Assembly: GCA_026386795.1 (NCBI GenBank)
Contig: JAPLMU010000124.1
Location: 1 to 36,015 of the forward strand
Direction: 5' to 3'
Length of the DNA: 36,015 nucleotides
Source: Planctomycetota bacterium
Lineage (GTDB): Bacteria > Planctomycetota > Phycisphaerae > Phycisphaerales > SM1A02
Part shown: positions 1 through 36,015 of the stretch, piece after piece
Layout: each line of letters starts with the position of its first letter
How positions within the stretch are numbered: the first letter of the stretch is position 1
Position numbers and translations under genes: made by a program
Notes under the pieces: model-generated
What the model saw: the letters and a program-made list of their open reading frames with translations, nothing else
The model's database searches: none
Told to the model about the DNA's origin: nothing

Positions 1-726
1 CAAGGCGCCCCACTGACGCCGCTTGCCGATTGGATTCTCTTTCGCACTGCTCACCCACGCACCATCATCAACCTTGGTGGCTTTGCGAACGCCACATTCC
101 TTTCCGCTGATGACGGCCGCTCGCACACTCAACAAGTCTCGGCCATTCTTGGAGCCGACCTCTGCGCTTGCAATCAACTGCTTGACCACGCCGCGCGCAT
201 CGCGATCGGCAATCCATATGACGCAGGCGGCGCGGTCGCAGCCACCGGCACCCGTAACGATTCTGCATTCACAGAACTCCGCACACTCTTGACTCCTCGC
301 GCCGACGGTCGCAGCCTCGGCACTGGCGATGAGTTCTTCGCATGGGTCGATCGCTACGCGCACCATCTTGCGCCCGCCGATCTTCTTGCCACTGCAGCCG
401 ACGCGACCGGCGATGCGATCGGTTCCGCGCTCCGCGCGTCAGGCACAGGCGATGCCGTTGTCGCTGGCGGCGGCGCGCACCACGCGCGCCTCTGCGCAGC
501 CATCGAACGCGCCGCCAACTGCCCGGTGATTTCGTCAGCCGAGTTGGGCGTACCCGTTTCCTGCCGTGAGGCACTCGAATGGGCGATTCTGGGCGCGCTC
601 GCCGCTGACGGGCTCGATATCGCGCTTCCAGCAGTGACCCATCGCTCGTCCGTCAGCTTCTTGCCCTCGGGAACATGGATTCGCAGCAGCGATCCGATCT
701 TGCCGCCTACCCTGAACGTGACCTGA
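1..726 (+). CDS. anmK: Anhydro-N-acetylmuramic acid kinase, 3' part
   Basis: This frame is open from the first base of the window to a TGA at 724-726, so the start lies outside. AnmK phosphorylates and opens 1,6-anhydro-MurNAc to MurNAc-6-phosphate in cytoplasmic recycling of the peptidoglycan wall. The visible 241 residues match the C-terminal two thirds of the family: QGAPLTPLADW at the window edge, then INLGGFANATF (the nucleotide-binding LNIGGIAN-type motif), a GADLCACNQLLD segment where most family members have DTGPGN.LID, DAGGAVAATG, VVAGGGAHH, and the C-terminal REALEWAILGALA. The DTGPGN-type motif is clearly altered, which I take as lineage variation. The gene ends 71 bases before the response regulator start and need not be functionally tied to it. 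Confidence 0.85.
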   Translation, partial: QGAPLTPLADWILFRTAHPRTIINLGGFANATFLSADDGRSHTQQVSAILGADLCACNQLLDHAARIAIGNPYDAGGAVAATGTRNDSAFTELRTLLTPRADGRSLGTGDEFFAWVDRYAHHLAPADLLATAADATGDAIGSALRASGTGDAVVAGGGAHHARLCAAIERAANCPVISSAELGVPVSCREALEWAILGALAADGLDIALPAVTHRSSVSFLPSGTWIRSSDPILPPTLNVT

Positions 727-797
727 ACACTGCCGCGGCACACTGCGCGCCAGAACTGAATTCGAACCTTGTACACCCGGACCCGGAAGCAAACACC

Positions 798-1511
798 ATG
801 GCAAAGCCATCCGTCCTAATTGTTGAAGACGAGCCAGACATCGCCGAGCTGATCCGCTTCCATTGCGACCGCGAAGGAATGGAAGCCCGCACCGTTGGCA
901 CTGGAAAGGTTGCGCTTGATCAAGTCAAGCGCGAAACGCCAGACCTCTTAATTCTTGACCTCATGCTTCCCGATATCGGCGGCCTCGAAATCTGCCGACG
1001 TCTCAAGCAGTGGCCAGAGACGCGCGAACTTCCCATCGTCATGGTGACCGCGAAGGGCGAAGAGACAGACATCGTGACAGGTCTTGAGATCGGCGCCGAT
1101 GACTATGTTGTCAAGCCGTTCAGTCCACGGATTCTGATGGCCCGTGTCCGCGCCGTGCTCCGTCGCAAGTTGGATGAACAGAACACCGCCGCTGACAATC
1201 GCCTTGAGCGACTCGATCGCCGTTTGGTCATCGACCCCGATCGCCATGTTGTGAGCGTCGATGGCAACGTGACTGAACTCACCGTCACCGAGTTCGGGAT
1301 TCTGAATCACTTGGCGCAACGCCCCGGATTCGTTCGCACCCGAGATCAAATCATCGCGGCCGTCCACGGTCGAAATGTCATCCTCTCGAGCCGAACCATC
1401 GACGTCCACGTCACTGCGCTGCGCAAGAAACTCGGCGAACTCGCCGGCTGCGTCGAAACGGTGCGTGGCGTCGGATATCGGTTCGGAGAATCCCTCGTCG
1501 CCGTCGAGTAG
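798..1511 (+). CDS. phoB: PhoB-like response regulator (OmpR family)
   Basis: A 237-residue two-component response regulator. The N-terminal receiver domain (about 1-120) shows the acidic pair VEDE at 9-12, the phosphoacceptor Asp54 in LILDLMLPDIGG and the conserved Lys in DDYVVKPFS. The C-terminal winged-helix domain (about 140-237) has TVTEFGILNHLAQRPG, a recognition segment SSRTIDVHVTALRKKLG and the closing VRGVGYRF. The frame is open further upstream, but the ATG at 798 gives the normal MAKPSVLIVEDE opening and avoids overlap with the kinase gene before it. The adjoining PhoR-like kinase and pst-phoU genes make it the likely phosphate-starvation regulator; that role is from context plus family, as no Pho box could be identified. 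Confidence 0.9.
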   Translation: MAKPSVLIVEDEPDIAELIRFHCDREGMEARTVGTGKVALDQVKRETPDLLILDLMLPDIGGLEICRRLKQWPETRELPIVMVTAKGEETDIVTGLEIGADDYVVKPFSPRILMARVRAVLRRKLDEQNTAADNRLERLDRRLVIDPDRHVVSVDGNVTELTVTEFGILNHLAQRPGFVRTRDQIIAAVHGRNVILSSRTIDVHVTALRKKLGELAGCVETVRGVGYRFGESLVAVE

Positions 1512-1525
1512 CGTTCCACGCATTC

Positions 1526-2902
1526 ATGCAGCCCACCACGGAAGCAGCTTCGTATTTCGTGCCATGTGTTCTGGCCTCACTCGCAGCCGTCGCCTGCGGA
1601 ACTCTGCTTGCAATCATGATATTTCAGCGCCGCGCTGAGCATCGTCGCATCGCGGCGGCACTCGGCGCACTCGGCGGATACGAATCGAATCCAGTGCGCG
1701 GAGCTCGAGCGGCGGCAGACGAAGCCATTCGACTCGACGGTGCACTCAAAGAACTACGAGCGATCTTGGCGACTGCTCCGGTAGGAATCGTTGCGCTTGA
1801 CTCCATCGACCGCATCGTGACTATCAACCCTGCCGCAGTACGGCTCTTGGATGCAGGTGACCGCCCTGCCGAGGGTCGCCTGCTCATTGAAATCGTTCGC
1901 AGTCCCGACCTTGAAACGCTCATTGCAAGCGCCCGCGAAACCGGTCGCCGCGCAGAGGCCGAATTGCCGTTCTCTGCTGCCGGCGGCGAACGCCGTGCAG
2001 GCTGCTCGGTGGTTCCGCTTTCGCGCGATGTTGGAAACGCGCAACTTCTCCTCGTCCTTGAAGACCGCACGGAGCTGCGCCGTTTGGAATCGCTGCGCAC
2101 GGAATTCGTTGCAAATGTAAGCCACGAACTCCGCACCCCCATCACTTCCATTCGCGGCTATGCAGAAACCCTTGCAGAGAACTTCGAACTTCCGCCCGAC
2201 GCTGCGCGCTTCTCGCAAACTATTGCACGGAGCGCCAGCCGCCTCGGCGCCATCATCGATGACCTGCTGCTGCTCTCTTCGCTCGAAGATCCATCAGCCC
2301 GCCGCGACATCACTAACACGCCAGTCCGCATCGCCGGCATCGTCGCGGAAGCGGTCGAGCAAGTCACCCCTGCCGCCAACGAAAAACGCCTCGCGATCGA
2401 TGTCACCGTCGACCCCTCACTCTGGGTGATGGGAAGCGCGGGACTCCTCGCGCACGCAGTTGCCAACCTGGTCTCCAATGCAGCCAAGTACGGACCCGCC
2501 GATTCCCGAATCACGGTCACCGCCGCTGCCGAGGCTGGCTACGCAGTCATCTCCGTCTCCGATCACGGTCCGGGCATCCCAGAGATTCACCGCGAACGAC
2601 TCTTTGAGCGTTTCTACCGAGTCGATCGCGCCCGCAGCCGCGACTCAGGGGGAACAGGCCTCGGTCTCGCGATCGTCAAACATGTTGCCATGGTTCATGG
2701 CGGGTACGCAGGCGTGGAAAGCCGAACGGATGCCAACCATGGCAGCACGTTCCGGATCCGAATGCCGCTCGCCACTGACCGCGGCGGCAAGAACCTGCCG
2801 ATGGCGACCACGCCCGCGACCCCCGCAAGTTCGATGCAAACACAATCTGAACATAGCGCCGGGACACTGCCCACTGCCCCAGCATCCCGCCGGACTGCCT
2901 GA
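1526..2902 (+). CDS. phoR: PhoR-like sensor histidine kinase
   Basis: A 458-residue membrane histidine kinase. One hydrophobic segment (about residues 10-33) anchors it, followed by a linker helix, a PAS-like domain (about 75-185, starting LRAILATAPVGIVALDSIDRIVTINPAA), a HisKA dimerisation domain with the H-box FVANVSHELRTPITSIRGYAETL (phosphoacceptor His200), and a HATPase domain with an N-box (HAVANLVSNAAKYGP), G1 (VSDHGPGIP) and G2 (GGTGLGLAIVKHV). A Pro/Ala/Thr/Ser-rich tail of roughly 35 residues follows the catalytic domain. It begins 14 bases after the regulator stop. With only one membrane segment and no sizeable extracytoplasmic domain, it probably senses phosphate through the Pst transporter and PhoU, as in E. 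coli; this is inference from family and neighbourhood. Confidence 0.9.
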   Translation: MQPTTEAASYFVPCVLASLAAVACGTLLAIMIFQRRAEHRRIAAALGALGGYESNPVRGARAAADEAIRLDGALKELRAILATAPVGIVALDSIDRIVTINPAAVRLLDAGDRPAEGRLLIEIVRSPDLETLIASARETGRRAEAELPFSAAGGERRAGCSVVPLSRDVGNAQLLLVLEDRTELRRLESLRTEFVANVSHELRTPITSIRGYAETLAENFELPPDAARFSQTIARSASRLGAIIDDLLLLSSLEDPSARRDITNTPVRIAGIVAEAVEQVTPAANEKRLAIDVTVDPSLWVMGSAGLLAHAVANLVSNAAKYGPADSRITVTAAAEAGYAVISVSDHGPGIPEIHRERLFERFYRVDRARSRDSGGTGLGLAIVKHVAMVHGGYAGVESRTDANHGSTFRIRMPLATDRGGKNLPMATTPATPASSMQTQSEHSAGTLPTAPASRRTA

Positions 2903-2952
2903 AGAAACACGCGTCGAATAATCGAGTTTGACACTATCTGAACGAGAACCAC

Positions 2953-3960
2953 ATGAACCACATCCGAGCAACCACCCTCTTCCTCGCAGCCGCCGTTCTG
3001 GTGTCACTCGCAGCAGCACCAACGACCCCGAGCCAAGACACCAAGAGTCTCAAAGGCATCGTCCGCGTTGATGGATCGTCCACGGTCTATCTGATTGCCG
3101 AAGCAGTTGCGGAAGAATTCTCAAAGATTGCACCCGGGGTGAATGTCACCGTCGGCATGTCCGGGACTGGCGGCGGTTTCAAGCGTTTCGGTAACGGCGA
3201 GACCGACATTTCCAATGCCTCACGCGGCATCAAGAAGACCGAGATTGAGGCGTGCAAGAGCCACAAGATCGAGTTCATTGAACTCCCCGTTGCATTTGAC
3301 GGCCTGACCATCGTGACGAACAAGGAAAATACGTGGGCAAAGCAGCTGTCCATAGCACAGATCAAGAAGATCTTCGCCTCCTCAGGTGCGGCCAAGACTT
3401 GGAAGGACGTTGATGCCTCGTGGCCCGACGAAGCCATCAAGATCTACTCCCCAGGAACCGACAGCGGCACCTTTGACTACTTCAAGGAAGTCACCGTCGG
3501 CAAGGAAGGCAAGATCCGCTCCGATATCAGCGTGAGCGAAGATGACAACGTGATCGTGCGCGCCGTCGAAGGCGACAAGAACGCCATCGGATTCTTTGGC
3601 TACGCGTACTTTGTCGAGAATCAAAGCAAGTTGAATGCCGTCAAAGTCGTCAACCCAAAGACTGGCGCCGCGGTTGGTCCATCCCCTGCCACCATTGAAG
3701 ATGCCAGCTACGCGCCATTCAGCCGACCACTATTCATCTACGTGAACAAGGCCTCGCTGGCCAAGCCGGCGGTGGCTGCATACGCCGCATTCGCTCTTGA
3801 AAATGGAGCCAAGCTTGCTACCGAAGTTGGCTATGTCAAGCTTCCTGCCATCATGTACGACCGCGCCAAAGCCAATCTCGCCGCGACGAAACTTGGAACG
3901 CAAATGCTTGACGACAACGGCATGGAACGCATGGGTGTTCTTGCAGATATTTATAAGTAA
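2953..3960 (+). CDS. pstS: Phosphate ABC transporter substrate-binding protein PstS
   Basis: A 335-residue periplasmic phosphate-binding protein that delivers phosphate to the PstCA channel. A signal peptide covers about residues 1-25 (MNHIRATTLFLAAAVLVSLAAA). The mature part carries family motifs: VRVDGSSTVYLIAEAVAEEF, the phosphate-contact loop VGMSGTGGGFKRFGNGETDISNASRGIK, then IYSPGTDSGTFDYF and the IGFFGYAYF segment. The protein resembles the long Planctomycetes/cyanobacterial type rather than the E. coli type. There is no Cys at the signal cleavage region, so it is probably soluble rather than a lipoprotein. It lies 50 bases after phoR and 84 bases before pstC; a stem-loop sits in the latter gap and could set higher pstS mRNA levels. 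Confidence 0.93.
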   Translation: MNHIRATTLFLAAAVLVSLAAAPTTPSQDTKSLKGIVRVDGSSTVYLIAEAVAEEFSKIAPGVNVTVGMSGTGGGFKRFGNGETDISNASRGIKKTEIEACKSHKIEFIELPVAFDGLTIVTNKENTWAKQLSIAQIKKIFASSGAAKTWKDVDASWPDEAIKIYSPGTDSGTFDYFKEVTVGKEGKIRSDISVSEDDNVIVRAVEGDKNAIGFFGYAYFVENQSKLNAVKVVNPKTGAAVGPSPATIEDASYAPFSRPLFIYVNKASLAKPAVAAYAAFALENGAKLATEVGYVKLPAIMYDRAKANLAATKLGTQMLDDNGMERMGVLADIYK

Positions 3961-3969
3961 TCGGCGCCA

Positions 3970-3997
3970 GCGCTCCACCCACCAACCAGTGGGGCGC
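3970..3997 (+). promoter_or_regulatory. Stem-loop between pstS and pstC
   Basis: GCGCTCCAC (3970-3978) pairs with GTGGGGCGC (3989-3997) around a 10-base loop, giving a 9-bp stem with one T-G wobble. No T-run follows, so it is not a standard intrinsic terminator. Such hairpins behind the binding-protein gene of ABC operons commonly protect the upstream message or cause partial termination, which would raise binding protein over permease. That role is inferred from position. Confidence 0.6.
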
Positions 3998-4044
3998 ACC
4001 ACGCTGTCGTCCTCTCCACCGGTTGCGAATGCCCTGCTGAAACT

Positions 4045-5016
4045 ATGTCGAACGCCGCCGAAATCTCAGCAGCAGCCATTCGAGCAGCGGCGGCCAACCG
4101 ACGTGGGATTGCGCGTTCAAGAGCAGCTCGTATTGGCACTGAGCGGATCATTCGCGGGACGCTCCTTGCCTGCGCACTGCTGTCAATCGTGACTACGTTC
4201 ACCATTCTGGTGATCCTGCTTGCGCAAAGCGTTTCATTCTTTGCCATGCCGCAAGTCTCAGTATGGGAATTCTTCACGGGCACCACGTGGGCCCCACTCT
4301 TGGGCGAAGAGAAGCACTTCGGCATCTGGCCACTGATTGCAGGAACGCTCCTCGTCACTTCCATCGCGGCGGCATTCGCTCTTCCGGTTGGGCTGATCGT
4401 CGCCGTCTACCTGAGCGAATACGCGCCATCGCGCGTGCGTTCCATTCTGAAGCCAGTTCTTGAAGTACTTGCCGGCATCCCAACCGTTGTCTATGGATTC
4501 TTCGCGCTTGCCGTGATCACCCCGTTCCTGCACGATCACATAAGCGAGTCGTTTGGAACGTTCAACGCACTCGGCGCAGGGCTCGCTGTTGGAATCATGA
4601 TCCTGCCGATCGTTGCAAGCCTCTCCGAGGACGCGCTCCGAGCGGTGCCGCGTAGCCTGCGCGATGCGGCGTTTGCAATGGGCGGTACGCGCTTCGATGT
4701 CAGCGCCAGGGTGGTTGTTCCGGCGGCGCTAAGCGGAATCGTCGCGAGTTGGTTGCTCGCTATCACGCGCGCCATCGGCGAGACCATGATCGTGGCGCTC
4801 GCTGCTGGCGGGCTCGCGCGCATGACGCTCAATCCAGCGGATGAAGTGCAGACCATGACTGCGTACATGGTGCAGATCTTCACCGGCGACGCACCCGCGT
4901 ATGGAATTGAATACAAGTCGAGCTTCGCAGTCGCCACTGTGCTCTTTGTGATCACGCTTGCACTCACTATGGCAGGCAATCTCTTCCTGCGCGCCTTCCG
5001 CGAGGAATACGAGTGA
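4045..5016 (+). CDS. pstC: Phosphate ABC transporter permease PstC
   Basis: A 323-residue inner-membrane permease, one half of the phosphate channel. Hydrophobic segments are visible at about 33-60 (LLACALLSIVTTFTILVILL), 95-125, 135-165, 180-200, 235-260 and 290-315, the usual six of the family. The permease coupling loop is present as EDALRAVPRSLRDAAFAMGGTRFDV, which contacts the ATPase, followed by LAITRAIGETMIVALAAGG, the conserved RAIGE motif of PstC/PstA. The N-terminal approximately 30 residues are Arg/Ala rich and cytoplasmic. Its TGA overlaps the pstA start by one base, so translation is likely coupled. Confidence 0.93.
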   Translation: MSNAAEISAAAIRAAAANRRGIARSRAARIGTERIIRGTLLACALLSIVTTFTILVILLAQSVSFFAMPQVSVWEFFTGTTWAPLLGEEKHFGIWPLIAGTLLVTSIAAAFALPVGLIVAVYLSEYAPSRVRSILKPVLEVLAGIPTVVYGFFALAVITPFLHDHISESFGTFNALGAGLAVGIMILPIVASLSEDALRAVPRSLRDAAFAMGGTRFDVSARVVVPAALSGIVASWLLAITRAIGETMIVALAAGGLARMTLNPADEVQTMTAYMVQIFTGDAPAYGIEYKSSFAVATVLFVITLALTMAGNLFLRAFREEYE

Positions 5017-6011
5017 TGCACTCTCTCAGAGCACAAGCGCAGTCCAACACCCGGCGCCGGTCGCCGGGAGAGATTGTTGCGGCGGCGGCTCCCGCATCAC
5101 AGTTGGCTCGTCGCGTCGTTGATCGGGGGTTTCTCGCCCTCTGCATCGTGTTCACCGGACTTGCAGTGGTGATCTTGGGAATCCTCCTTGTCACTATCTG
5201 GCAAGACGGACACACGCGGCTCTCCTGGCAATTCCTCAATTCATTTGCGAGCCGCCGCACCGAAGAGGCCGGCGTGCGCGCACCAATGTGGGGCAGCATC
5301 TGGGCGTGCGTGATCTGCGCACTCGCCGCGGTTCCGATTGGTGTGGGAACCGCCATCTACTTGGAAGAATTTTCCAAACGCTCCCGCTTTCGAAGTTTCA
5401 TCCAACTCAACATCGCCAACCTCGCAGGCGTTCCCTCGATTGTCTACGGAATCCTTGGGCTCACTGCGTTCGCGCGCGCTTTCGGTTCGGCGAGTACTGA
5501 TAGCCCCATTACGATCGGGCAACCTGAATCCTTCTTTTATCTACAGCTTCCGTTTGGTCACGGGGTGCTCGCCGGCGGACTGACATTGATGCTTGTTGTG
5601 CTACCGATCATCATCGTGTCCAGCCAAGAAGCACTTCGATCGGTTCCCCGCAGTTTGCGCACCGCCTCGCTTGCGCTCGGCGGAACGCAGTGGCAAACCA
5701 CGTGGAACATCACACTTCCGGCATCGATCCCCATGATCATGACTGGTGCCATTTTGGCCATGAGCCGCGCCATTGGTGAAGCCGCGCCCATTCTGGTGCT
5801 TGGCGTGCCGCTCTTTATTCGCACAACGCCGATCAACCTCATGAGCGACTTCACCGTCCTCCCTCTGCAGATCTACAATTGGTCCATGCGCCAGCAGTCG
5901 GGATTCCATGAACTCGCGGCCGCTGCCATCATTGTGTTACTCGCCGTCCTTCTCACCCTCAACGCTGTGGCTGTGATCATCCGCCATCGCCTGCAGCGTG
6001 CCGCCAGCTGA
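5016..6011 (+). CDS. pstA: Phosphate ABC transporter permease PstA
   Basis: A 331-residue inner-membrane permease that pairs with PstC. Hydrophobic stretches occur at about 45-70 ([20 protein letters not shown]), 95-120, 135-160, 190-215, 245-270 and 295-325. The ATPase-contact loop is [27 protein letters not shown] and the RAIGE motif appears as [15 protein letters not shown]. The start chosen is the ATG at 5016, forming a TGATG junction with pstC; a GTG one codon earlier (5013) is also in frame and cannot be excluded. A 40-residue polar N-terminus precedes the first membrane segment, longer than in E. coli PstA. Confidence 0.92.
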
Positions 6012-6030
6012 TGCAACTTTAAGCATTCCC

Positions 6031-6888
6031 ATGACGACCCCTGCCAACGCACCCCCGCCACTGAATGTTGACATCAAGCCGCCGACGCTTGCAGTGGCAG
6101 TCAGCACTGCCGTCGGCAGTGAAAATCAGCCCGAAGAAATCGCGATCCGCGCGCACGGGCTCAACAGTTGGTACGGCACTGTGCAAGCACTGAAGAGCAT
6201 CTCCCTTGAGATTCCAAAGTGCCGCGTCACGGCATTGATCGGCCCGTCCGGCTGCGGCAAGAGCACATTCCTCCGCTGCATGAACCGGATGAACGACCCC
6301 ATCCCAGGAGCGCGCGCATCCGGCATCCTGACCCTGTACGGCGATGACCTACTCGCCCGATCACTCGATGTGGTTGAACTGCGCCGCCGCGTCGGCATGG
6401 TGTTCCAGAAGCCGAATCCATTCACAAAGTCGATCTACGACAATGTTGCTTTCGGCCCGCGCCTGCACCGGTCTTTCCGCCGCACTGATCTTGACGAGCT
6501 CGTGGAGAACTCGCTCCGCGCTGCAGCGCTCTGGGACGAGGTGAAGGATCGCCTGAAATCAAGTGCGCTCGGTCTTTCGGGCGGTCAGCAGCAGCGCCTG
6601 TGCATTGCGCGCGCCATCGCCGTTGGCCCGGAAGTCCTACTCATGGATGAACCATGTTCGGCGCTTGATCCCAGGTCAACCGCCAGCATTGAGCAACTCA
6701 TCCGAGAGCTTGAAACCAACTACACGATTGTGATCGTTACCCACAACATGCAACAGGCAGCACGCGTCAGCGACCGCACTGCGTTCTTCTTTGAAGGCAC
6801 GTTGGTGGAATGCGGAAGCACCGATCGCATCTTTACAAATCCCGCCAACAAGCAGACCGAGGACTACGTCTCCGGTCGCTTCGGCTGA
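6031..6888 (+). CDS. pstB: Phosphate ABC transporter ATPase PstB
   Basis: A 285-residue cytoplasmic ATPase driving phosphate import. Walker A is GPSGCGKST (71-79), the Q-loop is MVFQKPNPF with the typical PstB wording, the ABC signature is LSGGQQQRL, Walker B is [13 protein letters not shown] and the switch His is in [14 protein letters not shown]. The closing [19 protein letters not shown] is diagnostic of PstB. An N-terminal Pro/Ala/Val-rich extension of about 35 residues precedes the ABC domain. The frame opens at a GTG inside pstA (5998), but the ATG at 6031, 19 bases after the pstA stop, gives a cleaner start. E. coli PstB is about 257 residues, so the excess is this extension. Confidence 0.94.
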
Positions 6889-6913
6889 TTGCACGCTAAC
6901 CTGAGTACGAACA

Positions 6914-7570
6914 ATGGCAATTGACCTTCAGTCCCAGATCGTAAGCCTTCGCCGCAGCCTGTTGGCAATGGGCTCCGCAACCGAGCGGCGCCTCGCGCTC
7001 ACTGCACGTGGTCTAGTGCAGTGCGACATTGCGGCCGCCGAAGAAGTCAAGGCAGGCGACTCCGAAATTGACAACATGGAAGTGGAGCTTGAATCGCAAT
7101 GCATGCGCATTCTTGCCCTCGGCGCACCAGTTGCGCACGACCTTCGTTTCGTACTCAGCGTTGTGAGGATTTCCAGTGACTTTGAGCGAATCGCCGACCT
7201 CAGCCGTGGTATCTGCAAGAAGGTGATTCGCTGGTCTGCGGGCAACGGGCCAACCGAGGTGCCCGGGGCACTCGCCGACATGGCCAGCGCAGCCCAGGCC
7301 ATGCTCGCCGAGGTACTGAGTGCCCTCTCAGACGAAGATACGGAACGCTGCCACGAAGTTCGCCGGGCAGACCGACGCGTCGACGCACTCAACAAGGAAG
7401 TAGTGGCTGCCTCACGGCAACTGATTCAGGAAGATGTTTCGCGCACCGCGGAGGCGATCGACATGATGCAGATTGCGCAGCGGCTCGAACGCATCGCTGA
7501 CATCACCACCAACATCGCCGAAGACGTGATCTTCCTTGTCGATGGCCGAATCGCTCGGCACGGAGAATGA
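6914..7570 (+). CDS. phoU: Phosphate uptake regulator PhoU
   Basis: A 218-residue all-helical cytoplasmic protein with two PhoU repeats. Each carries the acidic metal-cluster motif: RISSDFERIADLSRGICKKV in the first and QIAQRLERIADITTNIAEDVIFLVDG in the second (family motif E.D.ERIGD). PhoU restrains PstB/PhoR signalling when phosphate is sufficient. It starts 25 bases after pstB and closes the operon; a hairpin immediately downstream may terminate transcription. Length and motif spacing are normal for the family. Confidence 0.94.
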   Translation: MAIDLQSQIVSLRRSLLAMGSATERRLALTARGLVQCDIAAAEEVKAGDSEIDNMEVELESQCMRILALGAPVAHDLRFVLSVVRISSDFERIADLSRGICKKVIRWSAGNGPTEVPGALADMASAAQAMLAEVLSALSDEDTERCHEVRRADRRVDALNKEVVAASRQLIQEDVSRTAEAIDMMQIAQRLERIADITTNIAEDVIFLVDGRIARHGE

Positions 7571-7616
7571 CGGACTCGGGCGCGTTTCGGCGAATTCGCC
7601 CTAAACCAGTCCGTTT
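7571..7616 (+). terminator. Possible terminator after phoU
   Basis: CGGACT (7571-7576) pairs with AGTCCG (7608-7613), and GGCG (7579-7582) with CGCC (7597-7600) inside it; a perfect palindrome GGCGAATTCGCC (7589-7600) is an alternative inner fold. A short TTT follows the stem. It sits directly after the phoU stop, where the operon would be expected to end. The T-run is too short for a confident intrinsic terminator. Confidence 0.4.
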
Positions 7617-7740
7617 CATGCAAATTGCGCTGTGCCGCGACCCCCGTGGCAACTCCGATAATCCGAATCGAACCTTTTAAACGCACCCCCTCCCGCCGCG
7701 CGGGGATTTGGTTACACTACGCGGCTCCTCGGAAACAGCC

Positions 7741-7875
7741 ATGCATTACCCGCACAGAATTAGTCGCATCAAGAAGGTCCGCAAGATTGGCTTCCGAGCT
7801 CGTATGAAAACGAGCAAGGGGCGTGCGATCTTGAATCGCAAGCGTCGTGTGGGTCGCAAGATTCAAGTGCGCTGA
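7741..7875 (+). CDS. rpmH: 50S ribosomal protein L34
   Basis: A 44-residue, strongly basic protein. The core GFRARMKTSKGRAILNRKRR followed by VGRK matches the L34 consensus GFRARM.T..GR..L..RR..GR.; the N-terminus MHYPHRISRIKKVRK replaces the common MKRTYQPS opening, a variant I associate with Planctomycetes from memory. L34 is part of the large ribosomal subunit. The ATG at 7741 is the only plausible start; a TACACT hexamer at 7713-7718 could be a -10 element. In most bacteria rnpA follows rpmH; here a shikimate kinase gene follows instead. Confidence 0.92.
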   Translation: MHYPHRISRIKKVRKIGFRARMKTSKGRAILNRKRRVGRKIQVR

Positions 7876-7879
7876 ACCC

Positions 7880-8491
7880 GTGACGCCCGACCCTGAGGCG
7901 CACCCAGCAACTCAATTCAATCAGAGCCCGAGCACAGACATTGGTCACGGTGCTCGGAGTCTTCGCATTGTTCTGATTGGCCTGCGCGGATCTGGGAAGA
8001 CCACCCTCGGCAGATTGCTTGCGGAGAGGCTTCAGACTCAGTTCATCGATCTTGATGATGTCACCGTTGCCCGTTCCGAGCAGGCATCCGTCAGCGCCAT
8101 GTTCCATTCCATTGGCGAACCGGCATTCCGGGCTGCTGAATGCGCGGCTCTGGAGCATGTCTTGAGCGTCGCTTCTACTTCCGGCGCGGTGATTGCGCTC
8201 GGCGGCGGAACGCCAAGCACGCCGGAGGCGCGCGCCCTTCTTCAAGCAGCTCGTGCCGCCGGGACCATTCGAATCATTCTGTTGGAAGCCCCGCCCGAAA
8301 CACTCGGCGCGCGATTGGCATTGGATCCAGGCGACCGACCACTCCTTGCCGGCGGTTCCTTCGCGGAAGAAGCCGCGCTCCTTGGCGCGCGCCGCCTGCC
8401 GATCTACCGGGCGATGACCGATGCGGTGGTTTCCACGAGCGGCGACACCGCCGCGAACCTGGAAGTCCTCGCACGCGCCGCGGGGGAATGA
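7880..8491 (+). CDS. aroK: Shikimate kinase
   Basis: About 203 residues. Shikimate kinase phosphorylates shikimate at O3 with ATP in aromatic amino acid synthesis. Motifs seen: Walker A GLRGSGKTTLGRLLAERL, FIDLDD (shikimate/Mg binding, normally D.D), GEPAFRAAECAALEHV (F-R-E motif), ALGGGTP (shikimate-binding GGG), the lid region DPGDRPLLAGGS, and RLPIYRAMTDAVV near the end. The GTG at 7880, 4 bases after rpmH, is taken as the start; an in-frame GTG at 7847 would overlap rpmH. The first roughly 35 residues are not conserved and the true start could be a little further in. Confidence 0.9.
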   Translation: MTPDPEAHPATQFNQSPSTDIGHGARSLRIVLIGLRGSGKTTLGRLLAERLQTQFIDLDDVTVARSEQASVSAMFHSIGEPAFRAAECAALEHVLSVASTSGAVIALGGGTPSTPEARALLQAARAAGTIRIILLEAPPETLGARLALDPGDRPLLAGGSFAEEAALLGARRLPIYRAMTDAVVSTSGDTAANLEVLARAAGE

Positions 8492-8508
8492 CTATCGATG
8501 CGATGTAG

Positions 8509-9249
8509 TCAGCGCGTCGGCCAAGTAATGTGAATTTCGCCTTCAGGGGTATCCGAGGCAATCCCCAGTTCCTTGAGTGCCGCGAGCGCTGCGAGTTGCT
8601 CGGATTGCTTCTTGCTCGGACCCCATGCTCCGTCAAAGCGGCGCGTGCCCGCGACTACGCAAATCTCAAAGCACTTGGCATGATCGGGCCCCTGTTCGTC
8701 AAGCACCGTGTACTGCGGCGCGCCCAAGTCCAACTGCGCAAGACACTGCTGCAACACCTGCTTGAAATTCTGCTGATGCCCCAGCCGCAGCGCGGAATCA
8801 ATGCGCAACGCAAGCCGCGGCAATACAAAGGCGCGCGCTGCTTCTAGTCCGCCGTCGAGATACAGCGCGCCAACAACTGCTTCAAATACACCAGCAAGAA
8901 GACTTTCGGGAAGTCCCTGCGGACCGCGAACACCCTTGTCAATACGCATCCAACTTTCCATGCCGCATTCGGCGGCAAGTTCAGCACAAACGCGGCCACT
9001 GACGATGTTCGACTTCACCTTGGTGAGTTCGCCCTCGAGAAAGTCTGGGCGCTCGGTGAACAAGTGCGTACACACGATGAACCCCAAGACGGAATCGCCG
9101 AGGAATTCAAGACGCTCGTTCGAATTCAATCTTCCATCAGCTGCCGACGAGTGAACGAGCGCAATGGCCGCGAGTGAAGTATCGCGGAACCGATGCCCGG
9201 TGATCGCAGCCATCTCGTCCAGAATTGCAGGGTCAGGCGTCAATGCCAC
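8509..9249 (-). CDS. rnc: Ribonuclease III
   Basis: A 246-residue double-strand-specific endoribonuclease for rRNA and mRNA processing. The N-terminal RNase III domain has the signature NERLEFLGDSVLGF (residues 44-57; catalytic-type Glu48 and Asp52) and LPESLLAGVFEAVVGALYLDGG with the essential second-site Glu123. The C-terminal double-strand RNA-binding domain (about 165-232) reads NFKQVLQQCLAQ, then PQYTVLDEQGPDHAKCFEICVVAG and SKKQSEQLAALAALKEL. At residue 120 a Gly stands where E. coli has active-site Asp114 (usual LADxFEA). It starts with GTG, overlapping the upstream gene by 10 bases. Confidence 0.93.
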   Translation of the reverse strand: MALTPDPAILDEMAAITGHRFRDTSLAAIALVHSSAADGRLNSNERLEFLGDSVLGFIVCTHLFTERPDFLEGELTKVKSNIVSGRVCAELAAECGMESWMRIDKGVRGPQGLPESLLAGVFEAVVGALYLDGGLEAARAFVLPRLALRIDSALRLGHQQNFKQVLQQCLAQLDLGAPQYTVLDEQGPDHAKCFEICVVAGTRRFDGAWGPSKKQSEQLAALAALKELGIASDTPEGEIHITWPTR

Positions 9250-9770
9250 GCGAGCACCATCTCAATGAGATGCACGGTGGATGCCAACAGCAAACCACCG
9301 ATGCCACCGATGACGAACCAACCTGCCGTCTGCAATCGCTCACGACGACGACGAGCAGCGGGTCGATGAATTGCCTCGATTGCAACGGTCGGAACTGAAC
9401 GGATCGAACGCGATGCCGTGGCCGCCGCGCCCGCGACCGGCGTCGCAAGTGCGGCCAGTGCTGTTGCATGCTTGCCAAATGATTCGGTGACTGCAGTTGC
9501 AGCGCCCATGGCGCCGTCGGTACCGGTGTATTCCGCTGGGTCAAATCCGGCAAGATCCTCTCGCATCTGTGCATATGCATCGGATGCCAAGACCCATGCC
9601 GCGTGGCCAACGGAGTGCGGCGCGCCTTGGGCTTCCTGCCAGAATCGGTCGAATGGATCGTGCCCCGCCCGACCAGCAACAGCCATCTCGGCGGAAATGG
9701 CATTCCTCGCAGAGAGCGCAGCGCTTACCGCGGGATGCTGAAACGGATGTTCGTGATCAAAGTGTGACAC
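9240..9770 (-). CDS. Small C-terminally membrane-anchored protein, unknown
   Basis: An unrecognised protein of about 176 residues (GTG at 9770; a GTG at 9797 and a TTG at 9812 are alternative starts in the same frame). Most of it is polar and Ala-rich; about residues 150-172 form one hydrophobic segment (WFVIGGIGGLLLASTVHLIEM), preceded by an RRRRERLQ basic patch, which predicts a C-terminal membrane anchor with the bulk in the cytoplasm. The frame overlaps rnc by 10 bases on the same strand, so the two are probably cotranscribed. No enzymatic motif is visible. Confidence 0.6.
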   Translation of the reverse strand: MSHFDHEHPFQHPAVSAALSARNAISAEMAVAGRAGHDPFDRFWQEAQGAPHSVGHAAWVLASDAYAQMREDLAGFDPAEYTGTDGAMGAATAVTESFGKHATALAALATPVAGAAATASRSIRSVPTVAIEAIHRPAARRRRERLQTAGWFVIGGIGGLLLASTVHLIEMVLAWH

Positions 9771-9840
9771 TCGCTGACAGTACTTTCGGTCGGACACGCC
9801 TTCGCGTTCCAACTTTCAGCAGCGAAGAATGCGGCACGAC

Positions 9841-10428
9841 TCACTCAGGCCAGCAGCAAGTGCGGGCGGCAATCCGGGTGATGAGCCGCTCACGGTCACG
9901 CGGGGTGGCAAATGCGGTGAACTGGACGGCCATACGGCGCGGACCCGGATCGTCATCATGGGAGAAGACACGCACCACCACGCCGTGCATGCGGATCGGC
10001 TCATTCTCAGCGGGCGGATAGACCTCGATCTGCACCTCGGAGCCGGTCGGAAGTTCGTCATCAAGCTCAAATCGCATACCGGTCAGCGAAACGTCGTAAC
10101 CGTGACCTTCAAGGCCACCAGTCGGGGTCCCGAGTCCGGAGTCAAAGTCTTCAAGACCGAGGGCTTCCAAACCCGGTTCATGCAATTCGTTCGGATTCGT
10201 GGGGGTTGGGCGACTTGAGGCAGGAACAGCGGCAACAAATGCTGCGAGACTGCCGGCTAAACTACCCGCAGGCTGCGTCGAAGGGATAACTACCACCCGT
10301 GTGTAGGCGGGGGCAAACCGAAAGCGATCATCCGATCGCCGGTTTGGGGCTTCAACGCTCACCATTCCAGTAGCTCCTTGGCCGAACATTCCGTGGCCGC
10401 ATTGATTATTCGAACCGGGGTGCTTCAT
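9841..10428 (-). CDS. PilZ-domain protein
   Basis: About 195 residues. PilZ domains bind cyclic di-GMP. The N-terminal RRSDDRFRF (Arg-rich switch) and GYDVSLTGMRFEL (D.S..G motif) are both present, separated by an Ala/Pro/Asn-rich insert of about 70 residues, longer than in typical PilZ domains. A conserved-looking C-terminal strand set follows (MHGVVVRVFSHDDDPGPRRMAVQFTAF). The frame is open up to 10518, but the ATG at 10428 has AAGGA 9 bases upstream, so I use it. The preceding region to ilvC (10429-10738) is noncoding; the pair is divergent. The target process (motility, surface attachment) cannot be told from the sequence. Confidence 0.78.
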   Translation of the reverse strand: MKHPGSNNQCGHGMFGQGATGMVSVEAPNRRSDDRFRFAPAYTRVVVIPSTQPAGSLAGSLAAFVAAVPASSRPTPTNPNELHEPGLEALGLEDFDSGLGTPTGGLEGHGYDVSLTGMRFELDDELPTGSEVQIEVYPPAENEPIRMHGVVVRVFSHDDDPGPRRMAVQFTAFATPRDRERLITRIAARTCCWPE

Positions 10429-10738
10429 AGGGAAACGTCCTTGGACTTCCAATGGTTCGGCGATTCTGCTCGTTGAGCATGAAATCCCAAATTTCAGACG
10501 TTGCTGAGGCAAGTTCATCCGTGAACTCCAGACCCATCCACCCCCTGAATGAATCGCAACGTGCGAAATTCAGGTGTGGACAGTGACAGTCTGCAATTGC
10601 GAAGCCCCCCGGTCATGTAATGTGTGCCTTCTTTCTTCAATATTCATTCAGAATGTCATCCACCTGCCCGGACTATTACTCCTCGACGAACACTGAATGA
10701 CGGCACGACACACCCAAACTGGTCACCCGAAATCCCCC
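10429..10738. other. Noncoding divergent region between PilZ gene and ilvC
   Basis: No convincing gene is seen here. It must hold the promoters of the PilZ gene (minus) and of the ilvC-uppP operon (plus). A TGTAAT hexamer at 10616-10621 could be a plus-strand -10 element, but no matching -35 at normal spacing was found. The ATG at 10697 is in frame with ilvC but I prefer 10739. No leader peptide or T-box-like structure was recognised. Confidence 0.4.
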
Positions 10739-11821
10739 ATGCCAGACGCGCAAACCTCTATAGAACAAGCATGTACAACAGAATCCCTGCTTGGCCGATC
10801 AGTGGTTCTTGTGGGTTATGGGAACCAAGGTCGCGCCCACGCGCTCAATCTCCGCGATTCTGGAGTTGTTGTAAAAATTGCCGGCCGAACCGCGTCGACC
10901 GCGCGGGCAAGAGCCGAATCCGACGGATTTCAGACAAAAGATACGGCACAGGCGGTGCCCGGAGCAGACTTGGTGATCGTTGCCCTGCCGGACGAGGTCC
11001 ATGCTGAGGTCTGGGAGAGTGCCATTGAACCGCATGTGAAGCGCGGGCAAACAATCGGCTTCATTCATGGGTCGAGCGTCCACTTTGGGCTGGTGCGGAT
11101 CCCGGATGGAATTGGGGCGATTTTGGTCGCGCCAAAGGGCCCCGGCTCCACCCTTCGGGAGCGATTCATCCAGGGTCAAGGCATTCCCGCATTGCTTGCG
11201 GTTGCCCAAGAGCGCGATCCTGGAACAGGCGGGCCAACTTCGCATGAACTCGCGCGGTCATGGGCCGCTGGTCTCGGCTGCGCACGGGCGGCCGTTGTGC
11301 GCACCACCTTTGGCGATGAAGCAGAGACCGACCTCTTCGGTGAACAAGCCGTGCTCTGCGGCGGCATGATGGGCTTGGCGCAAGCTGCATACGAAACGTT
11401 GGTCGAAGCGGGCTATCCACCACTCTTGGCGTACATGGAGTGCGTTCATGAGATTAAACAAGTCGCAGACCTGTTGTATGCACGCGGGCCAGCCGGCATG
11501 CGTGCGGCCATCAGCAATACCGCCGAGTTCGGCGCGTACAGCGCAGCACCGCGCATGGTCGATGATGCCACCAAGACCGCCATGCGAACACTGCTGAAAG
11601 AAATCAAAGACGGCACCTTCACCCGAACGATGCAAGCCGACCATGATGCCGGCGCCCCGTGGTTCCGCGCGCAGCGAGCAATCGCCAAGGCGCACCCAAT
11701 GGAACAGTCGAGCGCCGATGTACGCGCATTGATGCCGTGGCTCGCGGCGGAGGCAACCGGCGGTACCACACCGAGCGTCGACACAAGAGCAAACGAACAA
11801 GGAAAACACACACAGCAATGA
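10739..11821 (+). CDS. ilvC: Ketol-acid reductoisomerase
   Basis: About 360 residues, class I length. It would isomerise and reduce 2-acetolactate / 2-aceto-2-hydroxybutyrate in branched-chain amino acid synthesis with NAD(P)H and Mg. N-terminal Rossmann domain: VVLVGYGNQGRAHALNLRDSG, IGFIHGSSVHFG (family FAHGFNIHFG, here altered) and LVAPKGPGSTLRE. C-terminal knotted domain: AETDLFGEQAVLCGG (metal ligands Asp and Glu), YMECVHEIKQVADL and ISNTAEFGAY. The ATG at 10739 places 19 residues before the first strand, as usual; an ATG at 10697 is possible. No ilvBN or ilvD is nearby, and the last codons overlap uppP (ATGA), an odd operon partner. Confidence 0.88.
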   Translation: MPDAQTSIEQACTTESLLGRSVVLVGYGNQGRAHALNLRDSGVVVKIAGRTASTARARAESDGFQTKDTAQAVPGADLVIVALPDEVHAEVWESAIEPHVKRGQTIGFIHGSSVHFGLVRIPDGIGAILVAPKGPGSTLRERFIQGQGIPALLAVAQERDPGTGGPTSHELARSWAAGLGCARAAVVRTTFGDEAETDLFGEQAVLCGGMMGLAQAAYETLVEAGYPPLLAYMECVHEIKQVADLLYARGPAGMRAAISNTAEFGAYSAAPRMVDDATKTAMRTLLKEIKDGTFTRTMQADHDAGAPWFRAQRAIAKAHPMEQSSADVRALMPWLAAEATGGTTPSVDTRANEQGKHTQQ

Positions 11822-12774
11822 CACCATTCGACGCTTGGATTCTTGGCATGGTGGAGGGGATCACTGAATACCTCCCTGTATCGAGTACCGGACACCTGAT
11901 CATCACTTCGTGGCTGCTCGGGCTTGATAAGACTGCGGCGCAGCGAGATGCGGTCGCAGACTTTGAGATCATCATTCAGGGGGGCGCAATCCTTGCCGTT
12001 GTTGGCTTGTACCGCGCGCGTATTGGGCAGATGTTGCGCGGCATCGCATCCAAAGTGGGCGTTCACGGGCTCGGCTCAGCAGATCGCATGTCCGCTGGTT
12101 GCACGATTGCGCGCAATGTGGTGATTGCGTTTATACCGGCAGCGGCCATTGGGTTCTTGGCAAAGGACACAGTCAAAGCAAATCTCTTCAATCCCGCGTC
12201 GGTGATCGGCGCGCTTGCCGTCGGCGGCGTGGTGATGTTGGCGATCGCGCCATGGCAGTCGCGCAAGATCGCGTCGGAGCGCGATGCATCACTGCGCGCA
12301 GCAACCACTGCTGCGATCACGGGCAGCAGCGCAGATTTCACAGGCGCAGCGCTCGCGCGTATGAACGGAATGCAGGCGCTCTTCATTGGACTCTTTCAGT
12401 GCTTGGCGCTGTGGCCTGGAACAAGCCGGTCGTTCGTAACGATTCTTGCGGGACTACTCGTTGGCCTTGGTGGCGTTGCTGCGGCGGAGTTCAGTTTCCT
12501 ACTCGGACTCGTGACGCTGACGGCAGCGAGTGGTTACAGCGCCCTGAAGATCGTCAAGGCACACCACGCCAGTGAGTTTCTTGAGCAAATTGGCGGTTGG
12601 TTGCCGCTCGTGTGCGGACTGCTTGTGGCATGGGCGAGTGCGGCATTGGCTATCGATTTCCTGGTGCGCTACCTGGGGCGACACACCCTGGCACTCTTTG
12701 GATGGTGGCGACTTGCAGTTGCCGGGATTGTGCTCGTCGTGGCGTGGCAATTCGGCCTTACAATCACACCGTGA
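11818..12774 (+). CDS. uppP: Undecaprenyl-diphosphatase
   Basis: A 318-residue polytopic membrane enzyme that dephosphorylates undecaprenyl diphosphate to recycle the lipid carrier of cell-wall synthesis (BacA family; also gives bacitracin resistance). Motifs: the opening MTPFDAWILGMVEGITEYLPVSSTGHL-type segment containing the catalytic EGxTEFLPVSSTGH motif, and PGTSRSFVTILAGLLVG, the second family motif PGxSRS. At least seven hydrophobic segments follow. The start ATG overlaps the ilvC stop (ATGA). An insertion of about 50 polar residues (around 130-175, rich in Arg, Ala, Ser) makes it longer than the typical 265-280 residues. Confidence 0.93.
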   Translation: MTPFDAWILGMVEGITEYLPVSSTGHLIITSWLLGLDKTAAQRDAVADFEIIIQGGAILAVVGLYRARIGQMLRGIASKVGVHGLGSADRMSAGCTIARNVVIAFIPAAAIGFLAKDTVKANLFNPASVIGALAVGGVVMLAIAPWQSRKIASERDASLRAATTAAITGSSADFTGAALARMNGMQALFIGLFQCLALWPGTSRSFVTILAGLLVGLGGVAAAEFSFLLGLVTLTAASGYSALKIVKAHHASEFLEQIGGWLPLVCGLLVAWASAALAIDFLVRYLGRHTLALFGWWRLAVAGIVLVVAWQFGLTITP

Positions 12775-13172
12775 ACCAACTTCTGCTCTTTCTTCGAAGT
12801 CTTGCCATTGGATTCGTGCTCTTTTTGGTGCTCGCGTTCTTCGCGGCAAAGTTCTTTGGCGGAACCCTCTTTCGCGCCACGCCACGGGTGGACTTTCCTG
12901 CAGTGACGCTTGGCGGTCATGCATTCTTCCTGAGTGTTAGCCGGGAGGAAGGAAAGTCGCCAACATTCTGCCTGCGGCAAATGGACCCCACCGATGCGAG
13001 TGCGAGCGTGCTATTAGTCCCGCAGTCGGACCGAGAGGCCGACGCATGGACGTGGGCTGAAGTCATGCCTCTTGAAGGCAGCGGACCGCTGAAAGTGCGC
13101 TACACACAGCGCGACGGACGCCTTGGAAATTGCGAAGTCACCGCCACGGGCACTGTGACATTTGCGAAGTAG
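12771..13172 (+). CDS. Small membrane-anchored protein, unknown
   Basis: A 133-residue protein starting with GTG at 12771 that overlaps the uppP stop by 4 bases (GTGA). Residues about 3-28 (LLLFLRSLAIGFVLFLVLAFFAAKFFGG) form one membrane segment or uncleaved signal anchor; the remaining ~100 residues are hydrophilic and probably outside the membrane, with beta-strand-like patterns (ATPRVDFPAVTLGGHAFFLSVS; GPLKVRYTQRDGRLGNCEVTATGTVTFA). Two Cys residues are present. I do not recognise the family. Coupling to uppP suggests an envelope role, by inference only. Confidence 0.65.
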   Translation: MNQLLLFLRSLAIGFVLFLVLAFFAAKFFGGTLFRATPRVDFPAVTLGGHAFFLSVSREEGKSPTFCLRQMDPTDASASVLLVPQSDREADAWTWAEVMPLEGSGPLKVRYTQRDGRLGNCEVTATGTVTFAK

Positions 13173-13189
13173 TCAACCACCGCCGCCGA

Positions 13190-15289
<2,100 letters not shown>

Positions 15290-15294
15290 TCACG

Positions 15295-15338
15295 GCCGGC
15301 GAAGGACAGCCGCTGAGCGCCGCTTTGTCCTCTCCGGC
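15295..15338 (-). promoter_or_regulatory. Imperfect hairpin between the FmdB-like gene and ligA
   Basis: GCCGG (15295-15299) and AGGACA (15303-15308) pair with TGTCCT (15326-15331) and CCGGC (15334-15338), with a small internal bulge. It lies in the 74-base gap downstream of the FmdB-like stop and upstream of ligA on the same strand. It could be a weak terminator or an attenuating leader structure; no T-run is present in either direction. Confidence 0.4.
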
Positions 15339-15345
15339 GCCAGTG

Positions 15346-15636
15346 TCAGTCTCCGTCGCCGGCGTTCAGTGTGTTGGGGCCAGTGCCGGCGGTCTTCTCG
15401 TAGTGGCCATCACCCTTACGTTCGAAGCGGCTGAAGCCAAGTCGTTCGAGATTGTTCTTGGAGAATCGCTGCGTGTCGCTTGATGTCTGCACTTGCGGTG
15501 TGACGATCAATTTGCGGACTGGCTCGCCCGTCTCGGGGTGTTGCGTGAGTGTGGGATCGCTCAGCTTCTGAAAGACTTCGAAGATCTCGCCATCGGTGCC
15601 GTCTGGCTTGACGATGGCATAGACGTAGGTGGGCAT
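15346..15636 (-). CDS. FmdB-like protein without cysteines
   Basis: A 96-residue protein. The opening MPTYVYAIV, then IFEVFQKLSDPTLTQHPETGEPVRKLI, follows the pattern of FmdB-family zinc ribbons (MPTYEYRCxxCGxxFExFQxxxDPxxxxCPxCGxxVxRxI) position by position, but every cysteine is replaced, so no metal ribbon can form. The C-terminal half (about 45-96) is polar with SKNNLERLGFSRFERKGDGHYEKTAG, which is like the Phe/Gly/Tyr-containing tails in FmdB proteins. Function is unknown for the family at large; it may be a structural relic of the fold. Start ATG at 15636 from the MPTY match. It is upstream of ligA on the same strand. Confidence 0.7.
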   Translation of the reverse strand: MPTYVYAIVKPDGTDGEIFEVFQKLSDPTLTQHPETGEPVRKLIVTPQVQTSSDTQRFSKNNLERLGFSRFERKGDGHYEKTAGTGPNTLNAGDGD

Positions 15637-15712
15637 AGGGGGAATCGTAGGCGATGATGCGAATCGGGACGCATCGGCGTGCGACGACGCGAATACTGGC
15701 GTGTGGTGGTGA

Positions 15713-16540
15713 TCAATGCGTGTGCTTCTGCGCGGCTCGAGCCAAGGCGGCCGCGACCATGATGTCTGCCTCCCGCGTGGGTCCCGCCTCGCGCTCAATG
15801 ACGAGGTCCACCGTCCGTGGGAGAGCCGCGACGGCTGCGAAGAACGCACGCCAATCGACCGCGCCGGTGCCGGCGACCACTTCGCGACCCCATGTCCCCG
15901 GGACTGCGGTCGGAATTGCATCCTTCATATGAATCTGCCAGACATGCGGCGCGAGTGCGCGCAGCGCGGCGACCGGGTCGCCCATTCCGTACAGAATCAT
16001 GTTGGCCGGATCAAAGTTCACACCGACATTCGGATGCGCAATATCTGCGAGCGCTGCGCTCAGCGTGTTGGCATCTTCTTGACCCGTTTCGAAGGCAACG
16101 CGTACGCCGCGTGCTGCATAGATGTCGGCAATGGCTCGGAGACGATCGATCATGACGGTGCGCTCGGGGTTCGCGGCATCGTGCGGAAGGAATCCCGCAT
16201 GGAGCGTCACAAGCTTCACGCCGTTGTTACTTGCAAGTTGCGCTGTTGCAGCTGCAAGCTCTTGGTTGCGCGCCCATGTTGACGCAAGTCGGACGCCTCC
16301 GGTGCGCTCGATCGATTCAAGCGTTGAATAATCTTCACCGACTGTTGCCAGCATTCCGCTGACTACAACGATGCCGCGCTCGCGCAGGCGGGAGATCGCA
16401 TTGCCCCACTCCGCTGGATGTTCGATGCATGGAACGAGCGCAAGTTGCACGGCGTTGATGCCGCAACGAGCCAAGGCGTCGGCAAGTGCGTCGGGCGAAT
16501 CGGTGCGCAGGCTCCATGAACAGACGGCGAGGTGTTGCAT
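15713..16540 (-). CDS. Sugar phosphate isomerase/epimerase-like TIM barrel
   Basis: A 275-residue member of the AP endonuclease 2 / xylose isomerase-like TIM-barrel superfamily. Visible strands and likely metal sites: NAVQLALVP, VVVSGMLATVGEDY, VKLVTLHAGFLP (His), RVAFETGQED (Glu), VGVNFDPANMI (Asp), VWQIHMKDAIP (His and Asp) and VDLVIEREAG (Glu near the end). These are the Glu/Asp/His/Glu residues of the metal centre. Planctomycetes carry many such paralogs for sugar and inositol catabolism, often with Gfo/Idh/MocA enzymes, one of which sits 6 kb away. The substrate is not deducible. Start ATG at 16540 gives MQHLAVCSWSL; the frame is open to 16582. A divergent gene begins 80 bases away. Confidence 0.82.
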   Translation of the reverse strand: MQHLAVCSWSLRTDSPDALADALARCGINAVQLALVPCIEHPAEWGNAISRLRERGIVVVSGMLATVGEDYSTLESIERTGGVRLASTWARNQELAAATAQLASNNGVKLVTLHAGFLPHDAANPERTVMIDRLRAIADIYAARGVRVAFETGQEDANTLSAALADIAHPNVGVNFDPANMILYGMGDPVAALRALAPHVWQIHMKDAIPTAVPGTWGREVVAGTGAVDWRAFFAAVAALPRTVDLVIEREAGPTREADIMVAAALARAAQKHTH

Positions 16541-16620
16541 AACAGTGGATTTCACACGATTCCAACGCGTGCTGCATACCAAATCCCCAGTGCAAACGCA
16601 GGTAGAATCCTGCGCCCGCC

Positions 16621-17232
16621 ATGTCGTCAGTCAACGCCGATTCCACTCCCGTCAACAACCGCGTCGCCGCGGACGGAAATTCTGCGCGCACAACACTGCC
16701 CACATTGAGCTTTTTCGACCGCCTTGAAGCGTGGCTCAGTCGCGTCAGCATGAAGAGCAACATCGTGCGCAAGGCGTGTGCGTTGATCTGGTTGCCATAC
16801 GCGTTTCGCTCAGGCCTGACGATGAAGCGCGTTGACAAGCAGAGCTTCGTTGCGGTGCTTCCGTTCCGGCGCGTCAACCGCAATTGGTACAACGCGATGG
16901 CTGGTGCCGCACTTCTGGGAAACAGCGAAGTCGCTGGCGGCCTGTATCTCTTCGGCCGATGCGGCAGCGATTACATCGTGGTCTGCAAAGAGATGCGTTA
17001 TCGCTTCATGCGACCGTGCTACGGCCCGGCGATGTACGAGGTGATGAACGCGGGTGATCTCGACGAGAAGCTGAGGTCTGGCGGCGAATTCAACATTCCG
17101 CTCGAGATGGAAATTCGGCAGCATGTACACAAGCCGGGAATCAAGGCGCCGCTGGTTGGCAAGTGCGACATTACGTTCCATTGCACGCCGAAGTTGATGA
17201 TCAAAGCGAAGCTCGAACGCCGCAAAAAATAA
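16621..17232 (+). CDS. DUF4442-like hotdog-fold protein
   Basis: A 203-residue protein. A polar N-terminus (about 1-30) is followed by helices, RKACALIWLPYAFRSGLTMKRVDKQSFVAVLPFRRVNRNWYNAMAGAALLGNSEVAGGLYLF (described in pieces: the N..NAMAGAALL.NSEVAGG helix is the hallmark hotdog helix) and a beta-rich C-terminus ending in GKCDITFHCTPKLMIKAKLERRKK. The arrangement resembles DUF4442 / PaaI-like putative thioesterases. I cannot identify a catalytic residue with confidence, so thioesterase activity is a family-level suggestion. A TAGAAT hexamer at 16603-16608 upstream would give a very short leader. Confidence 0.6.
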   Translation: MSSVNADSTPVNNRVAADGNSARTTLPTLSFFDRLEAWLSRVSMKSNIVRKACALIWLPYAFRSGLTMKRVDKQSFVAVLPFRRVNRNWYNAMAGAALLGNSEVAGGLYLFGRCGSDYIVVCKEMRYRFMRPCYGPAMYEVMNAGDLDEKLRSGGEFNIPLEMEIRQHVHKPGIKAPLVGKCDITFHCTPKLMIKAKLERRKK

Positions 17233-17258
17233 ACTGTTGGTAGCTATACACTCCGCCG

Positions 17259-18452
17259 GTGAGACGCACTCTTGAGAGCATCCAATGGGGTCTGTTCTGC
17301 ACGTCGAGTTGGACGTGGTGCATCGGCATGTACCTGCCGTTCATGATGCTCCGCCTCTGGGGTTGGCCAGGATTCTGGGCGTTCTTCGTACCCAATGTTC
17401 TCGGCTGCACCGCGTTCGGCTTCGTCCTCGACGCACAACGCTCGCGCGCCCTCGCCGCTCGACTCGGCTGGATGTGCGCGCTCTTCAGCGCCGTCACCCT
17501 GGCATATCAGTGCTACTTCGCTGGTTGGGCCGCGCAGTACTTTCTCGTCGGACCAAACACCGCCTCTGCAACACTGGCACCGGGCGCACTCAACACCATC
17601 GCAGCCACAGGCGCGCCCATCGCTTTCCTCGTCATCGGACTACTGCTTGCACTGCGCGGCAACGCTTTTTGGCGCACCGCGGGCACTGCCGTCACACTCC
17701 TCTCCGCACTCGTTGTCCTGCTACCGGGCGGGACCGATCTCACGCCCGCCGCCGAGCGCATGCCGATCACGCCAATGATCGAATCACTCCCGCTCGGTTT
17801 CGCGTTTCCGACCCTCTGCGCCGGATTCTTCCTCACGCCGTACTTCGATCTCACCTTCCATCGCGCGGCGCAACAAGCACCCAGCCCACGCGTCGCGTTC
17901 GCGACCTTTGGCCTGAGTTTCGGAGCAATGCTCCTACTCATTGCAAGTTTCTATGACCCAAGCATGGGCACGCCGCGCATCGGTCCCGCGCTGTTCGCGC
18001 TATGGGGACTTCAACTCCTCTTCACCATCTCTGTCCACCTCCGCGAACTCATCACTGCCCCAGCCGGAATACGCATACCGACCGCTGCTGCCGGTGGCCT
18101 CACCGCCCTTGCGGTGCTGCTCGCAACGCCTGCCTTCATATTTACCGTCGGACCCGCACTCGCCCCAGGGCACCCGCTCCTATATGGTCATACAGGTACC
18201 ATGCTCCTGCCCGGAGAGCCTGCATATTTGGCATTCCTGGGCGCGTACGGCTTGCTCTTCCCAGTCCTCTTTCTTCTCGAACCCCGCGGTGCTCCGCGCA
18301 AACTGATCGCAGGAATCCTGCTCGTTGGCCTGCCCTGCTACCTCTTGGGCGCGTTCGATTTCATGACGTACCTGATGCCCGTACCGTTCTTTCTTGCACA
18401 AGTCGCGGCGTGGAGACTTTCCATGCAATCAAAGATGACGAAGCACCGTTGA
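17259..18452 (+). CDS. Polytopic membrane protein, unknown
   Basis: A 397-residue, very hydrophobic protein with roughly ten to eleven membrane segments, starting from GTG at 17259 (27 bases after the previous gene). The opening reads SWTWCIGMYLPFMMLRLWGWPGFWAFFVPNVLG, with a later segment FAFPTLCAGFFLTPYFDLTFHRA. Conserved-looking charged residues are few, and the loops are short. The opening Trp/Gly/Pro-rich pattern is reminiscent of sodium-solute symporters, but I see no sodium-binding motif, so no transporter class is assigned. The next gene, DUF1800, starts only 11 bases downstream and the two are likely cotranscribed. A TATACA at 17245-17250 would make the message nearly leaderless. Confidence 0.75.
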   Translation: MRRTLESIQWGLFCTSSWTWCIGMYLPFMMLRLWGWPGFWAFFVPNVLGCTAFGFVLDAQRSRALAARLGWMCALFSAVTLAYQCYFAGWAAQYFLVGPNTASATLAPGALNTIAATGAPIAFLVIGLLLALRGNAFWRTAGTAVTLLSALVVLLPGGTDLTPAAERMPITPMIESLPLGFAFPTLCAGFFLTPYFDLTFHRAAQQAPSPRVAFATFGLSFGAMLLLIASFYDPSMGTPRIGPALFALWGLQLLFTISVHLRELITAPAGIRIPTAAAGGLTALAVLLATPAFIFTVGPALAPGHPLLYGHTGTMLLPGEPAYLAFLGAYGLLFPVLFLLEPRGAPRKLIAGILLVGLPCYLLGAFDFMTYLMPVPFFLAQVAAWRLSMQSKMTKHR

Positions 18453-18463
18453 TCAGGCGCGCC

Positions 18464-20002
18464 ATGCAGAACTCGCCCGCCATTCCCGCTGATCTCCGCG
18501 CGCTTGGCGTCGGTACCCCGACCGCTCGCGTAACACCGCTGTTTGACACCGCAGCAGCGCGACACCTTCTGAATCGCGCGGCATTCGGTGGTACCCAAGC
18601 CCAGGTTGACGCATTGGTCGCCATGGGACTCGATCACGCGGTTGATCTCCTCGTCAATTTCGAAACGCAACCATCGAAGACTGTCAATAGCGACGACTTC
18701 GATCGCAATCTCATGCCGCCGCTTAGCCGCGAAGAACGCGACAAACTCAACGCCGCACGTCGCGCGCGCGAAGAAGCAGAGGTCGAGCGTCTCGAGCGCA
18801 AAGAAAATCAAGCAAAGGCAAATGATCGCCGCCAGCTCGTTGATCTCAAGAAGTGGTGGATTGCACGCATGATCGAATCAGCGCGCCCGCTTGAAGAAAA
18901 GATGACGCTCTTCTGGCACGGTCACTTTGCCACGGGCGCTCGTACTATCGAAGATAGTTGGCATATGTTCCAGCAGAATCAACTGTTTCGAACGTATGCC
19001 ACGGGAAACTTCGGAACGCTCGTCCTCAATGTCATCCGCGACCCCGCGATGATCAAGTACCTCGACAATGACAAGAGTCGCAAGGGACGACCAAACGAGA
19101 ACCTCGCGCGCGAGCTGCTCGAGCTCTTCATTCTTGGTGAAGGCAGCGGCTACACCGAAGAGGACATCAAGGCTGGTGCGCGTGCGCTCACCGGCTACAC
19201 CTTTGAAGACGACGAATTCGAGTACCGCGACGGCAACCATGACGCCGGTCCGAAGATCATCTTCGGCAAAGAAGGCAACTGGACCGGTGATGAATTTGCA
19301 CGACTTGCACTCGCCAAGACCGAATGCAGCGAATTCATTGCATCAAAGCTCTACCGATATTTCGTGAACGACACGCCAGCTGCGGATCTCCCCGCTGAAC
19401 AGCGCGATGCTCGCGAAGCCTTCATCCGCGCACTTGCCACTGAACTGCGCACGCAACAATACGAAATCAAGCCAGTGCTCGCGAAACTGTTTCGCAGCGC
19501 GCACTTTTATCATGCGTGCAATCGCGCAGCCACCATCAAGAGCCCTGCGCAACTGATTGTGCAGACAGTTCGGCAATACGGAACTCCGCCGCGGCAACTC
19601 AGCGCACTCGCAGGCGCGTGCGACCTCATGGGCCAAGATCTCTTCCAACCGCCCAACGTCAAAGGCTGGGATGGCGGACGCGCGTGGATCAACACGAGCA
19701 CCTTGTTTGTCAGGCAAAATGTGGCGGTCTACCTGCTCACCGGCAAGCGACCTGATGTCTACGACTGGGAGAACGACGAAACGCGCTTCGACCCAATCCC
19801 CTTGCTCAGCGGTGCCACCACGCCGGATGTCGTAGCCGATCGCCTCATTTCCATGAGTCTCGCGGCGCCACCGCACCCCGAACGACGTGCGGCGCTCGTA
19901 TCGTTCCTTACATCGCAAGCACACATGGAAGCGAGCGAACACAGTCGCACCATTGCTGCGCTTGCACTTGTCACCGCGCTCCCGGAGTATCAACTGGCAT
20001 GA
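18464..20002 (+). CDS. DUF1800 domain-containing protein
   Basis: A 512-residue member of DUF1800. Recognisable stretches: ARHLLNRAAFGGTQAQVDALVAMGLDHAVDLLVNF near the start, KMTLFWHGHFATG, RGRPNENLARELLELFILGEG-type sequence followed by YTEEDIKAGARALTGY, KLYRYFVND, and QDLFQPPNVKGWDGGRAWINT. A charged, Arg/Glu-rich segment (about residues 85-120, REERDKLNAARRAREEAEVERLERKE) is probably a coiled coil. DUF1800 function is unknown; family members occur next to DUF1501 proteins in Planctomycetes and related phyla. There is no signal peptide in this start (ATG 18464); the frame continues upstream inside the previous gene and is not used. Overlaps the next gene by 4 bases. Confidence 0.9.
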   Translation: MQNSPAIPADLRALGVGTPTARVTPLFDTAAARHLLNRAAFGGTQAQVDALVAMGLDHAVDLLVNFETQPSKTVNSDDFDRNLMPPLSREERDKLNAARRAREEAEVERLERKENQAKANDRRQLVDLKKWWIARMIESARPLEEKMTLFWHGHFATGARTIEDSWHMFQQNQLFRTYATGNFGTLVLNVIRDPAMIKYLDNDKSRKGRPNENLARELLELFILGEGSGYTEEDIKAGARALTGYTFEDDEFEYRDGNHDAGPKIIFGKEGNWTGDEFARLALAKTECSEFIASKLYRYFVNDTPAADLPAEQRDAREAFIRALATELRTQQYEIKPVLAKLFRSAHFYHACNRAATIKSPAQLIVQTVRQYGTPPRQLSALAGACDLMGQDLFQPPNVKGWDGGRAWINTSTLFVRQNVAVYLLTGKRPDVYDWENDETRFDPIPLLSGATTPDVVADRLISMSLAAPPHPERRAALVSFLTSQAHMEASEHSRTIAALALVTALPEYQLA

Positions 20003-21291
20003 ATGACATCAATGCATACAGCCGTCGAGTCTTCATCCGTCAGGGTGCGCTGCTCGCGTCATTCGCAGCCACGATGCCGCATTTCATCCAACAGAGTGCG
20101 TTCGGCATGCTTGCGCCGGACGGCAGCGTGCTCGGTTCGCGCCCTGGCGTTCCGGACGAGCGCATCTTGGTTGTGGTGCAATTGTCGGGCGGCAATGATG
20201 GATTGAACACCGTGATTCCGTATGGCCAAGCTGAGTATCACAATGCACGCCCAGTGATCAGCATTGGCGAGCCTGGCAAGCCGAAGAATGGTGGTGCCGC
20301 GCTCGAACTTGATCAGGCGAACGGGATTGGACTGCATCCGAACCTCACTGGCTTCAAGGAGCTGCATGACTCCGGGAAGCTCTGCGTGGTGGCGGGCGTT
20401 GGTTACCCCAATCCGAATCGCAGCCATTTTGCGAGCATGGACATTTGGCAGAGCGGACGCCCCGAAGGTAAGGGAACTGGCTGGATCGGTCGGTATGTCG
20501 ATGCATCGTGCAATGGAAATCCTGCGGCTGACATGGCTGTTGTGGTTGGTCGCACCGCGCCGCTTGCAATGACGGGTACAAAGAGCACGCCGATCGCATT
20601 CGAGAGTGCGGATCTCTTCCGTTGGTTAGGCGCCGACAAAAACGGTGCAATGGATAAGGAATACCAAGCGATGGTGCGCGCGGGTTCGTTGCCCGGTGTT
20701 GAACCTGGCTCGCAGGAAAGTTTTTTGATGCGTACCGCGCTCGATGCACAACTAACGAGCGACCGGATTCGCGCCGCAGTGAGTAAGAAGCCGCTCGTCG
20801 CGTACCCGGGCAGCACGCTCGCCAAGCAATTGCAAACGGTGGCCGCGATGATTCGCGACGGCATGAAGACGCGCGTCTACTACGTGAGTATGGGTGGTTT
20901 CGATACGCATGCCAATCAGTCGGGTGGCCATGCGAATCTGATGCGCCAACTTGGCGACGCGATCCTGGCATTCCAGAAAGACTTGGCCGCGCAAGGAAAC
21001 GAAGGCCGCGTCATGACCATGTGCTTCAGCGAATTCGGACGGCGCGTGCGCCAGAACGCGAGCAATGGAACCGATCACGGCACCGCGGGTCCGATGTTCC
21101 TGATCGGTGCAGGCGTGCAGCCCGGCTTGCAGGGCAAGTATCCGAGCCTCACGGACCTTGATGGCGGCGACCTGAAGTTCACAACGGACTTCCGCGGCGT
21201 CTACCAAGAAATACTTGGAAAGTGGATGAAAGCAGAGACGCAATCGGTCCTCGGCGGCGAGTACGCGGCACCGGGTCTGGTGCGCGGGTGA
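19999..21291 (+). CDS. DUF1501 protein with Tat signal
   Basis: A 430-residue protein. A twin-arginine signal lies at the N-terminus (YSRRVFIRQGALLASFAATMP, Arg9-Arg10), predicting folded export. Family motifs are ILVVVQLSGGNDGLNTVIPYG, SHFASMDIWQSG, VYYVSMGGFDTHANQ, TMCFSEFGRRVRQNASNGTDHGTAGPMFLIG: these are the alkaline-phosphatase/sulfatase-superfamily metal and catalytic positions. DUF1501 proteins sit alongside DUF1800 proteins as here, with a 4-base ATGA overlap, and are likely partners. The substrate is unknown. Note that the next gene's GTG overlaps the stop (GTGA), so the unit is translationally coupled through to the methyltransferase. Confidence 0.92.
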   Translation: MNDINAYSRRVFIRQGALLASFAATMPHFIQQSAFGMLAPDGSVLGSRPGVPDERILVVVQLSGGNDGLNTVIPYGQAEYHNARPVISIGEPGKPKNGGAALELDQANGIGLHPNLTGFKELHDSGKLCVVAGVGYPNPNRSHFASMDIWQSGRPEGKGTGWIGRYVDASCNGNPAADMAVVVGRTAPLAMTGTKSTPIAFESADLFRWLGADKNGAMDKEYQAMVRAGSLPGVEPGSQESFLMRTALDAQLTSDRIRAAVSKKPLVAYPGSTLAKQLQTVAAMIRDGMKTRVYYVSMGGFDTHANQSGGHANLMRQLGDAILAFQKDLAAQGNEGRVMTMCFSEFGRRVRQNASNGTDHGTAGPMFLIGAGVQPGLQGKYPSLTDLDGGDLKFTTDFRGVYQEILGKWMKAETQSVLGGEYAAPGLVRG

Positions 21292-22007
21292 GTACTGAAT
21301 TCTCTGTGCCGGAAGTCGCATTCTTTGGTCGAACCTACAGCGAGTACCTACAGATGTTCGCGCTTGATGAGACCGCCCTGCGCGGGCGCGCGATCCTGGA
21401 TTGTCCATGCGGTCCGGCAGCGTTCGTTGCCAACGCGTGCGCAAGCGGACTCAATGTTGTCGGCTGCGACCCACTCTTTGAATTCGCGCCGGACGAACTG
21501 CATACGCGCGCGACTGCGAACATCAATGGTCTCTTTGCGCGCCTCGCGCTTGCAACTGATTCGCTGACTTTCCGCGATCCGGTGAAGTTCCGGAAGGACA
21601 AGTTCGACGCACTTGATGAGTTCATTGCGGACTACCGCAATGGACGCGGGACCCGCTACATCCATGCTGCGCTTCCGACATTGCCCTTTGCGGATGGTGC
21701 GTTTGACGTAGTCCTTTCGTCCAATTTCCTGTTCTGCTACTCGGGAATCAAGAACGGCGGACTCTTAGAGGACGACCGTTTCGACCTGCCATTCCATCTT
21801 CGCAGCATCGCTGAACTCGCACGGGTCACGCGCGGCGAGATCCGCATGGCGCCGACGCACGCGATGCAGATGCCGCCGCGTCAGCATCCGTACATGGAAG
21901 CTGCGATCGCGCGCCTCAAAACGCTTGGATTCCGTGCAGAAATCCGCCCAAGCCCGTATGACGATGGTTTCGCGCCGTTCGCTGGCGTGCTTGTAATTAC
22001 CAAGTAG
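21288..22007 (+). CDS. Class I SAM-dependent methyltransferase
   Basis: A 239-residue methyltransferase-like protein. Motif I is AILDCPCGPAAFVANACASG, motif II NVVGCDPLFEFAP (Asp binds the ribose), and the post-motif segment LPFADGAFDVVLSSNFLFCYSG matches motif IV of class I enzymes. An Asp/Glu-rich helical insert of about 60 residues (FRKDKFDALDEFIADYRNGRG) separates motifs II and IV. The substrate cannot be predicted. The start is GTG at 21288, forming GTGA with the preceding stop; the frame is open upstream but that part overlaps DUF1501. It ends the plus-strand cluster that begins with the polytopic membrane gene. Confidence 0.82.
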   Translation: MSTEFSVPEVAFFGRTYSEYLQMFALDETALRGRAILDCPCGPAAFVANACASGLNVVGCDPLFEFAPDELHTRATANINGLFARLALATDSLTFRDPVKFRKDKFDALDEFIADYRNGRGTRYIHAALPTLPFADGAFDVVLSSNFLFCYSGIKNGGLLEDDRFDLPFHLRSIAELARVTRGEIRMAPTHAMQMPPRQHPYMEAAIARLKTLGFRAEIRPSPYDDGFAPFAGVLVITK

Positions 22008-22052
22008 GGCCTGAGTATCGCTGCAACTATTTATAGAGCGGCGCGTGAGCGA

Positions 22053-22595
22053 TCACCAGTGCGCGCCGCCCGGCTGCTCGACGATCGAATAGAAGCCGTC
22101 CGCATCGCGCCGAAGTTTGCCCGCCTTTACGAGCGCTTCCCACACGCCCCACGGAAAATCGCGCGGCGGCAACATCGCTTGAATGCGATGCTGGCCCGTG
22201 CCGCTCATCGGACCGACGCCGAGTTTGGAATCGGCATCAAGTTGCGAGAGCTTGACGCGCTTGCGGAACATACGCAACGCGTCTTGGAGGACAGAGAGTT
22301 CAAATTCTTGCGCGGGGGCTGCGTTGGGGGTGGTGCCGTCGGCGGTCGCCGCACTTGCATCAGACGATGGCTCCGCCACTTCTTCACCCTTCGCGCGCGC
22401 CACGGCCCGCGTGAGTTCCGCGGTGTCCCGTGCGCCCACGAGCCGCATGATGGCCTGCGGATCGAGCTTTGCCTTCAAGAGCAGTTTGTGCATCGCTCCC
22501 CAATGCGGTCCGGCGGCGGACGGGTCCGATGTCACGATCCGCGCAAGCGCGGCGTCGATGTCCTTCACAAGTTGCGGCTGGAGTGGGCTCGACAT
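22053..22595 (-). CDS. Hypothetical protein
   Basis: An unrecognised 180-residue, mainly helical protein (ATG at 22595; the frame extends to 22646). The N-terminal half has two short helical units (QPQLVKDIDAALARIVTSD; AMHKLLLKAKLDPQAIMRLVGARDTAELTRAVARAKG), then an Ala/Thr/Ser/Pro-rich linker (about 88-110), and a C-terminal unit beginning ELSVLQDALRMFRKRVKLSQLDADSKLGVGPMSG and ending with FPWGVWEALVKAGKLRRDADGFYSI, which reads like a small DNA-binding winged-helix but is unproven. It is 78 bases downstream of the Gfo/Idh/MocA gene on the same strand and may share its transcript. Confidence 0.6.
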   Translation of the reverse strand: MSSPLQPQLVKDIDAALARIVTSDPSAAGPHWGAMHKLLLKAKLDPQAIMRLVGARDTAELTRAVARAKGEEVAEPSSDASAATADGTTPNAAPAQEFELSVLQDALRMFRKRVKLSQLDADSKLGVGPMSGTGQHRIQAMLPPRDFPWGVWEALVKAGKLRRDADGFYSIVEQPGGAHW

Positions 22596-22673
22596 ACGGG
22601 CACGATAGTCGAGCGCCCGAACTGCAACGATTGCTGACAACACCAACCTTCAACAACCGCCCCGTGCCTCAAT

Positions 22674-24050
22674 TCACCGAATCGTCACATCAATCTGCTT
22701 GCCTGCCCGGTACGCCTCCGTGCCGGCAAGCACCAACTCCGTGAGCCTGCCTGAATATTCAAAGTTGCAGAGCGGTGCGCTCGGCGCACGATCGCGGATC
22801 GCCTGCAACCACTCTGCGTGATGTCCGCGGCTCGCTGCGATCGGGGTGATGCCCGTCGTGCCACTCGCAACGCGCGCGCGCCACTCCGCAGCGCGCGCGC
22901 CCGGCCAGACCAACATCTCGTCGTAGTTGGCAAACAGCGCGCCTTCTGTTCCTTGGAAACAGACGCTGAATCGCCCGTGATAATCCTGCTTGTCCTTCGC
23001 GCCAATTTCTTGCACGAACGGCGGCATGCGACCACCATCGAACCAACGCAGAACGAGCGGGTCAAGACTCACACCTGCTGGCCCAGAAGCAATTCCTGGA
23101 ATGGCCCACGAAGCCTCAAGCCACGCTGGTGCGCCGACCGCATCGAGCGGTGGACCATCAGCGCGGACTTCCATCCTGAGCGGAATCGTGCTAGTACCGC
23201 CTTTCACTGCGCCCGCCGGCAAATCCGCACACGGCGCAAGACCCAATGCCCACACCGGCAAGTCCATGATGTGGCATCCCATGTCGCCAAGCGTGCCCGA
23301 TCCGTACGCCCAATAGCGACGCCAATTCGCGGGATGAATTCCGTTGATGTACGGAACATTCGGCGTTCCACACAACCACGCGTTCCAATCAAGCGTCGCC
23401 GGGCACAACGCGCCAGGGGTCAACTTGCCGTCGCCCCAACTCTTCAGCTGCCAACAATCAACTGCGGTTACGCGACCAATCACGCCCGCACGCACAGCCT
23501 CCACCACGCGTCGATAGTTCTCAGTGGCGTGAATCTGCGTTCCCATTTGCGTTGGAACGCGTGCAGCACGCGCCAACATGCGCAGTTCGCACGCCTGTTC
23601 GCGCGTATGAGTGAGCGGCTTCTCGCAGTAGACCGGAATGCCTGCGCGAAGAGCGGCCGCTGCAATCGGAAAGTGCGCGTGATCGGGCGTTGCAACAACG
23701 ATGCCATCAAGATCGAGTTCGCGCCGATACTCAACAACCTGCTGCCACTCAACCGCGCGCGCCGCATCTGGAAACTCCTTGCCAGCGTGTTCGAGATACG
23801 CACTGTCAACATCGCAGAGTGCGACGATTTGCTCGCCACGCACTTCTTGGATGTTGTCCCACGCGCGGTTTGCAGTTCCGATACACGCAAGGCGCAACTT
23901 GTCCGGGCGACGCGGCCCCACTTCTTTGAGGAACGCGGGCGCGGTCCGAGACGAGACGCAGCGCGCGAGAGCGGGCGTAAGCGCAAGACCGGCAGCGGCC
24001 AGGAGGAATGTGCGGCGGGTAGGCATGCCTATCACGGTACCGTCATCCAT
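22674..24050 (-). CDS. Gfo/Idh/MocA family oxidoreductase with Tat signal
   Basis: A 458-residue NAD(P)-dependent sugar or inositol dehydrogenase-like protein. The N-terminus carries a Tat signal, PTRRTFLLAAAGLALTPALA, so the enzyme is exported folded. The Rossmann fold follows (LRLACIGTANRAWDN, VALCDVDSAYLEHA, VVATPDHAHFPIAAAALRAGIPVYCEKPLTHTREQA), including the EKP motif that marks this family; then MGTQIHATENYRRVVEAVRAGVIG and the C-terminal beta-sheet domain (DMGCHIMDLPVWALG). The start ATG at 24050 has an AAAGGTGG Shine-Dalgarno-like sequence just upstream; an ATG at 24026 is alternative. This type is expanded in Planctomycetes. The substrate is not deducible. Confidence 0.9.
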   Translation of the reverse strand: MDDGTVIGMPTRRTFLLAAAGLALTPALARCVSSRTAPAFLKEVGPRRPDKLRLACIGTANRAWDNIQEVRGEQIVALCDVDSAYLEHAGKEFPDAARAVEWQQVVEYRRELDLDGIVVATPDHAHFPIAAAALRAGIPVYCEKPLTHTREQACELRMLARAARVPTQMGTQIHATENYRRVVEAVRAGVIGRVTAVDCWQLKSWGDGKLTPGALCPATLDWNAWLCGTPNVPYINGIHPANWRRYWAYGSGTLGDMGCHIMDLPVWALGLAPCADLPAGAVKGGTSTIPLRMEVRADGPPLDAVGAPAWLEASWAIPGIASGPAGVSLDPLVLRWFDGGRMPPFVQEIGAKDKQDYHGRFSVCFQGTEGALFANYDEMLVWPGARAAEWRARVASGTTGITPIAASRGHHAEWLQAIRDRAPSAPLCNFEYSGRLTELVLAGTEAYRAGKQIDVTIR

Positions 24051-24199
24051 CTCACCACCTTTGGTACGCTCCAAACTCGATGGGACAAATCTTGAACTAC
24101 CGGTGCGGCGCATGTGATTCCACGTTTTCATGGATGAGCGGCAGTGGCAGTGACGCAACGCGCTGCGACTTCTTCTATAGACCAATAAGCCTTTTTCGG

Positions 24200-24228
24200 T
24201 TGGTTTGGGCGGGGCTATCAGCTATGCT
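24200..24228 (+). promoter_or_regulatory. Possible promoter of the aminomutase operon
   Basis: TTGGTT (24200-24205) and TATGCT (24223-24228) are separated by 17 bases, a standard sigma-70 spacing, and the kamA-like ATG lies 48 bases downstream with GAGG (24267-24270) as ribosome-binding site. The match to consensus is 3 of 6 and 4 of 6. The 226-base gap also has to serve the divergent oxidoreductase gene. No operator was identified. Confidence 0.3.
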
Positions 24229-24276
24229 TAATTTTGATACAGCCTTCAGCTATTGAACCCCTTCGAGGATCGAATC

Positions 24277-25722
24277 ATGTCGAACGAGTATGCCACCACC
24301 GCGCGCCAACAGGCGTTCTTGGACACAGTCGAAGACACGCGCCACGAGCGCAACATCATCAATGGTCTCGCGCCGTTTCTTGATGAGAAGGCACCCGCGG
24401 ACATGTTGGGGCTCTACTCGTCAAACGAACTCGTGCAGTTGCGCGTTCTCAAGGGCACCGATCGTGACCTTGAAAAGCGCATGCCAGTGAAGGTGACGCG
24501 GCACTATTTTGAACTCGCCAAGACCAGCGCGCCGATCCGCCGCATCGTCAAGGCGGACCCCGCGGAAACTATGGACCTTGCAGGCTCCGAGGACCCCGGC
24601 TTCCAAATGGACTACAGCCCAGTCGAGGGCATGTTGCACAAGTATGAGATGGGTCTTCTTTACGTCGTCTCCACTTGCTCAGCGCACTGCCGCTTCTGCT
24701 ACCGCGAGGAACTGATCGCGCGCAAGGAGATCACCCGTCAAGACGGCACCGTTGCCAAGAAGGGCATGGCCACCATTCCAGAGGTGACCGAGTTCATCAA
24801 GCGCTTCAACTCTGAAGTTGCCGCTAACGGTGGACGTCACCCAACGTGTGGTCGCGAAAAACTTCGCGAGGTCCTGATGTCGGGCGGCGATCCGATGGTG
24901 TTGAACAACTCAAAGATCGCGGCATGGCTTGGCGCGCTTGCAGAGGCGGGCGTTGAGTCGATTCGCATTGGCACCAAGGAAATGGCGTTCTATCCTGACC
25001 GGTTTGACGAAGCGTTTGTCGCCATGCTTGATCGATTCCATGAGACGTACCCAGACGTTGGCCTGCACATTGTGGTGCACTTTGAACACCCCGACGAGTT
25101 TCTTGCCAAGGACGCCGATGGCAAATACATCCATAACGACAAAGGCTTTCTGCAGTGGGTGCCCTCCACTGGCGTCGCTATGCAACGCCTGGTGTCGCGC
25201 GGCTGGCTAAGCGTTGAGAATCAAACGCCCATCATGAAGGGCATCAACGACGATCCCGATGCGCTGCGCATTTTGCAACGCGAATTCAAGCGCGCGGGCG
25301 GCGAGAATCATTACTTCTTCTGCGGTCGCGACATCATCGCCTACCGCGCCTTCAATGCGCCCATTGAGACCGTGTGGAAGATCCTCAACGAATCGCAGAA
25401 GGGTTTGTCCGGCGTTGAAAGCCACGCACGACTTTCTATTACCCACTACAAGGGCAAGACGGAAGTGTGCGCCGTCACCACCGAACCGATTCCTGGTCTC
25501 AAGGGCAGCGAGAACGGAGTTGTCATATTCAAGATCATGCGCAACTCTGGCTCCGCCAAAGACAAGGGCAAGATTTGCATCGTCGGTCGCAATCCCGAGG
25601 CGCTGTGGTTTGACGGTTACGCGGATCGTGTGTTGTATGACGAGGCCGGTCTCTTTGACTACTCGCGCGTCAAGAGCGCACGCGCCACGCATGCGACACC
25701 ACCAACACCATCCTGCCGATGA
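24277..25722 (+). CDS. KamA-family radical-SAM 2,3-aminomutase (divergent)
   Basis: A 481-residue radical SAM, PLP-dependent enzyme that migrates an amino group from C2 to C3 of an alpha-amino acid. The [4Fe-4S] motif is CSAHCRFC (Cys134, Cys138, Cys141). Further family features are LMSGGDPMVLNN, ESIRIGTKEMAF and HIVVHFEHPDEF. The PLP lysine of lysine 2,3-aminomutase sits in GGGGK; here the matching segment is THYKGKTEV, so Lys394 is the likely counterpart. Where lysine enzymes have Asp293 and Asp330 to hold the side-chain amine, an ungapped comparison puts Arg351 and a Ser/Ile. Glutamate 2,3-aminomutase has Lys and Asn there. I therefore doubt lysine as substrate. ATG 24277 has GAGG upstream; the stop overlaps the next gene (ATGA). 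Confidence 0.82.
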   Translation: MSNEYATTARQQAFLDTVEDTRHERNIINGLAPFLDEKAPADMLGLYSSNELVQLRVLKGTDRDLEKRMPVKVTRHYFELAKTSAPIRRIVKADPAETMDLAGSEDPGFQMDYSPVEGMLHKYEMGLLYVVSTCSAHCRFCYREELIARKEITRQDGTVAKKGMATIPEVTEFIKRFNSEVAANGGRHPTCGREKLREVLMSGGDPMVLNNSKIAAWLGALAEAGVESIRIGTKEMAFYPDRFDEAFVAMLDRFHETYPDVGLHIVVHFEHPDEFLAKDADGKYIHNDKGFLQWVPSTGVAMQRLVSRGWLSVENQTPIMKGINDDPDALRILQREFKRAGGENHYFFCGRDIIAYRAFNAPIETVWKILNESQKGLSGVESHARLSITHYKGKTEVCAVTTEPIPGLKGSENGVVIFKIMRNSGSAKDKGKICIVGRNPEALWFDGYADRVLYDEAGLFDYSRVKSARATHATPPTPSCR

Positions 25723-26429
25723 TCGACAAGCGAGTTGGTAGCACCCGCGAGGCGGTCGCCGACATCTTCGACGGCGCAACGGTCATGATTGGTGGCTTCG
25801 GCGAAGCAGGAAGTCCAATCGAGCTCATTCATGCCCTGATCGATCAGGGCGCGAAGGGCTTGACCGTGGTGAGTAACAACACCGGCACTGGCCTGGTTGG
25901 ACTCGCCGCGCTGCTGCGTGCCGAGCGCGTGAGCAAGGTCATCTGCTCGTTCCCCAAGACCGCTGGCTCAACGGTGTTCCCCGATCTGTATCGAGCGGGG
26001 AAGATTGAACTCGAGCTGGTGCCGCAAGGAACACTCGCAGAGCGGATTCGCGCTGGCGGCGCTGGAATTGTGGCGTTCTACACGCCGACCGCGGTGGGAA
26101 CGCCGCTGGCAGAAGGCAAAGAGTCGCGCGTCTTCGGCAACCGTGAACATGTGCTTGAGTACGGTATTCGTGCGGACTTCACGCTGATCAAGGGCTGCAA
26201 AGCCGACACGCACGGGAACGTTTTATATCACCGCACCGCGCGAAACTTTGCGCCCATGATGGCCACCGCCGCAACGGTAACCATAGTGCAAGCCGCGGAC
26301 GTTGTTGAAGCTGGCGCGCTGGATCCAGAGGCGATCGTCACCCCCGGCATCTTTGTGGACCGCGTGGTGCACGTGGCGTCGCCGGCGTTGGAATCTGCGC
26401 TCAACGAAGCGGGAGCAAGTTACCCATGA
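25719..26429 (+). CDS. 3-oxoacid CoA-transferase subunit A (PcaI-like)
   Basis: A 236-residue alpha subunit of a family I CoA-transferase, which moves CoA from succinyl-CoA or acetyl-CoA to a 3-oxo acid. Motifs: GATVMIGGFGEAGSPIELIHALIDQG (the CoA-transferase 1 signature G-G-F), VSNNTGTGLVGLAALL, VICSFPKTAGSTVFPDLYRAGKIELELVPQGTLAERIRAGGAG and VTPGIFVDRVVHV. By eye the wording is closer to PcaI of 3-oxoadipate CoA-transferase (AGKIELE.VPQG.LAERIRA; RNFGPIMA.A; HIITPGIFVQRVV) than to acetoacetate enzymes; that is memory-based. Its start overlaps the aminomutase stop, and its stop overlaps the subunit B start. Confidence 0.9.
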   Translation: MIDKRVGSTREAVADIFDGATVMIGGFGEAGSPIELIHALIDQGAKGLTVVSNNTGTGLVGLAALLRAERVSKVICSFPKTAGSTVFPDLYRAGKIELELVPQGTLAERIRAGGAGIVAFYTPTAVGTPLAEGKESRVFGNREHVLEYGIRADFTLIKGCKADTHGNVLYHRTARNFAPMMATAATVTIVQAADVVEAGALDPEAIVTPGIFVDRVVHVASPALESALNEAGASYP

Positions 26430-27093
26430 CCATCGCCCCTTCCAACGGTTGGACGCGCGATGGAATCGCCACAAGCGCCTGGCGCAGGACATTCCGAACG
26501 GTTCCTATGTGAACCTTGGAATTGGTATCCCTGAGCTGGTGGCAAGCCACGTGCCCGAGGGTCGCACATTCATCTATCACACCGAGAACGGCCTGCTGGG
26601 CATGGGCCCCTCACCCGCCGCGGGCGAGAGTGACCCCGAACTCATCAACGCAGGCAAGCGCCGCGTGACCATGATGCCGGGTGCCGCGTTCTTTGACCAA
26701 GCAACAAGTTTTGCGATGATTCGCGGCGGACATCTTGATCTCTCGGTACTCGGCGCGCTGCAAGTAGCCGCGAACGGTGATTTGGCGAATTGGTCAACCG
26801 GCGCCGATGACGCGATTCCCGCTGTCGGCGGCGCGATGGACCTGGTGGCTGGTGTGAAGCGCGTGTTTGTCATGACCACGCACGTAACCAAGGAAGGCGA
26901 GCCGAAGCTTGTACAGCACTGCACCTACCCGCTCACTGGCCGCGGCGTAGTGACGCGTATCTACTCAGATCTGGCGGTCATTGATGTCACTGAGCGCGGC
27001 TTTGCGCTTGTGGAACTCGCCCCCGGCATAGCCTTTGACTTTGTGCAAGAGCGCACTTGTGCGCCGATCATTACCAACCACGCTCGCAAGTGA
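26426..27093 (+). CDS. 3-oxoacid CoA-transferase subunit B (PcaJ-like), frameshifted near the start
   Basis: The beta subunit that carries the catalytic Glu (in HTENGLLGMGP). Other motifs: DIPNGSYVNLGIGIPELVASHVPEG, RVTMMPGAAFFDQATSFAMIRGGHLDLSVLGALQVAANGDLANW, and the C-terminal CTYPLTGRGVVTRIYSDLAVIDV. The ATG at 26426 overlaps subunit A (ATGA) and reads MTIAPSNGWTRDGIA, the usual opening of these subunits (GWTRDxxA). After GCC at 26468-26470 the frame must slip by one: the rest of the family sequence (HKRLAQDIPNG) lies in the frame beginning with CAC at 26470, whereas the start frame hits TGA at 26510-26512. One added C at 26470 would restore an intact subunit of about 223 residues. See findings. 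Confidence 0.8.
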
Positions 27094-27103
27094 GGAAACT
27101 CCA

Positions 27104-28438
27104 TTGACTACCAACTCCACCACGGGCGCAACCACTCCAGCAACCAGCCGCAGCGCGCAACTCTTTGAGCGCGCTAAGAAGGTGATGCCCGGCGGTGTCA
27201 GCCGCAACACCGTGCTGTGGTCATCGGTTCCACCCTATGTGGCGTACGGCAAGGGTTGCCGCGTCACTGACATCGATGGCGTCACGCGCATCGACTTTGC
27301 AAACAATGTTGCCTCGCTGATTCACGGACATGCGTATGCGCCGGTGGTTGAGGCCGCTTCCGAACAACTTGCGCGCGGTAGCGCCTTCATGATGGCCACT
27401 GAGCAGGAAGTTCTGCATGCGGAGCACATCTGTTCGCGTAGCGCGGGCTTTGATCAGATTCGCTTCGTGAATTCCGGCACTGAGGCCGTGATGGCCGCTC
27501 TGAAGGCCGCGCGTGCGTTCACGGGTCGCCCGAAGATTGCGAAAGTTGAGGGCGCGTACCACGGTGCCTACGACTATGTCGAAACAAGCCAAGGCTCGTC
27601 ACCTGCCAACTGGGGAAGTGTCGATCACCCCAATCGCGTGGCATTGGTGCATGGGCAGCCGCAATCAGCGATGGACGATGTGGTGATCATTCCATTCAAC
27701 GATGTCGATCGAGCGATCGCCTTGCTGAATGAGCACCGCAGCGATCTGGCGTGCGTGCTGCTCGACCTTCTGCCGCATCGCGTGGGCCTGAAGCCTGCGT
27801 CGCCGGAGTTTGTCAGCGCGATGCGCGAGTGGACCGACAAGAACGGCGCGCTTCTTGTGCTCGATGAAGTCATCACCTTCCGTACCGAATACGGCGGCGC
27901 GCAGCAGCAATACGGGATTCATGGCGATATCACTGCCCTTGGCAAGATGATCGGCGGTGGATTCCCGGTCGGCGCGCTTGCTGGTCGCGCTGATGTGATG
28001 GAAGTGCTGAATCCAGGTGCCGCGAAACTGCTCTTTCCACTTTCGGGAACGTTCTCCGCAAATCCAGTCACGATGACTGCGGGGCGTATCGCCATGGAGC
28101 ACTTCGACCAAAGCGCAGTGGCACGCCTGAACGCGCTCGGCGACCGCGCGCGCAACGGCATTGCGGAAGCGATCCATCGCACCAATGCGTGTGCCAGTGT
28201 GACAGGCGGCGGCAGCATGTTCCGCTTGCACATGAAGGCCACTGTGCCAGCGAACTATCGCGAGGCGTACACCAACGCTGATGAGAACCGCCGACTCAAG
28301 ATGATGCTTGAGCATCTCTTTAGCGAGGGATTCCTGTTGGTTGGAACATGCACAGGCATGTTGTCCACGCCCATGACAGAGGCGGACGTCGACGCACTGG
28401 TCGGCGCAATGGAAAGCGGATTGAAGAAGATCGGCTGA
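27104..28438 (+). CDS. Class III aminotransferase (beta-transaminase / GSA-aminomutase type)
   Basis: A 444-residue fold-type I PLP enzyme of class III. SD sequence GAGGA (27093-27097) precedes a TTG start at 27104; no ATG fits. N-terminus: RSAQLFERAKKVMPGGVSRNTVLW, then the DIDGVTRIDFANNVASLIHGHAYAPVVEA pattern, FVNSGTEAVMAALKAARAFTGRPKIAKVEGAYHGAYDY (phosphate and cofactor contacts), LLVLDEVITFRTEYGGAQ (Asp for the pyridine nitrogen) and ALGKMIGGGFPVGALAG with the PLP Lys281. The fold is shared by glutamate-1-semialdehyde aminomutase and by beta-amino-acid transaminases; the PGG.SR opening and SLIHGHA segment look more like beta-phenylalanine-type transaminases. Neighbours favour a beta-amino acid as substrate. 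Confidence 0.88.
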   Translation: MTTNSTTGATTPATSRSAQLFERAKKVMPGGVSRNTVLWSSVPPYVAYGKGCRVTDIDGVTRIDFANNVASLIHGHAYAPVVEAASEQLARGSAFMMATEQEVLHAEHICSRSAGFDQIRFVNSGTEAVMAALKAARAFTGRPKIAKVEGAYHGAYDYVETSQGSSPANWGSVDHPNRVALVHGQPQSAMDDVVIIPFNDVDRAIALLNEHRSDLACVLLDLLPHRVGLKPASPEFVSAMREWTDKNGALLVLDEVITFRTEYGGAQQQYGIHGDITALGKMIGGGFPVGALAGRADVMEVLNPGAAKLLFPLSGTFSANPVTMTAGRIAMEHFDQSAVARLNALGDRARNGIAEAIHRTNACASVTGGGSMFRLHMKATVPANYREAYTNADENRRLKMMLEHLFSEGFLLVGTCTGMLSTPMTEADVDALVGAMESGLKKIG

Positions 28439-28443
28439 CGAAC

Positions 28444-29652
28444 TTACGCCCGCTCGAAGAGCGTCGCAAGCCCCTGCCCAACACCCACGCAGAGCGAAGC
28501 GATGCCGCGTTTCGCGTCGCGGCGTTGCATTTCGTGGAGCAGCGTTACCACAATGCGCGCACCGCTTGCGCCGAGCGGATGACCGAGCGCGATCGCACCA
28601 CCATTCACATTGACGCGCGCCATATCAAAGCCAAGCCCGCGCACGCACGCGATTGACTGGGCGGCGAATGCTTCGTTCAATTCGACCAGATCAACATCAC
28701 CAGCAGAAAGCCCCGTGTGCGCGAACAGTTTCTGAACCGCCGGCACTGGACCAATGCCCATGTGTGCAGGATCCACACCCGCTGACGCACATGCTCCAAC
28801 AAAGGCGATCGGTTTCAGCCCAAGCGCAGCAGCGCGCGACGCTTCGACCAAGACCAGTGCCGCAGCGCCATCGTTGATGCCTGATGAGTTGCCGGCCGTC
28901 ACTGTGGCGTCGGCGGCCTTTGAGAACGCTGGCTTCAGGGCAGAAAGCTTTACAAGCGTGGTGTCCGGGCGCGGATGTTCGTCGGTATCGAAGTTGATCG
29001 GCGGATTTTTTCCTTGCGGGATTTCTACCGGCGCAATCTCGTCGCGGAATCGACCGGCGGCGTGTGCAGCGGCCCACTTCTGTTGACTCGAAAGCGCAAA
29101 TTCATCCTGATCCGCTCGCGAGACGTGGTGCGCGCGCGCCACATTCTCCGCTGTCTCACCCAACGAGATCGGCGGATACATCGCGGCGAGGCGCGGATTG
29201 ACAAAGCGCCAACCGATGGTGGAGTCAAACATCTGCTGTTCGCGGCCAAAGGCTTGTTCGGACTTACTCAGGACATACGGCGCGCGGCTCATCGACTCAA
29301 CGCCGCCCGCGATCATGATGTCCCCCGCGCCCGACTCGATCATGCGCGCGGCGATGTTCACGGCCTCAAGGCCAGACGCGCACAGGCGATTGACGGTGGC
29401 GCCAGGAACGGTCGCGGGCAGACCCGCCAAGAGCGCAGCCATGCGCGCGACATTGCGATTGTCCTCGCCCGCCTGGTTGGTGGCACCGAAGTAGACATCC
29501 TCAATGAGCGCAGGATCGATGCCAGCACGCGCAACAGCTGCCCGAATGACATGCGCGGCGAGGTCGTCGGGACGAACCGAAGCAAGCGCGCCGCCGTGAC
29601 GGCCGATCGGGGTTCGGATGGCTGCAACGATGGCGACTCTGCGGGGCATCAT
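28444..29652 (-). CDS. Acetyl-CoA acyltransferase / thiolase (PcaF-like)
   Basis: A 402-residue thiolase. Catalytic residues: Cys91 ([12 protein letters not shown]), His358 ([12 protein letters not shown]) and Cys388 (LCVGVGQG). The segments [22 protein letters not shown] and [11 protein letters not shown], and [18 protein letters not shown], resemble PcaF/PaaJ (3-oxoadipyl-CoA thiolases) more than PhaA, from memory of those families. The reaction would cleave a 3-oxoacyl-CoA with CoA into acetyl-CoA and a shorter acyl-CoA. It lies convergent to the aminotransferase, stop to stop with five bases between, so it is not in the same transcript but is the natural final step of that operon's pathway. 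The start ATG at 29652 is followed by a second ATG. Confidence 0.94.
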
Positions 29653-29689
29653 GGCAATCTACCGCAGGTGTCGAAGGCGCGGTGAATGT

Positions 29690-29793
29690 GCGGCGACGCG
29701 GCTATATGGCTACATGGCTATATGGCTACATGGCTACATGGCTACATGGCTACATGGCTACATGGCAATGCAGCGACGCAGCGACGCGGCGAC
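29690..29793. repeat. 8-bp tandem repeat array
   Basis: Eight adjacent units GGCTAYAT fill 29700-29763 (two have TATAT, six have TACAT). Flanking them on both sides are units with the same 8-base period: GCGGCGAC at 29690-29697, and GCAGCGAC twice plus GCGGCGAC at 29770-29793. The array lies between the thiolase start (minus) and the methyltransferase start (plus), and each unit carries an ATG. Since eight is not a multiple of three, the ATGs fall in all three frames. Confidence 0.95.
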
Positions 29794-29856
29794 AATGTAA
29801 CCCGCCATGAAAAGATCCAGCCCGACCTGATCCGCTGTATCACACCGATACCCCCA

Positions 29857-30687
29857 ATGCAGCCGCGCCCCACACACGAATACGTCCTCGGCACGCACGA
29901 TGCAGAACGCGATCGGCTTGCGAGCCAGCATGAGCTGTGGCTTGATGAGATGCGCCACGCGTGGCGCGCGGCAGGGATCACGCGCGGGTCTCGCGTCCTC
30001 GACATTGGATGCGGACCGGGACTGGTGATGGAGTCACTCCTCGCCGAAGTCGGCGCCGAAGGTCGCGTGGCTGGTCTTGAAATCGCGCCAGAATTCGTGC
30101 ATCAATCGCAACAACGCGCCGCCGCGCGCGGGCGCACGGATACCGATATTCGCGTATTTGACCTGATGCACGCCCCGCTGCCCGCCGATATGCACGGGCA
30201 GTTCGATGCCGTGTGGTGCCGCTGGGTTGCTATGTTTGTGCGCGACCCCGCCATGCTGGTGCATGCGGTGCGCGACGCGCTTGCACCGGGCGGCCGCGTT
30301 GCGTTCCATGAGTATGTGCATTACGAAACGTATGCGCTTCATCCGAACGGACCGCGCGTTGCCGAATTTGTGCAACTGGCAATGAAGAGTATCGCCGCTG
30401 ATGGCGGCAATGCGAATATTGCCGGACGCCTGCCAACACTCATCGCAGAAGCCGGCATGACCGTTACCTCACTGCGCCCGATCGCGCGGGTCGCACGTGC
30501 GTCCGAGCCACTCTGGCATTGGCCCGCTGGTTTCATCCGTACCTATGCAGCGCGCCTGGTCGCGCTGAAACTCGCCACGCCGCAGTGGCAGGAAGAACTC
30601 TTCGCGGAGATTGACGCCGCTGGGCAGCAGCCCGGCGCGTTTTTAATGGCGCCGACGGTGATGGAGATCATTGCGGAGCGAAGGTAG
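29857..30687 (+). CDS. Class I SAM-dependent methyltransferase
   Basis: A 276-residue methyltransferase. Motif I is SRVLDIGCGPGLVMESLLAEVG, motif II VAGLEIAPEFV (Glu for the ribose), motif III-like IRVFDLMHAPLP, motif IV QFDAVWCRWVAMFVRDP and motif V LAPGGRVAFHEYVHYE, all in canonical order; the C-terminal approximately 90 residues are helical (substrate side). It resembles UbiE/small-molecule methyltransferases in general, without a substrate hint. ATG 29857 is chosen because the domain starts soon after; the frame stays open upstream through the 8-bp tandem repeat, which looks like noise. It is separated from the thiolase gene only by the repeat-bearing intergenic region. Confidence 0.82.
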   Translation: MQPRPTHEYVLGTHDAERDRLASQHELWLDEMRHAWRAAGITRGSRVLDIGCGPGLVMESLLAEVGAEGRVAGLEIAPEFVHQSQQRAAARGRTDTDIRVFDLMHAPLPADMHGQFDAVWCRWVAMFVRDPAMLVHAVRDALAPGGRVAFHEYVHYETYALHPNGPRVAEFVQLAMKSIAADGGNANIAGRLPTLIAEAGMTVTSLRPIARVARASEPLWHWPAGFIRTYAARLVALKLATPQWQEELFAEIDAAGQQPGAFLMAPTVMEIIAERR

Positions 30688-30695
30688 CGCCACAC

Positions 30696-30743
30696 GCCTC
30701 GTCAGCCGCATGCCTCGTCAGCCGCATGCCTCGTCAGCCGCAT
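30696..30743. repeat. Three perfect 16-bp tandem repeats
   Basis: The unit GCCTCGTCAGCCGCAT occurs at 30696-30711, 30712-30727 and 30728-30743 with no mismatch. The array begins nine bases after the methyltransferase stop and covers the last codons of the minus-strand HEAT-like gene. The minus-strand stop codon (30718-30720) lies inside the second unit. Confidence 0.95.
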
Positions 30744-32211
30744 GCCTGCGCGGTGCTTCGTCCGGCGCTTGATTCTGTAACGCCGAGAGCGCGGGATGCC
30801 AGAGATAGCCAAGAATCTCTTTGAACCCCTCCACCTGCGCTGCTGTCGGCGTCTTGCCTTTGAGCAATTCGCGTTCGATCATATGAATGAGTGAAAGATG
30901 CGTCTGTCTCGGCATTTCAAGAATCTCTCGATTGGAGAATCCCAATCGAGCCGTCTCATAAATCAGTTGTGATATGTCCTTCTCCGGGACCGGCGCAGGC
31001 AAGCGTGCGAATGCCTCCTCGGCCGCGCTACGCACTAACCAGTGGCGATCGAGCCGAAGGTGTTCGAGCGTGGAACGGTCGACCGTGCGGCTCATGGCGA
31101 TACTCAGCCGGACCATCCAGTCACGTGACCGTGCACGTGTCTGCAGCAATTCTGCTGGGCATAAGTCACTGGAGAGAAGTGCGAGGTGCTCAGCGGTGCC
31201 ACTCACCCACGGGGCACACGATCGCTCCACGCGCGTTCGCTTCCAAAAATCGGCGAGCATGAGAGTGCTTTTCGCGGCTTCTGGTCGATTGTATTCCGCG
31301 ATTGCTGGAGGCGCGACGTCCGCCGCTTCCGTGAGTGATGCGAAACTCGCTGCGATCGGCGTGTAATAAATCGGATCACTCATTCGCCGATACGAGAATG
31401 GAGTGCCGTGGCATCGATACGGGATGCCGCAAGGTGATCGACCCATATCCCAGCACCGAATGGCCGCTCGCAATAAAAGGTCAACCGGATCGACACGACC
31501 GGTTCGACCGATTGTTCGGTACGTGTCCATGGCGTGCAACAACTTCGCCTCTGGCGGTACGTGCCTCATGATCCGTGCACTCACATCCTTGCGACCAAGC
31601 AGTACAAGTCCCGCAACAATTGGCGCACTCGGACTCAAGTGGCCCTCAGCAAGCAGCCCACTGATAAATCGATCCCGCTGCCTGTGAAGTTTGCTACGGC
31701 CGTAGTCACTCACCGCGATCGCAAGCGGAACCGTCTCTTGCCAACCGATGCCCGATCCTTCTGGATGGTTCAACCGATGAAGTGCAAGCTCCTGTGCGGG
31801 CGTTCCCATCTTGCGCTGATTCCAGGGTTTGATAAGGACTTCAAGCACACTCTTGGCCGCATCAGCGCGCGAAGCGATATTCCACTGGATGTAATCCGCT
31901 AGATATTGATTGGGATCGCCCTTGCTGGTTGTCACACGCTGCGCGACGCTCATCCACAAACCACCGCCGGTACTTTCGTGTTCGACGAGTGCTTCAAGTT
32001 GGTCGAACTTCAAAGTCCCGACAATCGATGGAGACGCAATGACAGCCAACTGCCACGCGGGATTGCTACACACTTCAACTGGAAAGTGTGTCAGTAGCCC
32101 GATCAGTTTCTCAATCGACGTCGATGGATCGGACGCCATGATGGCGCGCTCTGGTGACTCGGCAGCGCGTGTTCTATCGTCTGGGTATGAATCTGGCCAC
32201 GGATTGTTCAT
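30718..32211 (-). CDS. HEAT-like repeat protein of MoxR/VWA operon
   Basis: A 497-residue, mainly helical protein without a signal or membrane segment. Repeats of the HEAT type are recognisable in the C-terminal half (about residues 370-430): RDWMVRLSIAMSRTVDRSTLEHLRLDRHWLVRSAAEEAFARLP, with the pattern W.VR..A. The N-terminal third includes LTHFPVEVCSNPAWQLAVIASPSIVGTLKFDQLEALVEHESTGGG, which has the VA.NP.. feature of bacterial HEAT/LRV proteins. Probably a scaffold. Last gene of the four-gene operon, coupled by ATGA to the preceding gene. The C-terminal residues HAADEACG come from the tandem repeat at 30696-30743. Confidence 0.75.
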   Translation of the reverse strand: MNNPWPDSYPDDRTRAAESPERAIMASDPSTSIEKLIGLLTHFPVEVCSNPAWQLAVIASPSIVGTLKFDQLEALVEHESTGGGLWMSVAQRVTTSKGDPNQYLADYIQWNIASRADAAKSVLEVLIKPWNQRKMGTPAQELALHRLNHPEGSGIGWQETVPLAIAVSDYGRSKLHRQRDRFISGLLAEGHLSPSAPIVAGLVLLGRKDVSARIMRHVPPEAKLLHAMDTYRTIGRTGRVDPVDLLLRAAIRCWDMGRSPCGIPYRCHGTPFSYRRMSDPIYYTPIAASFASLTEAADVAPPAIAEYNRPEAAKSTLMLADFWKRTRVERSCAPWVSGTAEHLALLSSDLCPAELLQTRARSRDWMVRLSIAMSRTVDRSTLEHLRLDRHWLVRSAAEEAFARLPAPVPEKDISQLIYETARLGFSNREILEMPRQTHLSLIHMIERELLKGKTPTAAQVEGFKEILGYLWHPALSALQNQAPDEAPRRHAADEACG

Positions 32212-33494
32212 GTTGACTTCCTCTTCCTGACTTTCAAATTGTTCACTGCATTGTCACGCGCCACCGCACCGCGCAACGCCGCCACAAGACCAGCAACGAA
32301 TCGCTTGCACTTCTTGAACGATGCGCGTCGCACCGCCTTTGTGCCTTGCAATTCCATGTACCTCGCACGGTTGATTTCAATCATGATGGAAAGGACGCGC
32401 CGGTCTTTACTGTTGTGTTTCAGCGGGACCATCGAACCGGAGTACGGAGCGTCAACACGCACCGACCAGCCTTGTGACTTGCACCACTTTGTCGCAGCGC
32501 GCACTAACCACGCTGGCGTATGAATGCCCGCCGTTCCGATGCACACGTCTGGACGGGGCACTTCCTGATCCGCGTCCATTGCAAACGGCAAGTCAGGGAA
32601 CGTGTGGCAGTCAATCACTAACGCGCGTGGCGCACGCGCCAGCGCGTCATCCACTGACTGCGTGAGCCATTCATGGTGCGGCCGATACCAAGCTGCCAAG
32701 AGCTCCTCCCGCCGCGCTCCACTGATCGGTTCCCGAATCACGTTTCCGTCATGACCACGCTCGTAGAGAACACCCAGCCCGCGCTTCGCCATCGGCTCCA
32801 ACGCGTCGCGCTCGAATCGCTCCGGGTCCACCGCCAGGCGGCTGATTGGGAAGATCAACGCCTGAGTGTTCGGTAGGTTGCTATCGAACAGCTCATCCGT
32901 AAAGTGATCCGTCGACGCTGCAAGATGAGTAGACAATTTCTTGTGGCGAACAACAAACTCACGTTTCAACGAAGCTGGTATCGCCAGGTGGCTGTGCGGA
33001 ATGTGCAGAATCAGCGGTACCGGCTCCTTTGCATCGCGCTTCGCCTTCGCATGCAACACCTCCTCGCGCCGTTGCGTTCGCTGTGCCCGGTTGTACCGCG
33101 GAACCTGCCCGCCAATGGTCTCCATCCAATGCAGATTGACTGACCCGAGGTACCACTGCGCGTGCGGCACCGATCGAAACAACGCGTCGGCAATATCCAG
33201 AACGCCGTACTGCACTGCCCAAACAATCTGTTCCTCGATGCATCCAACTTTATGTACGTCACCGTAATAGAACGAAGCCGCGGCAGTCAGACAATTAGGG
33301 AAACACCGAACGGCCGCCTTGGTGCGCACTGATTCCTTCAGCCGCGAAGCAATATTTTCCCAAGCCTCTGCGGTTGGACAGACACGGAGGTCGGCGGCGC
33401 AGTACTCAAGGAGCGCGCGTGCTTGATCACTTGCTAGTAACGGGTGCGCCGCTGCTTCCGCACTCATATTGGAACCAGCTTTCTTTGCAGTCAT
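32208..33494 (-). CDS. N-formylglutamate amidohydrolase-like protein with extra N-terminal domain
   Basis: A 428-residue protein. Residues about 150-400 fit the FGase family: PVPLILHIPHSHLAIPASL, STDHFTDELFDSNLPNT, PISRLAVDPERFERD, YERGHDGNVIREP, YRPHHEWLTQSVDDAL, LVIDCHTFPDLPF (His/Asp metal site), DVCIGTAGIHTP and VRVDAPYSGSMVPLKH. These enzymes hydrolyse N-formylglutamate in histidine breakdown and are Zn-dependent. The N-terminal ~150 residues (HPLLASDQARALLEYCAADLR, ECIEEQ-type helices) are unlike any domain I recognise. No histidine pathway genes are nearby, so the family enzyme has probably been recruited for another role. ATG 33494 overlaps the stop of the VWA gene; its own stop overlaps the next gene. 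Confidence 0.75.
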   Translation of the reverse strand: MTAKKAGSNMSAEAAAHPLLASDQARALLEYCAADLRVCPTAEAWENIASRLKESVRTKAAVRCFPNCLTAAASFYYGDVHKVGCIEEQIVWAVQYGVLDIADALFRSVPHAQWYLGSVNLHWMETIGGQVPRYNRAQRTQRREEVLHAKAKRDAKEPVPLILHIPHSHLAIPASLKREFVVRHKKLSTHLAASTDHFTDELFDSNLPNTQALIFPISRLAVDPERFERDALEPMAKRGLGVLYERGHDGNVIREPISGARREELLAAWYRPHHEWLTQSVDDALARAPRALVIDCHTFPDLPFAMDADQEVPRPDVCIGTAGIHTPAWLVRAATKWCKSQGWSVRVDAPYSGSMVPLKHNSKDRRVLSIMIEINRARYMELQGTKAVRRASFKKCKRFVAGLVAALRGAVARDNAVNNLKVRKRKST

Positions 33495-34768
33495 GACTGG
33501 CCTCCCATACGTAACACCGTGCCGAACGGAAAGTCCTTTGAAAGCTTCCCGCCTGAAGTAACAACCCACAACACTTCAAGATCCGGTGCGGTCTGCGGAA
33601 AAGTGCCATATCCATCAGTGATGTAGATCACCGTTTGTGAAGCGTTGCTGCTCACGCCCTCCGCTGCCCCCTGCGCCGCAACCGCGGCGAAGAACGGCCG
33701 GAAGTCCGTTCCTCCACCGCCGGTTGGGGACACGAGCGGCCGATTGACGTCGACCTCAAATGGGCCAACGCACTGCGTATCGGCGTAGTGAAGCCTGCAA
33801 CGAACAGTGGGATACGAGGAAACAATGCTCCGCAGTACCCCAAGGAACTCGGAGAGCTGGACGTCGGACACCGAGCCACTGGTGTCGATGCACACATCAA
33901 TATCAACCGATTCCGACTCAAGCGCCTCCACATACAGACCACGCCAGAGGTGACGGCGATCGAATCCAGCAAAGTCATCGGGCGTACGAACCACTGAGCG
34001 CCACAGCGCCGACTTCCAATTGATCTGCGGAGCTTTGGCTTCACGAACACTGCGCAGCAGCGCGGCGGGTAGTGAGCCGTGATCTTGCACGCCCGTCATA
34101 GCGAGCGCGCAAGTCATGTTGGTAGACCATTCATTGACGAGTTTCGCTGATAGTTCGGACGTTCCCATGGATTCATGCGAGTTCTGCCCGTCATCGGGAA
34201 GTTCAACCACGTCACACACGTCGAGCTTGTATCCCTGACGACGTAATGTCTCTCGATCCTTCGAAGCAGAATTCCCGTCATGGACGAGTTTTTCATATAT
34301 CTCCTCTACGCAGAGCGGTGCAAGCCAAAAGTCCTCTATCGCACCTGCAGGCAACTGAAGTGAACGAATCGAACAAACGATCCCGTTGACATGAATGTCC
34401 GCCGCAATGTTCCAGACCATGTGATCCCGAAGTCCACGTCGTGGCACATGCAGCAGTGCCAAGTGAAGTAACTCATGAACGATCACTCCATCTAATTCAT
34501 TTGCATTGAGGGTATGTACGAACGTTGCGTTGAACAGCAGTTCTCGACCATTCGTTGCCGCGGTCGGAATGGTGTTGGTCATCACAATGGGCGCCATCAT
34601 GAGGAGCGCTCCAAAGAATGGGAGTGATTCACTCAGACGAATCTGGCTTGCAGCGATCCGCTTTCGCTGATGAATCCGCTGTGCATCCGGCTCAGCGGCT
34701 GTTGCGATTGGCGCGCTTTCCACGGGCGCCACTGCGCTGGTATTGCTCGTACTACTGGTACTACTCAT
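33491..34768 (-). CDS. DUF2201-type protein: HExxH putative metallopeptidase plus VWA domain
   Basis: A 425-residue protein. A low-complexity Ser/Thr/Ala N-terminus (1-30) is followed by a metallopeptidase-like region with HELLH (98-102) in VIVHELLHLALLHVPR and then DHMVWNIAADIHVN, which fit the DUF2201 N-terminal domain. The C-terminal part (about 280-420) is a VWA fold with a full MIDAS metal site: DTSGS, GGGGTDF and YITDGYG. It lacks a signal peptide and is presumably cytoplasmic. MoxR AAA ATPases and VWA proteins work in pairs; the MoxR gene immediately precedes it, coupled by ATGA. Proteolytic activity is predicted from HExxH, not shown. Confidence 0.83.
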   Translation of the reverse strand: MSSTSSTSNTSAVAPVESAPIATAAEPDAQRIHQRKRIAASQIRLSESLPFFGALLMMAPIVMTNTIPTAATNGRELLFNATFVHTLNANELDGVIVHELLHLALLHVPRRGLRDHMVWNIAADIHVNGIVCSIRSLQLPAGAIEDFWLAPLCVEEIYEKLVHDGNSASKDRETLRRQGYKLDVCDVVELPDDGQNSHESMGTSELSAKLVNEWSTNMTCALAMTGVQDHGSLPAALLRSVREAKAPQINWKSALWRSVVRTPDDFAGFDRRHLWRGLYVEALESESVDIDVCIDTSGSVSDVQLSEFLGVLRSIVSSYPTVRCRLHYADTQCVGPFEVDVNRPLVSPTGGGGTDFRPFFAAVAAQGAAEGVSSNASQTVIYITDGYGTFPQTAPDLEVLWVVTSGGKLSKDFPFGTVLRMGGQS

Positions 34769-35784
34769 GTCGTCACCTGCAATTCGTGATAATCCTCTAC
34801 AAACGACTTAAATGAAGGCTCTGCCAGCAGTGCAACGGCGAGCGGTCCCTGAAGCCCCTTGGACAGCATCGACTGCCGCAGATCGTGGATAAAGGTGCGC
34901 GTCCACTCCGTGGTCATCTTGGACGTCATCCATCGGAACGAATTGACGGCGTGTTCGCCGCTGCGCGCGCGAAGCGCCAGGCTAATGGTGGTGGCGTACT
35001 TGACAGAAAGTTCCGTTGGGCAAGGAACCTTCTCGCCATTGCCTTCAAGAATTGCCTCAACATTTGGCAACTTTTTGTAGAGTTTGGTGAACGCGCTCAA
35101 TTCCGCACTCACCGCCGCACCGACTGCGGAGTCTGCAGACATTCCTGCCTTTAGCAATCGATCCGCCATAAACCACGAGCGAGGCGACGGCCACGCTGGT
35201 TGCGCGGGATCAACGCGATGCAGTAATTCCGGCCGGAATGCGAGAAACGAGATAATGTGTTCCGACACCCCCTGAGCGATCGCATAGCTCTTGAAGCTCG
35301 CCACGTCAGGCGAGATCTCAATATGCGCGAATCGATTCGCGAGCGCCGTCGGCATGTCGAACACCGACGCGCGGTCTTCCTTGCGGTTTCCTGCTGCCCA
35401 CACGAACCAGCCGTCTGGAAGCTGGTAATTGCCGATTCGGCGGTCCAAGATCAGTTGCTGCGCCACGCCCTGCATGCTTGGCGCGGCCATGTTCAGTTCG
35501 TCCAAGAAGAGGATTCCTGCGCCATCGCGCGGCAAGAATTCCGGCGGATACCAACGAGAAATGCCGCCGCCCTGCTCAAGGCGCTCGGGCACTGGCAGCC
35601 CTCGCAGATCCGTCGGCGCAAGCTGACTGACGCGAACATCAACAAATTCAAGCCCTGACTGCAGCGCGGCCTGCGCAACAATGCTGGACTTGCCAACGCC
35701 GGGTGCGCCCCAGATCATCAGGCTAGTGCGAATGTCGTTGGCGACAACGGACGAGAGGTACGCGAGTAATTCAGACGGATTCAT
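34765..35784 (-). CDS. MoxR-like AAA ATPase
   Basis: A 339-residue cytoplasmic AAA+ ATPase. Walker A is GAPGVGKSS (26-34), a pore-loop-like RGLPVPERLEQGGGISRWYPPEF follows, then Walker B ILFLDELNMA with sensor 1 VWAAGNRKED and the arginine-finger region ALANRFAHIEI. The C-terminal lid domain is helical. It most resembles the MoxR/CbbQ-like group that acts as a metal-insertion or remodelling chaperone for VWA-domain partners. First gene of the minus-strand operon MoxR, VWA/metallopeptidase, FGase-like, HEAT-like; AAAGG lies about 9 bases before ATG 35784. Confidence 0.9.
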   Translation of the reverse strand: MNPSELLAYLSSVVANDIRTSLMIWGAPGVGKSSIVAQAALQSGLEFVDVRVSQLAPTDLRGLPVPERLEQGGGISRWYPPEFLPRDGAGILFLDELNMAAPSMQGVAQQLILDRRIGNYQLPDGWFVWAAGNRKEDRASVFDMPTALANRFAHIEISPDVASFKSYAIAQGVSEHIISFLAFRPELLHRVDPAQPAWPSPRSWFMADRLLKAGMSADSAVGAAVSAELSAFTKLYKKLPNVEAILEGNGEKVPCPTELSVKYATTISLALRARSGEHAVNSFRWMTSKMTTEWTRTFIHDLRQSMLSKGLQGPLAVALLAEPSFKSFVEDYHELQVTT

Positions 35785-35848
35785 GTGACGGGGCCTTTCA
35801 AACGTGAGTAGTCATTCCAAAGCGCGTGCGCGACAAACAACAACCAAC

Positions 35849-35867
35849 CGCCCGCAACGAGCGGGCG
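35849..35867. repeat. Perfect 7-bp inverted repeat upstream of MoxR operon
   Basis: CGCCCGC (35849-35855) and GCGGGCG (35861-35867) flank the five-base loop AACGA, 65 bases upstream of the MoxR start. With no T-run it is more likely a leader structure or an operator than a terminator; its function is not known. Confidence 0.5.
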
Positions 35868-35909
35868 ATTCCGAAGAGCGCATGCAGAAATTGGATGAAC
35901 ACCACGCGA

Positions 35910-36015
35910 GACCTTGAAGTCTTGAGCCGCGGGGCCAGTGAGGCCTCGTGACGCAAGACGTGCAGATCTTGAGCCGCGAGACCAGCGAGGTCGCGCGACA
36001 TCAAGACCTTGAACG
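35910..36015. repeat. Imperfect 47-48 bp tandem repeats, cut by window end
   Basis: Two full units (35910-35956 and 35957-36004) and the start of a third (from 36005) share GACCTTGAA- or GACGTGCAG-type openings followed by TCTTGAGCCGCG, a CCAG.GAGG core and a CAAGAC end. Within unit one GTCTTG (35919-35924) pairs with CAAGAC (35954-35959) across an imperfect stem with loop around AGTGA; unit two holds a similar imperfect stem. The array continues past the window. Confidence 0.7.

Follow-up and report, generated by a model that had tools for sequence, protein, structure and literature searches.

MoxR-VWA machines are widespread and, to our knowledge, few of them have known clients. A close described counterpart of the operon considered here is the MoxR-vWA pair with an N-terminal metallopeptidase from jumbo phage group 2.2 (PMC7824862; PHROG 1297/1314), which has the same two families in the same order and the same combination of HExxH motif and VWA domain. 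In contrast to the phage pair, the present genes are chromosomal, occupy a fixed locus, are accompanied by FGase-like and HEAT-like partners absent from 80 viral loci and, in relatives, follow a riboswitch leader. With no FGase or HEAT homologue in those 80 loci, a phage origin of the whole operon was rejected. The initial annotation had regarded the joining of HELLH and VWA as unusual; however, the HExxH motif belongs to DUF2201_N, a 'putative metallopeptidase domain', and the combination is the standard DUF2201 architecture, already published with MoxR in jumbo phages (PMC7824862). The chief novelty is the aptamer, which lies ahead of the operon in relatives, at a position just beyond the end of the contig analysed here.

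Three further systems invite comparison. The MoxR-vWA ternary conflict systems, known in planctomycetes, likewise combine MoxR, vWA and a third protein (PMC7159879), but Pfam detects no VMAP, iSTAND, FtsH-type or beta-propeller domain in the four proteins, which places the operon outside these systems. HutG (TIGR02017) shares the FGase fold and conserved motifs with the third operon protein, whereas the latter reaches 41.7 bits against an equivalog cut-off of 278.75 and carries an extra N-terminal domain, and no hut genes occur among the scanned ORFs of the window, in agreement with the first proposal of a role other than amino acid catabolism; it is not HutG. Finally, the SAM-I/IV riboswitch (RF01725) has in common with the RNAs described below a P1-P4 architecture, an uninterrupted P2, an invariant CAACC/GGUG core and, in family f2, methionine genes downstream; the present RNAs differ in scoring 25-33 bits (threshold 41.1) and in having MoxR-type operons downstream.

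A four-gene MoxR-DUF2201 operon

The window, a 36,015-nucleotide stretch of a Phycisphaerales contig (JAPLMU010000124.1), carries all four ORFs on its minus strand:

34765-35784, minus strand: MoxR-type AAA+ ATPase, 339 aa, operon gene 1 (Pfam AAA, AAA_5; PHROG 1297)
34765-34768, minus strand: MoxR/DUF2201 ATGA overlap (junction comparison)
33491-34768, minus strand: DUF2201 protein, 425 aa, N-terminal putative zincin (HELLH) and C-terminal VWA-like domain (Pfam, PHROG 1314)
34463-34477, minus strand: HELLH metallopeptidase motif, residues 98-102 (motif position)
33872-33886, minus strand: DTSGS VWA metal-binding motif, residues 295-299 (invariant in an 8-sequence alignment)
33491-33494, minus strand: DUF2201/FGase ATGA overlap (junction comparison)
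32208-33494, minus strand: FGase-like amidohydrolase, 428 aa (Pfam FGase, E 2e-45, residues 160-380)
33045-33494, minus strand: FGase-like N-terminal domain, residues 1-150, of no known family (no Pfam or viral match)
32208-32211, minus strand: FGase/HEAT ATGA overlap (junction comparison)
30718-32211, minus strand: HEAT-like helical-repeat protein, 497 aa, last operon gene (sub-threshold HEAT; homologues in G008)

The four-gene operon with ATGA overlaps proposed by the initial annotation is real: all three junctions are four-base ATGA overlaps in the window and in the relatives G213 and G306, while a third relative, G267, retains two junctions, each again ATGA. Judged by sequence, the four genes form a translationally coupled unit. 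Between the window and G213, dN/dS is 0.12 for MoxR, 0.23 for DUF2201, 0.15 for the FGase-like and 0.12 for the HEAT-like gene; all four values are low, and the genes are therefore real and conserved, with purifying selection acting on each of them.

The first protein matches Pfam AAA (25.8 bits; cut-off 21.2) and AAA_5 (24.3; cut-off 22), with AAA_3 under its cut-off (21.5 versus 27), and aligns with the PHROG 1297 ATPase at E 2e-81; the AAA_5 match together with the adjacent VWA partner gene places it among the MoxR-type AAA+ ATPases. Its partner exceeds the cut-offs for both DUF2201_N (102.2 bits versus 23.2, E 5e-29) and the DUF2201 VWA-like domain (52.5 versus 26.4, E 7e-14), matches PHROG 1314 at E 1.5e-62 and possesses both HELLH and DTSGS, placing it in the DUF2201 family. 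The literature searched has very little to say about DUF2201 proteins.

The FGase-like protein belongs to PF05013 (156 bits; cut-off 28.9), retaining the HIPHS, TDHFTD, VD-ERFE, IDCH and MIEINR motifs in comparison with homologues of about 50% identity. Its start is placed at the ATG at 33494, a GTG upstream at 33569 being less likely. As first described, its N-terminal 150 residues are family-less, matching no Pfam or viral family, and their dN/dS against G213 is 0.14; a low-confidence model (pLDDT about 40) predicts a helical domain. Viral scans started from the FGase, from its N-terminal domain or from a fused homologue returned no relative. The HEAT-like protein stays below the HEAT cut-off (12.2 bits versus 23.5), as does a homologue in G008, a diverged genus member (HEAT 20.2, HEAT_2 20.3, both under cut-off). 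Structure models have a mean pLDDT of 41 for the FGase-like (4 sequences) and 36 for the HEAT-like protein (2 sequences), the latter model being of too low quality for use.

The operon locus is fixed between orthologous neighbours on the chromosome of one freshwater Phycisphaerales genus, and no complete set of the four genes turned up outside that genus. The absence of the FGase-like gene from homologous loci was to count against the proposed unit; no complete homologous operon (window, G213, G306) lacks it, and it is also there in G267 as far as the contig extends. Co-conservation of the four families holds inside the genus operons and does not reach beyond the genus, G008 having HEAT-like genes alone, two distant homologues at the syntenic locus. 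No MetK gene is linked to the genus operon.

The leader and its RNA class

35785-36015, minus strand: operon leader, 3' part (about 110 nt beside the MoxR start almost unchanged across four genomes)
35846-35870, minus strand: terminator-like hairpin, candidate expression platform (G213 counterpart; conserved in the leader alignment)

The G213 counterpart of this hairpin comprises 10 pairs and a T-rich tail; a weak Trp_leader match in G249 was set aside as reflecting likeness to a terminator-like hairpin. Further upstream, relatives with sufficiently long contigs carry a promoter-like element and a SAM-I/IV-type aptamer ahead of the operon; the aptamer precedes MoxR in three relatives, G213, G267 and G249. 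The window's contig ends short of this position, and no aptamer was found on that contig or in the rest of the assembly; we infer that the source genome has one. A search of 14 genus genomes gave a single match at E<=1; it lies in G008, where the RNA precedes the HEAT-like gene pair at the operon's locus. Because G008 combines the RNA with HEAT-like genes alone, the regulon does not depend on the MoxR, DUF2201 and FGase-like genes. Within the genus, the riboswitch is very probably linked to the operon, and what had been read from the four genes as a coupled remodelling unit keeps that character and shifts towards SAM/methionine metabolism.

The genus aptamers display compensatory changes in P2. 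RF01725 scores 24.8-33.0 bits for G213, G249, G008 and the loci L196 and L198, below its gathering score of 41.1, and the genus RNA constitutes a sub-variant (29 versus 41.1 bits) with an altered J1/2, loss of the top P1 pair and changes beside the binding pocket, so its ligand could differ. A covariance model, R1, built from the genus aptamers and searched in 400 genomes of the order, matched in 72. Methionine genes (MetB-like/LysC, in part with ASADH) lie downstream at 28 loci and a MoxR-DUF2201-MetK operon at 16, several of the MetK-type loci having start-codon hairpins; in some genomes the RNA instead precedes an SNF2/SWIM helicase or a VWA-like gene. Three weak matches, L238-L240, which lack the aptamer core, were set aside. 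In an alignment fitted to the model, 186 double-sided pair changes were counted versus 48 in shuffles, with 97.5% of cells paired, and the nucleotides matching SAM-I ligand contacts are invariant in 58/58 RNAs; covariation and invariant pocket together identify a SAM-I/IV fold. The superfamily is hereby extended in a poorly sampled order, where the Rfam model misses these RNAs at its own threshold.

The MoxR/DUF2201 lineage of the window differs from the MetK-linked one, so the association with the RNA is seen twice, and two MoxR/DUF2201 lineages are tied to the SAM regulon.

A proposed SAM-responsive remodelling machine and its alternatives

The coupled AAA+ remodeller/hydrolase unit first proposed is supported, and the best reading, for which the case is about evenly balanced, is a SAM-responsive AAA+/metallopeptidase remodelling machine. 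Low SAM would permit operon expression, controlled here by the terminator-like hairpin before MoxR and in MetK-type loci by the start-codon hairpin. A MoxR hexamer would dock through the VWA domain, remodel client proteins and possibly hand them to the zincin domain. A scaffold or adaptor role would fall to the HEAT protein and to the N-terminal domain of the FGase-like protein, whose FGase domain would cleave an N-acyl or N-formyl amide, the leading guess, itself distinctly unlikely, being methionine salvage from N-formyl/N-acyl-Met or peptides. That the operon performs remodelling under SAM control is, on its own, a proposition poised midway between likely and unlikely. More tentatively, and with the balance tilted against it, a single Phycisphaerales SAM riboswitch class may control both lineages (with MetK; with FGase and HEAT-like proteins) as a proteolytic/remodelling arm of SAM homeostasis through methionine salvage. 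The literature searched describes no SAM-homeostasis role for MoxR-VWA systems and yielded no connection between MoxR and a SAM riboswitch. Since the riboswitch names a metabolite, the physiological trigger of a MoxR-VWA machine becomes testable (SAM or methionine, and which client?), in an operon tied to methionine metabolism instead of histidine breakdown or phage defence. Methionine auxotrophy deduced from the absence of MetX was not decisive, most f2 genomes with a MetB-type operon also lacking a strong MetX match.

Alternatively, MoxR/DUF2201 may be a metalloenzyme maturation chaperone that activates or cofactor-loads a methionine-cycle enzyme (MetK, methionine synthase or a methyltransferase), as do NorQ/NorD, CbbQ/O and cobaltochelatase, with a structural HExxH and accessory FGase and HEAT proteins. 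MoxR ATPases are generally described in such terms (PMC3893208), the DUF2201 VWA domain resembles a Mg-chelatase subunit at profile level, MetK shares the operon at the 16 loci above, and several f1 genomes encode DUF2201 homologues with DTSGS and without HExxH. However, HExxH is kept in all examined DUF2201 proteins at riboswitch loci, which suggests catalysis, and cofactor insertion needs no amidohydrolase, leaving this explanation rather unlikely.

The remodelling machine also fares better than a response to SAM depletion, for instance by a phage SAM lyase, in which SAM loss de-represses a hydrolase/remodelling complex for defence or as a damage response. The SNF2/SWIM helicase and VWA-like genes behind the RNA would fit, as would the MetK-linked MoxR, which scores 30.4, slightly over the cut-off of 27, against the bpMoxR model of the ternary conflict systems (PMC7159879). 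Yet PADLOC gave no credible match, the locus is fixed and vertically inherited in the genus, and the RNA also fronts housekeeping genes, namely MetK and methionine genes. The conflict role suggested in the initial annotation was rejected as the leading reading on these grounds and on the comparison with the ternary systems, and a defence function is very improbable.

Equally doubtful is a phage-derived MoxR/DUF2201 remnant, joined by chance to FGase and HEAT, with a riboswitch belonging only to the ancestral HEAT gene: the strong PHROG matches, a large clade that includes phage copies, MoxR lying near DUF2201 on the same strand in 69/80 viral loci, a proposed virion-assembly role for MoxR-vWA pairs (PMC7824862) and the gene content of G008 are set against purifying selection, ATGA coupling kept in three relatives, other chromosomal copies in that clade with no close phage sister to the genus group, a near-invariant leader that continues into MoxR, and an independent MoxR/DUF2201 lineage tied to the same RNA.

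Architecture and distribution of the operon

The four reading frames and coordinates of the initial annotation are correct, and the 4-base ATGA overlap it described at every junction is found at all three junctions in the window and in two relatives (genomes G213 and G306), and at both junctions that survive in a third (G267).

30718-35784, minus strand: operon of MoxR ATPase, DUF2201 protein (HELLH and VWA), FGase-like amidohydrolase with a 150-residue N-terminal domain, and HEAT-like protein

Pfam assigns the proteins to AAA/AAA_5, to DUF2201_N plus DUF2201 and to FGase, with only a weak HEAT signal for the fourth. The pairing of HELLH with VWA, initially regarded as unusual, is the ordinary DUF2201 architecture, already published in jumbo phages (PMC7824862). 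Values of dN/dS between 0.12 and 0.23 across all four genes, including the N-terminal domain of the FGase-like protein, point to purifying selection on the whole unit.

The window derives from what we read as a freshwater Phycisphaerales (Planctomycetota) MAG, the habitat being taken from the names of its closest relatives. Six genomes of its genus carry the operon, whole or in part; outside the genus, no instance was found in 300 genomes of the order. The operon is complete in the window, G213 and G306, stops at a contig end in G267 and is partly covered in G249 and G303; wherever the contig extends far enough, it adjoins the same methyltransferase and thiolase. A search by its FGase with two N-terminal patterns in 85,000 species genomes gave no instance of it outside the genus either; elsewhere, stand-alone FGases of about 50% identity occur without the N-terminal domain, and FGase is absent from the other DUF2201 loci examined. 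The syntenic place in G008, a diverged genus member (71% GC), holds two HEAT-like genes convergent with the same methyltransferase, and lacks MoxR, DUF2201 and FGase. Upstream of the locus, G213, G267 and G008 share a VWA-like gene whose product has a DRTGSM motif.

Separately, the genome of the window encodes another MoxR-DUF2201 pair, strongly diverged at about 26% identity (locus L037, contig C38, 1479-3838). In genome G002 a related FGase is fused at its C-terminal end to another, dissimilar domain some 150 residues long (L038, 5217-6512, minus strand). Window positions 675-6888 hold, consecutively, a response regulator, histidine kinase, phosphate-type binding protein, two permeases and an ABC ATPase, an ordinary phosphate-uptake-like locus.

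The leader and an upstream aptamer

The 110 nt preceding MoxR are nearly invariant in four genomes, exceeding the coding sequence in conservation, and include a hairpin:

35846-35870: terminator-like hairpin in the leader, called in G213

Farther upstream, G213, G267 and G249 carry a structured RNA of about 270 nt (z -5.0 in G213). By eye, a promoter-like element precedes it (TTGCAT-N16-TACACT in these three, TTGACC-N16-TACACT in G008); a scan with a stricter hexamer requirement called no promoter there. The genus RNA scores 29 bits against the Rfam SAM-I-IV model, under the threshold of 41.1, and the sole match at E<=1 among 14 genus genomes lies in G008, immediately 5' of the syntenic HEAT-like genes. 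P2 of the operon-type RNA differs from that of G008 by compensatory changes. The aptamer is found neither on the window contig, which ends at 36015, nor elsewhere in this assembly; from relatives with a near-identical leader, we infer its presence in the genome. Contigs often stop near aptamer, leader or operon (window, 36015; contigs C76 of G306, C39 of G267 and C139 of G249; several genomes of the order), perhaps owing to strong hairpins or repeats.

Of 400 genomes searched in the order, 72 contain a match to a covariance model built on four sequences. Among 55 distinct RNAs, 97.5% of cells are paired and double-sided changes number 186, compared with 48 after shuffling and no more than 31 with partners slid, counts that lean towards the model because the alignment was fitted to it. 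Nucleotides matching the SAM-I ligand contacts are invariant in 58/58 RNAs. In a sub-variant comprising the genus RNAs and those of G225, G293, G051 and G391, J1/2 ends in GAU or GAA instead of GAG and the top P1 pair is lost, so its ligand might differ. At locus L184, a strong match to the sub-variant RNA (1914-2019, 78 bits) lies about 60 bases 5' of an ORF that weakly resembles a helix-turn-helix family.

Downstream genes and possible roles

At 28 loci of family f2, a count that also takes in G156 and G341 of family f1, the RNA precedes genes for a cystathionine-gamma-synthase-like protein, aspartokinase and often aspartate-semialdehyde dehydrogenase, names that we assigned by reading the sequences. 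Such methionine-pathway genes are typical SAM-riboswitch targets. At 16 loci of f1, the RNA is followed by MoxR, an HExxH and VWA protein and S-adenosylmethionine synthetase; Pfam confirmed these three families at example loci, with the metallopeptidase domain below cut-off. Trees (midpoint root) place f1 MoxR and DUF2201 in a clade separate from the window's (support 100/100). One riboswitch class is thus joined to two lineages of MoxR/DUF2201, and a functional connection with SAM metabolism is therefore likelier than coincidence.

At several of these MetK-type loci the start codon lies, by eye, within a hairpin, e.g. GATGTCGTGGAGTCACGACATG, with GGAG in or beside the loop, which looks like a candidate translational switch. 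A conserved start-codon inverted repeat occurs 60-150 bases 3' of the RNA at L196, L194, L187, L188, L191, L208, L199 and L203.

Gene order, coupling, the RNA and its neighbours are observed. In the proposed mechanism, SAM would repress the operon and SAM shortage induce it; MoxR and the VWA protein would remodel client proteins, the zincin domain would cleave, the FGase domain would take off an N-acyl or N-formyl group, and the HEAT-like protein could serve as scaffold. Methionine salvage is our leading guess at the purpose, and an improbable one. In the strongest rival reading, MoxR/DUF2201, found beside S-adenosylmethionine synthetase in f1, would be the chaperone that matures some methionine-cycle enzyme; a defence response against phage SAM lyases is a less likely possibility. 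Searched titles and abstracts, covering subscription journals thinly, contained no prior report of MoxR with a riboswitch, metK or N-formylglutamate amidohydrolase, nor of a SAM riboswitch in planctomycetes.

Other neighbours of the RNA

MetK-type operons may contain a small ORF between MoxR and the DUF2201-like gene (L188, about 5025-5585, minus strand; L208, +1559 to +2068 after the RNA); both share an LLHNMGC stretch and match no Pfam family. At L210 (f2), the RNA precedes a seemingly helical-repeat protein (1815-2810, plus strand), HEAT-like by eye and without a Pfam match. In G219 (L199; RNA 7069-7184, minus strand), it lies 5' of a 52%-identity homologue of the genus's operon-upstream VWA-like gene. 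Finally, at L190 (about 5066-6913, minus strand) and L216 the RNA precedes an SNF2 helicase that carries a SWIM zinc finger; at L216, a thiolase similar to the window's is found farther downstream.
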